Assembly: GCF_002019645.1 (NCBI RefSeq)
Contig: NZ_KV917374.1
Span: 405,148-469,147, forward strand
Length of the DNA: 64,000 nucleotides
Origin: Litchfieldia alkalitelluris
GTDB taxonomy: Bacteria; Bacillota; Bacilli; Bacillales; Bacillaceae_L
Direction: 5' to 3'
The position numbers and the translations under genes are program-made. Shown piece after piece: positions 1-64,000 of the stretch. The notes below the pieces were generated by a model. The model ran no database searches and had not been told where the DNA came from. It saw only the letters and a program-made list of their open reading frames with translations. Position 1 is the first letter of the stretch. The number at the start of each line of letters is the position of its first letter.

Positions 1-245
1 AATTATCATCATCATCACTATCGTCATCACTATTGCTATCATCATCATCTGTTTCAATTTCTAAAATGAGGACCTTACCGGTAAAAGCATCTATTTCAAT
101 TTCTGCTTTTCTGTTTCCATTTACTATTTCGATTTCGTATATATGACGGCTATCATCATTATCCAATTATATTTTCTACAACTTTTCCTTTGAAATTGCT
201 CAAAGCGATTTTTTTTGCTGCATACTCACCGCGGACAGGTGTTCC
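1..245 (-). pseudogene. PepSY-domain protein remnant, frameshifted, cut by window edge
   Basis: On the minus strand two reading frames together give a PepSY-type domain. The first half reads AAKKIALSNFKGKVVENI. After a one-base frame change near 161-170 the second half reads DSRHIYEIEIVNGNRKAEIE, then the typical DAFTGKVL ending and an acidic Asp/Ser-rich tail that runs off the window. PepSY domains are found in secreted or membrane proteins and are thought to modulate peptidases or bind ligands. No start codon or signal peptide is visible upstream (toward higher coordinates). This is therefore a decayed fragment or a frameshifted gene; the part outside the window cannot be judged. Confidence 0.6.
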
Positions 246-729
246 CAGGCAATCTTATCACCCGTAGAATATTTGAGCTAGACTGGGGCTACCTGCAGAA
301 AGAACAGCTTCATACGGTGGTTTCGTCTGGATATGGTTTTTGGGGCCCACCGATTCGCATTGGATCTCGATCTGAAATTGTTCAGATTACTGTAACTTTC
401 GCTCAACAAAGCTAAGCGGGTAAGTTAACGTAGGTACAATAATAACGAGTTTTTAGCCAAAGAAACCACTCCGTTGTCGTGAGTGGCTTCTTCTTTATAC
501 ACTTCATTTGTGTTCATATTGTACTTATGTTTATATACATGACACAAAACCCTATCGCAAGTAAATCAGTAGATTAGTCTCCCATTAATTTTATTAATTC
601 TAGGTAATCATTCTATAGGAGTCAGCTAACCATGGTTTGTTTTTTAGCCCTGAAGGAGGAGTATCAAATCTTTTGGCTAATTTAATATATGATAACGTTA
701 ATAACAAACAGCAAAGGGAGGAACTACTT
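246..729. other. gene-poor stretch with one terminator
   Basis: No convincing gene lies here. A 66-codon open frame at 215-415 has no clear ribosome binding site and I do not recognise its product. The only clear signal is the terminator at 459-498. Just ahead of the GH43 start, 690-703 (TGATAACGTTAATA) resembles a catabolite-response (cre) site with about two mismatches to the consensus. Confidence 0.4.
459..498 (+). terminator. rho-independent terminator
   Basis: Inverted repeat with arms GAAACCACTC and GAGTGGCTTC around a short loop, followed by a T-rich stretch. It would end plus-strand transcription from the remnant region at the window start and isolates the GH43 gene that follows. Confidence 0.6.
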
Positions 730-2250
730 ATGGCTAAAACAGTTGTAACCAACCCTATATTTTGGTCGGATGTTCCAGATGTAGATGTAATAAGAGTGGA
801 CTCAGTTTATTATATGGTTAGTACAAGCATGCATACCTTTCCAGGTTGCCCAATTATGAAATCAGAGAATTTACTAGATTGGGAAACGATCGGATATGTA
901 TTTGATCATTTAGAGGATAATTCTGCCCATAATCTATTAGATGGTAAAGGGATTTATGGACAAGGACAATGGGCTACATCGTTGCGTTTACATAATGATA
1001 CGTTTTACCTTTGTTTTTCAAGTAATGATATGAATCAGTTTTATATTTATCAAACAAAGGATATTGAAGGTGGGAAATGGAAGCGCTCTACTATTGATGG
1101 AATCTATCATGATCCTGCCTTACTTTTTGATGAAAATAGAGTATTTGTGATTTATGGTTGTGGAGATATTCATATTACGGAGTTAAATGATGATTTGACA
1201 GCAGTTAAGTCTGGAGGAGTTAATCAACGGTTGTTAGAAACGCCAAAAGAAGGTATAGGTCTTAGATGTGAAGGATGTCATGCATATAAGATTAATGGCT
1301 ATTATTATTTATTATTTATAGAATGGCCAACGACTGAAAAACAACGCAGAAGGCAGGTTGGTTATCGTTCAAAAGAGCTTTTGGGAGAATATGAACGTAA
1401 AATCATTTTTGACGATGACATGGGATATCACAATAAAGGAATTGCACAAGGGGCCATTTTTGATACGCTTGACCATGAATGGTATGCGATGCTGTTTCAG
1501 GATCATGATGCAGTTGGTCGGATTCCTTATGTTTTACCTGTGAAGTGGGAAAATGGTTGGCCAATGATTGGCATAGATGGAAAAGCACCAAATGAATTTG
1601 AAGTTAATTTGCCTTCATCAACCCATCAACCATTAGTAACAAGTGATGAGTTTGATTATAAAGAAGATAAACTATCCTTAAACTGGCAATGGAACCATAA
1701 CCCGGATAATGAATTATGGTCACTTGTGAAACGACCTGGTTATTTACGCTTACAAACAGGGAATTTTACAGACACAATACTACAAGCTCGTAATACATTA
1801 ACACAAAGAACAGAAGGGCCATCTTGTACCGGTATCACTTTAGTGGATATATCAAATATGCAACAGGGTGATCATGCGGGATTAGTTGCACTTCAAAATA
1901 CCTTCGGAACAGTGGGCATTCAAGTAGCCGAAAATGGCGAAAACTATGTCATTATGACTGTTAATAATGGTACTGGCGGAGAAGAAATCGTTGAGAAACA
2001 AATCATTCAAGGTAACCTCATCTATCTAAAAATACACTTTAATTTTGAAGATAGTATAGATGAAGCAGAGTTTTATTATTCTATGAATGGTGAGAATTGG
2101 ACTCAGATTGGGAACATACTAAAAATGAAGTACACTTTAGACCATTTCATGGGCTATCGTATCGGTCTTTTCAACTATGCAACGAAGAAAATTGGCGGCT
2201 ATGTTGACTTTGATTTCTTTCATTATCAAAAAAATAATAAACGAATATAA
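730..2250 (+). CDS. GH43 family glycosidase (beta-xylosidase/arabinofuranosidase type)
   Basis: A 506-residue cytoplasmic glycoside hydrolase, with no signal peptide. The five-bladed GH43 propeller spans about residues 5-300. The expected catalytic triad is visible: Asp17 in VPDVDVIRV (general base), Asp128 in IYHDPALLFD (pKa modulator) and Glu181 in LRCEGCHAYK (general acid). Residues from about 310 form a beta-sandwich like that of beta-xylosidases (DUF1349/GH43_C2 type). Family members cleave terminal xylose or arabinose from oligosaccharides taken up from plant hemicellulose. The start is set at the ATG at 730 because AGGGAGGA lies 7-8 bases upstream; an upstream ATG at 637 lacks one. Exact substrate is not decidable from sequence alone. 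Confidence 0.85.
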   Translation: MAKTVVTNPIFWSDVPDVDVIRVDSVYYMVSTSMHTFPGCPIMKSENLLDWETIGYVFDHLEDNSAHNLLDGKGIYGQGQWATSLRLHNDTFYLCFSSNDMNQFYIYQTKDIEGGKWKRSTIDGIYHDPALLFDENRVFVIYGCGDIHITELNDDLTAVKSGGVNQRLLETPKEGIGLRCEGCHAYKINGYYYLLFIEWPTTEKQRRRQVGYRSKELLGEYERKIIFDDDMGYHNKGIAQGAIFDTLDHEWYAMLFQDHDAVGRIPYVLPVKWENGWPMIGIDGKAPNEFEVNLPSSTHQPLVTSDEFDYKEDKLSLNWQWNHNPDNELWSLVKRPGYLRLQTGNFTDTILQARNTLTQRTEGPSCTGITLVDISNMQQGDHAGLVALQNTFGTVGIQVAENGENYVIMTVNNGTGGEEIVEKQIIQGNLIYLKIHFNFEDSIDEAEFYYSMNGENWTQIGNILKMKYTLDHFMGYRIGLFNYATKKIGGYVDFDFFHYQKNNKRI

Positions 2251-2344
2251 AGTAATTAGTAGTTTTAAAAGTAAAGCAGTCGATTCCAGTAAATGGAATT
2301 GAGAATAAGTATTTTTAGGGTAAGCCCAAATGTAAATTTGTTTA

Positions 2345-2530
2345 GTAACATGGAGGATAATGAAAAGTACTAACGCAATGGGAATGGGCGGAAGTTCACT
2401 CGACTCCTGCGGGATGCAGCGGGCACTGTGAGACCCCGCAGGAGTCTTTTGCGACGAGGAGGCTCACCGCACGCCCCGCGGAAAGCGAGTGGACTGTAGC
2501 GAATGAAATTGTGAGACTAAGTATTTTCAG
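2345..2530. repeat. dispersed REP-like hairpin element, copy 1
   Basis: GC-rich imperfect palindrome in AT-rich surroundings. The core has GACTCCTGCGGGAT and its complement ACCCCGCAGGAGTC, then GCGACGAGGAGGCTCACC, then CCCCGCGGAAAGCGAGTGGA, ending in TAAGTATTTTCAG. Copies 2 and 3 are at 28378-28569 and 37786-37978. It carries no ORF. It lies between the GH43 gene and the epimerase-like gene, and no further gene is visible in the 328-base gap. Confidence 0.85.
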
Positions 2531-2578
2531 GGTAGGCTTCTATTCTAAATAAGTATACTAAAAGAGGAGGGAATAAGT

Positions 2579-3595
2579 ATGAAGGTATTGTTTATCGGTG
2601 GAACAGGCCTGATCAGTAGCGCAGCTTCACAACTAGCCGTTCTGCAAGGCATTGATCTTTATCTACTAAATCGAGGAAATCGTAGCTCTTTTGTTCCAAA
2701 TGGAGCAAAAGTCATTAAAGGTGATATAAATAACCGAAATGAAATGGAATCCATACTAGAAAACCAATTTTTCGATGTGGTCGTGAATTGGATTATTTTT
2801 TCACCAGAAGAGATAGAACGAGATATTCATTATTTCTCTGGTAAAACCAATCAATATATCTTTATCAGTACGGTGGCTACATACGAAAGACCGCCTAGTT
2901 ATTATATCGTAGATGAATCAACGCCACAATATAATCCGGTATGGGACTATGCAACAAACAAAATAGCTTGTGAGGAAAGGTTAATAAAAGAATATCAAAA
3001 CAATCATTTTCCGATGACAATTGTTCGCCCTTCTCATACATATGGAGAGACAACAATCCCTTTCGCAGTTACAAGTGCTGCTCATCCATGGACACTTATT
3101 GATCGGATTATGAAAGAAAAGAAAATCATTGTTCCAGGAGATGGAACTTCTTTATGGACGATCACGCATAATACGGATTTTGCAAAGGGCTTAGTTGGCT
3201 TATTAGGAAATCCTCTTGCTATAGGCGAAGCATTTCATATTACTTCTGATGAGGTTCAAACCTGGAATCAGTATCTAAATATAATAGGTCAAGTTCTTGG
3301 AATTGAACCAAAGATGAGCCATATGACATCAGAGTGCATTTCACTATTTTTACCCGAGATGAAGGCACCGTTATTTGGAGATGCCTCTAATAGCTACATA
3401 GTCGATAACAGTAAAATAAAGAAGTTTATTCCGCAATATAAAGCTACGACAACGTTTGAAGTTGGAATTCAACAATCAATAGCCTATTTTAAAAATCACC
3501 ATGAACGACAAACGATAGATAATGAGCTTAATGCGAGAATGGATAGGGCAATTACAACCTATGAGGATTTTTTATCATCTGTAAATGCTTTATAA
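2579..3595 (+). CDS. NAD-dependent epimerase/dehydratase family protein (extended SDR)
   Basis: A 338-residue extended short-chain dehydrogenase. The N-terminal nucleotide-binding signature is KVLFIGGTGLISS, acidic residues follow the second strand, and the YxxxK active-site motif appears as WDYATNKIACEE around residues 120-130. The family binds NAD(P) and usually acts on nucleotide sugars. This subgroup, with the FISTVATYE and RPSHTYGE motifs, is annotated only as NAD-dependent epimerase/dehydratase, so the substrate is unknown. Start ATG at 2579 follows AGAGGAGGGAATAAGT. A role in sugar metabolism beside the GH43 and Gfo/Idh/MocA genes is inference. Confidence 0.8.
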   Translation: MKVLFIGGTGLISSAASQLAVLQGIDLYLLNRGNRSSFVPNGAKVIKGDINNRNEMESILENQFFDVVVNWIIFSPEEIERDIHYFSGKTNQYIFISTVATYERPPSYYIVDESTPQYNPVWDYATNKIACEERLIKEYQNNHFPMTIVRPSHTYGETTIPFAVTSAAHPWTLIDRIMKEKKIIVPGDGTSLWTITHNTDFAKGLVGLLGNPLAIGEAFHITSDEVQTWNQYLNIIGQVLGIEPKMSHMTSECISLFLPEMKAPLFGDASNSYIVDNSKIKKFIPQYKATTTFEVGIQQSIAYFKNHHERQTIDNELNARMDRAITTYEDFLSSVNAL

Positions 3596-3652
3596 TTGCC
3601 TTATTTAGGTTTACATTCCCATATCATTCGGACCTTAGATTAGTATTAAAGA

Positions 3653-3692
3653 GAAGTATCAAAGGAAAAATCTTAATATCTTTTGGTACTTC
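3653..3692 (+). terminator. rho-independent terminator-like hairpin
   Basis: Arms GAAGTATCAAAGGA and TCTTTTGGTACTTC pair with a few G-U pairs and are followed by a TTATTT stretch. It sits between the convergent epimerase-like gene and the DUF1835 gene, so it may serve both strands. Confidence 0.55.
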
Positions 3693-3814
3693 TTATTTAT
3701 ATCATAGACCTTGTTTTAACCTGATCTGGAGTTAACTGGCATCCCAGAAAGCATACAAAATCATCTAAAATAGTGTCTTTCCCTATATTCAAGTTTCATC
3801 TTTACTTGTTCATC

Positions 3815-4936
3815 CTATTTTAATTTAACACTGTAGTGTCTCATTGATTTTGGAACCCCTTTTAATTCAAGTTTTCCGTTGTAGATCAATTCACGTATTC
3901 TATATTCCAGATAAAAAACATTAACTAGTTCATTAGAATTATCCATAAATTCAGCGATTACAATCACTGTTTTGATAAAGTCTTTACGTTCTTGATTTTT
4001 ATGAAGTGTTTCGATGATATGGATAATTTGCTCATCATAGTAATTCTCGGAAACATTTAGTATCTCTTCTTGATTCCAAATGCGTAATACTTCTTTTGAT
4101 TGAGATAAATTCTCCCAGTCTTTTATAAACTGTTCCTTTTTATGATGTGGTAAGAGATTTTTTGCCTTATTACGCTCAAATAAAACTTTCAAATCAATAG
4201 GTTGAACTTGGCTTGTATGGGATATAAGTTCTCTACTATGATCTGGCATAATATCTTCTGTATATGAATCAGTCGAATTTATTATATAGATATTATTAGC
4301 TTTATTTCTCAGTAAATAAAGGATATAACGTAATCCAATTTGTTCTTCAGCATTATTTGCTGTCCAAATAAAGACGGGTGCTTGCTCTGATATATCATCG
4401 ATTTCTAAAAGAGTATTTGCAAACTTGTTACAATACTGATAGTCATCTTGGTCCTCAAAGTTAATATGGTCATAAAACCAATCCTTACGGTAAGATTGTC
4501 CTATTCTCTCATGTAAGCTCCAAAGAGGACCGATAGAGAAGGGATCTTGAAAGCCAATAACGTGCTTTGGTCGGTCTATTCCAACTCTAATAGCCCCTGC
4601 AGCAGATTCTGACGAAACGATATGAACAGGTACAACTATGTAATTATCTTTGTCAAGAGTATTGGATTTCTGTTCCTTAATCTGTTTGTTGATTTCTATA
4701 GTTATTAAGTTTAGATCTTGTTGGTTAATAAAATACCCACTGCCCCTAAGTGGATCCATGTTTTCATGGTTAAAAGATTCAAACTCTCCTGCATGATTAA
4801 TCTCATATGTCTCCCAACCATTGTCCTCTGCTAAATCTGAAACGGTGAGATAGCTATCTGTTTCAATTTTATTTACAAAAATGACATTAGGTTCTATAAA
4901 GAAATAAATAAAGTGATCATTTACTTTTGTTTTAAT
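3815..4936 (-). CDS. DUF1835 domain protein with apparent ATT start
   Basis: The first in-frame ATG (4759) gives 314 residues, but the same frame stays open upstream to 4969 with protein-like sequence (e.g. DHFIYFFIEPNVIFVNKI). A strong AGGAGG at about 4945-4951 lies 8 bases before an ATT codon at 4936-4934, followed by AAA ACA AAA. That would make a 373-residue protein. No ATG, GTG or TTG occurs in frame between 4969 and 4759. The DUF1835 domain covers the region with VHIVSSESAAGAIRVG and FQDPFSIGPL; a DUF3658-like C-terminal part follows. Function unknown. Either ATT is a rare start codon here or an ATG has mutated and the gene is weakened. Confidence 0.75.
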   Translation of the reverse strand: MKTKVNDHFIYFFIEPNVIFVNKIETDSYLTVSDLAEDNGWETYEINHAGEFESFNHENMDPLRGSGYFINQQDLNLITIEINKQIKEQKSNTLDKDNYIVVPVHIVSSESAAGAIRVGIDRPKHVIGFQDPFSIGPLWSLHERIGQSYRKDWFYDHINFEDQDDYQYCNKFANTLLEIDDISEQAPVFIWTANNAEEQIGLRYILYLLRNKANNIYIINSTDSYTEDIMPDHSRELISHTSQVQPIDLKVLFERNKAKNLLPHHKKEQFIKDWENLSQSKEVLRIWNQEEILNVSENYYDEQIIHIIETLHKNQERKDFIKTVIVIAEFMDNSNELVNVFYLEYRIRELIYNGKLELKGVPKSMRHYSVKLK

Positions 4937-5131
4937 AAAAAATACCTCCTCTTTATCTGATTGTTCTTATTTTAGTAGGGTATACCTTATTTTAACAAAA
5001 AATGGAACATACTTATAATTGTATATAGTAATTATAAATTTAAGAGTTCTCCTTGATATTCATAGTAAAAATAAAATCTTATTGCTAAAGTGAAAATAGA
5101 TAAAGTTTCTAACAAGAGAGGAGAAATAATC

Positions 5132-6115
5132 ATGAAACTAGATAAAGTCCGTTGGGGTATGATTGGCTGTGGAGATGTAACAGAAGTGAAAAGAGGGCCA
5201 GCATTCCAAAAGGTTAAAAATTCAGAGTTAGTTGCCGTGATGCGGAGAACGGGTGAACTAGCTAGAGACTATGCGGAACGACATAATGTTCCGAAGTGGT
5301 ATGATGATGCTGACGCACTAATTAACGACCCTGATGTAGATGCTGTTTATATTGCAACACCTCCTGGTTCACATAAAGAATATACAATTAAAGTTGCAAA
5401 GGCAGGAAAGCCTGTTTATGTTGAAAAGCCAATGGCACTTAATTGGGCAGAATGCAATGAAATGATTGCAGCCTGTAAAGCTGCTCATGTTCCTTTATAT
5501 GAGGCATACTATCGAAGGGCACAGCCGAGATTTGTTAAGATTAAAGAGCTGTTGGAAAGTAAAGTGATCGGAGATATCCGTTTCGTATCAACAACACAAT
5601 ATCAAAAAGCTACTGAAGAATTTAAAAACTTGAAAAATCTCCCATGGAGGGTTCAACCTGAATTGTCCGGAGGGGGACTGTTTTTTGATTTAGCCAGTCA
5701 TACATTAGATATATTAGATTATTTACTTGGACCGATCAAAGAGACAAAAGGATTTGCTTCAAATCAAGCGGGTTATTATCATGCAGAGGATATTGTTACA
5801 GGTATCTATCAGTTCGAATCTGGAATCCATGGATTTGGGAATTGGTGTTTTTCTGCTTTTGAGGATAGAGATGTGAATCAAATTGTCGGTAGTAAGGGGA
5901 GTATTACCTTTTCCACCTTTGGAGATGACCCTATTGTTTTAACAACTGCTAATGGAAAAGAGCAATGGAATTTTGTACGGCCGCATCATGTCCATCAGCC
6001 TCTTGTAGAAACGATTGTTTCTGATTTAACAGGAGATAGTAATAACTCGTGCCCAAGTACTGGAGTCACTGGTGCGAGGACGAACCGAATCATGGAAGAA
6101 TTGGTTAAAGGGTGA
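5132..6115 (+). CDS. Gfo/Idh/MocA family oxidoreductase
   Basis: A 327-residue NAD(P)-dependent oxidoreductase. The N-terminal Rossmann motif is RWGMIGCGDVTEVK, the family Glu-Lys-Pro motif is YVEKPMALN, and the C-terminal half is the usual alpha/beta substrate domain. Members oxidise or reduce sugars, inositols or sugar derivatives. The start is the ATG at 5132, preceded by AGAGAGGAG; the upstream ATG at 5090 has no ribosome binding site. No partner gene pins the substrate, but nearby GH43 and epimerase-like genes make a sugar substrate reasonable (inference). Confidence 0.85.
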   Translation: MKLDKVRWGMIGCGDVTEVKRGPAFQKVKNSELVAVMRRTGELARDYAERHNVPKWYDDADALINDPDVDAVYIATPPGSHKEYTIKVAKAGKPVYVEKPMALNWAECNEMIAACKAAHVPLYEAYYRRAQPRFVKIKELLESKVIGDIRFVSTTQYQKATEEFKNLKNLPWRVQPELSGGGLFFDLASHTLDILDYLLGPIKETKGFASNQAGYYHAEDIVTGIYQFESGIHGFGNWCFSAFEDRDVNQIVGSKGSITFSTFGDDPIVLTTANGKEQWNFVRPHHVHQPLVETIVSDLTGDSNNSCPSTGVTGARTNRIMEELVKG

Positions 6116-6313
6116 CAGAGCATCTGATCCTTTTCATATGGGCTGAATAACCTGCCGCAAAAAGTTGTTCTGGATCGTAGCGTTTGACAGTTCCTTAGCG
6201 CGTGGACCTCCTGGCATTGCTAGGTCAATGTCAATAACACCATCTGAAGATTTGACATGACCTTCTCTCCCGCCAAAAGCAGTAGCAGATGAAGTAAATA
6301 AATTATTAGACAT
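6116..6313 (-). pseudogene. truncated, frameshifted organic hydroperoxide resistance (Ohr/OsmC) gene
   Basis: Minus strand, starting at the ATG at 6313 with AGGAGAG upstream. The first 45 or so residues match the Ohr N-terminus (MSNNLFTSSATAFGGREGHV, then DIDLAMPGGPRAK). The frame then shifts: YDPEQLFAAGYSA, the next conserved Ohr block, is readable in another frame, after which similarity stops at the end of the Gfo/Idh/MocA gene. The rest, including both redox cysteines, is missing. Ohr reduces organic hydroperoxides with thiols, so this copy cannot be active. Confidence 0.8.
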
Positions 6314-6515
6314 ACAAAGACTCTCCTGTATTGATATGTTTCTACCTACTTTTTAATTACCCGTTCATCTGTTTTTTACACTTAAAAAAAAGAATTTGTG
6401 TTTCCTGTCTAATTTTCTACATGACGGGTCCTTTCAAATTATCAATATTGTTACAACATTTTATATATAAAATAGGCAATACTATAAAAATCATTATTTT
6501 AAGGAGATGGATGTG

Positions 6516-7721
6516 ATGGACTTACAAAGTGGTAAGTTTTATTGGCCAACAACCTTTCCTAACAAGCCTACATATCCTATGTTAGAGGAAGATATAAAAT
6601 GCGATGTATTAATAATTGGTGGTGGAAGTTCGGGTGCTCAATGTGCTCATTATTTAAGTGAAGCAGATTTAGATGTGGTAGTAGTAGATAAACGTCAGAT
6701 TGGAGAAGGTAGTACAAGTACCAATACAGCACTTCTTCAGTATTTGGGAGATAAGATGTTATTCGAATTAGTAAATTCCTTTGGTGAGGACAAAGCAATC
6801 TTACATACAAAACTATGTGAAGAGGCAATAAATGATATTGAAAAGCAATCGATGTCCATGGAGATTGACTCGGAATTTACCCGTAGAGATTCGCTTTATT
6901 TTGCTAGTGACAAACATGGGGTAGAGAAGCTGAAAAAAGAGCATCACTATCTGGAGAAACATGGCTTTAAGGTGGATTTACTATCTGAGATTCAAATTAG
7001 TGAACGTTATCCTTTTCGTAAGGAATTAGCTCTTTATACGTATGATGATGGTGAGCTTAATCCTTTTAAATACAATCATGGCCTTTTAAAAGAAGCACAT
7101 AAAAAAGGTGTTTCTATTTATGAGCAAACAAATATTACGGGCAAGAAATTAGAGAAGGATAAAGCAACATTTTACACTGAAAATGGCCATTCTATTGAAG
7201 CTGGTCAGGTGATTATTGCTGCCGGTTATGAGGGATTAGAATTTAAAAAGGAAAAAAACGCACTTATTACTAGTGCTTATTCAGTGGTAACTAATCCGGT
7301 CACGGAGTTCACAGATTGGTATAAACAAACTTTAATATGGGAAACAGCACGACCTTATATGTATATGAGGACAACGAAAGACAATCGGATTATCATTGGT
7401 GGATTAGATGATAATACGACGTATCCGGAGGACCGTGATTCTAAGATTATCCATAAAAAAGACAAGCTTATCGAAGAATTTAACAAATTCTTTCCAAACA
7501 TTCAGGTTCATCCTGAATACTATTTAGGAGCTTTTTATGGAGGTACTCATGATGGATTACCCCTTATTGGAAAATATGAAGAGTTCCCCAACTGCTTTTT
7601 CTTATTTGCCTATGGAGATAATGGACTAGTCTACAGTGGTGCGCTTTCAAAAATACTAAAAGATGTGATCATCAAAGGCACTCATTCATCGCTCAGTTTA
7701 TATTTAAAGGAGCTCGAATAA
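6516..7721 (+). CDS. DadA-like FAD-dependent oxidoreductase
   Basis: A 401-residue flavoenzyme of the glycine/D-amino-acid oxidase (DAO) family. The FAD-binding motif is CDVLIIGGGSSGAQCAHYL (about residues 29-47), followed by the acidic end of the second strand (VVVVDKRQIGEGSTS). A second flavin-contact block, GGTHDGLPLIG, lies near the C-terminus. Family members oxidise secondary or primary amines of amino acids or polyamines. The start is the ATG at 6516, nine bases after AAGGAG (6501-6506); the ATG at 6507 lies too close to that site. No neighbour points to a substrate. Confidence 0.8.
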   Translation: MDLQSGKFYWPTTFPNKPTYPMLEEDIKCDVLIIGGGSSGAQCAHYLSEADLDVVVVDKRQIGEGSTSTNTALLQYLGDKMLFELVNSFGEDKAILHTKLCEEAINDIEKQSMSMEIDSEFTRRDSLYFASDKHGVEKLKKEHHYLEKHGFKVDLLSEIQISERYPFRKELALYTYDDGELNPFKYNHGLLKEAHKKGVSIYEQTNITGKKLEKDKATFYTENGHSIEAGQVIIAAGYEGLEFKKEKNALITSAYSVVTNPVTEFTDWYKQTLIWETARPYMYMRTTKDNRIIIGGLDDNTTYPEDRDSKIIHKKDKLIEEFNKFFPNIQVHPEYYLGAFYGGTHDGLPLIGKYEEFPNCFFLFAYGDNGLVYSGALSKILKDVIIKGTHSSLSLYLKELE

Positions 7722-7783
7722 TTTGCCTTATGGGAATAAGTAGACCACAGAGCTCAGTTTTAAATTTAATATAATAAAATAAC

Positions 7784-7818
7784 AAAATCAGGAAATCTAC
7801 TATCGATTTCCTGATTTT
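7784..7818. terminator. bidirectional rho-independent terminator
   Basis: Perfect 13-base arms AAAATCAGGAAAT and ATTTCCTGATTTT around a 9-base loop, with A-rich and T-rich flanks. It lies between two convergent genes and can end both the flavoenzyme and the L,D-transpeptidase transcripts. Confidence 0.85.
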
Positions 7819-7834
7819 CATTTCTAAAAACGCT

Positions 7835-9256
7835 CTAGTAAACAACGACAGGGTCATAGACTCTGAGATTATCATACACAGCTTTCATCACACTAGGAGA
7901 AACGTTGACACAGCCACCAGAACCTGCAGTAAGATATGCATTACTGGACCAGTTCGTACGCCAGCTCGCATCGTGGAAGCCTTGCCCACTGTTAGTAAAA
8001 GGTGCCCAGTAATCGACTTCAATTGAATAATCAGGATTGCCCACCGAACTACCTGAGAGTGTATAGGGTGAACGTTTGAAGAGGATATACCAAACTCCTG
8101 GCGATGTATCTTCACCAGTACTATGTTTGCCAGTGACGACATTGGTGGTTAATACTAATTTTCCTTCCCTATAAATCCAAATGCGTTGTTCTGCAATGGA
8201 TACTTCAGCGTAAGTATCACCAATACCGTTATTATCAGTTATTTCATACCCATACCCTTCGTTGCTCCAGCCGTTTCCATAAGTATTTGAAGCAGAAATG
8301 GTTGTTTCTTCTTTTTTAAACGCTTGTAGAATCAGTTGTGACTCTTTTTCTACATCAAGTGCCCAACCATAGCCTTGCCCTTTCACCGAAATAACCGAGC
8401 CGGAATGAGTCTTAAAGGTAAAATCTTTTCCAAGTGTAGATTGTGATTCATTAATTTCAGCAATTTTTTTATCAATGGAGTGTTTGTCTATCAAGACCTT
8501 TAAATCCTCAGATAAGTGGGCGTCTTCTATAAGTTCACTAGCCTTTAATGAATGCACTTTATCCTGTACTTTATACTCAACGGTATGCTGTAAAAATGCT
8601 TGTAGCTTTTTCTCTTGGTTTAATACAACCTCACTGTCTTCCTTATTCGGCTGTAAATAGATAGGATTTAGATGGATTTCACTCGTATAATCCTGCTTGT
8701 CGTATTCAGTTAATAATTTGCTAACATCAAGTTGTTCGCCATCAACACTTTTTGACACGACAATTTTACCATTCTCTAGAGTGACCTTTGAATCTGTAGG
8801 AGCTTTTAGATTCAGATTCATTAAGTTGAGTGTTCGTTCTAGGTGATTTTTCAGTGTTTCACTTCGATATTGATCTTGCTTGCTTGGAGATAGCAAGTAA
8901 CTTGTTTGCTCGGACGAGGGCCAAAATGTCCACTGACTTTTTAATAACTTTTTGACTTCTGGTAAATCATGTTCGGTAAATTCCATCTGTAGATCGTTTC
9001 CGTCTAAAATATGTTTCTCCCTAATATAGACATCATTTGTTAAAACAGATGTTTGCAATTTCTCTAGAGCCTGCATAGCAGTCATTCCATTGACCGCTAT
9101 ATTGTTAATCGTAACTTTCGCATTAAAATGAGTTGCCTGATAATAACTAATAGCTCCGATAATGAGAGCAGTAATTAATATAATAATTGCTGTGACATAC
9201 TTCCAGTTTCTAAACCATTTAACTGATTTTTTGTGTGAATGTTTAATTTCTCCCAT
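7835..9256 (-). CDS. membrane-anchored L,D-transpeptidase (YkuD domain)
   Basis: A 473-residue protein. One N-terminal membrane segment (about residues 18-38) follows a basic cytoplasmic start (HSHKKSVKWFRNWK), so the rest is outside the cell. Residues 50-310 hold two putative peptidoglycan-binding repeats of the PG_binding_4 type. The C-terminal YkuD domain carries the catalytic pair His428 (GFHDASWR) and Cys449 (GSGGCVNVSP). The family makes 3-3 peptidoglycan cross-links or attaches other molecules to peptide stems. This anchored architecture is common in Bacillaceae. It is transcribed alone. Confidence 0.88.
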   Translation of the reverse strand: MGEIKHSHKKSVKWFRNWKYVTAIIILITALIIGAISYYQATHFNAKVTINNIAVNGMTAMQALEKLQTSVLTNDVYIREKHILDGNDLQMEFTEHDLPEVKKLLKSQWTFWPSSEQTSYLLSPSKQDQYRSETLKNHLERTLNLMNLNLKAPTDSKVTLENGKIVVSKSVDGEQLDVSKLLTEYDKQDYTSEIHLNPIYLQPNKEDSEVVLNQEKKLQAFLQHTVEYKVQDKVHSLKASELIEDAHLSEDLKVLIDKHSIDKKIAEINESQSTLGKDFTFKTHSGSVISVKGQGYGWALDVEKESQLILQAFKKEETTISASNTYGNGWSNEGYGYEITDNNGIGDTYAEVSIAEQRIWIYREGKLVLTTNVVTGKHSTGEDTSPGVWYILFKRSPYTLSGSSVGNPDYSIEVDYWAPFTNSGQGFHDASWRTNWSSNAYLTAGSGGCVNVSPSVMKAVYDNLRVYDPVVVY

Positions 9257-9480
9257 TGATTGTTCAACAGCGTATCCGATATATATCCCCCCATTATCCC
9301 CCTGAGAATTCTAATATTCCATTTATTACCTATATTGTAATTGTACTAGGGACAATTGTATATAATTTGTCGTAATTTGGAAGTTTTCGATTTTTTATTT
9401 TAAAAAGGTTTGTAAGAAATCATAGGAAGATGAGTGGAGTATAGAATAAGCGAAAAAAATCTATATAGACAGATGAAAAA

Positions 9481-9535
9481 ATCCCCTTAATCGAATTAGG
9501 TATTAGCCTGTTCTCGAAAAGGGGAGTTATTAATA
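9481..9535 (-). terminator. probable terminator of the MFS gene
   Basis: CCCCTTAATCGAA and TTCTCGAAAAGGGG are complementary and lie just beyond the end of the minus-strand MFS gene. On that strand AAAGGGG pairs and a T-rich stretch follows the stem. The rest of the 9257-9554 gap shows nothing else. Confidence 0.5.
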
Positions 9536-9554
9536 CTAACTATTTATACTATGA

Positions 9555-10919
9555 TTAAACACTCTTTTTTTCTGTCTTCGGATAGCTATAAGCTGTTTTA
9601 ACTATTCGATCAAAGCTACCATATTTCTCTTGAACTATTAAAAGAGCTATTCCCCCGATAATACTCGGAACGGCAAATGCCATGAACGCATGTTGTGGTT
9701 CTAAGTTGGTCGCTAACAAAAGACCGATGATCAAAGGTGCCAAAATTGCTCCTATTCGACCAACCCCAACTGTTAAGCTAAGGCCTGTTGTACGAATTTC
9801 TTGTGGATAAAATTCAGATATATAAGGATTTATTAGGTTTTGGGTTCCACCTGTACATGCACCACCAAGTGCAATCAAGACATATAACAAAAGAATATTA
9901 GATGTAACACTTAGAGAGACAAAGCAAATTGCTCCTATTAAATACATAAATAAAAGAACTTTTCGATGACCCACCCGGTCTACTAAGTAACCACCTAATA
10001 AAGATCCAACGATTTGTCCTATTCCTAATACCAGGATAAATGATAAGCTTGATGTAATTCCATATCCGGAATTTTGCATGATTTTTGGAAGCCAGGTATT
10101 TAGGCCATAAATCATAAGTAAACAACTAAATACCATTGTCCAAAAAGCAAATGTACTAACCGCTCGATTGTTTAAAAATAGTTTTTTTGCAGGAAATCCT
10201 TTGGCACGTTCCTTCAAACTGACATACTCATAATCATCAGTTGCTTGATAGTTCCCCCTAGGGTCAATTTTGTTTAGAATACTAGAAACTTTTTCTCCTT
10301 GGTTGCGAAGTATATAATAAGATAACGATTCCGGAAATTGTTTAAGAAACAATGGAAGAGTAATTAGGGGGATAATCCCTAGCCAATATAAAAATCTCCA
10401 TCCTAAACTTTCCATTAACAACATTCCGGTAAGTGAAGCTATAATCGCTCCTATTGAATAGCCACAATACATGGCTGCAACAATCATTGCTCGATTTTTT
10501 TTAGGAGAGTATTCTGTCATTACGGCAATAACAGCTGGCATTAATCCGCCCATTCCAAGAGCTGCGATGAATCGCATAATTGTAAAGATAGTGGCATTTG
10601 GTGCCAATCCAGCTAATAGAGAAAAAACACTAAATAAGAACATACAAATCGCTAATATCTTCTTTCGTCCAATAATATCAGAAAGCGATCCAAGTAAGAA
10701 TGAACCTAACATCATCCCAACAAGCGTGTAGCTACCAATCGCACCTGCCTCAACCAGAGTTAATTGATATTCCTCCATCATTAGTGGTAACCCTATGCCA
10801 TATAATGCAATATCAAAACCATCAAAGGCAATGGCAAAGAAACACCATAGAAAAACTAACAAATGAAACTTATTAAACTTACTTTCAGCAACAACCTGAG
10901 AAGCCTGCACAATACGCAT
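9555..10919 (-). CDS. MFS transporter, aromatic acid:H+ symporter type
   Basis: A 454-residue, 12-segment major facilitator. The AAHS-family hallmark DGFD in the first membrane segment (FDGFDIALYGIGLPLM) and the loop motif GSLSDIIGRKK are present. Known members carry benzoate, 4-hydroxybenzoate, vanillate or niacin-like acids. The start is the ATG at 10919, six bases after AGGAGGAGG; a longer frame from 10958 reads through that site. It follows the MetE-like gene on the same strand with a 183-base gap, and a LysR gene is divergent upstream. The three together look like a small uptake-plus-methyl-transfer locus (inference). Confidence 0.85.
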   Translation of the reverse strand: MRIVQASQVVAESKFNKFHLLVFLWCFFAIAFDGFDIALYGIGLPLMMEEYQLTLVEAGAIGSYTLVGMMLGSFLLGSLSDIIGRKKILAICMFLFSVFSLLAGLAPNATIFTIMRFIAALGMGGLMPAVIAVMTEYSPKKNRAMIVAAMYCGYSIGAIIASLTGMLLMESLGWRFLYWLGIIPLITLPLFLKQFPESLSYYILRNQGEKVSSILNKIDPRGNYQATDDYEYVSLKERAKGFPAKKLFLNNRAVSTFAFWTMVFSCLLMIYGLNTWLPKIMQNSGYGITSSLSFILVLGIGQIVGSLLGGYLVDRVGHRKVLLFMYLIGAICFVSLSVTSNILLLYVLIALGGACTGGTQNLINPYISEFYPQEIRTTGLSLTVGVGRIGAILAPLIIGLLLATNLEPQHAFMAFAVPSIIGGIALLIVQEKYGSFDRIVKTAYSYPKTEKKSV

Positions 10920-10994
10920 ACCATTCCTCCTCCTCCTACTTACTTTCTTAACTAGCAAATAAATCTAATGATTATGTTTTTAGTTGAATAGCAA

Positions 10995-11080
10995 ATTGAC
11001 GTAAAAGCAGGAGAGGAGGCTTCCGAAAAGCCATGCGATAGCCCGCGAGTGAATCGAGGGAATGGACTCTCCGACCTAGG
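10995..11080 (-). other. structured intercistronic element
   Basis: GC-rich block in an AT-rich gap between the MetE-like and MFS genes. GGAGAG (about 11012) pairs with CTCTCC (about 11070), GGCTTCCGAAAAGCC forms an inner hairpin, and CCCGCGAGTGAATCGAGGG gives a third pairing. It could be a processing or attenuating structure, or a decayed dispersed repeat; its resemblance to the REP-like copies is weak. Confidence 0.4.
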
Positions 11081-11102
11081 GTTATTTATAGATTTGACTT
11101 TG

Positions 11103-12218
11103 TTATTTCCATACTTCCTCAGAAATTTCAACAACATGCTGAAGCTTTGCCCATTGCTGTTCTTCAGTCAATAAGTTACCTTCTTCTGTTGATGCAAACC
11201 CACATTGAGGGCTTAAACATAATTGATTTAAATCAACAAATTGTGACGCTTCCTCAATTCGCTTTTTAATAAGATCTTTGCTTTCAAGTTCACCGAATTT
11301 GGAAGTAATCAAGCCTAAAACAATGTTTAAATCTCCTCTATTTACAAAACGAAGCGGTTCAAAGCCACCAGAACGATCGTTGTCATATTCTAAGAAAAAA
11401 CCATCGATATTTAAATGGCCAAATAATTGCTCTGCAACTGGTTCATACCCACCAGAAGAAATCCAAGTAGAGCGGAAATTTCCGCGGCAAATATGCATGG
11501 TTACTTTTAAATCAGCTGGTCGATCTGCTAGTGCTTTATTGAGCGTATGTAAATACATTTTGATTAAATAATCGGGATTTACTCCTTTTGCTCGAAGTTG
11601 TTCCTTTTGTTCTTCTGAGCATAAGTAAGCCCAAGAAGTATCATCAAGCTGCAGATAGCGACAACCCGCATCATAGAAAGCTTGTAGCGCTTTTTTGTAT
11701 GTTTTGGCTAAATCTTCAAAGAATTCTTCCTCATCTTGATAGATTGACTTATCAATCTCTCCACGAAAATGAAGCATACTCGGACTAGGAATCGTGAATT
11801 TACCTATATGCTCTCCAGCTACTTGATGAAGATATTTATAATCTTCTAGCATAGGGTGAGTTCCAAAGTCTAACTTATTTGTTACTTTTATTGCACGAGA
11901 TTTTGTTTGTTTTTGCTGAAATTGAATACCGCTTCCTGACCAGAAACCGTCTACACCAACTAAATTTTCTAGGAAATCAAAGTGCCACCAAGCTCTTCGA
12001 AATTCTCCATCTGTCACTGCTTTAAGACCAATTTCTTTCTGTTTAAGAACGATTCTTTCAATCTCTTCATCTTCAATTTGTCTTAAGTGAGCAGCTGAAA
12101 TTTCTCCAGAGGCATTTTTTAAACGTGCATTTTTAATTCTATCTGACCGTAATAAACTACCAACCTGATCAGCACGAAATACAGTTAAACTTTTTTTAGA
12201 ACTATTTACTATTTGCAT
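11103..12218 (-). CDS. MetE-like methyltransferase (YxjG/YxjH type)
   Basis: A 371-residue protein equal to the C-terminal catalytic barrel of cobalamin-independent methionine synthase. The N-terminus has the FRADQVGSLLRS motif. The zinc ligands of the family are in place: His242 and Cys244 (MHICRGN), Glu277 (FFLEYDN) and Cys339 (SPQCGF). Full MetE is about twice as long and has a second barrel for folate, absent here. Short homologues use other methyl donors or acceptors. There is no S-box riboswitch upstream, unlike B. subtilis yxjG and yxjH as I recall them. The neighbouring aromatic-acid-type transporter and LysR gene hint at a methyl-transfer or demethylation role rather than methionine supply (inference). 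ATG start follows AAAAGGAGAATTACAA. Confidence 0.82.
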   Translation of the reverse strand: MQIVNSSKKSLTVFRADQVGSLLRSDRIKNARLKNASGEISAAHLRQIEDEEIERIVLKQKEIGLKAVTDGEFRRAWWHFDFLENLVGVDGFWSGSGIQFQQKQTKSRAIKVTNKLDFGTHPMLEDYKYLHQVAGEHIGKFTIPSPSMLHFRGEIDKSIYQDEEEFFEDLAKTYKKALQAFYDAGCRYLQLDDTSWAYLCSEEQKEQLRAKGVNPDYLIKMYLHTLNKALADRPADLKVTMHICRGNFRSTWISSGGYEPVAEQLFGHLNIDGFFLEYDNDRSGGFEPLRFVNRGDLNIVLGLITSKFGELESKDLIKKRIEEASQFVDLNQLCLSPQCGFASTEEGNLLTEEQQWAKLQHVVEISEEVWK

Positions 12219-12308
12219 TTGTAATTCTCCTTTTCATATTATTTTCTTTGTTGTTAGTATCCTATCATGATTAAAGTGCTATAGTGTAACTGATAAAAGG
12301 AATTAGCC

Positions 12309-12329
12309 GTTATAACTAAAAGCTATAAC
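12309..12329. promoter_or_regulatory. candidate LysR-type operator
   Basis: Dyad GTTATA-N9-TATAAC, in the 348-base divergent gap between the MetE-like gene and the LysR gene. Interrupted dyads containing T-N11-A are typical LysR-type binding sites. No other clear signal is seen in the gap. Confidence 0.4.
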
Positions 12330-12566
12330 ACTGTACATTAATACATCATTTTTTGTGAAATTGATTTTTACTCAGTGTGAATAAATCGGATACACTACAG
12401 AAGCTAAAGACAAAGGTGACGTAAAGTCCGTTAAAGGTAACCTGTATATTTAATTTATAGGTTAATATCTAGGAATATTTGAATCTTCGTTTTTATTGAA
12501 TTCTTCTGGAGTTAGGGGTAGAATAACGAATAAAAATTTAAAAGGAAAGAATAGGAGGGACTCAAA

Positions 12567-13487
12567 ATGAAGTTGCACCAATTAAGATATTTTATTGAAG
12601 TGGTAATGTGTGGCTCTATTAATGAGGCCGCCCGCAGATTATATATCTCCCAACCTACTTTATCAAAAGCTATAAAAGAGCTTGAAAAGGAATTGGGTAT
12701 CACTATTTTTACTCGTACATCAACAGGTATCACATTATCTTCAGATGGAGCTGAATTTCTTGGATACGCACGGCAGGTAGTTGAGCAAGCAGATCTATTA
12801 GAACGCCGCTATTTTAATACAACTCCTTCTCAGCAACTTTTTTCAATTTCAACACAGCATTATGCATTTGCTGTAAATGCATTTGTCGAGATGATAAAAA
12901 AGTATGGGGAAGATAAATATCAGTTTACAATGAGGGAAACAAGGACCTATGAAATTATTGAAGATGTCAAGAATCTACGTAGTGAGATTGGTATTTTATA
13001 TATAAGCTCCTTTAACCAAAAAGTCATGTTGCAGCTGTTAAAAGAGCAAGGATTAGACTTTCATGTGCTATTTACAGCAAAGCCTCATATTTTTGTAAGT
13101 TCTCAGAATCCACTTGCGAAAAAGTCATCTGTTTCTTTAGAAGATTTAGAGGATTATCCACGCCTTAATTTCGAACAGGGAGAGTTTAACTCGTTTTACT
13201 ATTCGGAAGAAATTTTTAGTACCATTCCCAGTAAAAAAAGTATTCAAGTGAGTGATCGCGCAACATTATTTAACCTATTGATTGGATTGAACGGTTATAC
13301 GATTTCGACTGGAATCTTAAGTTCGGATTTGAATGGCTCAGATATCATACCCGTTCCACTTGAAGAAGGGGAAATCATTACAGTGGGTTGGGTCGTACAT
13401 AAAAAAACACAGTTGAGTCGAATGGCGAAATTATATTTGGATGAGCTGAAAGCACTTATTGATGTGTATCTTTCCGAAATAGATTAG
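12567..13487 (+). CDS. LysR-family transcriptional regulator
   Basis: A 306-residue LysR regulator. The winged helix-turn-helix occupies residues 1-60 (LRYFIEVVMCGSINEAARRL, then YISQPTLSKAIKELE). The effector-binding domain runs from about residue 90 to 300. ATG start follows AGGAGGGACTCAAA. It is transcribed away from the MetE-like/MFS pair, so by the usual LysR arrangement it probably controls those two genes; the effector is not known. Confidence 0.9.
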   Translation: MKLHQLRYFIEVVMCGSINEAARRLYISQPTLSKAIKELEKELGITIFTRTSTGITLSSDGAEFLGYARQVVEQADLLERRYFNTTPSQQLFSISTQHYAFAVNAFVEMIKKYGEDKYQFTMRETRTYEIIEDVKNLRSEIGILYISSFNQKVMLQLLKEQGLDFHVLFTAKPHIFVSSQNPLAKKSSVSLEDLEDYPRLNFEQGEFNSFYYSEEIFSTIPSKKSIQVSDRATLFNLLIGLNGYTISTGILSSDLNGSDIIPVPLEEGEIITVGWVVHKKTQLSRMAKLYLDELKALIDVYLSEID

Positions 13488-13611
13488 TAAGTTATGCAGT
13501 GAAGAAAAAGCAAAAGTATAGTACATCAAAATTGATATTAAACCAATAGAAGTGTCACTATTTCTTCTTGCCTTAATCTAACCTGTTTCAGCGTAAAATT
13601 ATGATAAAACG

Positions 13612-13640
13612 CCCCTGTCCAATTGGATAAGGGGTTTTTT
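13612..13640 (+). terminator. rho-independent terminator
   Basis: GCCCCTGTCC-AATT-GGATAAGGGG hairpin followed by TTTTTTGTTT, downstream of the LysR gene. The rest of 13488-14006 is AT-rich leader sequence of the arabinanase gene in which I see no gene. Confidence 0.75.
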
Positions 13641-14006
13641 GTTTATTAATATAATTTGGCTTAACCACTAACAAATTATACGTATAAATTAGTTTAATAA
13701 GTGTCGTTTAATTGGTACGTACTAATTATGTTGAGTTTTGTAGAAGTTTAAAATGATAAGAATATATATTGAGAATATAAAAGTTTTATAGTATTGTTAA
13801 TTTAATAGCAACTTATTTAATGAGTTGTTAAGTGAATTACAAACTTGTAAGTACGTGTTAAAAAATGGAGGGATGTGTAGGAGATAACCTTGATATTGTG
13901 TGCTAAAAATCTTTGGTTCAAACATCTAAATAATAGATGTATAGAAACCTCGGGTGAGAAGAAATGATTGCGCTATCATAATACACTTTTAAAAGGAGAA
14001 GGTTAA

Positions 14007-17000
14007 ATGAATAAAAGTTCCTTATTAAGATGTACACTTGTATTCTTCATGTTAATGTCACTCTTACCTAGTAACACACTTGGTTCTGAACAAACTGGTG
14101 AAGCTGAAGCTCTCACTTTTGAAAACGCTTCAGTGCATGACCCGTCAATTATTAAAGATCATAAGACTGGGAATTACTATGTATTTGGTTCACACATTGC
14201 TGCAGCTAAATCAACAGATTTGATTAACTGGCAAAATTTCACTAATGGTTATTCTACACCGAACAATACTTTATATGGGGATTTATCTTCAAATCTAGCA
14301 GGTTCTTTTGAATGGGCTGGTGAAGATGATTCAGACAGTACTGGTGGCTATGCTGTATGGGCTCCTGATATTTTCTGGAACAAGGATTATCTGAACGAAG
14401 ATGGAACAAAGGGTGCTTACATGATGTACTATAGTGTTTCATCTACATATATTCGTTCTGCAATTGGTATTGCGGTTTCAAAGGACATTGAAGGTCCATT
14501 TGAATATGTTGATACAATTATATACTCAGGCTTCACAAACGTAGAGGCTTATGATCGTAATAGTACTGTAAATAAGCACTGGAGTAATACAAATATATCT
14601 GATCTTATTGACGAAGGTGTCATTAAAGAGGTTAATCCGGAATGGTTTACTTCATCTGGTGCATTTAATAATAAGCTTTATACAAATGCGATTGATGCAA
14701 ATATCCTCTATGACGAAAATGGTAAGCTTTGGATGACTTACGGTTCTTGGTCTGGTGGTACATTTATTTTAGAATTGGATAAAGCAACTGGACAACCAAT
14801 GTACCCTGGTGAAGATGGTCAAACAGAAGACGGAAGAATGATTGACCGATATTTTGGTACGAAAATTGCTTCTGGATATGGAAGGTCTGCTGAGGGTACT
14901 TATGCAGTCTATGATAAAGAAGCCGGTTACTACTATTTATATATTACCTACGGTGGGTTAGCGTCTGACGGCGGTTATCAAATGAGACAATTCAGATCGG
15001 AAAACATTGAAGGTCCTTATGTGGATGCAGAAGGAAATGATGCTGTTTTTCCTGAGTCATTTGATCTTGGGGTAGGTAACTTCCCAGGAAATGATGATCA
15101 TAAAGATATTGGTAACAAAATGATCGGAAACTTTTTATTTAAAAGAGATCTTGGTGAGCCAGGTACTGGAATAGGAACTGGTTATAAATCTCCGGGACAT
15201 AATTCATATTTTATAGATTCAGAAGCTGGTAAAGAGTTTTTTGTTACACATACTCGTTTTCCTGGACAAGGTGAGATGCATGAAGTACGTGTACATCAAG
15301 CCTTTAAGAACAGTGAAAAATGGCCGGTGCCAACTCCATATCGCTATGCTGGTGAGACGATAGAGACTGTTTCAGAAGCAAATGTTCTTGGAGATTATAA
15401 ATTCATTAATCATGGCAAAGAAATTACGGGTGATCTAACTGAATCAACATGGGTTAAATTAAATGCTGATCAAACAATCTCGGGATCTGTAACGGGAACA
15501 TGGAAGCTTTACGATAATAATAGAGCCGAATTAACAATTGATAATGAGGGCACGTATGATGGTGTATTTATTAGTCAATATGACCCTACTTCTGAGAGTT
15601 GGGTTATGACTTTTAGTGCAATGTCAAATGAGGGAATTGTTATCTGGGGTAGTCATGTGGACGCAACATCAGATGAAGAATTAGTACAGGCTATTAAACA
15701 AGAATTAAGTACTATTTTCCCATCTAATGTGATAAGTAATTTAACACTACCAACAGAAGCAACGAGAGGAACTGTGATTTCATGGGAGTCTTCTAACCCT
15801 GAGGTAGTATCTACTGAAGGAGTTGTTACAAGACCAAGCTTCGGATCTGAAGATGCTGTTGTTGATTTAACAGCAACGATTACGTTAGGTGACGTAACAG
15901 AAACTCTATCGATTACAGTGACAGTGCTAGCTGAAGAAGAAGGCGGACTATCAGCTTTTTATGACTTCAGTAACGGATTTAAAAATCGTTCTGGGAATAA
16001 AGCTGATGCGACAGTCACTGGAGATCGAATTAATAATCAAGGTGGAGAGATTACTCTTGTAGATGGTGTAGTCGGACAAGCGGCCAAGTTTGATGGAAAG
16101 TCAGGTTTGCGTTTAGCTGATGGATTAATTACTGGTGATACTTACTCTGTATCATTATGGTTGAAACCAGAGGCAATTACGGAATTTACAACATCATTTT
16201 TTGGAGCGGAAACTGAAAACAACTGGATTAGCTTTGTACCAAAGACATCATGGGGCAATACGATGGTTTGGTCTCATAATGGAGAACAATGGTATGATGC
16301 TGTCACAGACACAACAATTCCAGTTGGCGAGTGGTCACATGTAACATTAACTGCTGATAAAGGTAATGTGGTGTTTTACATCAATGGTGAGGCAAAGTAT
16401 ACGGGAAGTAATTTTCCAGACGTATTTACTTCAATAGATGCAGTCTTTGGTTTAGGTGTTAACTACTGGGATGTTCCTTTCCAAGGATTAATGGATGAGG
16501 TTCGTGTGTATGATGGAATTTCTTTACCAGAAGTTGAAGTGCAGTCACTTTATCAAAATCCAGATGGATTAACAGCAAATTATGACTTTGAGGAAAATCT
16601 TGCAGATGTAACAGAAAATAATACTGATGGAACAATTACTGGGAATTTTATTGATAATACTGGTGGTAGCATTTCATATGCAGAAGGAATTACTGGTAAA
16701 GCTGCTGTCTTTAACGGTACGTCTGGAGTTCGTTTACCAGATGGCTTAATCTCAAGCAATTCTTATTCTGTATCACTATGGCTAAAGCCAGAGGAATTAA
16801 CACAATATACTACAACATTCTTTGGTGGAAGAACCAATAATAATTGGCTAAGCCTAGTTCCATTTGGCCCAGGTGCAGGCGAAACAATGGTGTGGTCAGG
16901 AAGTGATCCTTGGTATGACGCTACTACGGGTACGCAAATACCAACGAATGAGTGGACTCATCTAACATTTACTGTGGACAATGGTAATATTATTGTTTAT

Positions 17001-17588
17001 GTTAACGGTGAGGAAGCATTTAACGGACAAGATTTCCCGAATTTATTTACAACAACTGATGGTGTATTTGCTTTAGGTGTTAACTACTGGGATACTCCAT
17101 ATAAAGGATTAATGGATGATTTACGCATCTATAATAACTCAGTTCTTTCTAATGAAGAGGTAAATGCATACTACACAAGTGTAGTTGGCGATGGTGAAGA
17201 TCCAGGCACAGGAGATCCAGGAACTGAGGATCCAGGCACAGGAGATCCAGGAACTGAGGATCCAGGCACAGGAGATCCAGGAACTGAAGATCCAGGCACA
17301 GGAGATCCAGGAACTGAGGATCCAGGCACAGAAGATCCAGGAACTGAGGATCCAGGCACAGGTGATCCAGGAACTGAAGATCCGGGCACAGAAGATCCAG
17401 GAACTGAGGATCCAGGCACGGAAGACCCAAGTACTGAGGATCCGGGTACAGAAGATCCTAAAGATGGTAATGAATTGCCTAATACAGCAACCAATCAATA
17501 TAATTTATTAGCATTAGGAGTATTATTATTAATCATAGGATCTGGTGTGATCTTTATTCTAAGAAAGAGAATAAAACTATTAAATTAA
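14007..17588 (+). CDS. cell-wall-anchored GH43 endo-arabinanase, multi-domain
   Basis: A 1193-residue secreted enzyme. Domains in order: signal peptide (1 to about 27); GH43 propeller (about 35-440) with Asp45 (VHDPSIIKD), Asp230 (AIDANILYDENG) and Glu296 (SAEGTYAVYD) in the triad positions of arabinan endo-1,5-alpha-L-arabinosidases; a small C-terminal barrel (about 445-550); an Ig-like module (about 555-640); two LamG/concanavalin-like modules (about 650-850 and 852-1055) similar to each other; a Asp-Pro-Gly-Thr spacer (about 1065-1152); then the sorting signal LPNTA (1157-1161), a membrane span and RKRIKLLN. It would cut arabinan at the cell surface, with sortase attachment to peptidoglycan. 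No sortase gene is in the window. ATG start follows AAAAGGAGAAGGTTAA. Confidence 0.9.
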   Translation: MNKSSLLRCTLVFFMLMSLLPSNTLGSEQTGEAEALTFENASVHDPSIIKDHKTGNYYVFGSHIAAAKSTDLINWQNFTNGYSTPNNTLYGDLSSNLAGSFEWAGEDDSDSTGGYAVWAPDIFWNKDYLNEDGTKGAYMMYYSVSSTYIRSAIGIAVSKDIEGPFEYVDTIIYSGFTNVEAYDRNSTVNKHWSNTNISDLIDEGVIKEVNPEWFTSSGAFNNKLYTNAIDANILYDENGKLWMTYGSWSGGTFILELDKATGQPMYPGEDGQTEDGRMIDRYFGTKIASGYGRSAEGTYAVYDKEAGYYYLYITYGGLASDGGYQMRQFRSENIEGPYVDAEGNDAVFPESFDLGVGNFPGNDDHKDIGNKMIGNFLFKRDLGEPGTGIGTGYKSPGHNSYFIDSEAGKEFFVTHTRFPGQGEMHEVRVHQAFKNSEKWPVPTPYRYAGETIETVSEANVLGDYKFINHGKEITGDLTESTWVKLNADQTISGSVTGTWKLYDNNRAELTIDNEGTYDGVFISQYDPTSESWVMTFSAMSNEGIVIWGSHVDATSDEELVQAIKQELSTIFPSNVISNLTLPTEATRGTVISWESSNPEVVSTEGVVTRPSFGSEDAVVDLTATITLGDVTETLSITVTVLAEEEGGLSAFYDFSNGFKNRSGNKADATVTGDRINNQGGEITLVDGVVGQAAKFDGKSGLRLADGLITGDTYSVSLWLKPEAITEFTTSFFGAETENNWISFVPKTSWGNTMVWSHNGEQWYDAVTDTTIPVGEWSHVTLTADKGNVVFYINGEAKYTGSNFPDVFTSIDAVFGLGVNYWDVPFQGLMDEVRVYDGISLPEVEVQSLYQNPDGLTANYDFEENLADVTENNTDGTITGNFIDNTGGSISYAEGITGKAAVFNGTSGVRLPDGLISSNSYSVSLWLKPEELTQYTTTFFGGRTNNNWLSLVPFGPGAGETMVWSGSDPWYDATTGTQIPTNEWTHLTFTVDNGNIIVYVNGEEAFNGQDFPNLFTTTDGVFALGVNYWDTPYKGLMDDLRIYNNSVLSNEEVNAYYTSVVGDGEDPGTGDPGTEDPGTGDPGTEDPGTGDPGTEDPGTGDPGTEDPGTEDPGTEDPGTGDPGTEDPGTEDPGTEDPGTEDPSTEDPGTEDPKDGNELPNTATNQYNLLALGVLLLIIGSGVIFILRKRIKLLN
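17199..17460 (+). repeat. 30-bp tandem repeat encoding Asp-Pro-Gly-Thr-Gly/Glu spacer
   Basis: About nine imperfect copies of a 30-base unit built of two 15-base halves, reading GATCCAGGCACAGGA and GATCCAGGAACTGAG. In frame they give DPGTGDPGTE units that place the enzyme away from the wall. Copies in the first half are nearly identical; later copies vary at wobble positions and swap Gly for Glu. Open frames on the other strand here are artefacts of the repeat. Confidence 0.95.
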
Positions 17589-17679
17589 GGCTCTTTTCTG
17601 AACTGGTGTGCTAAACTCCTAGTTTAAGCACTTTAGAAGTTAACTAAGTGTATGAAAAACCGAATTAATAAAAGAATTT

Positions 17680-17722
17680 GGAACCTTCTTTTGCTTCTCT
17701 GCAAAGGGAGGTTCTTTTTCTA
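17680..17722 (+). terminator. rho-independent terminator of the arabinanase gene
   Basis: GAACCTTCTTTTGC and GCAAAGGGAGGTTC pair, followed by TTTTTC. Just after the stop codon (from 17586) is the sequence GGCTCTTTTCTGAA, which is the left end of a dispersed repeat seen at 44786 and 49035. Confidence 0.75.
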
Positions 17723-17910
17723 GTGAAGAGAATAAGCCTCCCGCAACACCATTTCAAAGGGATACTGTTGTGTATGGCATAAGAGAAAAGATGTTTATTT
17801 TCAGGAGATAAAAAAGAAATTAGCTATAATTTTACGCAAATCTCTCAAAAACCGCATCCTACATATAAACAGATTGAGCAGGGAAAACTATTTTAAAAGG
17901 AGGTGTAAAC

Positions 17911-18060
17911 ATGAAAAAGTTACTATTACTATTTTTGTTAGCATTTTCTATGTTCTCTTTTGTAGGATGTGCTAATGATGAGGCTCCAGAGGAAGACGAA
18001 CAGATTGAAGAAGTAGAAGAAGAGGATGAAGTTGGTGATGGTGAGGTCGATGATGAATAG
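17911..18060 (+). CDS. small acidic lipoprotein (49 aa)
   Basis: The ATG at 17911 follows AAAAGGAGGTGTAAAC. The product is 49 residues: a lipoprotein signal MKKLLLLFLLAFSMFSFVGC with lipobox FVGC (Cys20), then an almost wholly acidic tail rich in Glu and Asp. The mature part is only about 30 residues, too short for an enzyme. Such peptides are common in Bacillaceae and mostly uncharacterised. It ends near the terminator shared with the convergent GH43 gene. Confidence 0.75.
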   Translation: MKKLLLLFLLAFSMFSFVGCANDEAPEEDEQIEEVEEEDEVGDGEVDDE

Positions 18061-18186
18061 TGATACATATTCATAAATAAACAAATGAAAGTTATAGTTG
18101 CTTCAGAGAACGCACGAAGAGAGGAGAAATCTTTCCTTTTTTCTTTGAAAATGGTTAAAACAATACTCACAATGAAACATATGAAA

Positions 18187-18215
18187 AAGGGCTTAACTCG
18201 AGGTGAGTTAAGCCT
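18187..18215 (-). terminator. rho-independent terminator
   Basis: Perfect arms GGCTTAACTC and GAGTTAAGCC with a five-base loop. On the minus strand the stem is followed by CTTTTTCAT, so it ends the GH43 gene at 18236-19213. Confidence 0.85.
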
Positions 18216-18235
18216 AGGAAATGATTGTGTCTTTA

Positions 18236-19213
18236 TTATTTATATTCAATCGTTTGAATCGTACCATCTTCATTATATTTAAGTTCACTGTATTTCACGC
18301 TACGCTTATGATTAACACCACCAGATAGTGAGCAGTCATGATAGAATAAATACCATTTATCGTTAAATTCAACAATTGAATGGTGAGTCGTCCAACCTAG
18401 TACTGGAGTGAGAATTTTACCTTTGTAAATGTATGGACCTTCTGGCTTTTCACTAATCGCGTAGACAATCGAATGAGTTGTCCCAGTTGAATATGATAGA
18501 TAATAATTGCCATTATACTTATGGACCCATGCACCTTCAAAAAATCTTCTTTCCTCATCACCAGCAAGAATTGGATTTCCATCTTCATCAACAATAGAAA
18601 TTTCTTGTGGTTTTTCTTTAAACGTTAACATATCTTCACTTAATTCAGCGATTATTGGTCCTAATGCAGGCTCATTTTCAGCTGGCCCTTCAGCATCTGG
18701 AACGAACGTACCAGTTTGCCATTTCTCCAATTGACCACCCCAAAGACCGCCATAGTACATATATGCCTTTTGATCTTCATCAACTAAAACTGCTGGATCA
18801 ATACTAAAGCTGCCAGGAATATAGCTATCTTGTGGTGTGAATGGACCTTCAGGTTTTGTGCTAGTAGCTACACCAATTCGAAAAATATTATCTTTGTCTC
18901 TTGCTGGAAAAAATAAGTAATAGGTATTGTTTTTATAAGCAGCATCAGGTGCCCACAGTTGTTGCTTTGCCCATGGGATATCGCGTAGATGAAGTACTTC
19001 GCCATGGTCGATACAAGGTGAGTTGAAATTATCCATCGAAAGGACATGATAATCTTCCATTGCATATTGGTCACCATTATCATTCGAAGGGCCGTTATGA
19101 TCCAAATCATGTGATGGGTAAATATATAGTTTTCCTTCAAATACATGTGCAGAAGGATCTGCTGTATAAATATGGTTTACTATAGGTTTATTAGGTTTTG
19201 TGATGTTTTCCAT
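18236..19213 (-). CDS. cytoplasmic GH43 family glycosidase
   Basis: A 325-residue single-domain GH43 protein without a signal peptide. The propeller begins with HIYTADPSAHVFEGKLYIYP (Asp in the general-base position), has FSIDPAVLVDED in the middle and RRFFEGAWVHKYNG with the likely general-acid Glu. Related enzymes release arabinose or xylose from short oligosaccharides. With the secreted arabinanase just upstream, the simplest reading is intracellular processing of imported arabino-oligosaccharides (inference). No importer for them is in the window. A CG-centred dyad lies 29-42 bases upstream. Confidence 0.88.
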   Translation of the reverse strand: MENITKPNKPIVNHIYTADPSAHVFEGKLYIYPSHDLDHNGPSNDNGDQYAMEDYHVLSMDNFNSPCIDHGEVLHLRDIPWAKQQLWAPDAAYKNNTYYLFFPARDKDNIFRIGVATSTKPEGPFTPQDSYIPGSFSIDPAVLVDEDQKAYMYYGGLWGGQLEKWQTGTFVPDAEGPAENEPALGPIIAELSEDMLTFKEKPQEISIVDEDGNPILAGDEERRFFEGAWVHKYNGNYYLSYSTGTTHSIVYAISEKPEGPYIYKGKILTPVLGWTTHHSIVEFNDKWYLFYHDCSLSGGVNHKRSVKYSELKYNEDGTIQTIEYK

Positions 19214-19241
19214 TTTGTATTCTCCTAATCTATGAGGATTT

Positions 19242-19255
19242 TGAAAACGTTTTAT
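19242..19255. promoter_or_regulatory. candidate cre / LacI-type operator
   Basis: TGAAAACGTTTTAT just upstream of the GH43 start has the CG centre and flanking pattern of a catabolite-response element, with two mismatches to the consensus at the right end. CcpA control of sugar-polymer genes is usual in Bacillaceae. A LacI-type local repressor is the alternative. Confidence 0.4.
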
Positions 19256-19717
19256 ATTGATTATATCAATGGTTTGGTGTCAAAAAAATATAAAAACTAA
19301 AGATTAAGTTTAAGTTTTTAAAGGAATTAACAAATTCTGAAGTTTGCTGTAACTTTTTCATGTTTAAAGATTTCATCCTTTTATATCGAACGGATTGTTT
19401 CGTTAGTCAATTTTGGCTTTCTAATTAAGTAAGGGAGCATCACTCATAATTCAATTATGGTGTGAAATTTCCAATTGGTTTTAACTTTGATCAACAGAAA
19501 AATTTTTAAGCAAATATTGAAGTGGGATTCAAATGATCTAGAATTTGGTCTTATTTTTAATTATTTATTCTCCTTAAGTATGTTAAACAGTTAGCACATA
19601 CTCTAAATGATTATCATATTTTAAAAAGAAGAAATGATACTTACCTTAATAGGGATGTTTAACAATCTCTACATGTTTAAGGGTTTTTTTAATCAATTTT
19701 TTAGAGGGTGATGGAAA
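19256..19717. other. gene-free AT-rich stretch
   Basis: No gene or clear RNA element seen. It holds the promoter regions of the divergent GH43 and cwlJ genes. A T-run preceded by a weak dyad near 19660-19690 is not convincing as a terminator. Confidence 0.3.
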
Positions 19718-20158
19718 ATGGTAAGAGTAAAATATACAGACAAAGACGTTGATATAATGGCAAGGATGATGAGGGCAGAGGCTGAAGGTGAAGGACAACA
19801 GGGAATGCTAATGGTTGGAAATGTAATTGTAAACCGACTTAAAGCAGATTGTTTAGACTTTAAAGACTTAAAATCAATTAACGATGTTATATATCAAGTA
19901 CAAGGAGGAAATTATTCTTTCGAAGCAGTTCAAAAGGGTAATGTTTTTTATAACAGAGCAAGAGGTGTAGAAAAAAAATTAGCTAAACGCACCTTAGACT
20001 ATTGGAGGGAACATCCGTCTAAATACGCACTTTGGTATTTTAACCCGTATGCAGAATGCCCACCTACATGGTATGGTCAGCCTATCTCAGGACAATATAA
20101 ACAACACTGTTATTACGAACCAGTAGCCAATACATGCGAAGGTGCGTATAGATATTAA
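19718..20158 (+). CDS. cwlJ: spore cortex-lytic hydrolase CwlJ
   Basis: 146 residues, close to the usual CwlJ length (about 140) and without the signal peptide and binding domain found in SleB. The Hydrolase_2 domain fills the protein: ARMMRAEAEGEGQQGMLMVG near the N-terminus contains the conserved Glu residues, and YALWYFNP, WYGQP and CYYEP follow. CwlJ sits in the spore coat and degrades cortex peptidoglycan during germination, notably in the response to calcium-dipicolinate. In many bacilli it is paired with gerQ; no gerQ is seen here. ATG start follows AGAGGGTGATGGAAA. Confidence 0.92.
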   Translation: MVRVKYTDKDVDIMARMMRAEAEGEGQQGMLMVGNVIVNRLKADCLDFKDLKSINDVIYQVQGGNYSFEAVQKGNVFYNRARGVEKKLAKRTLDYWREHPSKYALWYFNPYAECPPTWYGQPISGQYKQHCYYEPVANTCEGAYRY

Positions 20159-20274
20159 AAAAACCCTACACTTTATTATTGTACTCTATCGGTTGAGCGG
20201 GAGAAACGTTAATCCGCAGGTAAATTAACATTGGTTTTAGCAAGCGGATTAGCAATATAAATAAACAATCCAAA

Positions 20275-20304
20275 AAAGGATCAGATAATTACAATCTGAT
20301 CCTT
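20275..20304 (+). terminator. rho-independent terminator
   Basis: AAAAGGATCAGAT and ATCTGATCCTTTT form a perfect 13-base stem with loop AATTACA. It lies about 115 bases beyond cwlJ. Confidence 0.85.
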
Positions 20305-20573
20305 TTGCTCTGAAATCACAGTCTTCTTAAACCTAACGCCTGTTACTTTAAGTATACATCTTCACAAAGTGGGCGAAGAAAGATGTCGTTTACTACACAA
20401 TATATGTTTACTGTGTAGCAATCAACGTTAACTTTTTTCGAAAGAATACCGACTGCTTAAAATTACTTGTGATAGGGTTCACCGAACGCATCTAAATGAG
20501 TTCTAACAAAATAAGTACCCCGCCTTCATCCCACTTCTTTAAATCAAAAGTCATGTCCTACTTAGCAATATGA

Positions 20574-20765
20574 AATAAGCGGAAATTTTTCCGCTAATTG
20601 CAGATTAGAGCTGGTTTTGAGGAGAATAGGGGGAGTTTTTCCACTTATATAAAGAAAAATTACCTAATTTCATATATTTTAGTCAAATAAGAGAAATTTT
20701 TCCCTCTATTTAAGTTCTATTTTCAATGCTATTTATGAATTAAGGGAATTTTTCCCTCTATTTTT
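20574..20765. repeat. palindrome-array repeat (GCGGAAATTTTTCCGC family), copy 1
   Basis: Four short palindromes at fairly even spacing: AGCGGAAATTTTTCCGCT, then GGGGGAGTTTTTCCACTT, then AGAGAAATTTTTCCCTCT, then AGGGAATTTTTCCCTCT, separated by AT-rich spacers. The order and spacers match a diverged copy at 53971-54165. It lies in the 733-base gap after cwlJ, in which I find no gene. Confidence 0.7.
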
Positions 20766-20891
20766 ACTTACTACGCGCTGAGTAAGAGTCTACTACATAT
20801 AATAGAAATGTAGATTCCTTTGTTTACTTGTTATGTTTGGTTGTAAACTTTTCAAGTATTCTAAAAGGTAATACTTCAAAAACTTTATCTT

Positions 20892-22319
20892 CTACTTAAT
20901 GATTTGCTCTTTTGATAAGTCCGCAACAAATTCAACTTCATCATAGTTAAAGAAGCTACTCAAAACCTCATCTCGGTCATCAAGGAAAAGTTGATCAGCA
21001 ACGGCTGAAACTAGTTTTGGTATACTAAATTTCATACCAGAAAGCGCAGAAGCTGAGATCCCACAGCTAATCAATGCAGAATAATTAAAAGCAAAAAGAC
21101 CATGTAAACTCTTTTTTCCTTCATGATCTCGACTTATAAATGAGAAGCCCGGACTAAGATATGGATGTGCATCAAGAACAGGATTAGCGAGTTCTTCAGG
21201 TGCTTGATAATGATCCTCCCAGCGAGCAATATGTTGTTCTACAAGCTTTAATTCTGGTCGTAGGGCAGGATCAGTTAGAAGACCGGTACTAATAATTAAA
21301 AAATCAAATATAAACGTCCCTTGAGGGGTTGTGACCATTGCGCCTTCATCTGTGGCTTCTACATCAAGCCATGGTGCCCCAAGGTGCAAGTTAAAACCAG
21401 GCCAAGAGCTCGCACGCTCAAAAGTATCGTTTGTTGGAGGTTGATTATGCTTAAAGAAATGAGCCATAGCAGCGTATTTATCAGCATCAGATAATGAGTG
21501 ATAACGTTCAATCATGCCTGAAACTTCCATCTGTCGGATCGGATTAATTCTCGGCATTTCCTTCCGGCGAATAAACACATGGGCCTCAGCTACTCCCTCA
21601 GAAAGTGCGAAGTTGGCGTTGTCAAAGGCTGAAGCGCCTCCACCTAAAATGGCAACCTTCTTTCCTTTTAACTGCTCAAAATCTATTGCTTTAGATGTGT
21701 GTGCATAAAGTTGTCGTGGTAGTTTTTCAGATATGAAAGAAGGGACATGCCATTCTCCTCCTCCTTGGATTCCGGTGGCAAGAATGACTTTTCTAGCTAG
21801 TAACTTCTTTGATGGTGCACCTGGCCCATCAATATGGAGGCAGTGAACTCCTTCTGCCAAAGGTTCAACAAGCTTCAATTTGACCTCATTCATTACAGGA
21901 AGGTTAAGAACCTTACGATACCAACGCAAATAATTCATCCAATCCCCTCGAGGAATCTTATTAATATTTTCCCAACTCTTTGCTCCAAATTGTGCTTCCC
22001 ACCATGATCTGAAGGTAAGAGAGGGAATACCTAAGTCAATAGAGGTCAAATGTTTAGGCGTTCGTAATGTTACCATTCGTGCATAAGTTTCCCAAGGTCC
22101 TTCTAAGCCTTCGCTATTTTCATCGATAACGAGAATATTTGATATCCGTTCACGTAAAAGGCCAAAAGCAGTTCCAAGGCCACTTTGACCGCCGCCAATA
22201 ATAATAACATCATAGACATGACCCTCAGGGTGACTAAGCGGACGAACCCAGTCTGCACCTCCAAAGGCAAGATAAGAAAGATCCGTTTGTACTCGTGCAT
22301 TTAAAGCCTCTATACTCAT
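20892..22319 (-). CDS. flavin-containing monooxygenase-like FAD/NAD(P)-binding protein
   Basis: About 475 residues with two nucleotide-binding motifs: DVIIIGGGQSGLGTAFGLL near the N-terminus for FAD and KKVAILGGGASAFDNANFAL near residue 205 for NADPH. The arrangement is that of FMO-like or SidA-like oxidoreductases. The substrate is unknown. The frame extends to a GTG at 22337, but AGAGGA (22329-22334) lies nine bases before the ATG at 22319, which I take as the start. No partner gene shares the transcript. Confidence 0.8.
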   Translation of the reverse strand: MSIEALNARVQTDLSYLAFGGADWVRPLSHPEGHVYDVIIIGGGQSGLGTAFGLLRERISNILVIDENSEGLEGPWETYARMVTLRTPKHLTSIDLGIPSLTFRSWWEAQFGAKSWENINKIPRGDWMNYLRWYRKVLNLPVMNEVKLKLVEPLAEGVHCLHIDGPGAPSKKLLARKVILATGIQGGGEWHVPSFISEKLPRQLYAHTSKAIDFEQLKGKKVAILGGGASAFDNANFALSEGVAEAHVFIRRKEMPRINPIRQMEVSGMIERYHSLSDADKYAAMAHFFKHNQPPTNDTFERASSWPGFNLHLGAPWLDVEATDEGAMVTTPQGTFIFDFLIISTGLLTDPALRPELKLVEQHIARWEDHYQAPEELANPVLDAHPYLSPGFSFISRDHEGKKSLHGLFAFNYSALISCGISASALSGMKFSIPKLVSAVADQLFLDDRDEVLSSFFNYDEVEFVADLSKEQIIK

Positions 22320-22663
22320 GCTTTTCATTCCTCTCACGTTGGAATTTTAGTTTTGTAGAGTGATTAAAAAAGTTATAAAATAGAACTGGTAGGGATATTT
22401 GAATTTTTTAAATTTTTTACACAATAATTATCTATGGGCATAATATTACCATTTTTTTAAACGTTGTTGCATGTTCAAATTGTCTAAATTAATGCAAGAT
22501 AATTGTTCAAATTAACTATAAGTGATCACAAATTGCCAACTTACTTTTGTTATGAACATGTAAATAAAAGCCTATAATGGAATTAGAAGTCAACGAAGTT
22601 TATAAAGACAGCTAAATATAGAGGTATAAACGAGCTTTTATCAATTTAAGAGAGGAATATAAA
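22320..22663. other. divergent promoter region
   Basis: AT-rich gap between the FMO-like gene and the cupin gene. Promoters for both must be here, but I see no regulatory motif I can name. Confidence 0.3.
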
Positions 22664-23176
22664 ATGGATATACAAAATGCGCAATATTATATAGAAAAAT
22701 TAGGACTAACACCCCACCCAGAGGGCGGTTTTTTCAAAAGTACATATGAATCAACTCATTTGATAACAAACCTTGCAGGGGTAAAAGAAGGAAAAGAACG
22801 GAAGCTTTATACAAGTATATATTTTCTTCTTAGATCTGAAGATATCTCACATCTACACCGGCTAAAGTCAGATGAGCTTTGGTATTATCATGGAGGAAGC
22901 TCTTTAACAGTTCATGTGATAGATGAAAATGGAGAGTATCAAGAACTTAAATTAGGATTAAATCTAGATAAAGGTGAGATTCCACAGGTTTTAGTGCCCA
23001 AAAATACGATCTTTGGATCGTCAGTTATGGAAAAAGATACATTCTCATTGGTAGGTTGTATGGTGGCCCCTGGTTTTGATTTCGAGGATTTTGAATTATT
23101 TAGTCAGAAAGAGTTAATGGTTGAGTATCCAGAGCATGAAAAAGTGATAAGAAAAATGGCGATTTCTGTAGAATAA
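22664..23176 (+). CDS. cupin, DUF985 family
   Basis: A 170-residue single-domain cupin of the DUF985 (Cupin_5) family. It begins with AQYYIEKLGLTPHPEGGFFK and has LHRLKSDELWYYHGG, the characteristic cupin strand. The family includes yeast YML079w; its ligand and reaction are unsettled. The gene stands alone and ends at a strong terminator. The ATG follows AGAGAGGAATATAAA. Confidence 0.85.
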   Translation: MDIQNAQYYIEKLGLTPHPEGGFFKSTYESTHLITNLAGVKEGKERKLYTSIYFLLRSEDISHLHRLKSDELWYYHGGSSLTVHVIDENGEYQELKLGLNLDKGEIPQVLVPKNTIFGSSVMEKDTFSLVGCMVAPGFDFEDFELFSQKELMVEYPEHEKVIRKMAISVE

Positions 23177-23330
23177 GAGAGTAATTAAAATCTTGTGTAT
23201 TTTTACAAACTACTATAACATAGGTGTTGGATAGAGGGAAAAAAAGCCTTAAATCTATAGTGTTAGAATAGTGATTGATGGATATAAATTTAATATGGTT
23301 ATGATGCTCTAGAAAGATGCTGGAATTTTA

Positions 23331-23378
23331 AGCCAAAGTAAGAGGTAGTAATTTGACTACCCTTATTTTGGCTTTTTT
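23331..23378 (+). terminator. rho-independent terminator
   Basis: AGCCAAAGTAAGAGGTAG and CTACCCTTATTTTGGCT pair, followed by TTTTTTG. It ends the cupin transcript and sits about 50 bases before the histidine kinase start. Confidence 0.85.
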
Positions 23379-23425
23379 GATTTTAATGGTTTATATAATT
23401 ATTTGTTTTGGAAGAGGTAGATTTA

Positions 23426-24718
23426 ATGGATATTTTTAAGGACTTGGTGCTTAATCTCTTTTTTATCTTTATTTGTTATTCTATCTTTTTATATTTAGAA
23501 GAAAAAAATCGACGAATAAAAGAAGGTAATAACAAGCTTAATTTGATCGTATTTACGTCGATTGCTGTGATTTTATGTATAACATTTCCGATACATATCA
23601 ATGAAGAAGTCATTTTTGACTTAAGGTTAATCCCGATTGTCATTGCTAGTTTGTATGGTGGTATGCCAGCTATTCTCACTCTTTTGTTTGTTAACATTGG
23701 TTATCGATTTTTACTCGGGGGAGATGGAGTTTATGCTACGATCATCATTGCAACGTTTACGAGTTTGCTAACGGCTCTGATTTACCCTCTTTTTCTTAAT
23801 CTGGCTCACCGGAATAGAATTATGTTAAGTGGAATGGTAGGTCTCGTAGCCTCTGGTACAGGAATCATTACTGTAGAATGGCTATTTAAGCTAGACTTAA
23901 GCCAGCTCTTAATCATAGGATTAATTCTCCTGCATACTTGTGGGCTTCTCTTTTTTGTCATGATCTTTGAATGGATTACAAAATACAGAGATTTTCATGA
24001 ACGTTTAATCCGGTCTGAAAAGATGGAAGTTGTAAGCTATTTAGCATCTAGCTTTTCACATGAAGTGAGAAACCCAATGACGACTGTAAGAGGATTTCTT
24101 CAGTTAATAAAGCATTCGGATATAGATAAACAAAAATTGGATAGCTATATAAATATAGCAATTAGTGAGATTGATCGGGCTGAATCAATTATTACTGAAT
24201 ATCTTTTATTCACTAAGCCTAATTCGAATGAGTTACATATGATAAAGGGTGAAACCGTTCTACTTAATTCAATTGAAGTGATTAGGCCGCTAGCAAGTGC
24301 AAACTGTGTAGATATCAGGTACAACTCCTTTCCATTTTTAATAAAAGGAAATAAACAAAGGCTACAACAGGCATTAATTAATGTCTTTAAAAATGCGATT
24401 GAGGCAATGAGCAACGGAGGAACTTTATTTATTGATGTAAGATCTACGTCGAGAACTGTAGAAATAGTGATTAGAGATACAGGTGAGGGAATGACTAAGG
24501 AGCAAATTCGTAGATTAGGTGAACCTTATTTTTCAACGAAAGGAGATAAGGGGACTGGGCTAGGAATGATGGTTGTTTATAATATTGTAGAATCAATAGG
24601 TGGATCTATCAAAGTAAATAGTCATTTGGGGAAAGGCACGGAGTTTATTATCAGCTTCCCCCAAAGCCATTTAAGAGAAGTAGGAACGAAGCCATCAACG
24701 AGTAGTTTGAATCTATAA
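23426..24718 (+). CDS. membrane sensor histidine kinase, KinB-like, orphan
   Basis: 430 residues. The N-terminal half has about six membrane segments resembling the 5TM-5TMR_LYT sensor (DLRLIPIVIASLYGGMPA). The H-box is SFSHEVRNPMTTVRGFLQL with His212; the N-box (NVFKNAIEAM), G1 (RDTGEGM) and G2 (GTGLGMMV) boxes complete the kinase. The H-box sequence is of the kind found in Bacillus sporulation kinases that feed Spo0F; no response regulator is adjacent, which fits. The start is the ATG at 23426, after GAAGAGGTAGATTTA; a TTG at 23408 is less likely. The gene closest downstream is the first DUF2294 gene. The ligand is unknown. Confidence 0.85.
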   Translation: MDIFKDLVLNLFFIFICYSIFLYLEEKNRRIKEGNNKLNLIVFTSIAVILCITFPIHINEEVIFDLRLIPIVIASLYGGMPAILTLLFVNIGYRFLLGGDGVYATIIIATFTSLLTALIYPLFLNLAHRNRIMLSGMVGLVASGTGIITVEWLFKLDLSQLLIIGLILLHTCGLLFFVMIFEWITKYRDFHERLIRSEKMEVVSYLASSFSHEVRNPMTTVRGFLQLIKHSDIDKQKLDSYINIAISEIDRAESIITEYLLFTKPNSNELHMIKGETVLLNSIEVIRPLASANCVDIRYNSFPFLIKGNKQRLQQALINVFKNAIEAMSNGGTLFIDVRSTSRTVEIVIRDTGEGMTKEQIRRLGEPYFSTKGDKGTGLGMMVVYNIVESIGGSIKVNSHLGKGTEFIISFPQSHLREVGTKPSTSSLNL

Positions 24719-24926
24719 ACAGAACTTCACATTTTTCTCCTATCTATATTGCAGTAAAATTAAAACGGTGATAAACTAAGTAAGACTAATGTCTTACTGT
24801 CATTGGTAAAATTTATTTTTTTATATCAAAAGTACTAAGAACTCATTTCGTATTATTCGATCGAACTTATTATATTAATATATAAAATGGTAAATGGAAG
24901 AAACTATTTTAATAGCTCGTCTATCC

Positions 24927-24966
24927 ATGGCCTAACTTCTACCCTAGGGAAGTTAGGCCTTTTTGT
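24927..24966 (+). terminator. rho-independent terminator
   Basis: GGCCTAACTTC and GAAGTTAGGCC form a perfect stem around TACCCTAGG, followed by TTTTTGTTTTT. It ends the histidine kinase transcript, so the DUF2294 genes have their own promoter. Confidence 0.88.
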
Positions 24967-24977
24967 TTTTCTGTAAA

Positions 24978-24999
24978 ACGATTTCATAAATGAAATCGT
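24978..24999. promoter_or_regulatory. perfect dyad ahead of the first DUF2294 gene
   Basis: ACGATTTCAT-AA-ATGAAATCGT, a 22-base palindrome with no T-run behind it. The half-site AAAACGATTTCAT recurs once at 26116-26128, ahead of the rest of the DUF2294 cluster. It is a candidate operator; the binding protein is unknown. Confidence 0.45.
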
Positions 25000-25235
25000 G
25001 TGCAATAAGTCAACATTAAAAGGAGTCCATTCATCTGTTTGCTCATATACTGTGCATCATGTAGTAAGAAATAGGGAATTAGATACTAAGATTTCTTTGA
25101 GTAGATTGCTCATGTTTTTTCCTAGTTAGAAGTACAGGCTAATTCCATGGAGAATAAAACTACTATCATCTCATGAAAATAGCATACATAATTTTACATA
25201 AAAGACAACAAGAGTTAAAAAAGGAGGATCACCAA

Positions 25236-25934
25236 ATGAAAAATGTTTATAGCCCTTACCAAGAGGACCTCCTACAATTAAGTAGTACTTTTAGCAAAAT
25301 GCTAAAACAAAAATTTGGGAAAGGTCCAGAAACCTGTTTTATTACTTTTCATTCTAATAGGTTAGCCATACATGTGAAAAACTATATGACCCCTGCTGAA
25401 GAGGCTCTGATAGAAGACAATAAAGAGCTATTAGCATATAACTTTCGGTATGCTGTCATGGAAACGGTTTTGGGTGATTTTAAGGTTGAGGCATATAATA
25501 GGCTAGGAATCACATTTGATACATATTATAATGACTGGAATTATGAACATAATTCAGGCATCTTACTACTAGAGCCTAAAAATTCAATGAATTGGATAGA
25601 GACAAAAGCAGACCATCTTCTGAAAGAAAGATTAATAGATCAAATCTCTAAGATTAGTTCGTTTATCCATAAGGTCCCTGAAAAAGTGGAGTTAATAAAG
25701 ATAAATCATAATATGTTTGCAGTGCAATGTAAGGGAGCAATTACTAAAATAGAAAGTGTATTATACAGAAAAGGACAAGTAGACTTACTGCAAGAGCATG
25801 CAAGAGATGTAAAGAATAATTATCTTAATCATAGGGAAGATTTTCAATCTGTTTTTGGAAGACCAATAGAAGGATTTTATATGACATGGGACTACCCAAA
25901 TAATCATTGCTATCTCTTTTTTCATTTAAAGTAA
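25236..25934 (+). CDS. double DUF2294/MpsC-like protein, paralogue 1
   Basis: 232 residues containing two halves related to the DUF2294 family (also named MpsC after a staphylococcal membrane-potential system). The N-terminal half has KFGKGPETCFITFHSNRLAI, the TPAEEAL motif and ends YYNDWNYEHNSGILLL. The C-terminal half has KVPEKVELIKINHNMFAVQ and ends MTWDYPNNHCYLFF. There is no membrane segment or signal peptide, so it is cytosolic. Start ATG at 25236 follows AAAAAGGAGGATCACCAA; an upstream ATG at 25173 lacks a site. MpsA and MpsB partners are not in the window. Function in this form is unknown. Confidence 0.75.
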   Translation: MKNVYSPYQEDLLQLSSTFSKMLKQKFGKGPETCFITFHSNRLAIHVKNYMTPAEEALIEDNKELLAYNFRYAVMETVLGDFKVEAYNRLGITFDTYYNDWNYEHNSGILLLEPKNSMNWIETKADHLLKERLIDQISKISSFIHKVPEKVELIKINHNMFAVQCKGAITKIESVLYRKGQVDLLQEHARDVKNNYLNHREDFQSVFGRPIEGFYMTWDYPNNHCYLFFHLK

Positions 25935-26003
25935 GAGTTATTTTCAAAAAGTACGGTTTTTGTTAATCGAAATGAGAAAGTCGAAATATATAAGGGTCTC
26001 GGA

Positions 26004-26018
26004 AGAAAAGATGGCCAC
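26004..26018 (+). repeat. dispersed AGAAAAGATGCCAC element, copy a
   Basis: Core AGAAAAGATGGCCAC. Flanks include TTTGCTTGTTACAAAATAGCC, similar to those of the copy at 26311. It is one of five copies in the window, all intergenic. Confidence 0.6.
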
Positions 26019-26115
26019 TTTGCTTGTTACAAAATAGCCAAAGTAAACATTTACAACAATGATAATTTAAAATATTATTATTATAAGATGTAGAGAAAAA
26101 TAGCTCTATATTTAT

Positions 26116-26128
26116 AAAACGATTTCAT
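26116..26128 (+). promoter_or_regulatory. half-site shared with the dyad at 24978
   Basis: AAAACGATTTCAT, identical over 13 bases to 24975-24987. Both lie ahead of genes of the DUF2294 cluster (about 260 and 290 bases before the start codons). Chance identity of 13 AT-rich bases is possible. Confidence 0.35.
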
Positions 26129-26191
26129 TTTACATTATTATCTACATAACCATATTCTTGGTAGAAATGCTTAGAAAATATCGCTAAACAT

Positions 26192-26245
26192 AAGCCAAAA
26201 TAGCAAAAGGGAAGTATCCTTCTTGCTATTTTGGCTTTTTCTTTT
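26192..26245 (+). terminator. strong rho-independent terminator
   Basis: AAGCCAAAATAGCAA and TTGCTATTTTGGCTT pair, with inner pairing of GGAAG/CTTCC, followed by TTTCTTTTTT. It separates paralogue 1 from the three genes that follow. Confidence 0.88.
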
Positions 26246-26250
26246 TTAGT

Positions 26251-26355
26251 AAGCTCTTTTGAACTAACTTTATAGTTGAAAAGGCACCAAATGTGGGTTG
26301 GATTTGCGAAAGAAAAGATGCCACATCACTTGTTTTATAGCAGTTTTCTTGAAAT
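26251..26355 (+). repeat. dispersed AGAAAAGATGCCAC element, copy b
   Basis: Longer copy beginning AAGCTCTTTTGAA, with the core AGAAAAGATGCCAC at 26311-26324 and the right flank TTGTTTTATAGCAGTTTTCTT. Similar layout is seen at 44786-44900 and 49035-49145. Confidence 0.65.
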
Positions 26356-26403
26356 CTTATAAACGAAATTAGCTTTTAGTAATGTGCATGGAGGAAGAGC
26401 AGC

Positions 26404-26820
26404 ATGGATTGTCAAATGAAAGAAAATAATAATACATATGAATATATTAGATCGGTTAAGATCTTGAATAACTTATCTTCAGATACCTTCGAAGAGATAA
26501 GAAAGATATGTAATGAGATTGAGGAATTACTACGGGAGATTGAAATTAAGGAATTAGTCATGGAGAGGTTCGTTCAAACTTTAAAAGATTTGCAAGTCCT
26601 GAAAGAAGTTACGGTGAAACATAAAAGGATTGAACCAATTAACGAACAACAAGTCATTGAGTTGATTGCCGCAATGGTAAATTTAATTTGTAATATGCTA
26701 AATGAACTAAATAGAGCAAATAAACTGATTTTCTCAATGAATATATCAAGGAAAACTAAAGCAACCACTTGTTTTCATTTAAAATTTCTAAGGAATATTC
26801 TAAAAGAAATAATTATATAG
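26404..26820 (+). CDS. small helical protein of unknown function
   Basis: 138 residues, almost certainly all-helical. It has heptad-like stretches such as IRKICNEIEELLREIEIKEL and a Cys-containing stretch IAAMVNLICNMLNELNRANK. There is no signal peptide and no clear membrane span. I do not recognise the family. ATG at 26404 follows GGAGGAAGAGCAGC. It is the first gene after the terminator at 26192-26245 and is probably co-transcribed with the next two DUF2294 genes (82- and 5-base gaps), which makes it a candidate partner protein (inference). Confidence 0.6.
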   Translation: MDCQMKENNNTYEYIRSVKILNNLSSDTFEEIRKICNEIEELLREIEIKELVMERFVQTLKDLQVLKEVTVKHKRIEPINEQQVIELIAAMVNLICNMLNELNRANKLIFSMNISRKTKATTCFHLKFLRNILKEIII

Positions 26821-26902
26821 AGAAATCATTAACATAACTAGATTGAAAAACCCCCAAAAAGTACATAATAGTACCAGTAATAAAATAGGGGGAGCTTTGA
26901 TC

Positions 26903-27640
26903 TTGGATAATTCTTCAATAGATATACAAAAAGAGGTAAGTGGCTATACAGGTAAAATGTTTCGAGATATTTTTGGAAGAGGACCGCAATCGGTATATAC
27001 ATCGTTTGGATATACATTTATCACTATTTATTTAAGAAACTTTTTAACACCTTCTGAAAAGGTATTATTAGAGCAGGATCAAGTGATGACTATTCAACAA
27101 ATGCGAGATAAACTAATGGAAACTATAATTCCAGAATTAAAAACTTACATCGAAATTATTACAAAGAATAAAATTAGAGAAGTGTATTATGATTGGAATT
27201 TACATAACCGCTCTGCAATGATTACATGTATTAGTTCAACACCGTTTACATCTAAACCAACGATCAATGAAGGATATATAGGTAAAGAGGATGTTAATAG
27301 AGAAATCATGGCAATAAGTAAACGAGCTGAAAAACTTCCTGAAGAAATTTATTCCTGTGAATTAAATGAGAGAACGATCGTGATTATTAGAAACGGTATT
27401 CTTGTTCCGATAGAAAAGGAATTAGTTCGTCTAGGACATGGGGATCTATTAAAAAGGGTGAAACGAAATTTAGAAAAGAGTTATTTACATAACAATAGTC
27501 ATTTTGAAACCGTCTTAAACAAACAAATAATTGATTCATTTGTTGACTGGGACTTTAATTTAGATAAAAGTGTTATTCTTCTTCTACTGAATCCTACTGA
27601 ACCTAAGAAACACAACATGAGCCAGGTTGATAAGGAGTAG
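26903..27640 (+). CDS. double DUF2294/MpsC-like protein, paralogue 2
   Basis: 245 residues from the TTG at 26903, which follows GGGGGAG by eight bases; another TTG at 26843 is in frame but has no binding site. Same two-half layout as paralogue 1: FGRGPQSVYTSFGYTFITIY, then LTPSEKVLLEQDQ, then YYDWNLHNRSAMI; the second half runs from KLPEEIYSCELNERTIVII to FVDWDFNLDKSVILLL. Cytosolic by sequence. It is followed after five bases by paralogue 3, so the two are surely co-transcribed. Function unknown. Confidence 0.75.
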   Translation: MDNSSIDIQKEVSGYTGKMFRDIFGRGPQSVYTSFGYTFITIYLRNFLTPSEKVLLEQDQVMTIQQMRDKLMETIIPELKTYIEIITKNKIREVYYDWNLHNRSAMITCISSTPFTSKPTINEGYIGKEDVNREIMAISKRAEKLPEEIYSCELNERTIVIIRNGILVPIEKELVRLGHGDLLKRVKRNLEKSYLHNNSHFETVLNKQIIDSFVDWDFNLDKSVILLLLNPTEPKKHNMSQVDKE

Positions 27641-27645
27641 AATTT

Positions 27646-28335
27646 ATGAAAGAGAGGACGACAATGGATCAGAATCAATTGAATTCGATGAGTAGTTTGA
27701 TGAGTAAATTGCTTAGAAAGAATTTTGGTAGAGGGCCTCAATCATGTCAATCCATATTGAATCAACGGTTTTTTGTCATGTATATTCAAGGTGTCATATC
27801 CCCGATGGAGGAAATTTTAATTAAACAAGGACAAAGAAAGCAAGTTGAGAGAGCTAGAAACGTTATAATCAATCAAGTTCTAGAGGAGCTAAAGGGGGCT
27901 CTACGCATTTTTGTAGATAAGGATATTGAGCATCATTATCATGATTGGAATTTTTCAAAGAATACAGGAATGGTCATCTTTGTTTTTAATAATGAAATGG
28001 AGGACTCTGATAACTCCCTTGATGTAAATAAACTAGAGAGAGAAGTGGCTCGGATAAGTGAAATGGTTGAAAAGGTACCAAATAAGATCCATGTTTATTC
28101 TCTTTCCCCACAAGTGTGTTTAATTGAAAGAATAGGGATATTAACACTTATTGAACAAGCTCTTGTTTCTAAAGGATATCAAGAAGAATTGAGAATAAGT
28201 AAGGATGAACTTGAAAAAGTGTATTTTAGTCAACATGGATCATTTGATGAACTCTTTAAGAAAAAAGTAATTGACCTTTTCATCGATTGGAATTTTGATG
28301 AGGATAAATCACTTATGGCATTTGTTCTTGAATAA
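27646..28335 (+). CDS. double DUF2294/MpsC-like protein, paralogue 3
   Basis: 229 residues. First half: NFGRGPQSCQSILNQRFFVM, SPMEEILIKQGQ, ending HYHDWNFSKNTGMVIFVF. Second half: KVPNKIHVYSLSPQVCLIER, ending FIDWNFDEDKSLMAFVL. The ATG at 27646 lies eight bases after AAGGAG; the ATG at 27664 is an alternative. The three paralogues align along their whole length but differ at most positions, so the duplication is old. It is the last gene of the cluster, followed by a REP-like element. Confidence 0.75.
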   Translation: MKERTTMDQNQLNSMSSLMSKLLRKNFGRGPQSCQSILNQRFFVMYIQGVISPMEEILIKQGQRKQVERARNVIINQVLEELKGALRIFVDKDIEHHYHDWNFSKNTGMVIFVFNNEMEDSDNSLDVNKLEREVARISEMVEKVPNKIHVYSLSPQVCLIERIGILTLIEQALVSKGYQEELRISKDELEKVYFSQHGSFDELFKKKVIDLFIDWNFDEDKSLMAFVLE

Positions 28336-28377
28336 TAGAAGGGCATGATAAAATACGGTAAACGCAGATGAGCATTT

Positions 28378-28569
28378 GCACCATGGAGAATGAAATTGTG
28401 TAGTTCTTTTATGTGGAATGAGCTGGAGAGCCACCTGACTCCTGCGGGATCTAGTCGGTCTCTTGAGACCTCGCAGGAGCTCAAAAAGCGACGAGGAGGC
28501 TCACGGTCCGCCCTGTGGAAAGCAGGTGGATCGCAGCTCATGGCACTCCGCTAACTAAGTTATTTTCAG
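28378..28569. repeat. dispersed REP-like hairpin element, copy 2
   Basis: Starts GCACCATGGAGAATGA and contains TGACTCCTGCGGGATC, GAGACCTCGCAGGAGC and GCGACGAGGAGGCTCACGG, ending CTAACTAAGTTATTTTCAG. It is closest to copy 3 at 37786-37978, sharing also TGGAATGAGC and GCAGCTCATGG. It lies between paralogue 3 and sda. Confidence 0.9.
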
Positions 28570-28590
28570 ACTAATCAATAGTCTTTTAAA

Positions 28591-28758
28591 TTAGTTACTA
28601 AACTCAAAAGCCTTTATCACATCTACCTTAATATCATCCAAATTAATATTTCTATGTTTTATTTCTTTAAAAAGCAATTCAATAAAGTCCTTATCCAAGT
28701 TCTCTTTACGAGCAACTGAATAGGCTTCAACTAGTGATTCATTAGATAATAGTTTCAT
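28591..28758 (-). CDS. sda: Sda-type sporulation checkpoint protein
   Basis: 55 residues forming the two-helix hairpin of Sda. LLSNESLVEAYSVARKENL, then DKDFIELLFKEIKHRNI, lines up with the B. subtilis protein (LSDELLIESY, NRDFIELIENEIKRRSL). Sda binds the dimerisation domain of sporulation histidine kinases such as KinA and blocks autophosphorylation when replication is perturbed. This version is about nine residues longer at the C-terminus. The ATG at 28758 follows GGGAGGAAAACT; a longer frame to 28806 lacks a site. A KinB-like kinase lies about 4 kb away. Confidence 0.82.
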   Translation of the reverse strand: MKLLSNESLVEAYSVARKENLDKDFIELLFKEIKHRNINLDDIKVDVIKAFEFSN

Positions 28759-28821
28759 AGTTTTCCTCCCTATAAAGAAGCCTTTCCCTATTTTGAAAAA
28801 CATCAAACATAAAAAGTAATA

Positions 28822-28850
28822 TTGACAAAAATTTGGGTTTTATGTAATTT
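28822..28850 (+). promoter_or_regulatory. sigma-A promoter of htpG
   Basis: -35 TTGACA (28822-28827), 17-base spacer, -10 TAATTT (28845-28850). It lies just ahead of the CIRCE site. Confidence 0.65.
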
Positions 28851-28859
28851 AAATATTGT

Positions 28860-28886
28860 TTAGCACTCTTTGGTCTAGAGTGCTAA
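28860..28886 (+). promoter_or_regulatory. CIRCE element (HrcA operator)
   Basis: TTAGCACTC-N9-GAGTGCTAA, an exact match to the CIRCE consensus with the standard nine-base spacer. It overlaps the expected transcription start between the -10 box and the htpG ribosome binding site. HrcA represses chaperone operons through this site. Confidence 0.95.
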
Positions 28887-28927
28887 AATATAGTATGCGA
28901 AGCTTTTAAAATGAAAGGAGAATCTCT

Positions 28928-30808
28928 ATGGCTAAAATGGAGTTTAAAGCAGAATCTAAACGACTATTAGAAATGATGATTAATTCAATTTACACACAAA
29001 AAGAGGTGTTTTTGCGAGAGTTAATCTCAAATGCGAGTGATGCAATTGACAAAATCTATTATAAAGCTTTAACAGATGATACTTTAAGTTTTGAAAAAGA
29101 TAGCTACTACATAAAGGTAAGTGCTGATAAGGAAAATAGATTATTAAAAATCACTGATACTGGAATTGGTATGACCAAGGAAGAGCTTGAAAATAATCTT
29201 GGAACGATTGCTAAAAGTGGATCATTAGCATTTAAAAATGAAACTGAAATAAAAGATGGTCATGATATTATTGGTCAATTTGGGGTAGGTTTTTATGCTG
29301 CCTTTATGGTGGCTGATGTTGTAACTGTTACGAGTAAGGCTTTAGGTAGTGACCAAGCGTATAAGTGGGAGTCTGAAGGGGCAGAAGGTTACACTCTTGT
29401 ACCTGTCGATAAAGAAACGGTTGGTACTGAGATCACTTTAAAAATAAAAGAGAATTCTGAGGATGAAACCTATGATGAGTATCTCGAAGAATATCGTCTA
29501 AAATCTATTATTAAGAAATACTCAGACTTTATCCGTTATCCAATTAAGATGGATAGTACAGGAAAAAGGCCGAAAGAAGATAATGAAGATGAACTAATAG
29601 ACTACACAGAAGAGCAAACCATTAATAGTATGGTTCCGATATGGAAAAAGAACAAAAGTGAACTAACTGATGAGGATTATGCAAAGTTTTATAATGAAAA
29701 GCATTACGGGTTTGATCAACCTTTAAAACATATTCATATAAGTGTGGATGGAACGATTAGATATAATGCGATTTTATTTATCCCAGAGAAAACTCCTTTT
29801 GATTATTACTCAAAAGAGTTTGAAAAAGGGCTAGAGCTATATTCTAATGGAGTTCTAATCATGAGTAAATGCTCTGATTTACTTCCGGACTATTTTAGTT
29901 TTGTTAAGGGAATGGTTGATTCAGAGGATTTATCACTTAACATTTCTAGAGAAATGTTACAACATGACCGACAACTTAAGCTCATTGCAAAAAACATCAA
30001 CAAGAAAATTAAGAGTCAGCTACAAAGCTTATTGAAGGACGAAAGAGAAAAGTATGAAGAATTCTATGAATCTTTTGGTAGACAATTAAAGTTTGGTGTT
30101 TACAGTGAATATGGATCACACAAAGATGTTTTACAGGATTTATTAATGTTTAAGTCTTCTAAAGAAAAGAAGCTTGTTACTTTAGAGGAGTATGTTGAAA
30201 GAATGCCTGAAGAGCAAAAATATATTTATTATGCATCTGGAGAATCCATTGATCGAATTGATAAGTTACCACAAACAGAGGTTGTCGCAGATAAAGGCTA
30301 TGAAATTTTATATTTCACAGAGGAAATTGATGAATTTGCGATTAAAATGCTAATGTCTTATAAAGACAAAGAATTTAAATCCGTCTCAAGTGGTGATCTT
30401 GGAATTGAATCAGATGAAGATCAAAAGTCAACGGACTTAAAGGACGAAGAACATAAAGAACTGTTTGAGTATATGAAATCTGTATTAGCTGACAAAGTAA
30501 AAGATGTAAGAGTTTCAAAACGCTTAAAAAGCCACCCAGTTTGTTTATCAACAGAAGGTGACTTAACGATTGAAATGGAGAAAATTCTTAGTGCAATGCC
30601 AGATAACCAAAATATTAAGGCGGAGAAAATTCTAGAAATAAACAGTAGTCATGAAGTGTTCTCTTCTATTAAAGATGCTTTTGACAAAGATAAAGAGAAG
30701 GTAGCTTTATATACGAACCTGTTATATAACCAAGCGCTACTGATTGAAGGACTAGCTGTTCAGGATCCAGTAGAGTTTTCGAATAGTATTTGTAAAATCA
30801 TGGTTTAA
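28928..30808 (+). CDS. htpG: Hsp90-family chaperone HtpG
   Basis: 626 residues, the normal bacterial Hsp90 length. The ATP-binding N-domain has [26 protein letters not shown] and [11 protein letters not shown]; the middle domain carries [12 protein letters not shown]; the C-terminal dimerisation domain follows from about residue 500. A cytosolic ATP-driven chaperone for stress-damaged proteins. ATG start follows AAAGGAGAATCTCT. It stands alone, with its own sigma-A promoter and a CIRCE site. Confidence 0.97.
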
Positions 30809-30819
30809 AAATAAGGAGA

Positions 30820-30848
30820 GCATGGGAGAAATCCCATGTTTTTTTGTA
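30820..30848 (+). terminator. rho-independent terminator
   Basis: CATGGGA-GAAA-TCCCATG followed by TTTTTTTG, 20 bases after the htpG stop codon. Confidence 0.9.
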
Positions 30849-30971
30849 TACACATGGAAGCGCTTAACTAATAAAAGCAATAGTTTTTTCTGAAAAATCT
30901 ATTTACTTTTATAAGTTTCGTGTTAATATGGTTCATATTCTGGTTTTTAAAACAGCAGGGGGAACTATAAC

Positions 30972-32408
30972 ATGTTAACTTTTTTTGGAGCACTTTTATT
31001 TCTATTTTTAGGTTATGCCTTTTATTCAAAATTTGTTGAGCGAATTTTTGTCGTAAATGATGATACGCCAACACCAGCATATACAAAAAGAGATAATTTG
31101 GACTTTGTGCCAATGAGCTGGTGGAAGGGTAACTTAATTCAATTATTGAACATAGCAGGTTTAGGCCCAATTTATGGAGCTGTTGCTGGAGCACTCTACG
31201 GACCTATAGCGTTTGTTTGGATTGTAATAGGGAGCATTTTTGCAGGTGCTGTACATGACTATTTTTCTGGTATGATGTCACTACGACATCAAGGAGCACA
31301 ATTTCCAACATTAGTTGGAAAATATTTAGGTAAATACGCGAAAGCGATTATAAATGTAATATCACTGGTTTTAATGATCTTAGTTGCTGCAGCATTTACG
31401 GCTGGACCAGCTCAACTGATTGCGCAGATTACCCCTCTTACTTTTATGACAGCTTTATTCATCATATTTGCATACTTTGTTTTGGCTACCGTTTTACCAA
31501 TCAACCGTGTGATTGGTAGGATCTATCCTTTGCTTGGTGGAATCCTGCTAATCATGGCAATAGCAATTGCGGTCGCATTACTATTTTCTGATAAACAAAT
31601 GCCAAACCTTACACTGGCAAATCTTCATCCAGGTGAACTGCCACTTTGGCCGTTGCTGATGGTAACAATCTCCTGTGGAGCGATTTCAGGCTTTCATTGT
31701 ACCCAAAGCCCAATCGTTGCATGTACGATGAAAAAGGAAACAGACGGACGAAAGATTTTCTATGGAGCAATGATTATTGAAGGAGTTATTGCACTCATTT
31801 GGGCAGCTGCGGGAATGACATTCTTTAATGGAACAGAAGGCTTACAGGCAGCATTAGCCGCTGGTGGCCCTTCAGGAGTAGTTAATGAAATATCAACATC
31901 CCTTCTTGGAGTAATTGGTGGAATTCTTGCAATCTTTGGTGTCATCATTTTACCAATCACAACAGGAGATACCGCACTTCGTTCATCAAGAATGATTGTA
32001 ACGGATATTCTTTCAAGATTTTATAATATGGATAGTAAGCTAAAGGTATTAATGGTTTCTATTCCAGTTTCAGTCCCAGCGCTATTTTTGGCAACGATCG
32101 ATTATACATTCCTTTGGAGATATGTTGGCTGGACCAATCAAGTGGTTGCAACCTTTATGTTATGGACTGCAACTATGTATTTATTAAAAAATCATAAGCT
32201 ACATTGGATTTGTGGAATTCCAGCCATGTTTATGACCGGCGTTGTATGCACGTATATTTTTTATGCGCCAGAAGGGCTTGGTCTAAGTTATCAATTATCT
32301 TTAATTATTGGTTTTTCACTAACGCTTGTAGTAGCATTCTGGTACGCTAGTAAAATTAGAAAATTTAAATTATCGAAGAGTGATCAATCTGATTATAAAG
32401 TTGCTTAA
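30972..32408 (+). CDS. cstA: CstA-family carbon starvation protein / pyruvate transporter
   Basis: 478 residues with about 13-14 membrane segments. The start MLTFFGALLFLFLGYAFYSK, then DNLDFVPMSWWKGNLIQLLN, and SIFAGAVHDYFSGMMSLRHQ are typical of the short CstA form found in bacilli; E. coli CstA is about 700 residues. CstA proteins import pyruvate and perhaps peptides when carbon is limiting. The ATG at 30972 has AGGGGGAACTATAAC upstream. It is not beside a LytTR-type two-component pair, as such transporters sometimes are. Confidence 0.88.
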   Translation: MLTFFGALLFLFLGYAFYSKFVERIFVVNDDTPTPAYTKRDNLDFVPMSWWKGNLIQLLNIAGLGPIYGAVAGALYGPIAFVWIVIGSIFAGAVHDYFSGMMSLRHQGAQFPTLVGKYLGKYAKAIINVISLVLMILVAAAFTAGPAQLIAQITPLTFMTALFIIFAYFVLATVLPINRVIGRIYPLLGGILLIMAIAIAVALLFSDKQMPNLTLANLHPGELPLWPLLMVTISCGAISGFHCTQSPIVACTMKKETDGRKIFYGAMIIEGVIALIWAAAGMTFFNGTEGLQAALAAGGPSGVVNEISTSLLGVIGGILAIFGVIILPITTGDTALRSSRMIVTDILSRFYNMDSKLKVLMVSIPVSVPALFLATIDYTFLWRYVGWTNQVVATFMLWTATMYLLKNHKLHWICGIPAMFMTGVVCTYIFYAPEGLGLSYQLSLIIGFSLTLVVAFWYASKIRKFKLSKSDQSDYKVA

Positions 32409-32419
32409 TAAAAGGTTTG

Positions 32420-32455
32420 TGTAGGAGAGCGGGAAGTATGCTCTCCTTTTTATTG
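32420..32455 (+). terminator. rho-independent terminator
   Basis: GGAGAGC and GCTCTCC pair around GGGAAGTAT, followed by TTTTTATTG, after cstA. Confidence 0.8.
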
Positions 32456-32508
32456 TCTATTTTCGGTAGATTACACTATTTTACGGATGTTATGGATATA
32501 ATTTAAGA

Positions 32509-32522
32509 AGAAAAGATGCCAC
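32509..32522 (+). repeat. dispersed AGAAAAGATGCCAC element, copy c
   Basis: Exact core AGAAAAGATGCCAC, 33 bases ahead of the glycosylase start. The longer flanks seen in other copies are not recognisable here. Confidence 0.55.
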
Positions 32523-32555
32523 TCAATAGGAACAAACTAAAAAGAGGTGATATAG

Positions 32556-33140
32556 TTGTATCAGCCATTAGATCCGACATTTTATCAACAATCAACTCTT
32601 GAGCTAGCTCAATCATTAATCGGTAAGCTTTTAGTAAAAGAAACGATGCAAGGAGAAGCTTCAGGCTGGATTGTTGAAACGGAGGCTTATTTGGGAGCAG
32701 TTGACCGGGCGGCACATAGTTTTGAGAATCGAAGGACGAAGCGAACGGAAGTGATGTTTGGTCCTTCTGGATACGTATATACTTATGTCATGCATACCCA
32801 TTGTCTTGTGAATGTTGTTAGTGGTAAGGAAGGATCTCCTGAAGCGGTACTTATACGGGCAGTTGAACCTTACACGGGGATTGACTTGATGTATGAGCGC
32901 CGAGGTATGAATAAAAGAGAACGTGAACTAACAAGTGGGCCCGGAAAACTCACAAAAGCACTAGGGATAGTAAAAGAGGATTATGGTCGGCCAATTTTTG
33001 AACGCCCCTTATATATAGCAGAGGGAAGAAATGTTGAAGAAATTGAAGCGGGAAAAAGAATTGGAATCGATAATAGCGGTGAAGCCAAGGATTATCCTTG
33101 GCGCTTTTGGGAGAAGGGAAATCGTTTTGTATCAAAATGA
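32556..33140 (+). CDS. DNA-3-methyladenine glycosylase, AAG/MPG family
   Basis: 194 residues, the bacterial AAG length. The active-site region is SGWIVETEAYLGAVDRAAHS, with the catalytic Glu in VETEAY; FGPSGYVYTYVMHTHCLVNV and LTSGPGKLTKALGI are also conserved. It removes alkylated or deaminated purines (3-methyladenine, hypoxanthine) from DNA to start base-excision repair. The start is TTG at 32556, after AAAGAGGTGATATAG; no ATG suits. It is followed closely by the SDR gene. Confidence 0.92.
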   Translation: MYQPLDPTFYQQSTLELAQSLIGKLLVKETMQGEASGWIVETEAYLGAVDRAAHSFENRRTKRTEVMFGPSGYVYTYVMHTHCLVNVVSGKEGSPEAVLIRAVEPYTGIDLMYERRGMNKRERELTSGPGKLTKALGIVKEDYGRPIFERPLYIAEGRNVEEIEAGKRIGIDNSGEAKDYPWRFWEKGNRFVSK

Positions 33141-33161
33141 GTAGAGAGAGAAGGGGAAACA

Positions 33162-34004
33162 ATGGGATACTCAAAAATGGCTCTTGTTACAGGGGCATCA
33201 AGTGGTTTTGGACTTCTTACATGTATCGAGCTAGCGAAAAGTGGTTTTTCTGTTATTGCAACAATGAGAGATGTAGTTAATGCCAATATTTTAATGGAAT
33301 TTGCTAAAAACCATGGGGTGGAAAAGCAACTCACGCTTCACCCTCTAGATGTGACAGAAGAAGAGTCTATCAGTCAATTAAAAGAATTAATAGATAAATA
33401 CGAATCGATTGATGTGCTTATTAATAATGCAGGCTATGCAGGTGCTGGCTTTGTTGAGGAAATACCATTGTCTGAGTATCGTAGCCAGTTTGAAACAAAT
33501 GTATTTGGAGCAATTGCAGTCACTCAGACTGTTTTGCCAATTATGCGGAAGCGAAGGGCGGGTAAAATTATTAATGTAAGTAGCATAAGTGGGCGAGTCG
33601 GCTTCCCTGGTTTAAGTCCCTATAATGCTTCAAAGTATGCTTTGGAAGGCTGGAGTGAGTCACTAAGGTTAGAAATGAAAGAGTTCGGAGTGGATGTTGT
33701 TTTAGTTGAACCTGGATCTTATCAAACAAATATTTGGTCTAAGGGCAAACAGGTTACTGAAAAGTCTATGAATCCAGATTCCCCGTACTATGAAATGATG
33801 CAGAATATTGAAAGACATCTGGAAGCGGAGCAAAGTAATTATGGTGATCCGAATGATGTTGCAAAATTAATCGTAGAGATTGCAAAGAGTGACAAAACAA
33901 AATTGCGCTATCCGATTGGCAAAGGTGTAAGAGTGATGCTTGCTCTTAAAGGGGTGCTTCCATGGAATCTGTGGGAGAGGATTGTGTTGAAACAATTGAA
34001 ATAG
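33162..34004 (+). CDS. short-chain dehydrogenase/reductase
   Basis: 280-residue classical SDR. The cofactor motif is VTGASSGFGLLTC (TGxxxGxG), followed by NNAGYAGAG, the catalytic Ser in NVSSISGRVG and YNASKYA with the YxxxK pair. The arginine after the second strand (MRD) suggests NADP(H) preference (inference). Related proteins are annotated only as SDR oxidoreductases. Start ATG follows AGAAGGGGAAACA. The 21-base gap to the glycosylase gene suggests co-transcription. Confidence 0.88.
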   Translation: MGYSKMALVTGASSGFGLLTCIELAKSGFSVIATMRDVVNANILMEFAKNHGVEKQLTLHPLDVTEEESISQLKELIDKYESIDVLINNAGYAGAGFVEEIPLSEYRSQFETNVFGAIAVTQTVLPIMRKRRAGKIINVSSISGRVGFPGLSPYNASKYALEGWSESLRLEMKEFGVDVVLVEPGSYQTNIWSKGKQVTEKSMNPDSPYYEMMQNIERHLEAEQSNYGDPNDVAKLIVEIAKSDKTKLRYPIGKGVRVMLALKGVLPWNLWERIVLKQLK

Positions 34005-34029
34005 GGTGGATGGTTGTAATGGGTGGAAT

Positions 34030-34820
34030 TGGGCTGTGGGATCCGGAGTGAGTGAAGAAAAGTTCGGCGGGAGGCCTCAGGAGTGATTTAGACCAAAGAA
34101 ATCCGGCGGGAGATCTTCACGAACAGAGTCCACCATAGAAATGCGGCGAGTAATGGGGAAAATCGGGCCAAAAAGAAAGTGAATCCGGCGGGTTGGAAGG
34201 AAAATGCGGCGGGAGGCTTTCACGGAGAGAGTCCCAGCGAAGAAATGCGGCGAGTAATGGGGAAAATCGGGCCAAAAAGAAAGTAAATGCGGCGGGTTGG
34301 AAGGAAAATGCGGCGTGAGGCTTTCGCGGAGAGAGCCCCAGCGAAGAAATGCGGCGGGAATGAAGGAAAATGCGGCGTGAGGCTTTCGCGGAGAGAGCCC
34401 CAGCGAAGAAATGCGGCGAGAAATGGGGGAAATCGGGCCGAAAAGAAAGTAAATGCGGCGGGTGGCTTTCGCGGAGAGAGCCCCAGCGAAGAAATGCGGC
34501 GAAGAAATGGGGAAAATCGGGCCGAAAAGAAAGTGAGTTCGGCGGGAATGAAGGAAAATGCGGCGGAAGGTCTTCACGTAGAGAGTCCCACCAAAGAAAT
34601 GCGGCGAGAAATGGAAAAAATCGGGCCGAAAAGAAAGCGAATCCGGCGGGGATGAAGGAAAATGCGGCGGGTGATCTTCACGTAGAGATTCCCAGCGAAG
34701 AAATGCGGCGAGAAATGGGCAAAATCGGGCCAAAAAGAAAGTGAATCCGGCGGTTTGGAAGGAAAATGCGGCGGGAGGTCTTCACGTAGAGATTCCCACC
34801 AAAGAAATGCGGCGAGTAAT
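34030..34820. repeat. GC-rich imperfect tandem array (ATGCGGCG units)
   Basis: About 790 bases built of a degenerate unit of roughly 100-130 bases, about seven copies. Recurring blocks are GAAATGCGGCGAG, AATGGGGAAAATCGGGCC, AAAAAGAAAGTGAATCCGGC, GGTTGGAAGGAAAATGCGGC and CTTCACGGAGAGAGTCCCAG. Some units lack blocks, e.g. near 34340-34380 the AATCGGGCC block is skipped. GC content is far above the flanks. Open frames on both strands (up to about 218 codons) exist only because stop codons are rare in GC-rich purine-biased repeats. No transposase or integrase flanks it. Confidence 0.9.
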
Positions 34821-34857
34821 TAACCCAAGTCTCTAAGTGTCCCTTTTTCCAGAAAAA

Positions 34858-34892
34858 AGTAAGAAGCCAACCTTTTGAGCTGACTTCTCACT
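34858..34892 (-). terminator. rho-independent terminator of the UMF1 gene
   Basis: On the minus strand AGAAGTCAGCTC pairs with GGTTGGCTTCT, followed by TACTTTTTTC. Confidence 0.75.
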
Positions 34893-34900
34893 TAAATTAA

Positions 34901-36190
34901 CTACACACCCACGGAATTACTATCCACTGGTGGTGCCTTTTCTACATCCTTTGGCTCTGGTACAAAAGTTAAAATAACAAAACCAATAATAAATAATACC
35001 ACTAAACTAAACACTCCACTGTTTGAACTTCCCGTTACTTGAGCAGTTACTGCAACTAGTAGCGGACCCATGATGGAAGCAAACTTACCGAATATGTTAT
35101 AAAATCCGAAAAATTCATTAGAGTTTTCTTTAGGTACAAGCCTTGCAAAGTAAGATCTACTTAATGCCTGAATTCCACCTTGAGAGGAAGCGACAAGCAT
35201 GGCTAAAATCCAAAAGTCGAGTGTTGTTTCTAAAAAATAAGCATAAATACAGACAATCGTATAAATAAAGATACCTACATACAGCATCTTTTTACCTGTA
35301 AAGCGTTCTGCAAGTCGCCCATAAAGGACAGCAAATGGAGCTGCCACTACCTGTGTAACAAATAAAATGATTAATAAATTAGTTGGACTAATCCCAAGGT
35401 CTGTACCATAAGCGGTAGACATCGTAATAATTGTACCGACACCATCAATATAAAAGAAATAAGCAAGTAAAAATAGAAAAAGTGCTCTGTATTTTTTGAT
35501 TTCTTTAAATGTTTTTCCTAGTCTTTTAAAGCTTTTATGAACCGGGTTCGGTTCTCGTTTTATATAATAGCGTTGGTGAACATTTTTTAACATCGGAATG
35601 GCAAAAACTCCCCACCAGACGGCTGTGATAAGGAATGCGATTTTACTAGCAGTTGTCGTTTCTAAGGGGATCATTCCTTGCTGTGATAGGACGATAATGA
35701 CAATGCTTATGATAAAGGGAATGGTGCTACCAATATAACCCAAACCAAACCCGCGGGCAGATACCCTGTTCATGCGTTCTTCCTTTGTTACGTCAACAAG
35801 AAAAGCATCATAAAACACATTTGCCCCAGCAGACCCAACTGCAGCAACAGTATAAAACACTAATAATAAAAGCCACTGATCACTAGGGATAAAAGCAAGT
35901 ACACCAGTAAAAATAACTCCTAGAGCAAAGAAGAAAGTGAAGAACTTCTTTTTTAAACCTTCATAATCAGCGATGGTTCCAAGTATCGGTCCTAGCATGG
36001 CTAGAATAAAGGTGGCAATGGCAATTGTATAGCCTAAATAAGCGGTAGAATCTGCAGCACTAACTCCAGCATTTGTGGCGGCAGCTTTATAATATAACGG
36101 AAATACTGCAGTTGAAATAATAATAGAATAAGCTGAATTCGCCCAATCATAGAACATCCAACTGTTTTCTTCCTTCGAAAAACGCTTCAT
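34901..36190 (-). CDS. MFS transporter, UMF1/Atg22-like family
   Basis: 429 residues with about 12 membrane segments. The family hallmark is the N-terminus SWMFYDWANSAYSIIISTAV, as in B. subtilis YxiO and, distantly, fungal vacuolar effluxer Atg22. A loop motif ADYEGLKKK follows the second segment. The substrate is unknown; fungal relatives export amino acids from the vacuole. ATG start is 13 bases after GGGAGGCAATT. The convergent phosphodiesterase gene's start is about 1.4 kb upstream on the same strand, with an 86-base gap, so they may share a transcript. Confidence 0.85.
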   Translation of the reverse strand: MKRFSKEENSWMFYDWANSAYSIIISTAVFPLYYKAAATNAGVSAADSTAYLGYTIAIATFILAMLGPILGTIADYEGLKKKFFTFFFALGVIFTGVLAFIPSDQWLLLLVFYTVAAVGSAGANVFYDAFLVDVTKEERMNRVSARGFGLGYIGSTIPFIISIVIIVLSQQGMIPLETTTASKIAFLITAVWWGVFAIPMLKNVHQRYYIKREPNPVHKSFKRLGKTFKEIKKYRALFLFLLAYFFYIDGVGTIITMSTAYGTDLGISPTNLLIILFVTQVVAAPFAVLYGRLAERFTGKKMLYVGIFIYTIVCIYAYFLETTLDFWILAMLVASSQGGIQALSRSYFARLVPKENSNEFFGFYNIFGKFASIMGPLLVAVTAQVTGSSNSGVFSLVVLFIIGFVILTFVPEPKDVEKAPPVDSNSVGV

Positions 36191-36276
36191 AATAATTGCC
36201 TCCCTTTATTAACTATTAATAGTGTACAAAATAAACTAACAGAAAGTATTCGTTTAATAGAATCATTACGTACTTT

Positions 36277-37584
36277 TTACAATGTTAATAATTCATCTAC
36301 TACCCTTCCATCGGTTGAACCTAAATGAAGTCCCAGGAGTCGAGCGAGTGTTGGCCCTTCATCGACTAGATGCATTGAAGAAATTTTTAGTTGTGGCTGA
36401 ATTCCCTTTCCGGAAGCAATAAAAACTGTCGTATAATCCTCTTTTTGAGGGGAATATCCATGGGATGCAAATGTATACTTTTTTTCGCGTACCTCCTGAT
36501 CTGTAATAACATGAATTAGTTCTCCAGCTACATTTTCTTTAAAATAGTAACCTCTTGATGCTTCCAGCATAAATGACGCTTGATCGTCGGCTCCTGTATT
36601 ACTAATTTCAAGACCTGTTAAAATAGATTCAATACCATGTTCCTTTGACTTTAATAATTCTTCTAGTAGTTTTGAAACCGAGTCAAACGTTCCTTTATCG
36701 TGTCTGTCTTTTAAGTATATATAGGCGGACCCATCACAGCTTTTACAATAAGCTTTCCAATCAATAACCTTGTTATTGCCTCCCATTGTAATAAAGCCGT
36801 TTTCTTTCAATAAAACATTTAACTGAATCGCTTTGGTCTCATCTAACGCGCTATGATCTCCCAATACAACAATGGTCGAATTCTCAGATATTCCAGCTTC
36901 AAAAAGGGCTTGTTGGATTCGTCCAAGTCTTGTGTCATGCCGATGTAATGCTTGTGTTGCTTGTTCTGAGGAAAAACCGTGATAATGTCTTTGTGTATCT
37001 AAGTCTGTGAAATGGACGAGCAGTAGGTCTGGCTTTCTTGTTTTGATGGTATGAACTGTAGATTCAAGAACAAAGTCATCAAGCTCAGGTTGCTTTAATC
37101 CATTTCTCATTGAACCAAAGCGATAGTTCATTTCTAGTTGGAATAAAGAACTCCCGTTAGCAAGTGAAACAGGAATTTGATGGTGGTAAAATCGATTTGC
37201 AAAAATTTCTGGCATATTATAATCAATCTTTGCCTTAGCTGTCACCGGCCACAATAATGCGGCAGTTTTCATTCCTCCCTTTTTTGCTTCATCATATAAG
37301 GTTGTACCCTTTATGTGACTACGATGCCAAAACCAATCAGGCGAAGAACTACCTGGTTGAAGAAAAGTATTATTAATCACACCATGGTTTTTAGGATATT
37401 TCCCTGTAACAATGGTTGTATGGCAAGGATAAGTGACAGAAGGATAAATGGTTTGAACGCGCTTACAAAGTGACGCAGTTTTTAATAAATTCTTAAAATG
37501 AGGCAGATCTTCAACAAGCGGTAAATCAAGTGAAGAAAAACAATCAAAAGAAATAACAATTAAATGTTCGGTTAAACGACTCAT
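36277..37584 (-). CDS. type I phosphodiesterase/nucleotide pyrophosphatase family protein
   Basis: 435 residues of the alkaline-phosphatase superfamily. The first metal Asp is in LIVISFDCFSSLDL, the Thr nucleophile in SVTYPCHTTIVTGKYPKNHG. Other metal ligands are in VHFTDLDTQRHYHG, VLGDHSALDE and FASHGYSP. These enzymes hydrolyse phosphodiester or pyrophosphate bonds with two metal ions. No signal peptide is visible, so it may act in the cytosol. The start is the ATG at 37584, after TTGGGGGCATTT; a TTG at 37596 is in frame but less likely. Confidence 0.87.
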   Translation of the reverse strand: MSRLTEHLIVISFDCFSSLDLPLVEDLPHFKNLLKTASLCKRVQTIYPSVTYPCHTTIVTGKYPKNHGVINNTFLQPGSSSPDWFWHRSHIKGTTLYDEAKKGGMKTAALLWPVTAKAKIDYNMPEIFANRFYHHQIPVSLANGSSLFQLEMNYRFGSMRNGLKQPELDDFVLESTVHTIKTRKPDLLLVHFTDLDTQRHYHGFSSEQATQALHRHDTRLGRIQQALFEAGISENSTIVVLGDHSALDETKAIQLNVLLKENGFITMGGNNKVIDWKAYCKSCDGSAYIYLKDRHDKGTFDSVSKLLEELLKSKEHGIESILTGLEISNTGADDQASFMLEASRGYYFKENVAGELIHVITDQEVREKKYTFASHGYSPQKEDYTTVFIASGKGIQPQLKISSMHLVDEGPTLARLLGLHLGSTDGRVVDELLTL

Positions 37585-37785
37585 AAATGCCCCCAACTAA
37601 AATAGTTTCTATTTCTATATTATATGATTATGATAGATAATAAGGTTTAAATTAAGTAATTTTTATTTGTTTAAATGACAATGTTTATTTCCACCGGTAA
37701 TTGTAGGATAAGATGAATTAGCTGGTGAGTGGAATCCATTAAACTAGTAACTTTTCAGGGAAGACATCCATGTTAATTAAAATTA

Positions 37786-37978
37786 GCACCGTGGAGTATG
37801 AAAAATAGTGCATTTACCTAGTGTGGAATGAGCGGAGAGCCACTTGACTCCTGCGGGATCAAGTGGTCTCGTGAGACCCCGCAGGAGCCCGCACCTGGCG
37901 ACGAGGAGGCTCACGGATCACCCCGCGGAAAGCAAGTGGATCGCAGCTCATGGAACTCCACTAACTAAGTATTTTCAG
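37786..37978. repeat. dispersed REP-like hairpin element, copy 3
   Basis: Begins GCACCGTGGAGTATGA; contains TGACTCCTGCGGGATCAAGT, GAGACCCCGCAGGAGC, GCGACGAGGAGGCTCACGGA and CCCCGCGGAAAGCAAGTGGA; ends CTAACTAAGTATTTTCAG. It is the best preserved of three copies. It fills most of the 456-base gap between divergent genes. A short open frame inside it is spurious. Confidence 0.9.
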
Positions 37979-38040
37979 AGTGATTCCCATGATAAACAAT
38001 CTAAAAATATAACAATTCAAAAAGAGAAGAGTTTAGTCAT

Positions 38041-39240
38041 ATGAATAAAAGAACCATTTCACAACATAACATACGTACCCTATTTTGGATTAGAATCTTC
38101 GGCTCCATCAGCTTTATTGCACCTGTCCTCACGTTGTTCTACTATAACCGAGGATTAGACGCCGCTGATATTCTATTACTCCAAATCTTCTGGAGTGGCG
38201 CGGTATTGATTGGAGAAGTTCCAGGTGGAGTAGTCGCAGACCGCTATGGTCCAAAAACATCATTTATCATAGGATCTCTAGTAAAGATGTCGAGCCTTAT
38301 CTTACTAGTGTTTGCAACCGAGCCATGGATGTTTTTTCTATTTAGTGCAATCAACGGACTATCAGTGACATTCTTTTCGGGAGCAGATGAAACATTAATC
38401 TATGAATCGTTAAAAGAAGATGGGGAGCACCATCGAATGGATCGAGCGATGGGGAAGATTCAGTCCGCAGGCTTTGTTTCTATGCTTATTGCCGTTATTT
38501 TCGGTGCCTATTTTGCAAAGGATTTGCAAGAAGAACAATTTGTCTTTTTAATTATTCTTGGGCTTGTTCTTCACATTGGGGAATTTGTTCTTTTATTTTT
38601 TGTGAAAAGCCCAGAAATAAGCGGGTCATATCGTGAGAATCCTTTTACACAAGTAATCTCTGGTGTGAAAGCGATTCGTCAAGCTCCACAGCTGTTATTA
38701 CTTTTTTTAAATTTCACGCTTGTATTCATCCCCGCTGACTCGGTTTATGAAGCTTTTAACCAACCTTTAATGACAGATGCAGGACTTCCTGTCGTATTCA
38801 TCGGTGTTGTTTATGCGCTTGCTGCCGTAGGAGGCTTTATCTGCTCACAGTCAGTTGGTTGGCTAACGAGTGTATTTTCAAGAAGGTTACTCATGAATCT
38901 AACCGGTGGTCTTGCAGCTGTTGGATTATTAATCTCTGCCCTGTTTGGTGAAACACTGTGGTTAATCATAGGCTCCTTTTTTATCCTAAGATTTGGACAA
39001 GCAATCAGGCGCCCCATTTATTCACAGCTAAAAAATGATTTGATTCCCTCACATGTTAGAGCAACAACATTATCATTAATATCAGTTCTTGATTCGGCTT
39101 TGGATCTTGTCATCTTTGGTCTATTATCAGTCATTGCCTTAAAAGGGTTATCAGGAATCTTAATAGCAAGTAGTATACTCGCATTAATAGGGACCTTCAT
39201 TCCGATTCAACGTATGAAAGCTAGACAACAAACAGAGTAA
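38041..39240 (+). CDS. MFS transporter
   Basis: 399 residues, 12 predicted membrane segments, with the loop motif GGVVADRYGPKTSF after segment 2. Similar bacillar proteins are annotated as MFS transporters of drug-export type; no specific substrate can be named. The ATG at 38041 is preceded by AAGAGAAGAGTTTAGTCAT, a moderate ribosome binding site. The AEC transporter starts 13 bases after its stop codon, so the two are one operon. Confidence 0.85.
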   Translation: MNKRTISQHNIRTLFWIRIFGSISFIAPVLTLFYYNRGLDAADILLLQIFWSGAVLIGEVPGGVVADRYGPKTSFIIGSLVKMSSLILLVFATEPWMFFLFSAINGLSVTFFSGADETLIYESLKEDGEHHRMDRAMGKIQSAGFVSMLIAVIFGAYFAKDLQEEQFVFLIILGLVLHIGEFVLLFFVKSPEISGSYRENPFTQVISGVKAIRQAPQLLLLFLNFTLVFIPADSVYEAFNQPLMTDAGLPVVFIGVVYALAAVGGFICSQSVGWLTSVFSRRLLMNLTGGLAAVGLLISALFGETLWLIIGSFFILRFGQAIRRPIYSQLKNDLIPSHVRATTLSLISVLDSALDLVIFGLLSVIALKGLSGILIASSILALIGTFIPIQRMKARQQTE

Positions 39241-39253
39241 GGAGGAATGTTCT

Positions 39254-40165
39254 TTGGAGAACTTTAACCAACAGTTTTTATATGCAGTAATGATTATTGC
39301 GCTAGGCTATTTATTAAAAAGATGTAACATCATAAAAGAACAAGACGGTGAAGGTTTATCTAGAATTATCTTCAACCTTACACTACCAGCACTGATCATC
39401 GTGACATTTAATGATCTGAAAATAGACATATCACTCATCTTGCTAATTTTTAGTGGCTTTATATATGGTATATTTTCGGCAGTTCTTGGTTTGCTCGTGT
39501 TTAGAAACGAACCGAGAAAAACAAAAGGTATGATGGCCATGCTCGTTCCTGGCTTTAATATTGGTCTTTTTGCTTATCCTCTAGTAGAAGGAATTTGGGG
39601 CAAGGAGGGTATTAAGTATTTTGGAATGTTTGATGTTGGAAACGCATTTATTGTTTTTGGTGTAAGCTATTTGATCGGTAGTTATTATTCAGCAGAGAAT
39701 GTTAAGTTAGATATGAAGAGTATTTCAACAAAAATGGTGAAATCGATCCCGTTTATGACCTATATTATTGTGTTTGTTCTAAATCTAATTGGTGTTCATC
39801 TTCCTACCTTTTTCCTCGAAACTTCGGAAATTATCTCATTAGCAAACATGCCACTTGCGTTACTACTGCTAGGGATTTATTTGAATTTCACGTTTGATCG
39901 TGGAAATAGTAAGTTGATTTTAAAATTTTTAGCAATAAGATATGGTGTTGGATTGACCTTAGGAATCTTACTATTTATGATCCTTCCCTTTGAAAATATG
40001 TTTAAATACACACTGTTAATTGGATTTATCCTACCTACATCAGTCTCGGTGTTACCATACTCCGTCGAGTTTGATTACAATCGTAAATTCGTTGGTACAA
40101 TTTCGAATTTAACCATCTTAATTAGCTTCTTTTTATTGTGGGTTATTGGAAATGTAGTTTTATAG
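39254..40165 (+). CDS. AEC family transporter (auxin efflux carrier-like)
   Basis: 303 residues in the ten-segment AEC/BASS layout of two five-helix repeats. The N-terminus AVMIIALGYLLKRCNIIKEQ and ILPTSVSVLPYSVEF near the C-terminus are typical. Bacterial members carry malate, malonate or other small anions. The start is TTG at 39254, nine bases after AAGGAGG. It is co-transcribed with the MFS gene. Confidence 0.85.
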   Translation: MENFNQQFLYAVMIIALGYLLKRCNIIKEQDGEGLSRIIFNLTLPALIIVTFNDLKIDISLILLIFSGFIYGIFSAVLGLLVFRNEPRKTKGMMAMLVPGFNIGLFAYPLVEGIWGKEGIKYFGMFDVGNAFIVFGVSYLIGSYYSAENVKLDMKSISTKMVKSIPFMTYIIVFVLNLIGVHLPTFFLETSEIISLANMPLALLLLGIYLNFTFDRGNSKLILKFLAIRYGVGLTLGILLFMILPFENMFKYTLLIGFILPTSVSVLPYSVEFDYNRKFVGTISNLTILISFFLLWVIGNVVL

Positions 40166-40171
40166 TTTGTA

Positions 40172-40207
40172 AAGTGTCTTGGTCTCCTTTAATGTGACCG
40201 AGCCTTT
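40172..40207 (+). terminator. rho-independent terminator
   Basis: CTTGGTC and GACCGAG pair around TCCTTTAATGT, followed by CCTTTTTTTG, after the AEC gene. Confidence 0.8.
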
Positions 40208-40321
40208 TTTTGTTCGATATCACTAAATGAAAAAGAGAGATTTGTAGGTTTTATTAATGACAGGCTTTCTGGAATCGATATACGATTAGAAACAATCCAT
40301 GAAGACTGAAAGGTGATGTGA

Positions 40322-41743
40322 GTGAAAACTGTATTAATCAGAAATGCTAGAAATATTATTACGATGGATGAAGAGAGAAGCCAATTCCCTGGAGGAAGCA
40401 TCTATATTGAAGGACAGGAAATTAAAGCGATTGGTGTGGATCTACCATATGAAACAGCGGATGAAATCATCGATGCCAGAAATCAAATCATTTATCCTGG
40501 TTTAATCAATACACATCATCATTTATATCAGACGTTTACTCGGAATATCCCTTTGGCTCAAAACTGTGAATTATTTGATTGGTTGATTACCCTTTATGAT
40601 ATTTGGCGTCACATTCGACCAGAAGATGTTTATTTAAGTGCTGCTGTTGGTCTAGGTGAACTATTAAAAAGTGGCTGCACAACTGCTGCAGATCACTTCT
40701 ATGTATTTCCAAATGGTGTCTCAGGAGAATTAATTGATGAAGAAATACGTGCGGCCCATGATTTAGGAATCCGCTTCTTCCCAACAAGAGGCTCTATGAG
40801 TCTCGGAAGATCAAAGGGAGGACTTCCGCCTGATGAGGTTGTGCAAACAGAAGATGTTATCCTAAAAGATACGATGAGAGTAATTGAAACCTATCATGAT
40901 CCAAGTCCATTTTCAATGGTACGAGTGGGTGTGGCTCCGTGCTCTCCATTTTCGGTAAGTAAGGATTTATTAATTGAGTCATCTCGTTTAGCGAGAAGCT
41001 ACGGAGTAAGAATGCATACACATTTAGCCGAAACTCAGGATGAAGAGCATTTTTGTCTTGAAAAGCTAGGAATGAGACCATTAGAGCTGATGGAGCAAAC
41101 AGGATGGGTGGGAAATGACGTATGGTTCGCTCATGGAATTTGGTTTAATGAACAAGAAATTGTAAAACTTGGAACATGTGGCTGTGGGGTGGCACATTGC
41201 CCAAGTAGTAATATGAAAATGAAGTCAGGCGTCATGCCGATTATGGAAATGTTGAAAAAAGGTGTGAAAGTTGGTCTCGGCGTGGATGGTTCAGCTTCTA
41301 ATGATTCTTCTAATATGTTAATGGAACTGAAAATTATGAATCTCCTCCATAATCTCAAGCACGGCACAAAGGCCCTTAGTGCGGAAGACTGTTTGTATAT
41401 TGCGACAAAAGGTTCCTCAAAGGTACTTGGGTGGGAAGATTCGATCGGATCATTAGAGGTAGGCAAGGCGGCCGACTTATTTATGATCAATGCCAATAGA
41501 ATGGAGTTTGCTGGAGCCTTGTTTGATGATGCAGCATTACCGATCTTAACAGGAACACCACAGGTAGAGAGAACCATTGTGGGAGGGAAAACAGTGGTGA
41601 AGGACGGGAGACTCGTATCTATCAATGAAGAGCAGTTGGCCGTTTCTGCTCAGAAAGCAGCAGCAAGGATGCTGGAGACTGCATCAAAGCATATGAATAA
41701 AAATTATAAAAAATCCCGAATGAAAAAATTAAATTTTAGATAA
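40322..41743 (+). CDS. 8-oxoguanine deaminase-like amidohydrolase
   Basis: 473 residues of the metal-dependent amidohydrolase superfamily. The metal ligands are visible in GLINTHHHLYQ, in MHTHLAETQDEE and in LGVDGSASND. The protein resembles 8-oxoguanine deaminase and hydroxydechloroatrazine ethylaminohydrolase more than classical guanine deaminase. 8-Oxoguanine deaminase yields urate and ammonia, which fits the ureide genes downstream; the exact substrate is inferred. The start is GTG at 40322, after AAAGGTGATGTGA. It is monocistronic, or read with the ABC genes after a 355-base gap. Confidence 0.8.
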   Translation: MKTVLIRNARNIITMDEERSQFPGGSIYIEGQEIKAIGVDLPYETADEIIDARNQIIYPGLINTHHHLYQTFTRNIPLAQNCELFDWLITLYDIWRHIRPEDVYLSAAVGLGELLKSGCTTAADHFYVFPNGVSGELIDEEIRAAHDLGIRFFPTRGSMSLGRSKGGLPPDEVVQTEDVILKDTMRVIETYHDPSPFSMVRVGVAPCSPFSVSKDLLIESSRLARSYGVRMHTHLAETQDEEHFCLEKLGMRPLELMEQTGWVGNDVWFAHGIWFNEQEIVKLGTCGCGVAHCPSSNMKMKSGVMPIMEMLKKGVKVGLGVDGSASNDSSNMLMELKIMNLLHNLKHGTKALSAEDCLYIATKGSSKVLGWEDSIGSLEVGKAADLFMINANRMEFAGALFDDAALPILTGTPQVERTIVGGKTVVKDGRLVSINEEQLAVSAQKAAARMLETASKHMNKNYKKSRMKKLNFR

Positions 41744-41941
41744 ACGAATTAATTAATATACGAATAAGCCGTTTCTTTAAATGAATATTGTACGTTTTCA
41801 GCTGGTAAATTAACGCCAATATTACAGGATAAAAGATTTTTTTAAAGATTGTTAGTAAATGTAACGCTTACATTCACTGATAAGCAGATACCAAGTAAAA
41901 AATTGTTATTATATCTAAATTTTTATGAATGTTTCGTTTAA

Positions 41942-41955
41942 AATAACCAATGACA
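41942..41955 (-). promoter_or_regulatory. candidate PucR box ahead of the ABC operon
   Basis: The minus strand reads TGTCATTGGTTATT, matching 11 of 13 positions of the remembered PucR box WWWCNTTGGTTAA. It is about 145 bases ahead of the ABC ATPase start. The rest of 41744-42098 shows no gene and no purine riboswitch. Confidence 0.4.
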
Positions 41956-42098
41956 AAACCCCCTTAAATAAATTAGGATAAAAAGTAACAAGAGATGTAA
42001 TATTTTATGACATACAAAAGAAGATTTCATACCTAAAATTATCTGAAAGTTTATAAGATAAAATATGTTCAGAAAAATATTTAGAGGGGGAGATTTGA

Positions 42099-42884
42099 TT
42101 GGTGGTAGCTGTAAATGAGGTAGTGGCTTTTGAGAGGGTTAGTAAAATCTATAATACGGGAACTGTCGCACTGAGTAATTTTCAGTTATCCATTAAAGAG
42201 GGTGAATTTATTAGCTTTCTAGGCCCTTCTGGATGTGGTAAATCAACTGCTTTACGAATGGTAGCTGGACTTGGGGAGGCGACTGACGGTGAAGTGAAGG
42301 TTTTTGATAAAAAGCCACTTGATGTTGTTCAGCAGTCTAATGATATAGCGTTTGTATTTCAGGATGCAAATCTATTACCTTGGCGAAATGTCCTTGATAA
42401 TGTTCTTCTCCCTTTAGAACTTCGTGGTGGAAATAAGAAAGAGCATAAAGAAACAGCTTTAAACGTATTGGAAATGGTGGGATTAAAAGATCACTTAAAA
42501 TCCTACCCTAGGCAACTTTCAGGTGGGATGAAGATGCGTGTATCTATTGCCAGAGCATTAGCTGCAAAACCCAAAATGCTATTGATGGATGAGCCTTTTG
42601 CCGCACTAGATGAAATTACCAGACAAGCGCTTCAAATGGAATTACTAGATATATGGCGAAAAGAAAAAATGACAATACTGTTTGTTACACATAATGTGTA
42701 TGAAGCTGTATTTCTATCAACAAGAATAGCTGTGATGTCAGCTAGGCCTGGTCGATTATCCTCAATGATTGATGTTGATCTTCCGAATCATAGGAATTTA
42801 CATATGAGGATCGAAGATAAATTTAATGAAATCGTAGAACTAGCATCAAAGAGTTTAGAAACTAGCTCGGATGAAAGGGGATAA
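42099..42884 (+). CDS. ABC transporter ATP-binding protein (SsuB/TauB type)
   Basis: 261 residues. Walker A is FLGPSGCGKSTALRM, the signature is RQLSGGMKMRVSIARAL, Walker B is MLLMDEPFAALDE and the switch His is in VTHNVYEAVFLS. The family energises uptake of sulfonates, thiamine precursors or other small organic molecules together with an NMT1-like binding protein. The start is TTG at 42099 after AGAGGGGGAGATTTGA. The permease start follows four bases after the stop codon. Its position in the purine region suggests a purine or ureide substrate (inference). Confidence 0.92.
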   Translation: MVVAVNEVVAFERVSKIYNTGTVALSNFQLSIKEGEFISFLGPSGCGKSTALRMVAGLGEATDGEVKVFDKKPLDVVQQSNDIAFVFQDANLLPWRNVLDNVLLPLELRGGNKKEHKETALNVLEMVGLKDHLKSYPRQLSGGMKMRVSIARALAAKPKMLLMDEPFAALDEITRQALQMELLDIWRKEKMTILFVTHNVYEAVFLSTRIAVMSARPGRLSSMIDVDLPNHRNLHMRIEDKFNEIVELASKSLETSSDERG

Positions 42885-42888
42885 GCTG

Positions 42889-43746
42889 ATGTCGATACAA
42901 TCTATTGAAATAGCGAAACAAAAAATGGTAGCAAAAGTAGAAAAGAAGGAAAGAAAGGGCTGGAATCGATTTAAGCAATATTATATTGGTCCCATTATTG
43001 CCTTTATCATATTTATTACTTTATGGCAGATCATCCCGTTAATATTCGGAATTAAGCATTACATTTTACCAAAGCCAACAGATGTTGTTACGGCAGCAAT
43101 TAAAGATTGGCATTTATTGTGGCCTGCTGTACAAATTACAATTGTTGAGTCGGTCTTAGGTTTTGTATTAAGTGCAGTTGTTGGTATTCTGATTTCGATT
43201 CTTTTAGCAAGTTCGAAAATATTAGAACGTAGCATTTATCCGTATGCAATTATTTTACAAACCATACCTGTAGTAGCGGTTGCACCAATCATTGTAATCT
43301 GGTTTGGTGCAGGTTATAACTCAATTGTAGTTATTTCGTTTCTAGTTGGATTTTTCCCAGTCATTTCAAACACCTTGATGGGTTTAAATTCAGTTGATAA
43401 AAATATGGATGAATTATTTACACTTTATAATGCATCAAGATGGCAAAAAATGTGGAAGCTTCGGATTCCAGCTGCAATGCCATTTATCATGGCTGGCTTA
43501 AAAGTGTCTTGTACATTAACAATTGTGGGTGCGATTGTTGGTGAGTATGTTGCGGGAATTGGAGGAGGTAAAGGTGGATTAGGTTATTCCATCACCGTTG
43601 CAGCGATTCAGGTCAAAACCGCCTATTTATTTGCTTGTGGAATTGCCGCTGCGATCTTAGGGGTAGGTTTTTATCTTCTAGTAAGCTATATTTCTCATTT
43701 AATCTTAAAATCATGGCACGAATCGGCAATGAAAGCTGAAAAATAA
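42889..43746 (+). CDS. ABC transporter permease (SsuC/TauC type)
   Basis: 285 residues with about six membrane segments and a basic cytosolic N-terminus. The EAA loop appears as LYNASRWQKMWKLRIPAAMP, with the conserved Gly replaced by Ser in this family's variant form. The start is the ATG at 42889, after AAAGGGGATAAGCTG; an ATG at 42871 overlaps the ATPase gene and is less likely. It is the membrane partner of the ATPase and the binding protein that follows. Confidence 0.9.
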   Translation: MSIQSIEIAKQKMVAKVEKKERKGWNRFKQYYIGPIIAFIIFITLWQIIPLIFGIKHYILPKPTDVVTAAIKDWHLLWPAVQITIVESVLGFVLSAVVGILISILLASSKILERSIYPYAIILQTIPVVAVAPIIVIWFGAGYNSIVVISFLVGFFPVISNTLMGLNSVDKNMDELFTLYNASRWQKMWKLRIPAAMPFIMAGLKVSCTLTIVGAIVGEYVAGIGGGKGGLGYSITVAAIQVKTAYLFACGIAAAILGVGFYLLVSYISHLILKSWHESAMKAEK

Positions 43747-43768
43747 AAAAATAAAAGGGGATTAGTAT

Positions 43769-44785
43769 ATGAAAAAGCTATTAGAATGGAAGAAGTCGAG
43801 TATCGCAATACTGAGTATCATAGTAGTGCTAATGTTAGCTGCTTGTTCAAGTGAAGATGCTGGAGGTTCAACAGGAGATTCCGCTGACTCTGAATCGGTT
43901 GATTCTGTTAAACTTGTATTAAACTGGTTTGCAAAAGCGCAGCATGGTGGTGTTTATGCTGCACAAGAACAAGGGTACTTTGAAGAAAACGGCTTAGATG
44001 TAACAATTGAACCAGGTGGCCCTCAAGTATCATCCATTCAAATGGTTGCATCTGGTAGTGCACAATTCGGTTTAGCGCATGCCGATCAAATGGTAATTGC
44101 TCGTAATCAAGGCATCGAATTAGTAGCGGTTGCTGCTGCAATGCAAGGAAGTCCACAAGCTTGGATGTTTCATAAAGGCCAAGAAATTGATGAGTTTGAA
44201 GACTTAAATGGAAGAACCGTGTTTATTCAACCAGGTATTACATATTGGGATTACTTAAAAGGGGAATACGATCTTAGTGGTGCAAAGGAAGTAGCGTATA
44301 CTGGTCAGCATGTGAATTTCATGGATGATGAAACATCTGTTACTCAAGCATTCGTGACTTCTGAGCCATATTTCATGGAGTTAGAAAATGTTGAAACAGA
44401 AACGATGTTAATTTCTGAATCAGGCTATGACCCTTATAATGTTGTTTTATATGTTACAAAGGAGTACTTAGAAGAAAATAAGGATCAAGTTCAAAAGTTT
44501 GTTACTGCTTTTGTTGAAGGCTGGAATTACTATAAAGAGTCTCCTGATGAAATCACAAAGGCTATTAATGAAGCAAATACTGATATTGCACTCGAAGCCC
44601 TTGAATTTGAGCAAACATCACAAGCTGAGTTTGTATATGGCGGAGATGCTGCCGAACATGGTGTCGGGTAGATGTCAGAAGAAAGATGGAGTACACTGAT
44701 TGACCAACTATTTGAGTTAGGTTTGCTTGAGGAAAAATTTGATCCAGCTAGTATCTTTTCAACGGAATTTTTACCTAAAAATTAA
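43769..44785 (+). pseudogene. ABC substrate-binding lipoprotein (NMT1/SsuA-like) with in-frame amber codon
   Basis: The ATG at 43769 follows AAAAGGGGATTAGTAT. The product has a lipoprotein signal with lipobox LAAC, then KLVLNWFAKAQHGGVYAAQE, the NMT1/THI5-like beginning, and TYWDYLKGEY. Codon 301 (44669-44671) is TAG. The same frame continues after it for 37 more codons, reading MSEERWSTLIDQLFELGLLE up to LPKN and a TAA at 44785. That tail is the usual C-terminal helix of the family, so the TAG is an internal nonsense codon. The truncated 300-residue form may still fold. A sequencing error or readthrough are alternatives. Confidence 0.8.
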
Positions 44786-44900
44786 GGCTCTTTTCTGAAA
44801 GAATGTTGCTTATCGAACAATTATACAGATTTAAAAGCCAATATTATACAATAAAGGTTTATGACGTCGGAAGAAAAGATGCCACCGCGCGTATTTCGTA
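44786..44900 (+). repeat. dispersed AGAAAAGATGCCAC element, copy d
   Basis: Starts GGCTCTTTTCTGAAAGAATG at the stop codon of the binding-protein frame and carries the core AGAAAAGATGCCAC at 44872-44885. The left end matches 17586-17600 and 49035-49050. Confidence 0.65.
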
Positions 44901-44967
44901 GTGTTGTCTAAGACGGTTTAAGAGTAACATTGTATACGAAAATAGCCAAAATTAATAAAACAGGAAT

Positions 44968-44998
44968 GTGCCTGGCATCTGTAATTGGTGCCTGGCAC
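44968..44998 (+). repeat. direct repeat GTGCCTGGCA
   Basis: GTGCCTGGCATCT and GTGCCTGGCACTT, 20 bases apart, directly ahead of the ribosome binding site of the amidase gene. Each is nearly self-complementary (GTGCC...GGCAC). This motif is known as a short dispersed repeat in many Firmicutes. Confidence 0.7.
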
Positions 44999-45021
44999 TT
45001 TGCCATTTTGGAGGGAAGAAA

Positions 45022-46197
45022 ATGAAGGATCGTTTTAATGCATATATGGATATAGACGTAGCGATTGAACCTATAGAATCAGGAAAATTAGACGGATTAA
45101 CATTTTCAGTAAAAGATGTATTTGCAATTGAAGGTCACCGTAATACAGCAGGTAATCCTGATTATTTAAGAACTCATCAGCCTTCAAATTTTACAGCTCC
45201 TGTGATTACTGCTTTGCTTAAAGATGGGGCAATTCTGAAAGGCACTACACATACCGATGAGCTTATGTATAGTTTGAATGGAGAAAATTTTCACTATGGT
45301 ACACCAGTTAATCCTAAAGCACCTGATCATATTCCTGGTGGATCTTCAAGTGGATCCGCTGTAGCAGTTGCAGGAGAGTCCGTTGATTTTGCACTAGGAA
45401 CAGATACAGGAGGGTCTGTCCGAGTTCCTTCTTCGTATTGTGGGATTTATGGTATCAGGCCAACACACGGTTTGGTGGATATCAAAGGAGTCATCCCTTT
45501 AGCCGATAGCTTTGATACAGTAGGTTGGATGGCAAGAAGTCCCGAAATTCTTCAAATGGTTGGAGAAGTCCTGATAGAAGAATCAAGTGAAGATACTAGT
45601 AAACCTTTCAAGCGTTTAATTTATCCTAATGATGCGTGGGAGTTAGTTCTTAATGACCAAATTGGTATATCGCTAGAAGCATTTTTACCTAACTTAAAGG
45701 CAGTTTGTTTGGAATTTGAGGAAATCAAACTGTCGAAGGAGGGACTTGGTGAATGGACAAATACCTTTCGGGTACTACAAGCCATGGAAATTTGGGAAGC
45801 CCATAAAGAATGGATAGAGAAGGAACATCCTACATTTGGTCCAGGGATTAAAGACCGGTTTGAATGGGCCAGTACGCTAAAAAAAGATGAACATAAGCAT
45901 AAGTTTTATTTTCGGGAAAAAATAAGTGAATATATGGTACAGGTTTTAGGAGAGGACGGGATATTGGTCATTCCAACTGCACCTGGAATTGCGCCAATAA
46001 AGAATCTTCCATCCGACGAGCTTGAGGAATACCGCTCACGGGCGATGAAATTAACTTGTATTGCAGGATTAGCCGGTTTACCCCAAGTGACTTTGCCTGT
46101 AGGAGAGTATCATGGGAAGCCTGTTGGGCTATCTTTAATTGCAAATCGTAATAAGGATTTGCAGTTATTGCAATTTGTGAATGAGTTGAGTAAATAG
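45022..46197 (+). CDS. amidase-signature family hydrolase
   Basis: 391 residues. The Ser-cisSer-Lys triad is readable: Lys in TFSVKDVFAIEG, the cis Ser in PGGSSSGSAVAV and the nucleophile in GTDTGGSVRVPSS. The family hydrolyses amides, ureides or allophanate. It ends convergently with pucG, a place where an enzyme handling the oxalurate or oxamate made by ureidoglycine transamination would fit (inference). Start is the ATG at 45022, after TTTTGGAGGGAAGAA; an earlier ATG at 44968 lies within the GTGCCTGGCA repeat and lacks a site. Confidence 0.88.
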   Translation: MKDRFNAYMDIDVAIEPIESGKLDGLTFSVKDVFAIEGHRNTAGNPDYLRTHQPSNFTAPVITALLKDGAILKGTTHTDELMYSLNGENFHYGTPVNPKAPDHIPGGSSSGSAVAVAGESVDFALGTDTGGSVRVPSSYCGIYGIRPTHGLVDIKGVIPLADSFDTVGWMARSPEILQMVGEVLIEESSEDTSKPFKRLIYPNDAWELVLNDQIGISLEAFLPNLKAVCLEFEEIKLSKEGLGEWTNTFRVLQAMEIWEAHKEWIEKEHPTFGPGIKDRFEWASTLKKDEHKHKFYFREKISEYMVQVLGEDGILVIPTAPGIAPIKNLPSDELEEYRSRAMKLTCIAGLAGLPQVTLPVGEYHGKPVGLSLIANRNKDLQLLQFVNELSK

Positions 46198-46214
46198 GCA
46201 TTTGAAATGAGAAA

Positions 46215-46260
46215 GGTGAACTCAGTAGGTGTAGAGTCCTTACTGAGTTCACCTTTTTTA
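46215..46260 (+). terminator. rho-independent terminator
   Basis: GGTGAACTCAGTAGG and CCTTACTGAGTTCACC form a long stem, followed by TTTTTTA, at the end of the amidase gene. Confidence 0.9.
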
Positions 46261-46313
46261 TTGGTTAGTGGCGTGAAACTGCCAGCATGTTCATAATGCA
46301 CTTTTTCTAAAAA

Positions 46314-46346
46314 AGGGTGTCGCCCTCTCCAGGCAAAGCACCCTTG
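46314..46346 (-). terminator. probable terminator of the pucFG operon
   Basis: On the minus strand GGGTGCTTTGCC and GGCGACACCC pair, followed by TTTTTTAG. Confidence 0.65.
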
Positions 46347-46359
46347 CATAATTAAACCC

Positions 46360-47595
46360 CTAGCCTTCAAGATAAACATTCAATGAAGCTTGTAGTGCTT
46401 TCCCGACATTGATATCTGCACCATGCCTAACAAGCACCCCTTCTAAAGCTCCTAATACAAAAAGAATATTCTCCTTCCGGCAGCTAAATCCCATTGATCC
46501 AATACGCCAAATCTTCCCGTGTAAAGGTCCGAATGAGCTTGCAATTTCAATCCCAAACTCATTTAGCAGCATGTGTCTTACCGACTCAGGATCTACACCC
46601 GAAGGAACAGAAACACATGTGACCATTGGTAGTTTGCATCCGCGATCTCCATAAAGCTCAAGTCCCATTGCTTCTATACCTGCAATAAGGGCTTTCTCAT
46701 GATATGCATGGCGCGAAAAACGTTCTTCAAGGCCTTCCTCTAATACAAGGCGCAGCCCTTCCCGAAGTGCATAAAGCATAGAGGTTGCTTCTGTATGATG
46801 ATTTAACCTTCTTGGACCCCAATAATCCTGAAGCATGCTTAAATCAAAATAATTGCTTTTGATAAATGGAGAACTCAACTGTTGCTCCTTCAAGCGATCT
46901 TCTTCAGTAGATATTCCCTTCTCAACTCTTTTTCGTGCATTAATTACTTTTTCCACTCGTTCATTAAAAGTAATCGGAGCCATCCCTGAAGGAACGGAAA
47001 GGCATTTTTGAGTTCCGGCTACAACCCCATCAATATACCATTCATCGACTTTTACAGCTACACCGCCAGTGGTTGCAACAGCGTCCACAATTAGTAAAAT
47101 ATCTAATTCTCGACAGGCTTTCCCAATTTGATCAAGTGGCTGGATACAGCCGGTTGATGTTTCTCCGTGGACTATAGCAGTTATTTTGGGTGAAACTTTT
47201 TTCATTTCCTCAATTATCACTTCTTGTTGAAAAACAGTCCCCCATTCACATTCCAGGGTATGAACGTCAGCGCCATATCTCTCACAAATTTCGGTAAGTA
47301 AATATCCAAATCGACCAAATATCGGGATAAATACTTTATCACCAGGCTCGATTACGCTACATAAAAGTGCTTCAATTCCTGAACGTGAGGTTCCATCTAC
47401 AGGAAATGCCCAGCGATTTTTGGTTTGAAAAAGCTGCCGAAGCATATCCATAACCTCATTCATAATATTCGTAAATGCAGGATCAAACTGTCCAAGAATA
47501 GGAGTACTCATTGCTCTAAGTACTCGAGGATCAACCTCAACAGGACCTGGTGTCATAATCGTCCGAAGTGGCGTATTTAAATCTTTATATGTCAT
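46360..47595 (-). CDS. pucG: (S)-ureidoglycine--glyoxylate aminotransferase
   Basis: 411 residues of the class V, PLP-dependent alanine-glyoxylate aminotransferase family. The start TPLRTIMTPGPVEVDPRVLR, the HGETSTGCIQPL block and the PLP Lys in VAGTQKCLSVPSG are all present. PucG transfers the amino group of ureidoglycine to glyoxylate, giving glycine and oxalurate. It lies 15 bases behind pucF on the same strand, as an operon. ATG start follows AAAAGGGGGTCACCCAG. Confidence 0.92.
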   Translation of the reverse strand: MTYKDLNTPLRTIMTPGPVEVDPRVLRAMSTPILGQFDPAFTNIMNEVMDMLRQLFQTKNRWAFPVDGTSRSGIEALLCSVIEPGDKVFIPIFGRFGYLLTEICERYGADVHTLECEWGTVFQQEVIIEEMKKVSPKITAIVHGETSTGCIQPLDQIGKACRELDILLIVDAVATTGGVAVKVDEWYIDGVVAGTQKCLSVPSGMAPITFNERVEKVINARKRVEKGISTEEDRLKEQQLSSPFIKSNYFDLSMLQDYWGPRRLNHHTEATSMLYALREGLRLVLEEGLEERFSRHAYHEKALIAGIEAMGLELYGDRGCKLPMVTCVSVPSGVDPESVRHMLLNEFGIEIASSFGPLHGKIWRIGSMGFSCRKENILFVLGALEGVLVRHGADINVGKALQASLNVYLEG

Positions 47596-47610
47596 CTGGG
47601 TGACCCCCTT

Positions 47611-48858
47611 TTAATATGCTAAGGTATATAGTAAATCTGTTAAAACGCAAATCCCCTTTTCTAAATCCTCTTTTTTGGTTGATTCTTTCGGAGAATGACT
47701 GATTCCTTTTTCACTAGGTACGAATAATAGAGCTGTCGGGCAGTACGTTCCGAATACTTGAGCATCATGTCCTGCACCGCTTACTAATGGTAAATGTGAT
47801 AACTCTCTTTTTTCTGCTATTTGTTTAAGTTCATTTGTTAATAAGGTATCCATTTTGACGGGCTTGATATCTAACCATTGATCTACTTCAATCTCGAATA
47901 TATTTTCTCGTGCATATGCATGAAAGTAAGATGATAGTTGATTGCAAAATGAATCTAGTATTTCTTCATCATAATGTCTTATATCTAGTGTGAATAGGGC
48001 CTCTCCAGCTATAACATTTGGAACGTTAGGCTTTAGTGTCATCTTGCCAACGGTTGCTACTAGTTGGTGATCTGTTTCGAATGCAAGATTCGTAATGTAG
48101 GAGATTAAATTAGATGCAGCCAACATGGCATCTTTTCGATAAATCATTGGTGTTGTTCCAGCATGATTACTTTCACCAATTATTCGAATATTAAAGCGCC
48201 TTTGTCCTACAATATGACTGACAATTCCCAGTGAAGTTTTCGTACGATCGAGGGTGACTCCTTGCTCTACATGTAATTCTATGAAACAGTCGATATCTGT
48301 CCGTTTTGGTGACTTATAATGTTCAGGGGGAAATCCGGCTTCCTTCATCGCTTCCAAAAAGCTGATTCCGTCTGTGTCTTTCATTTTAAAAACATGGTCA
48401 AGAGAATACTTGCCAGTGATATTCTTTGAACCCCAAAAGGTTAATGGAAAACGACTCCCCTCTTCCTCACTAAGGGAAACGACTTCAATTGGTTTCTGTG
48501 GTTGCCCATATTGCTCGATTAATTTCTTCACTGAAAGCAAACTTGCAATAATTCCATAAACACCATCATAAATCCCGCCATCAATCACCGAATCAATATG
48601 GGAGCCAGTGAGAATCGTTCTGCTGTGAGGCTCTGATCCTTCAATTCTTCCAAACAAATTTCCAACACTATCGAAATGGGTGCTAAAGCCCAACTCTTCC
48701 ATTTTATTTTTTAATGCATGTTGGGCACTAACCCATGAAGGTGAATAAAGTAAACGATTAACACCACCGTTTTTAGACTGACCAAATGAAGACAGCCATT
48801 TAACCATTGCTTCTGCTTCATATTGAGGTTCAAATATATACTTTGAGTCTAATGCCAC
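47611..48858 (-). CDS. pucF: allantoate amidohydrolase
   Basis: 415 residues of the M20 peptidase/carbamoylase family. Metal-site motifs: TGSHIDSVIDGGIYDGVYG and SLSEEEGSRFPLTFWGSKN; ELHVEQGVTLD and VSGAGHDAQVF follow. The enzyme breaks allantoate to ureidoglycine, carbon dioxide and ammonia. N-carbamoyl-amino acid hydrolases look similar, but the adjacent pucG and pucR favour allantoate. The start is GTG at 48858, eight bases after AGGAGG. It is divergent from pucR. Confidence 0.9.
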   Translation of the reverse strand: MALDSKYIFEPQYEAEAMVKWLSSFGQSKNGGVNRLLYSPSWVSAQHALKNKMEELGFSTHFDSVGNLFGRIEGSEPHSRTILTGSHIDSVIDGGIYDGVYGIIASLLSVKKLIEQYGQPQKPIEVVSLSEEEGSRFPLTFWGSKNITGKYSLDHVFKMKDTDGISFLEAMKEAGFPPEHYKSPKRTDIDCFIELHVEQGVTLDRTKTSLGIVSHIVGQRRFNIRIIGESNHAGTTPMIYRKDAMLAASNLISYITNLAFETDHQLVATVGKMTLKPNVPNVIAGEALFTLDIRHYDEEILDSFCNQLSSYFHAYARENIFEIEVDQWLDIKPVKMDTLLTNELKQIAEKRELSHLPLVSGAGHDAQVFGTYCPTALLFVPSEKGISHSPKESTKKEDLEKGICVLTDLLYTLAY

Positions 48859-48945
48859 CAGCGATTCCTCCTGTCATGTCGTTCTTATAAAAATAAACTC
48901 ACTTTTGCTAGTTGTTTTTCTAATCTTATCAATTGTACTTATGTA

Positions 48946-48958
48946 CATCATTGGTAAA
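48946..48958 (+). promoter_or_regulatory. candidate PucR box between pucF and pucR
   Basis: CATCATTGGTAAA, differing at two positions from the PucR box WWWCNTTGGTTAA. It is about 90 bases from the pucF start in the divergent gap. The same region holds a dispersed repeat near pucR. Confidence 0.4.
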
Positions 48959-49034
48959 AGTGTAAGATATTTATTGTTTTTTTGTGCTATTTGACTAAAG
49001 AGTTAAAATATTATGATATTATATAGTTTAATTG

Positions 49035-49145
49035 CGCTTTTTTTCTGAATGATGTTGCGATTATATTTAATGTATAAAAGCATTATTTTGAGAAATGAGT
49101 TTGTTTTATAGAAAGAAAAGACGCCACTCTACTAGGTTTATAGTA
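49035..49145 (+). repeat. dispersed AGAAAAGATGCCAC element, copy e
   Basis: Begins GCGCTTTTTTTCTGAATGAT and has the core AGAAAAGACGCCAC at 49114-49127, then TTTATAGTAGTTTTTAAAG, as in copy b. It lies in the pucF-pucR gap, directly ahead of pucR. Confidence 0.65.
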
Positions 49146-49186
49146 GTTTTTAAAGCTGTCAAAGCTTTATGTAAGGAGGATCATTG

Positions 49187-50800
49187 ATGAGAGTATCTGA
49201 AGTATTAAATATTCCCTCACTTGGGGGATGTCGTTTAATTGGTGGTCATACAGGGACAAACCGTGAAGTATTGCATGTTAACATGATGGATGCTCCTGAT
49301 ATTATTTCATTTCTAAAACCAAATGAACTCCTTGTTACGACTGCATATCACTTGAAAGACCAACCAGCCCTACTATTGGAGTTAATCACAGTAATGTCAC
49401 AAAAAGGTTGTGCAGCACTTGGCATTAAAACGAAACGGTTTTTAAATGAAATTCCTAAAGAAGCAATTGCATTGGCTGATGAGTTAGCATTCCCTATTTT
49501 CGAGCTGCCAATTGAATCGTCTCTTGGAGATGTAGTTAATACAACTTTAAGTTATATTCTTGATAAAAGAACCAATGAATTGCAATATGCGATCGATACA
49601 CACAAAAAGTTTACGAACCACATATTGAGTGGAAAAGGCATTTCCCAGTTATTGAAAAGCTTATCAGCGATGATCGGGTCACCAGTTATTTTATTAGATC
49701 CATACGCAAAACCGATTTACTTCTCCAAATCTGATGAAAAATACATTGAACCATTAAAGCGATTTAATTCTAATGATCACTACTTTTTCTTTCCTAACAC
49801 CCCTTTTTTCATGTTTTCTATTTTAGAAAATAAAGAAACCTATTCATTCTTCTCTGTCTATACACACGATAAAAAAGCGGGCTACCTACTTATAGTTAAT
49901 GAAATCTTACCGAATGATCATTCAACTATATTAACAATAGAGCAGGCAACCAATGTTCTTTCCTTCGAGCTAATGAAGGAAAATGCGCTTAATCAGCATT
50001 ATAAAAGAGTAAAAAATGACTTTTTTTATCACTTTGTGGATGGAGAATATTCATCACAAGAAGAGATTATCAATCGAGCAAAAGAGTTCTTTTTACAAAA
50101 TGACCAAAAATACCTTTGTTTAAACGGATTAATAGATGGAAATAAGGTGATTGGAAGCTACACTCAAAATCAGTTAAAAATTGATGCGATTTATGAATTT
50201 ATTGAGGATGAACTTAAATTCTTTCCCTTTCGCTCACATATGTTTACTAAAAGTGATGTGTGTTCACTTCTCTTTGAATTAAATGACGTGGATCAAATGA
50301 ACGCTGTCGTTTTACCAACAATAAAAGAAATTCAGGGAAAAATTAAAAACCAGTTTGGTAGAACGATATCTTTTGGCGTTAGTAATGTTTCAATGAATTT
50401 ATTGAATGTAAAGAATGCATACAAAGAAGCAGAAGATTCGCTTGAGATTGGATTACAAACAGGAAAGCTAGCGTTTATCCAAAACTATCGTACAAAGGAT
50501 ATTATGGAATTGCTACGTAGTATAGCTTTACAAGATTTAAGAGATTTTTATCAAAATGCACTAGCTGGGCTATCAGCCCCAGAATTTGAAGAAGACCCTA
50601 CTCTTACTCAAACGCTATTTGTGTTTTTAGAAACACACTGTCAAATTTCTGAGACAGCTAAACGATTATATGTTCATCGAAATACAGTCGTATATCGCCT
50701 AGAAAAATGCGAGGAGTTACTTGGTAGAAGTTTGACTGATTCTGAAACAACCCTACAGCTTCGTTTAGCATTCCAAATTAAAACAATCTTAGATTCATAG
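49187..50800 (+). CDS. pucR: purine catabolism regulator PucR
   Basis: 537 residues. The N-terminal PucR domain starts RVSEVLNIPSLGGCRLIGGH and includes NVNMMDAPDIISFLKPNELLV-like residues; the C-terminal HTH_30 helix-turn-helix is AKRLYVHRNTVVYRLEKCEE. In B. subtilis PucR activates purine-degradation genes in response to allantoin or related ureides. The start is the ATG at 49187, after AAGGAGGATCATTG; the TTG just before it is in frame. It is divergent from pucFG, the same arrangement as in other bacilli. Confidence 0.92.
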   Translation: MRVSEVLNIPSLGGCRLIGGHTGTNREVLHVNMMDAPDIISFLKPNELLVTTAYHLKDQPALLLELITVMSQKGCAALGIKTKRFLNEIPKEAIALADELAFPIFELPIESSLGDVVNTTLSYILDKRTNELQYAIDTHKKFTNHILSGKGISQLLKSLSAMIGSPVILLDPYAKPIYFSKSDEKYIEPLKRFNSNDHYFFFPNTPFFMFSILENKETYSFFSVYTHDKKAGYLLIVNEILPNDHSTILTIEQATNVLSFELMKENALNQHYKRVKNDFFYHFVDGEYSSQEEIINRAKEFFLQNDQKYLCLNGLIDGNKVIGSYTQNQLKIDAIYEFIEDELKFFPFRSHMFTKSDVCSLLFELNDVDQMNAVVLPTIKEIQGKIKNQFGRTISFGVSNVSMNLLNVKNAYKEAEDSLEIGLQTGKLAFIQNYRTKDIMELLRSIALQDLRDFYQNALAGLSAPEFEEDPTLTQTLFVFLETHCQISETAKRLYVHRNTVVYRLEKCEELLGRSLTDSETTLQLRLAFQIKTILDS

Positions 50801-50977
50801 GTTTTAAACAAACATTAGCGTCGTATTCCCCTACAAAGTATATTGAGTTGGAGAGGTTCACTTTGTCATAAACGCTGTATGTTCCTATCGATTATTGTTC
50901 AATCTGCATAATGACAATTTACTGAATAATCTGTATCGTTTTAATTACTTCATTTTTTAAGAGAAGGAGAGACGCAT

Positions 50978-51487
50978 ATGATAAATCTAGGTAAATTAAA
51001 TAATATGAGTGATACAGTATTTACAGAAACGCTCGGTGAGATTTATGAGCACTCTCCATGGGTGGCGAAAAAGGCAGCAGTATATAGACCCTTTTCATCA
51101 GTCGATGAATTACATAAAGCGATGATGGAGGTTGTTTTGAATGCACCAGTTGAAGATAAGCTTGAACTGATAAGGGCACATCCTAATCTAGGTGATAGAA
51201 TTGAAATGAGCGATGACTCAAATAAGGAGCAGCAAGGAGCTGGACTTCAAAATTTAAGTCAAGAAGAATTCCATAGCTTTCAATCATTAAATAAAGAATA
51301 TATGAAAAAGTTTGGATTTCCTTTTATTTTTGCTGTGAAAGGCAAGACCAAAGATGACGTTTATCAATCATTAATACGGAGAATTGAGAGCACGGAAACG
51401 CAGGAATTTTCGATTGCTCTTACTGAAATTGATAAAATTGCTGGATTTCGATTAAGAGATAAAATTATTGAAGAAGCAAACGTATAA
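50978..51487 (+). CDS. uraD: 2-oxo-4-hydroxy-4-carboxy-5-ureidoimidazoline (OHCU) decarboxylase
   Basis: 169 residues. The OHCU decarboxylase signature contains the catalytic His in ELIRAHPNLGDR, and FPFIFAVKGKTK and IAGFRLRDKI follow. It converts OHCU to S-allantoin. In B. subtilis this domain is fused to urate oxidase in PucL; here it is free-standing and no urate oxidase follows. ATG start after AGAAGGAGAGACGCAT. uraH starts 17 bases after its stop codon. Confidence 0.93.
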   Translation: MINLGKLNNMSDTVFTETLGEIYEHSPWVAKKAAVYRPFSSVDELHKAMMEVVLNAPVEDKLELIRAHPNLGDRIEMSDDSNKEQQGAGLQNLSQEEFHSFQSLNKEYMKKFGFPFIFAVKGKTKDDVYQSLIRRIESTETQEFSIALTEIDKIAGFRLRDKIIEEANV

Positions 51488-51504
51488 AGATTGAAGGTGA
51501 AGTA

Positions 51505-51861
51505 ATGTCAGGATTATCTACACATGTATTGGATTTAACTCACGGTAAACCAGCACAGAATGTACACTTAGATTTATATAAGAAAGATGAGTCTTCAAAT
51601 CTTATATATTTGAAATCAAGCCTAACCAATAAGGATGGTAGGTTGGATTCCCCCTTTTTGTCAGGTGAAGAGTTGTTGCTAGGTGAATATGAAATTGTGT
51701 TTCATATAGGCGACTACTTCCGAACAAAGCAGCTTGAGATCAGTGAACCGCACTTTCTAGAAAAAGTGCCAGTTAGATTTTGTATTACAGAAATAAACGG
51801 TCATTATCATGTCCCCTTACTTGTATCTCCCTGGGGATATCAAGTGTATCGAGGCAGCTGA
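51505..51861 (+). CDS. uraH: 5-hydroxyisourate hydrolase
   Basis: 118 residues, transthyretin-like fold. The start LSTHVLDLTHGKPAQNVHLD carries the first active-site His, RFCITEINGHYHVPLLVSP the second region, and the protein ends in the hallmark YRGS. It hydrolyses 5-hydroxyisourate, the urate oxidase product, to OHCU for UraD. Start ATG follows GAAGGTGAAGTA. It forms a two-gene operon with uraD. Confidence 0.95.
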   Translation: MSGLSTHVLDLTHGKPAQNVHLDLYKKDESSNLIYLKSSLTNKDGRLDSPFLSGEELLLGEYEIVFHIGDYFRTKQLEISEPHFLEKVPVRFCITEINGHYHVPLLVSPWGYQVYRGS

Positions 51862-51970
51862 TTTCATGATGTGAATAGGAATAGAGACATTGGGGGAGGA
51901 TCTCTATTCGCTTCGTTTTAGTGCCCTCCTTCCCCTTTCCTTGTAGTAGAATAACTCAACTTAGGAGCGG

Positions 51971-52143
51971 GATTCAGACAGCTTTTGGCATAGTGGAGTT
52001 CAAGTTGTCCGAAGAGAGCTTGAGTTCAGACAGTTTTTAGTTTAGTGCAGCTCAAGTTGTCCGAAGAGAGTGTGACTTCAGACAGCTTTAGCTTAGTTCC
52101 AACCCAACCTGTCCGAATGGAGCAAAACTTCAGGACTAGCTTT
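51971..52143. repeat. TTCAGACAG / TTGTCCGAA repeat array, copy 1
   Basis: Alternating motifs TTCAGACAGCTTTTGGCATA and CAAGTTGTCCGAAGAGAGCT, in about three rounds with spacing near 55-60 bases. Inverted halves CAGACAG and CTGTCCG can pair. A related array lies at 63746-63858. It is in the 543-base gap after uraH, which holds no gene I can see. Confidence 0.75.
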
Positions 52144-52404
52144 TGACGAAGTGAACCTCGCAGTCCAAAGAAACTGATTAATGCCATCCATAAACTTATG
52201 GCTGTCTACAGCAAATCATGTGGTTACCTTCCTCAAAACGCATGAGCTCCTATTCGAAAAACAAATTTCCTTAACATTAATCCATTATAAAATCCATAAA
52301 ATTGAATAAAATGTAAGATTGCCAGATTAAATAAATAGGTTTACGATAGAAACTATAAATTTTAGTATGACTAAAACCTTGTAGTAAAAGAAAGAGGCAT
52401 AAGC

Positions 52405-53736
52405 ATGAGAACCTATCTCATATTGAGTATGTGTATTTTATATTTATTTCATTATTTTGTGGAGATTAATTGGTTGCAGTATATCGTGGTTTTATTAGCG
52501 TTAGCTGCATTTATAGCAAGCTCCTCAAATGCTGACCCCCTCCCTAGGTGGTTAGGCTTTTTTATGATGGCTGTGGGAGTTATGCTAGAAATATCTAAAG
52601 GAACAGGAGTAGAAGGGATCAGCAATGGTATCTTTACGATTCTGCCTCTCCTATGTTTGATAACTCTAGCCCCGTTGTTATCAATTCCGCTTCGACTTGG
52701 TGGTTATTTTGAAGCAATTTCAGCTTTATTACGCAATTTATTACATCAACCTAGAAGGCTTTATGCTGGAATTACAACGACGTTGTTCTTGCTAAGTCCG
52801 GTTTTAAGCTTAGGGTCTGTAAGAATTATTAATGACTTTCTTAAAGATTTAAAGCTTCCTTCGGCTGTCTCAGCTAAGAGTTATTTAGTGGGGTTTTCGA
52901 CTTCGGTGTTGTGGTCTCCCTATTTTGCATCTGTTTCTCTAGTACTCTATTATTTAAATATTCCTTTTAAGGAATATATCTTATATGGGATTGCTTTATC
53001 TCTTATCTCTCTAATTATAGGAAATGTTTTATTTGTCGTTTGGGAGCGAAAAAATCCAATTTTAGAACAATCTCACCAAGTACAACAACTTCAAAAGAAA
53101 TATCGAAATCAATTAATAATACTTTCATTGTTTATCGTTCTCTTAATGTCTACATGCTTAATCATTGAAAGTATTACTCACTGGTCGATGGTTGTCATTG
53201 TTTGTTTAATTTCAATTTTCATCCCTCTACTATCGGCTGTTACGAAACATGCGCGAAGGAAATTAAAGCCCTTTTTCATTGACTATCGTGATCGTACAGT
53301 ACCAATGATGAATAATGAAATGATGTTATTTATGAGTGCCGGATTATTAGGATTTGCCCTTCAAGGGACCAATCTAGCAAATGGGGTGAATGCCTACTTA
53401 GTTGATCTTGCGGGTCATTCATTTATTTTGTTTGCGTTAGCGATTCTTGCCGGCGGTTTGGTTGTTACTTATGTGGGGATTCACCAAATCGCGGTTGTAG
53501 GTGCTTTAGCGATGCAATTAAATGCGCAGGAATTAGGAATTAGTAATATTGCATTGGCAATGCTATTACTTCTAACATGGTCCATTTCAAGTGCATTAAG
53601 TCCATTCTCTGGATTGAATTTAATGGTTAGTCGCTTTGCGGGCATTTCAGGTGTGCAGGTAGGTTTAAGAGCAAACGGTGTACACCTTACAATCTTAGCA
53701 ACCATTGGGATATTGTTTATTTCGTTTATAAACTAA
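52405..53736 (+). CDS. predicted multi-span permease of unknown specificity
   Basis: 443 residues with about 11-12 membrane segments and a charged cytosolic loop near residues 215-235 (VWERKNPILEQSHQ). Conserved-looking motifs are LSLGSVRIINDFLKD and LLTWSISSALSPFSGLNLMV, the latter like the re-entrant loops of ion-transporter-superfamily carriers for dicarboxylates. I do not recognise the exact family. Position after uraH suggests uptake or export of a purine-pathway metabolite, but the 543-base gap with repeats weakens that. ATG at 52405 follows AAAGAAAGAGGCATAAGC. Confidence 0.65.
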   Translation: MRTYLILSMCILYLFHYFVEINWLQYIVVLLALAAFIASSSNADPLPRWLGFFMMAVGVMLEISKGTGVEGISNGIFTILPLLCLITLAPLLSIPLRLGGYFEAISALLRNLLHQPRRLYAGITTTLFLLSPVLSLGSVRIINDFLKDLKLPSAVSAKSYLVGFSTSVLWSPYFASVSLVLYYLNIPFKEYILYGIALSLISLIIGNVLFVVWERKNPILEQSHQVQQLQKKYRNQLIILSLFIVLLMSTCLIIESITHWSMVVIVCLISIFIPLLSAVTKHARRKLKPFFIDYRDRTVPMMNNEMMLFMSAGLLGFALQGTNLANGVNAYLVDLAGHSFILFALAILAGGLVVTYVGIHQIAVVGALAMQLNAQELGISNIALAMLLLLTWSISSALSPFSGLNLMVSRFAGISGVQVGLRANGVHLTILATIGILFISFIN

Positions 53737-53759
53737 TACCGGTAGGAAGGATTTGAGGT

Positions 53760-53843
53760 ATGTCTATTCTAAAAGGTATCATTTCTACTGCTTTTCTTGA
53801 AATACATGCCGAAATTAAGGTCTTACTGGGAATAAAAAGGTAA
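53760..53843 (+). CDS. possible 27-residue peptide
   Basis: An ATG at 53760 eight bases after AAGGA opens a 27-codon frame (MSILKGIISTAFLEIHAEIK and seven more), ending at the edge of the following terminator. It is 23 bases behind the permease gene. Amphipathic by composition. It may be chance; no homologue comes to mind. Confidence 0.3.
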   Translation: MSILKGIISTAFLEIHAEIKVLLGIKR

Positions 53844-53876
53844 ACTCGTCATAACTATTGGCGAGTTCCTTTTTTA
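53838..53876 (+). terminator. rho-independent terminator
   Basis: AACTCG and CGAGTT pair with extra pairing across TCATAACTATTGG, followed by CCTTTTTTATG, at the end of the permease transcript. Confidence 0.65.
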
Positions 53877-53970
53877 TGAATAAATACATCATAGTAGTGC
53901 CCAAAGCAAGTATCTTCCTTGTGTTTTGGGTGTAATAGATGATTGTTTTTAATCAAGTAACCAGCAAAAG

Positions 53971-54165
53971 TTAATAAGCGGAGAATTTCCTGTTAAATGA
54001 AAAATGGAGCTAGTTTCGGGGCGTATAAGGGGAAATTTTCCGGTTAGGCAAAGAAAAACCTCTCATTTTCGAATTTTTTAAGCTAATAGGCGGAATTTCT
54101 CCGCCTATAGGGGTTTATTTTTAATAGTAACAACAAATTAAGCGGAATTCTTCCGTCTATTAGCA
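53971..54165. repeat. palindrome-array repeat, copy 2
   Basis: TAAGCGGAGAATTTCCTGTT, then AAGGGGAAATTTTCCGGTT, then TAGGCGGAATTTCTCCGCCTA and TTAAGCGGAATTCTTCCGTC. The order, spacing and spacers (e.g. GGAGCTAGTTTCGGGGCG against GAGCTGGTTTTGAGGAG) match the array at 20574-20765. No gene lies in the surrounding 53844-54266 gap. Confidence 0.7.
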
Positions 54166-54266
54166 GCCAGACTCTTAGCCTGATCCCCCTACCGATCATT
54201 TCGGCCCTCTCCACCAAAATAAGATTTCAATTGCCATTCAAGACCACGTAGATAACTTTTTGTATG

Positions 54267-55052
54267 TTACTTCTTTTCCGCAATGATAAAGAGGTAATCA
54301 CCTAAATAGCTACTATACTTAGAAATAACCTTTTCAACCTGATTCGTATCTATATCGTGTTTAAGTTTTTTGCACCCATCTTCCACATCTTCCTCAGATG
54401 ATAAATTTGCAAAGGTTGATATGCCTGCCCGTACTTGTGGATCTAAATAAAGCTCAGGTTTGAATTTTCCGCTATACAGGAAAAAATCCTCAAGGTCAGG
54501 CTGTACCAAGAATGTCTCAGTTCCGACTATGCTAAATCCAGAATCACCAAGCGCTTTAGTTACTTCTGCTAATGTAGGCATTTGTTTAGCAGAAGCTTCA
54601 ATTGCTTTTGGGAAATATTCTTTAAGCCAATAAAGATTTATTTGTTCTGGAGTGGATGTAAAGATGACAAATCTGCTACCGAAATCTAGACACCGGTAGA
54701 TTTCTTGAAAAGATTTTAAAAGACTTTCAAAATGATGGATGGCTAAAATACATGCTATACCATTAAAATAATTATTCTCAAAAGGCAACTTCTCAATATT
54801 CGCTACTTCCCAATTAATGACCGATGACTTTTCATGTGCTTGTGAAATCATTTTGCTAGAAATATCGACTCCTACCATTTCTAATCCTGATTGAGCTAAT
54901 GCGACTGTATAATTTCCTGTTCCACAAGCAGCGTCTAGTACTTTACTGCCGTTTGGTATATCCAAATGATTCCGTATGAGACGAGCTATTTCGGGGTCTG
55001 CTCTTCTAGTAATATCGTAAGAGTCACCAATTCGATTATAAAGAGTTTCCAT
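54267..55052 (-). CDS. class I SAM-dependent methyltransferase
   Basis: 261 residues. The SAM-binding motif I is VLDAACGTGNYTVAL (about residues 38-52), followed by VGVDISSKMISQA, and motif IV-like GIACILAIHHFESL. It is of the ubiquinone/menaquinone-biosynthesis UbiE-like group by fold, but the real substrate is not known. ATG start follows AAAGGGGAGATATAG. Confidence 0.85.
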   Translation of the reverse strand: METLYNRIGDSYDITRRADPEIARLIRNHLDIPNGSKVLDAACGTGNYTVALAQSGLEMVGVDISSKMISQAHEKSSVINWEVANIEKLPFENNYFNGIACILAIHHFESLLKSFQEIYRCLDFGSRFVIFTSTPEQINLYWLKEYFPKAIEASAKQMPTLAEVTKALGDSGFSIVGTETFLVQPDLEDFFLYSGKFKPELYLDPQVRAGISTFANLSSEEDVEDGCKKLKHDIDTNQVEKVISKYSSYLGDYLFIIAEKK

Positions 55053-55071
55053 CTATATCTCCCCTTTTACC

Positions 55072-55253
55072 TTATATAAGTTAAAAATCTATGGCTTAAC
55101 GTAAAATAATTATTCTCAACTTCTTCCCATTCAAAATAAGTCCCGACTTCTTCACTAATCTCTATTAACTCGTTTTGAAAGTAAACAATTTGTGCATCCA
55201 TATGCTCAAGCATTCCATAAAGCTTATCTTCAGCATTAGAATCTCCATGAAGA
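55072..55253 (-). other. possible gene remnant upstream of the methyltransferase
   Basis: Minus-strand open frame with protein-like composition (MLEHMDAQIVYFQNELIEIS, then EEVGTYFEWEEVENNYFTLS) ending in TAA at about 55072. No convincing start codon with a ribosome binding site is found, and upstream sequence is closed by a stop. It may be the tail of a lost gene. Confidence 0.3.
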
Positions 55254-55420
55254 ACCCTTACTTCTATGTTTTACTCTCATTTTATATGATGTGTATCAAT
55301 TAAAAATAGCAACGTTAATAAAAAAATAATTTTTATAAGATATAATTCTTTTCAACGCTGAAACTATAATGTACAATGGTTATACAAATGTTATACAACA
55401 ATACTCAAAGGATGATACAT

Positions 55421-55804
55421 ATGTATAAACTAGAAGTGATTGATCAAAATTTAAGAATCTTTGGTTTGGCGTGGCTGGGAAAGGTTTCACCGGAAGAAGT
55501 CCAAGAAGTAAATGACAAGCTTGCTAGCTATTTAACAGAATTAAATATAGACGAATTCGATTTATTAGTGGATATGAGTGAGATTACGGTATTGCTTCCG
55601 GCAACACAAAAGGAGATCGTCAAGCACCAGGAGTGGTTACTTCAAAATGGTATGCAAAGAGCTGCTGTGGTCGTAAATAGTTCTATTGCAAAACTACAGC
55701 TGAAGAGAACAGCCAGGGAATCAAATCATGCAAAAGAATTTCACTTTGATACAGTAAAACAAGCACTAGGGTTTTTAAAAGAAGTACAGACTTTAAAAAT
55801 CTAA
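55421..55804 (+). CDS. STAS/SpoIIAA-like protein
   Basis: 127 residues, alpha/beta, without membrane segments. The middle EFDLLVDMSEITVLLPATQK resembles the core of SpoIIAA-like STAS proteins, though no clear phosphorylatable Ser motif is seen. Function unknown. The start is the ATG at 55421, nine bases after AAAGG; the frame reaches up to 55376 with less suitable start codons. Confidence 0.55.
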   Translation: MYKLEVIDQNLRIFGLAWLGKVSPEEVQEVNDKLASYLTELNIDEFDLLVDMSEITVLLPATQKEIVKHQEWLLQNGMQRAAVVVNSSIAKLQLKRTARESNHAKEFHFDTVKQALGFLKEVQTLKI

Positions 55805-55868
55805 CATGTAGCCATTTCAACTGGTTTTACTCAATTTATATAACACACTTTATAGCTAGAAGATAGAA

Positions 55869-56040
55869 ATGAAAACGTTTGATTTAATTGCTTTAGCATT
55901 AATTATTATGGATGGATTAAACTGGCACTGGTTGAATTAGTTCAATGTGATTTAGTTGGTTGAATGAATAGCATCTTATCAATAGCTGTGTATATCTTGG
56001 TTGGTAAGCTGCTCTTTATTAACTACCCGTATCAAAAAAC
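55869..56040 (+). pseudogene. DUF378-family small membrane protein remnant
   Basis: The ATG at 55869 starts KTFDLIALALIIMDGLNW, the conserved beginning of DUF378 proteins (two membrane spans, about 70 residues). After NWH the frame is wrong by one: LVELVQCDLVG continues in the next frame, then TGA, then ILSIAVYILVG in that same frame, which matches the second span. So one frameshift and one stop have disabled it. Intact DUF378 proteins have no known function. Confidence 0.7.
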
Positions 56041-56241
56041 TAAAATAAGTATTTTCTGTTCCAAAGTCTTGTTTGGGACAGATTTCTTCATTTATTGACA
56101 AAAAATTTAGACATATTAAAAATTCTTATCTTAATATTGTTTATAGTGAAAATTACTCCCTCATTTAAAGGCTATTTTATTGCAGACAACCATAATTTTT
56201 TAGAAACATTGGCATTTTATTTTTTTTACGTTAATATGATT

Positions 56242-56255
56242 TTATCAAGTGATAA
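56242..56255. promoter_or_regulatory. TetR operator 1
   Basis: TTATCA-AG-TGATAA, 30 bases before the tetR start. It matches the operator at 56994-57007 in both arms, and both are followed by GTT. Autorepression is the likely purpose. Confidence 0.75.
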
Positions 56256-56284
56256 GTTAAATGAAGCGAGTGAAAGGAAAGATT

Positions 56285-56917
56285 ATGGTTATAAAAGGAA
56301 ATTCAAACGATAAAACAAATCAGGAAACGAAACAAATTATTATTAGTGCAGCTCAACGTTTATTTATGACATATGGGTATAGATCAGTATCTACGAGACA
56401 AATTGCAGACTCCTGTGGATTAACTCAACCTGCTTTATATCACCATTTTCGAAATAAACAAATGATCTATATCGAGGTTGTTAGATCTATGATGGAGAGA
56501 ACAGAAACAGCTTTATTACGAGTATACAAGAGGTATACAACACTGTTTGAACGATTGGAGCAGGTTACCTATTATATGCTCATGAATCATCATGAGGATT
56601 TAACTCAAATGTTCCATGATTTACAGCATGAAATGGATATGGAGACACAGATTCTTATAAGGAAATGGTGGATTAAAAGCTATTTAGATCCAGTTGTTAT
56701 GATGATCGAAGATGGCAAAAAAGAGGGTTCATTAAAAGAACTTGAGCAGCTTGGCACAAATGAGACCGAAATTGCATATTTTCTTTTAGATATGATCAAG
56801 TCATCGTTTCAACTTTCGGTGGAAAAATATAATAATCCTTTAGAAAAACAGAAAGAAGCACAGCGAAAAGCCACATTAGTTACAAATATTTTTATTGGAG
56901 GTCTGGGTGAACAATAA
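56285..56917 (+). CDS. TetR/AcrR family repressor
   Basis: 210 residues. The helix-turn-helix is TRQIADSCGLTQPALYHHFR, about residues 37-56, and the ligand domain follows. The start is the ATG at 56285 after GAAAGGAAAGATT; an earlier ATG at 56261 lies close behind the operator without a ribosome binding site. It precedes the MMPL transporter, and the operator TTATCA-N2-TGATAA is found ahead of both. It most likely represses both genes until a hydrophobic ligand binds. Confidence 0.9.
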   Translation: MVIKGNSNDKTNQETKQIIISAAQRLFMTYGYRSVSTRQIADSCGLTQPALYHHFRNKQMIYIEVVRSMMERTETALLRVYKRYTTLFERLEQVTYYMLMNHHEDLTQMFHDLQHEMDMETQILIRKWWIKSYLDPVVMMIEDGKKEGSLKELEQLGTNETEIAYFLLDMIKSSFQLSVEKYNNPLEKQKEAQRKATLVTNIFIGGLGEQ

Positions 56918-56993
56918 TAATTTGTTGTTCACGACTTTCATTTAGGAAGTTCAAAAGATTTCTCAAAGTCTTTTTTGTTTTTTTGACTATACC

Positions 56994-57007
56994 TTATCAG
57001 TTGATAA
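56994..57007. promoter_or_regulatory. TetR operator 2, inside the MMPL promoter
   Basis: TTATCA-GT-TGATAA. A -35-like TTGACT lies just before it and a -10-like TAAGTT overlaps its right edge, so a bound repressor would block RNA polymerase. Confidence 0.75.
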
Positions 57008-57032
57008 GTTTTATGAGGGAGTGGGGATAATC

Positions 57033-59269
57033 ATGAAAGAAAAATGGAGAAATGTTATAGTACCTTCCTTAAAAAAAGGAAAATGGTTAACAGTTGTAGT
57101 TTGGATAGTAGCTGTGGGGTTACTGTCTGCTATTTTTCCCTCAGCAGATTCAGAAAAGAATGAAAAGGCTGAGGTGTTTTTAAAAGAAACGGAATCAATG
57201 AAGGCTGAGAAGTTACTAGAAGAAGAATTCCGAATGAGAATGGCCTACCAGCATTGCTTACTTGGCACAGGTCAGAGGGTTTAGAGGTTGAAGATCTACA
57301 AGGGATCCAACAACTTGCTAAACAATTAAACGAAGATCCAATTGAACAAGGAATGGTGCCACCAATTCACTTAATGCCAACGGAAGTAATAATGCAACAG
57401 GTTTCACAAGACGGTACCACCTTCGTCCTCCCTGTTCTATTCGCTGAAAACATAGAGACGAGTGAGATCAGCGACGGACTTGTTCAAATAGAACAAGTAG
57501 CAACGGATATATTCTCTAAAAATCCGTTTGATGTTAGTGTTGAAAGTAATCAACTACTTGTTAGAGCAACAGGACCTGCTGGGGTTTCAGTTGACGCAAC
57601 GGAATTATTCAGCCAAGGAGATCTTTCTCTTCTTATCGGGACGGTAATCATTGTGTTAGTCATCTTGTTAATCATTTATCGATCCCCTATATTAGCATTA
57701 ATTCCACTAGTAAGCGTTGGGGTTGCTTATTCAGTGATAAGTCCAATATTAGGAGCAATGTCCAATGTAGGATGGATTGAATATGATTCCCAAGCAATCG
57801 CAATAATGACTGTATTATTGTTTGGTGCTGGGACTGATTACTGTTTATTTCTTATCTCAAATTATCGAAAACTGTTAAAAGTTGAAGCAAATAAATATAT
57901 TGCACTTAAAGAAGCTTTTGCATCTTCTTGGGGAGCAATTAGTATGAGTGGGCTTACTGTAGTAGCGGCGCTTATTGTTTTGTTGGTAGCAGATTATGGA
58001 GCCATTCATAGATTCGCCATTCCTTTTAGTGTAGCGATTTTAATTATGATGATTGCAAGCTTAACTCTTGTTCCAGCGATATTATTGATTCTTGGAAGAG
58101 TATCATTTTTCCCGTTTATTCCTAGAACACCAGAGATGCTTAGAGAAAAGGCGAATATGAGTGGAAAAGAGTTCAAGGTGAAAAGTCCTGAGCCGAAGAT
58201 TGGGTCAACAATCGGGCGGTTAGTAACAACTCATCCTTGGAAGGTTACCATTATAACGACCGCTGTTTTAGTGATATTCTCTTTCTATTCAACAAAGGTA
58301 GAACTGACTTATGACACACTATCATCATTCCCTGAGGATATGCCATCTCGGGAAGGCTTTACTTTACTTACGAATCACTTTAATTCAGGTGAATTAGCAC
58401 CAGTTAGTGTTATTGTAGAATCAGATCAGGAAGGTGCAGTTCGCCGGGTGCTTGAGCAGCTTTCTTATATATCTCAGGTATCTGATGAAGTAATTAGAGG
58501 AGAGAATAATAGTCAACTATTAAAATATGAAGTAGAACTCAATGTCAACCCATATTCAAATGAAGCCATGAGCTATATTCCGCAAATTAAGCAAATATTG
58601 ATAGAGCACCTAAAGAGCTTAGGTGTTTCGGAGCCAGAAGAGAAGGTCTGGATTGGCGGCCAAACAGCAGAGCAATATGATACAAGTATGGTTACCAAGC
58701 AAGATGAAAAACTAGTTGTGCCAATTGTTATCATTCTAATTTTCTTGTTACTGCTTGTGTATTTAAGATCGATTGTTGCAACTGTATACTTAGTTGCGAC
58801 CGTCATTTTATCGTATTTTGGTGCTTTGGGATTAGGATGGATTATTCTGCACTACGGTTTTGGTGTTGAAGCGATACAAGGTTTTATTCCGCTATATGCA
58901 TTTGTATTTATTGTTGCTCTTGGAGAAGATTATAATATTTTTATGATCTCAAGTATTTGGAAGAAAAGTAAGAAGAAGCCTTTGCTTCAAGCAATCAAAG
59001 AAGGTGTTGCAGAGACGGGTGGAGTCATTACGTCAGCAGGTCTGATTTTAGCAGGAACGTTTGCGGTTTTAACCACCCTGCCGATCCAAATTCTTGTTCA
59101 CTTCGGTACAATCACAGCAATCGGAGTGCTATTAGATACGTTCATTGTTCGCCCCTTTTTAGTACCTGCAATTACGGTGTTATTAGGAAAATGGGCATTC
59201 TGGCCGTCTAAAAAGCAGATGAAGTCAGTTGAAGTCAATTCAAGTAAACAAGCAAATGCTAGTCAATAA
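57033..59269 (+). pseudogene. MMPL/RND-type transporter, frameshifted near the N-terminus
   Basis: The ATG at 57033 (after GGGAGTGGGGATAATC) opens a frame with the first membrane span and EKLLEEEF, then at about 57228 the frame is off by one: CGAATGAGAATGGCCTACCA in the next frame reads PNENGLPALLTWHRSEGLEV and joins directly to the long frame to 59269. One missing C in GAATTCCCG would restore a protein of about 746 residues with two MMPL domains and 11-12 spans. The family exports lipids or drugs. If the shift is real, only the downstream part could be made, from a poor start; a sequencing error is possible. Confidence 0.82.
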
Positions 59270-59278
59270 GGTATAAAA

Positions 59279-59308
59279 AAGAGGTTATCAATGTGATAAC
59301 CTCTAGTT
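59279..59308. terminator. bidirectional rho-independent terminator
   Basis: GAGGTTATCA-ATG-TGATAACCTC between A-rich and TAGTTTT flanks, at the meeting point of the MMPL and SDR genes. Its arms also contain TTATCA and TGATAA, but three bases apart, unlike the TetR operators. Confidence 0.8.
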
Positions 59309-59314
59309 TTATAT

Positions 59315-60034
59315 CTAAGGATTAGTAGACCACATTCCAGCTGATTTGATAAAAATTCGCGGATGTAACTTTAATTGCGAAACGATGATTTCAGCTAAAT
59401 CTTCAGGCTGCATCACCTTTTCAGGGTTGCCATCTGTTAAATTTTCTTTATACGCTAACTCTGTGGCAACAGTACTTGGTGTTAATGCTGTAACACGGAT
59501 ATTATGCTTTCTTACCTCTAGTGCTAGAGATTCAGTTAGCCCAAGTAACCCGAATTTTGAAGCACTATATGCACTTGTTACAGGTGCTCCCTTTTGTCCA
59601 GCGGTTGATGAGATATTGATAATGTCTCCACCATTTTTTTCGATTAACTGAGGAAGTACGGCACGTGTTACATAGTAAACGCCCATTAAGTTCACATCAA
59701 TAATCTTCTTCCATTCTTGTGGATCAAGCTCAAGGAATTTGCCGAATTTCCCGATTCCTGCATTATTTATTAAAATGTCAAAAGTGCCTAAGCTATTTGT
59801 TAGTTGACTTACTGCAGCATCAACTTCTTCCATTGAAGAAACATCAGCGGTAGCAAAGGCAACCTTTACACCCAAGTCTTCAATCTCTTTTGAAACGGAA
59901 ACCAAATCAGCTTCAGTTCTTGCTAAAAGTCCAATATTCACACCTTCTTTAGCTAGTGCAATTGCAGTAGCACGTCCGATACCTTTTCCAGCTCCGGTAA
60001 TCAGTGCTGTTTTTCTTTGTATTGATTGTGGCAT
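59315..60034 (-). CDS. short-chain dehydrogenase, FabG-like
   Basis: 239 residues, classical SDR. Cofactor motif [16 protein letters not shown], then NNAGIGKFG, the catalytic Ser in [10 protein letters not shown] and YSASKFG. The Arg in LLARTEADL is typical for NADPH use. Bacillar homologues are annotated as 3-ketoacyl-ACP reductase-like, but the essential fabG normally sits in a fatty-acid operon, so this is a paralogue of unknown substrate. ATG start follows AAGGAGTTTGTATAT. Confidence 0.88.
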
Positions 60035-60147
60035 ATATACAAACTCCTTTCGTTATGTAACATAGGATTGAACTTGTCTAGTATTAATCCAATGAGTCGG
60101 ATTATACTGTAAAAAGTTCTAGGTATAAAATAATTTGCTCAGTAGTC

Positions 60148-61383
60148 TTATTCGCCTTCTTCTTCAAACAACTTCGTAATTTCAATAATCACTTCAGTGG
60201 CCTTAACCATATTATCCACCGAAATATATTCAAATTTCCCATGAAAGTTTTCTCCGCCCGTAAAAAGGTTTGGTGTCGGAAGTCCCATGTATGAAAGCTG
60301 TGACCCGTCTGTGCCTCCGCGAACTGGTCTGATCATTGGTTCAATCTCTAAGTTTTTCATTGCTTTATAAGCGATATCTACAATTTCCTTTACAGGTTCA
60401 ATCTTTTCTTTCATATTATAATATTGATCATTTAAATCAAGTAAAATGGTTTCTGAACCATAGATTTCTTGTAAGTCTTTGACAATTTGTTGAAGTTTCT
60501 CTTTTTTACGAGTAAATTCCTCTTTATTAAATTCTCGAATAATATAGCTTAATGACGTTTTCTCAACATCACCTTCAAATGAGCTTAAATGGTAAAACCC
60601 TCCGTATTCTTCCGTATACTCCGGTGCTTCCTCTTTCGGAAGTCTTCCGTGCAATTCCATCGCAATTTTCATGGAGTTTACCATTTTCCCTTTGGCTGTA
60701 CCAGGATGTACATTGGTTCCCTTTATTATTATTTTTGCAGATGCTGCATTAAAGCTTTCATATTGAAGCTCCCCTAAAGGTCCGCCGTCAACTGTATATG
60801 CATATTTGGCATCAAATGCCTTCACGTCAAATTTATGCGGTCCTCTACCGATTTCTTCATCTGGGGTAAAGGCAACACGAATCTTACCATGCTTGATCTC
60901 AGGATGCTGAACCAAGTAAGCCATAGCTGTCATAATTTCAGTAATCCCAGCTTTATTATCTGCACCAAGCAGTGTGGTGCCATCTGTTGTAATTAATGTA
61001 TGGCCTTTATAGGTTGTTACTTCTGGAAAGTCATCTGGGGACAAAATAACATTTAAAGATTCATTTAAGACAATCTTTTTGCCATCATAGCTTTCGATGA
61101 TTTGTGGATTGACATTTTTACCTGTAAAATCAGTTGCCGTATCAAGATGTGCTAAAAATCCAATTGTTGGAACGTCTTTGTCTGTGTTAGAAGGAAGTGT
61201 GGCCATTACATATCCGTTGTCATCAATTGTTACGTCTTCCATGCCGATATGTTTTAACTCATCAACCAGTATATGGGCAAGTGTGATTTGTCCAGGTGTA
61301 GACGGGCATGTTTCACTATATTCGTTCGATTGTGTATCTACCTTAACATATCTAGTCAATCGTTCAATGAGTTCTTGTTTCAT
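60148..61383 (-). CDS. pepT: peptidase T (tripeptide aminopeptidase)
   Basis: 411 residues, M20B family, usual length. N-terminus [16 protein letters not shown]; metal-site motifs in [24 protein letters not shown] and [34 protein letters not shown] near the C-terminus. It removes the N-terminal residue of tripeptides in the cytosol with two zinc ions. ATG start follows AAAAGGAGCTGATTAAA. Monocistronic. Confidence 0.95.
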
Positions 61384-61525
61384 TTTAATCAGCTCCTTTT
61401 ATTTCATCTTAGTTCAACAGTTAAAAAGAATCAAAAATCTACTATTAGAAATTTAGATAAGTGTAAGATTATTTTATGAATAAAAGGTCAAAATAACTTC
61501 ATATCAAGACTTTTAGGAGGATCGT

Positions 61526-62512
61526 ATGGATAAGAGTAAAATACTGCTCACTGCTACTGAGATGGGTTTTTTGTGGTCTAGTTATCAATTTGAAAGCATG
61601 AATGTTACATTACTAACATACTTTCAATCAATTGTAGAAGATCCGGAAATAAAGCGATTGGTCGATTATACATTTGAATTATGTAACAAGCATGAAAGTA
61701 CTCTTGAACAGCTATTTGCTGATAATGAATTTGCTAAGCCAATGGGATTTTCAAAAGATGATGTAAATCTTCATGCAAAGAAACTCTATACCGATGAATT
61801 CATCCTAATGTTCACCTGGTTTATTGGGAAGGGTAATTTAAACTTTAGTGCGATGGCTTTGAATAGTGTCGCAAGAGAAGATGTTTCAAAGTATTATGAA
61901 GAGTGTATTTCAGATGGAACACAAGTTGTAAGTAAAACAAGAACTTTATTATTAGAAAAAGGGTTGTGGGTAAGAGCACCTTACATTCCTGTACCAACTG
62001 AGAAGGAAATCGTACATAAGCAAAGCTTTTTAAATGGGTGGTTCGGGGAGAAAAGGCCATTATTAGGTGTTGAGATTGCTAATTTATTTTATAATATTAT
62101 TACAAATACAATTGGTATAAGTTTAACCTCTAGTTTTATTCAAGTAACAAAATCAGATGAAATAAAACAGTATTTCCAACGAGGGAAGGATATTAGTGAA
62201 AAGCATGTTAAAGTTTTATCAGATGTTCTGAGGTCGGAAAATTTGCCAGGTCCTTCTTTTTGGAATTTTGGTGTAACTGATTCTAAAGAGGCACCTTTTT
62301 CGGAAGAATTCATGCTGAATTTAATCACTCTATTGAATTCTCAGGGAATTAGCAATTATGGTGTGTCATTATCAACGACCATGCGAAAAGATATTGGTGC
62401 TCATTTTATAAGATTAACGGATGAGGTTTTATTATATTCGGAGGATGGTGCCAACCTACTGATAGAAAAAGGTTGGATGGAGCAACCTCCTAAAGCCCCA
62501 AAAAGGGAATGA
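61526..62512 (+). CDS. DUF3231 family protein
   Basis: 328 residues made of two similar halves of helical DUF3231 (ferritin-like) domains: TATEMGFLWSSYQFESMNVT in the first and GEKRPLLGVEIANLFYNIIT in the second. The family is widespread in spore-forming bacilli; its function is not known, though some members are associated with spores. Start ATG follows TTAGGAGGATCGT. Monocistronic. Confidence 0.85.
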   Translation: MDKSKILLTATEMGFLWSSYQFESMNVTLLTYFQSIVEDPEIKRLVDYTFELCNKHESTLEQLFADNEFAKPMGFSKDDVNLHAKKLYTDEFILMFTWFIGKGNLNFSAMALNSVAREDVSKYYEECISDGTQVVSKTRTLLLEKGLWVRAPYIPVPTEKEIVHKQSFLNGWFGEKRPLLGVEIANLFYNIITNTIGISLTSSFIQVTKSDEIKQYFQRGKDISEKHVKVLSDVLRSENLPGPSFWNFGVTDSKEAPFSEEFMLNLITLLNSQGISNYGVSLSTTMRKDIGAHFIRLTDEVLLYSEDGANLLIEKGWMEQPPKAPKRE

Positions 62513-62519
62513 GATAAGT

Positions 62520-62562
62520 AAGAAGCCAGGTTACTTTAAAGATAATAATCTGGCTTCTTAAT
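62520..62562. terminator. bidirectional rho-independent terminator
   Basis: AAGAAGCCAGGTTA and TAATCTGGCTTCTT pair, between convergent DUF3231 and DUF1287 genes, with T-rich ends on both strands. Confidence 0.8.
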
Positions 62563-62578
62563 GATTTTAAAATTGAGT

Positions 62579-63283
62579 TTAATATCTCCACCGGTAATGC
62601 CCAGCGATGGGTGTTTGAAATGATGTTAGTTTGACTTCTGCAGCAAATGGAGGATTATTATGAATAAAATAGGGTGTTCCATCTTTCGCACGTTTATCAG
62701 ATACAATTCCGACATGATGATATCCGTCTAAGAACACAACAATGTCCCCAGGTTGCCACTTTTGTAAATTTTCTATATCATACGGAATTAGTTCTGTTGT
62801 TAGTGACTCCGTAAACCTTTCGAAATAGACATATTGGTTGGGGACCCTCCGAAAATCAATGTTAACATCTGGATTTCCAGCAACTCTTGGATATAGCTCG
62901 GTATTAGTTAGAATATCTTCATCCATGAGGTCTTTTAAATAAATTTCAGCACCCATTAGTCCCCTCCAAATCACATCTGTGCAAACACCCTCATCTTTAG
63001 GTGGATACCCCCCAGCATAATAAGCACTTTTATAAGTAGTTCGTTGTTCCACTTCTTTTCTAGCTGCGTGAACAATATCAAGTGGGTCTGGTATGCCATT
63101 ACCATTAGAATCAACCTTAGAATATTGTTCTTCTATTGTAATGCTTTTAACAAATGGGTTACTTAAATGAATGCCAGCTGAATCTAACAGAATCCCATCT
63201 CGAAAGAAGATAATAAAAGAAAGTAGGATAATAGAAAATATTGTAATGAATATTAATATAAATTTTTTAACTTTGGATTTCAT
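62579..63283 (-). CDS. DUF1287 domain protein, membrane-anchored
   Basis: 234 residues. A single N-terminal membrane segment (KKFILIFITIFSIILLSFII) anchors an extracytoplasmic DUF1287 domain, related in fold to NlpC/P60 papain-like hydrolases. Conserved parts are GVCTDVIWRGL, with the likely nucleophile Cys, and GDIVVFLDGYHHVGIVSDK with the likely His. Cell-wall or peptide substrate is inferred only. The start is the ATG at 63283 after GAGGTGTTTCTG; a GTG at 63292 is in frame but overlaps that site. Confidence 0.82.
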   Translation of the reverse strand: MKSKVKKFILIFITIFSIILLSFIIFFRDGILLDSAGIHLSNPFVKSITIEEQYSKVDSNGNGIPDPLDIVHAARKEVEQRTTYKSAYYAGGYPPKDEGVCTDVIWRGLMGAEIYLKDLMDEDILTNTELYPRVAGNPDVNIDFRRVPNQYVYFERFTESLTTELIPYDIENLQKWQPGDIVVFLDGYHHVGIVSDKRAKDGTPYFIHNNPPFAAEVKLTSFQTPIAGHYRWRY

Positions 63284-63465
63284 CAGAAACACCTCGCATT
63301 TCCCATAATTTTCTAATATAAGTTAATGATAAGTGAAATAGACGAATGAAACAATGAAAAAGCTAATTTACTTAGATTTAAGAATTCGACAAATTAAAGA
63401 AATAAAAAGGATTCAATTCAATTTAGTAAAAACTATGATACAATGGTAGGAAACTACATAACCTG

Positions 63466-63560
63466 CAAAACACTAGGGGTGCTTTTATAGCTGAGAGAGA
63501 CAATTTTGTCTTAACCCTTCGAACCTGTTCTAGTTAGTACTAGCGAAGGGAAGTGATTTG
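63466..63560 (+). ncRNA. TPP (THI-box) riboswitch
   Basis: Contains ACTAGGGGTGCTTTTATAG, CTGAGAGAGA, ACCCTTCGAACCTG and GTACTAGCGAAGGGAAGTG, the conserved parts of the thiamine-pyrophosphate riboswitch in order. P1 is AACACT with AGTGAT(T). A hairpin with a T-run follows at 63580-63612. The regulated gene is the thiW at 63931. Confidence 0.95.
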
Positions 63561-63579
63561 GTGCGAAATAACTGCAACC

Positions 63580-63614
63580 AAACACTTTCGTTTTAGGAAG
63601 TGTTTTTATTTTTT
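63580..63614 (+). terminator. riboswitch-controlled terminator
   Basis: AAACACTT and AAGTGTTT pair around TCGTTTTAGG, followed by TTATTTTTTT. AAACACTT resembles the 5' strand of riboswitch P1 (AACACT), so alternative pairing with AAGTGAT is possible. Transcription would stop here when TPP is bound. Confidence 0.8.
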
Positions 63615-63745
63615 TCCTACTTAATAGATAGTTTTAATTCGGCTTTAGCTTTCACTTATGGTCATGAAGCTCCCAACGAGATCGTGGATTAGTGAGCTTT
63701 CTAAGGCAGGGGTATTAAGAAGTCTAAATAAAGAGACCCGGTTTC

Positions 63746-63858
63746 AGGTTCAGATAGGTTGAGAAGTCAACCGGAAAAAATTGTCCGAATGTAGTCCGAA
63801 TTCAGACAGGCTGTGGAGCCAAGTGGCAAAAGCTGTCTGAACCCAAGCGAAGTTCAGA
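63746..63858. repeat. TTCAGACAG / TGTCCGAA repeat array, copy 2
   Basis: TTCAGGTTCAGATAGGTTG, AATTGTCCGAATGTAGTCCG, ATTCAGACAGGCTGTGGAGC and AAGCTGTCTGAACCCAAGCG follow each other. It lies between the riboswitch terminator and thiW. Related to 51971-52143. Confidence 0.65.
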
Positions 63859-63930
63859 AGCGAAATGAATGATGACTACAATCAACTCTTTATTTACTAA
63901 ACTATATAACTAAGAGAAAGAGGTACTTCA

Positions 63931-64000
63931 ATGTCAAAAACATATCGACTTATTTTAATGGCATTATTTGCAGCCATTGGTACATTTGGCTCATCATTAT
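63931..64000 (+). CDS. thiW: ThiW-like ECF transporter S component, N-terminal part
   Basis: The first 23 residues are visible, MSKTYRLILMALFAAIGTFG and onward, a membrane segment typical of S components of energy-coupling-factor transporters. ThiW takes up a thiamine precursor (hydroxyethylthiazole). The TPP riboswitch upstream supports it; other thiamine-related S components (ThiT, YkoE) cannot be wholly excluded. The ATG follows AAAGAGGTACTTCA. Cut by the window end. Confidence 0.7.
   Translation, partial: MSKTYRLILMALFAAIGTFGSSL

Follow-up and report, generated by a model that had tools for sequence, protein, structure and literature searches.

A private in-frame TAG probably truncates the binding protein of an ABC importer linked to purine or ureide catabolism in Litchfieldia alkalitelluris

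Introduction

Pyrrolysine represents a recoding of UAG and serves here as a comparison for a bacterial gene with UAG inside its conserved frame. In-frame stop codons of a more ordinary kind are, according to one published study, widespread in bacterial genes and tend to persist only briefly (PMC7918605). The genes that bear them are described there as being under purifying selection on average, yet with fairly high dN/dS; some of the stops are argued to be tolerated, and readthrough is proposed for some (PMC7918605). Here we analyze a stretch of 64,000 nucleotides from Litchfieldia alkalitelluris (contig NZ_KV917374.1, positions 405,148 to 469,147; hereafter the window), in which the gene for the substrate-binding protein of an ABC importer is interrupted by TAG shortly before its expected end.

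The interrupted gene and its setting

Read from the ATG at 43769, the binding-protein gene has TAG as codon 301, followed by 37 sense codons and the TAA at 44783-44785, with no further stop or shift of frame in between (Table 1). The window protein matches PF09084 over residues 57-261 with 144.6 bits, against a gathering score of 20.5 (E 5.2e-42), shows a lipobox-like LAAC in its sequence at residues 23-26 and, with TAG at codon 301, is short of the complete C-terminal segment of the NMT1/THI5-like family. The codon directly 3' of the TAG is ATG. By eye, the 31 bases before this ATG contain no Shine-Dalgarno-like stretch at the usual distance; CGGAG occurs about 27 bases upstream, and the real start at 43769 is preceded by AAAAGGGGATTAGTAT. 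An earlier sequence-only reading of the window had given the position of the stop, the open frame up to the TAA, the ATG without a ribosome-binding site and an intact permease and ATPase, and our examination agrees with it on all of these, both importer partners being full-length against their same-genus orthologues.

Table 1. Features of the importer locus, in window coordinates.
Feature	Coordinates	Strand	Evidence
8-oxoguanine deaminase, upstream neighbor	40322..41743	+	NF006055, 597.8 bits (cut-off 532)
ABC transporter ATPase, intact, 261 aa	42099..42884	+	PF00005, E 6e-32; length equal to same-genus orthologues
ABC transporter permease, intact, 291 aa	42871..43746	+	PF00528, E 2.6e-28; full length against orthologues
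NMT1/THI5-like lipoprotein substrate-binding protein, cut to 300 aa	43769..44671	+	ORF; PF09084; lipobox-like LAAC
Premature in-frame TAG, where almost every relative examined has tyrosine	44669..44671	+	Alignment and codons of relatives
Orphaned C-terminal tail, 37 codons, still conserved	44672..44782	+	Homology to orthologues
TAA where orthologues end	44783..44785	+	Sequence; ends of orthologues
Amidase, downstream neighbor	45022..46197	+	NF006169, 483.6 bits (cut-off 391)

As is expected of an NMT1/THI5-like protein, the gene stands in an operon with a matching permease and ATPase. Two same-genus loci (from L. salsa and Bacillus sp. PS06, assigned by coding sequences identical to the named records) share the order ATPase, permease, binding protein and amidase, with 8-oxoguanine deaminase upstream, and their ATPases and permeases are 88.5-89.6% and 85.4-86.7% identical to those of the window. 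ATPase and permease adjoin the orthologue in 14 of 15 loci taken from named genomes and are absent from the fetched flanks of the other one (L028). Further out lie genes for an allantoate deiminase, an OHCU decarboxylase, a hydroxyisourate hydrolase and an aminotransferase that we take to be PucG-like, the models that it matched staying below their cut-offs; the aminotransferase, OHCU decarboxylase or hydroxyisourate hydrolase recurs within the fetched flanks at 7 of the 15 loci (L017, L018, L021, L025, L026, L028 and L029). Because these neighbors are genes of purine and ureide catabolism, the substrate of the importer is likely a purine or ureide, a class assignment made from gene content.

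Between the binding protein and the amidase, two copies of GTGCCTGGCA occur at 44961-45001. The amidase frame opens after a gap of about 173 bases in the window, compared with about 52 bases for L. salsa and 215 for PS06.

The stop column in relatives

Two sets of loci from relatives were compared at the TAG column, and a stop occurs in none of those examined. Tyrosine occupies the column at all 15 named-genome loci, encoded by TAT in 12 and TAC in 3. An order-wide draw, in which at most five candidates were scored per genome, went from 396 genomes to 30 genomes with 35 matches. One of these is the window's own; loci were available for 29 of the remaining 34, and all 29 were examined, one of them (L143) ending before the TAG column; the five second copies listed without a locus were left out at the column and have no internal stops by the listing. 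The 28 covering loci comprise 25 with tyrosine, 3 with histidine and none with a stop, some of the order-wide matches being only 38-47% identical and perhaps belonging to other transporters of the family. The two sets may overlap in species, and L007 and L008 are repeats of L017 and L018. Among the 35 order-level matches, in-frame stops are found only in the window's gene and in a partial copy lying on the edge of its contig (G181). At E 1e-60, 3 of 17 same-family genomes match, all of the genus, and no match was found in same-family genomes outside the genus among those 17. Judged from these sequences, the TAG is private to this genome among the relatives examined, in collections that hold one genome per species. 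The absence of the stop from relatives is what a recent nonsense pseudogene leads one to expect; UAG conserved across species at the site, the expectation under recoding, is not seen. The earlier suggestion that the correct codon might be one such as CAG or GAG finds no backing at a column of TAT or TAC in 15 of 15 loci and of tyrosine (25) or histidine (3) in the 28.

The tail as the family C-terminus

An open run of 37 codons is by itself not unusual. We nevertheless reject a chance open frame behind a normal stop, because the tail is homologous to orthologues over its whole length: by hand count on the alignment, 29 of 36 aligned residues (81%) are identical to L. salsa, and in both same-genus loci the protein continues GVGYMTE(E/D)RWS...EFL. 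By this homology, the 37 codons encode the authentic C-terminus of the family. The C-terminal helix that had been proposed for the tail finds support in the AlphaFold model of the L. salsa orthologue, in which residues 309-321 are predicted to be helical.

Age of the stop and constraint on the tail

Against the two sister loci, dN/dS is 0.078 and 0.123 for the tail, far below 1, and 0.035 and 0.037 for the body of the gene, compared with 0.053 (tail) and 0.029 (body) between the sisters themselves; against the outgroup L019 tail dS is saturated and gives no ratio. Of the 37 tail columns, 4 carry a residue private to the window, 3 one private to PS06 and 1 one private to L. salsa; for the 260 body columns the corresponding counts are 9, 8 and 9. 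We tested for relaxed constraint in the tail by scoring, at columns where three relatives agree, whether the window differs; 2 of 25 tail columns and 4 of 182 body columns do, which is not significant (Fisher p 0.155). Body dS against both sisters (1.72 and 1.56) is near saturation, and the branch is therefore long. The frame that remains is little decayed, as expected of a recent nonsense pseudogene, and since the tail in particular has hardly decayed, the stop is probably recent on the scale of the branch. Continued translation of the tail would give the same low dN/dS, and these data do not separate it from a young stop.

Broken genes elsewhere and the possibility of a wrong base

We compared the surrounding genome with L. 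salsa, from which 349 ORFs of at least 100 aa were taken; 41 that overlapped longer ORFs were dropped and 308 kept. A best match of at least 55% identity was found for 202 of the 308, within about 769 kb of genome, of which 7,743 positions are N. Whereas 182 of the 202 align over at least 90% of their length in one frame without a stop, 20 do not: the binding protein, five frame breaks (o159, o213, o233, o250 and o335), a remnant (o301), an artefact (o172), three ORFs that meet an edge or a gap in the fetched sequence, and nine that match only in part. Stops occur in five of the alignments. That of the binding protein is one clean nonsense codon; the stop of o213 lies at the edge of a frameshift, o301 is a remnant with two stops, and o159 also loses frame. 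We did not count o172 as broken, because its stop falls in an N-terminal stretch that we took to precede the true start. Broken genes at a rate of a few per 200 are unremarkable.

The frame breaks lie in the following genes. In the window, a frameshift near 57220-57235 splits an MMPL-family transporter gene (57033-59269), so that the 60-odd residues of its N-terminus are read in a different frame, 5' of a 671-aa ORF. Elsewhere, frame breaks relative to L. salsa affect an RND-type transporter (C1 near 623656), o250 (C1 near 671550) and a sigma-factor-like gene with its neighbor (C1 near 575920 and 576155). The window also contains two tandem arrays: a GC-rich, imperfect one at 34099-34820 with units of about 104 bases (AAATGCGGCG...), which opens long, probably spurious ORFs on both strands, and one at 17195-17458 with a 30-base unit (8.8 copies, 91% matches), perhaps inside a repeat-bearing protein.

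Most of the broken genes are frame breaks, which leaves assembly error possible, and the TAG itself could be a wrong base in the assembly of a gene that is whole in the living strain. An error would give just such a private stop before a conserved tail, and the other apparent frame breaks in the 769 kb, such as those of the MMPL and RND-type transporters, point the same way. Against this stand a chromosome assembled as one contig (5,426,306 bases, completeness 100%) and the 182 clean ORFs; moreover, assemblies go wrong less often by an isolated substitution than by an indel. All of these are indicators at the level of the assembly and not of the reads. On balance, we regard a wrong base as unlikely.

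Reading of UAG and the possibility of readthrough

The genome has an intact release factor 1 (561.7 bits against a cut-off of 423.25), and the PylRS model has no match in it; this model scores above cut-off in 1 of 14 control genomes. Rfam tRNA gave 110 matches, with 150 of 444 first-look candidates scored, and ARAGORN was run on the window and on 17 20-kb stretches in which all 110 of these places lie. No tRNA with anticodon CTA is among its 110 tRNAs on the 17 stretches, nor is there one in the window. One tRNA-like element (C1:4727367-4727451; L076 7367-7451) has a weak Rfam score of 39.8 bits, was not called by ARAGORN and has an extra small hairpin in place of the anticodon loop; by eye, its central part contains no CTA triplet. 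In the window, 39 ORFs of about 200 codons or more end in TAA (24), TAG (13) or TGA (2), a set compiled mechanically that may include spurious ORFs; the truncated gene counts among the 13. As far as sequence tells, UAG looks like an ordinary terminator here, and a change of genetic code or the use of pyrrolysine is unsupported, given the intact release factor 1, the regular use of TAG as a stop and the negative searches for PylRS and, on the stretches scanned, for a CTA-anticodon tRNA.

Low or regulated readthrough, by which some full-length protein would still be made, is consistent with a tail that looks constrained still by dN/dS, and for some in-frame stops in bacteria tolerance or readthrough has been argued (PMC7918605). 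The observations on decoding above count against it, as do the lack of the stop in every relative examined and the brief persistence of in-frame stops described in that paper, and we think it quite improbable. Its bolder form, in which the UAG is kept because partial readthrough limits the full-length protein to a low dose and acts as a translational dimmer on the importer of this one species, seems remote.

Structure and the likely effect of truncation

The closest PDB structures to the orthologue model are 4nmy (Z 29.7, 24% identity) and 3ix1 (Z 29.5, 22%; presumably ThiY). They align with the orthologue over its mature length, through model residues 342 and 340 of 342, and because the alignments reach so far the lost segment is part of the domain in the nearest solved relatives. 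Among the 50 PDB entries listed, three (4ntl, 9a38 and 1p99) align only to model residue 306 or 316, and the broader fold can, by these alignments, exist without such a tail. AlphaFold reached a mean pLDDT of 78.0 on the whole orthologue, compared with 60.6 on the truncated protein of the window; its runs are weak here, with alignments of 15 and 16 rows that differ in their first rows, and the five models spread over overlapping ranges (58.3-78.0 and 38.1-60.6), so the lower confidence of the truncated protein is only suggestive. We also sought a backup copy elsewhere in the genome and found none that is close, the other four matches being 22-26% identical.

That the 300-residue protein works still and the truncation is neutral is suggested by the three shorter PDB alignments and by the Pfam NMT1 match, which stops at residue 261, ahead of the tail. 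The lost part, however, holds the 13 columns from Y306 onward that are invariant across 15 orthologues, and is covered by the structural alignments to the nearest solved relatives; we consider a neutral truncation very improbable. Restart at the ATG, with a tail peptide that complements the truncated protein, has the adjacency of TAG and ATG in its favor and is very unlikely to the point of being negligible, because this methionine is an inherited residue, found after the column in 15 of 15 named-genome loci and all 28 covering order-wide loci; the ATG also has no visible ribosome-binding site, and the peptide would lack a signal sequence, whereas its partner is exported.

The most probable explanation

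The TAG is most likely a real loss-of-function mutation, a base error being next most likely. We put at about 70% the probability that a recent nonsense mutation removed a conserved C-terminal segment and thereby probably inactivated the purine/ureide-linked importer; that the base is real and that the protein is non-functional we infer in both cases from sequence. A single mutation on the species' own branch would have turned the conserved tyrosine codon into TAG. Translation would now end there, leaving a lipoprotein without the tyrosine and the 37 residues that follow it, 38 in all; in the nearest solved relatives this segment belongs to the fold. Misfolding or poor binding of the truncated protein is the probable result, and the importer has probably been deprived of its specific binding protein, the permease and ATPase not yet having decayed. 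Among the options that the sequence-only reading had left side by side, loss of the tail is favored by the relatives, stop usage, tRNAs and release factor 1, and readthrough has gained no positive evidence.

For annotation, the binding-protein gene is best marked as probably broken, and one should not assume that the strain takes up the purine- or ureide-type substrate of the cluster by way of this ABC system. If several strains were to have the stop together with an intact tail, they would offer a small natural test of in-frame stop tolerance.

Comparison with known systems

With pyrrolysine recoding the window gene shares an in-frame UAG followed by conserved coding sequence; it differs in that its genome has neither a PylRS match nor a CTA-anticodon tRNA on the stretches searched, and in that the relatives' column is tyrosine. 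With thiamin-bound 4nmy and pyrimidine-precursor-binding 3ix1 the orthologue has its fold in common, and the window protein matches PF09084; unlike them, the window protein is without its last 38 residues, and its setting is purine/ureide catabolism, not thiamin. The closest likeness is to the young bacterial pseudogenes and in-frame stops of PMC7918605: like them, the window gene has one private nonsense codon in an otherwise open and constrained frame. Set against those cases, it shows no difference beyond that of an individual case and fits the ordinary class.
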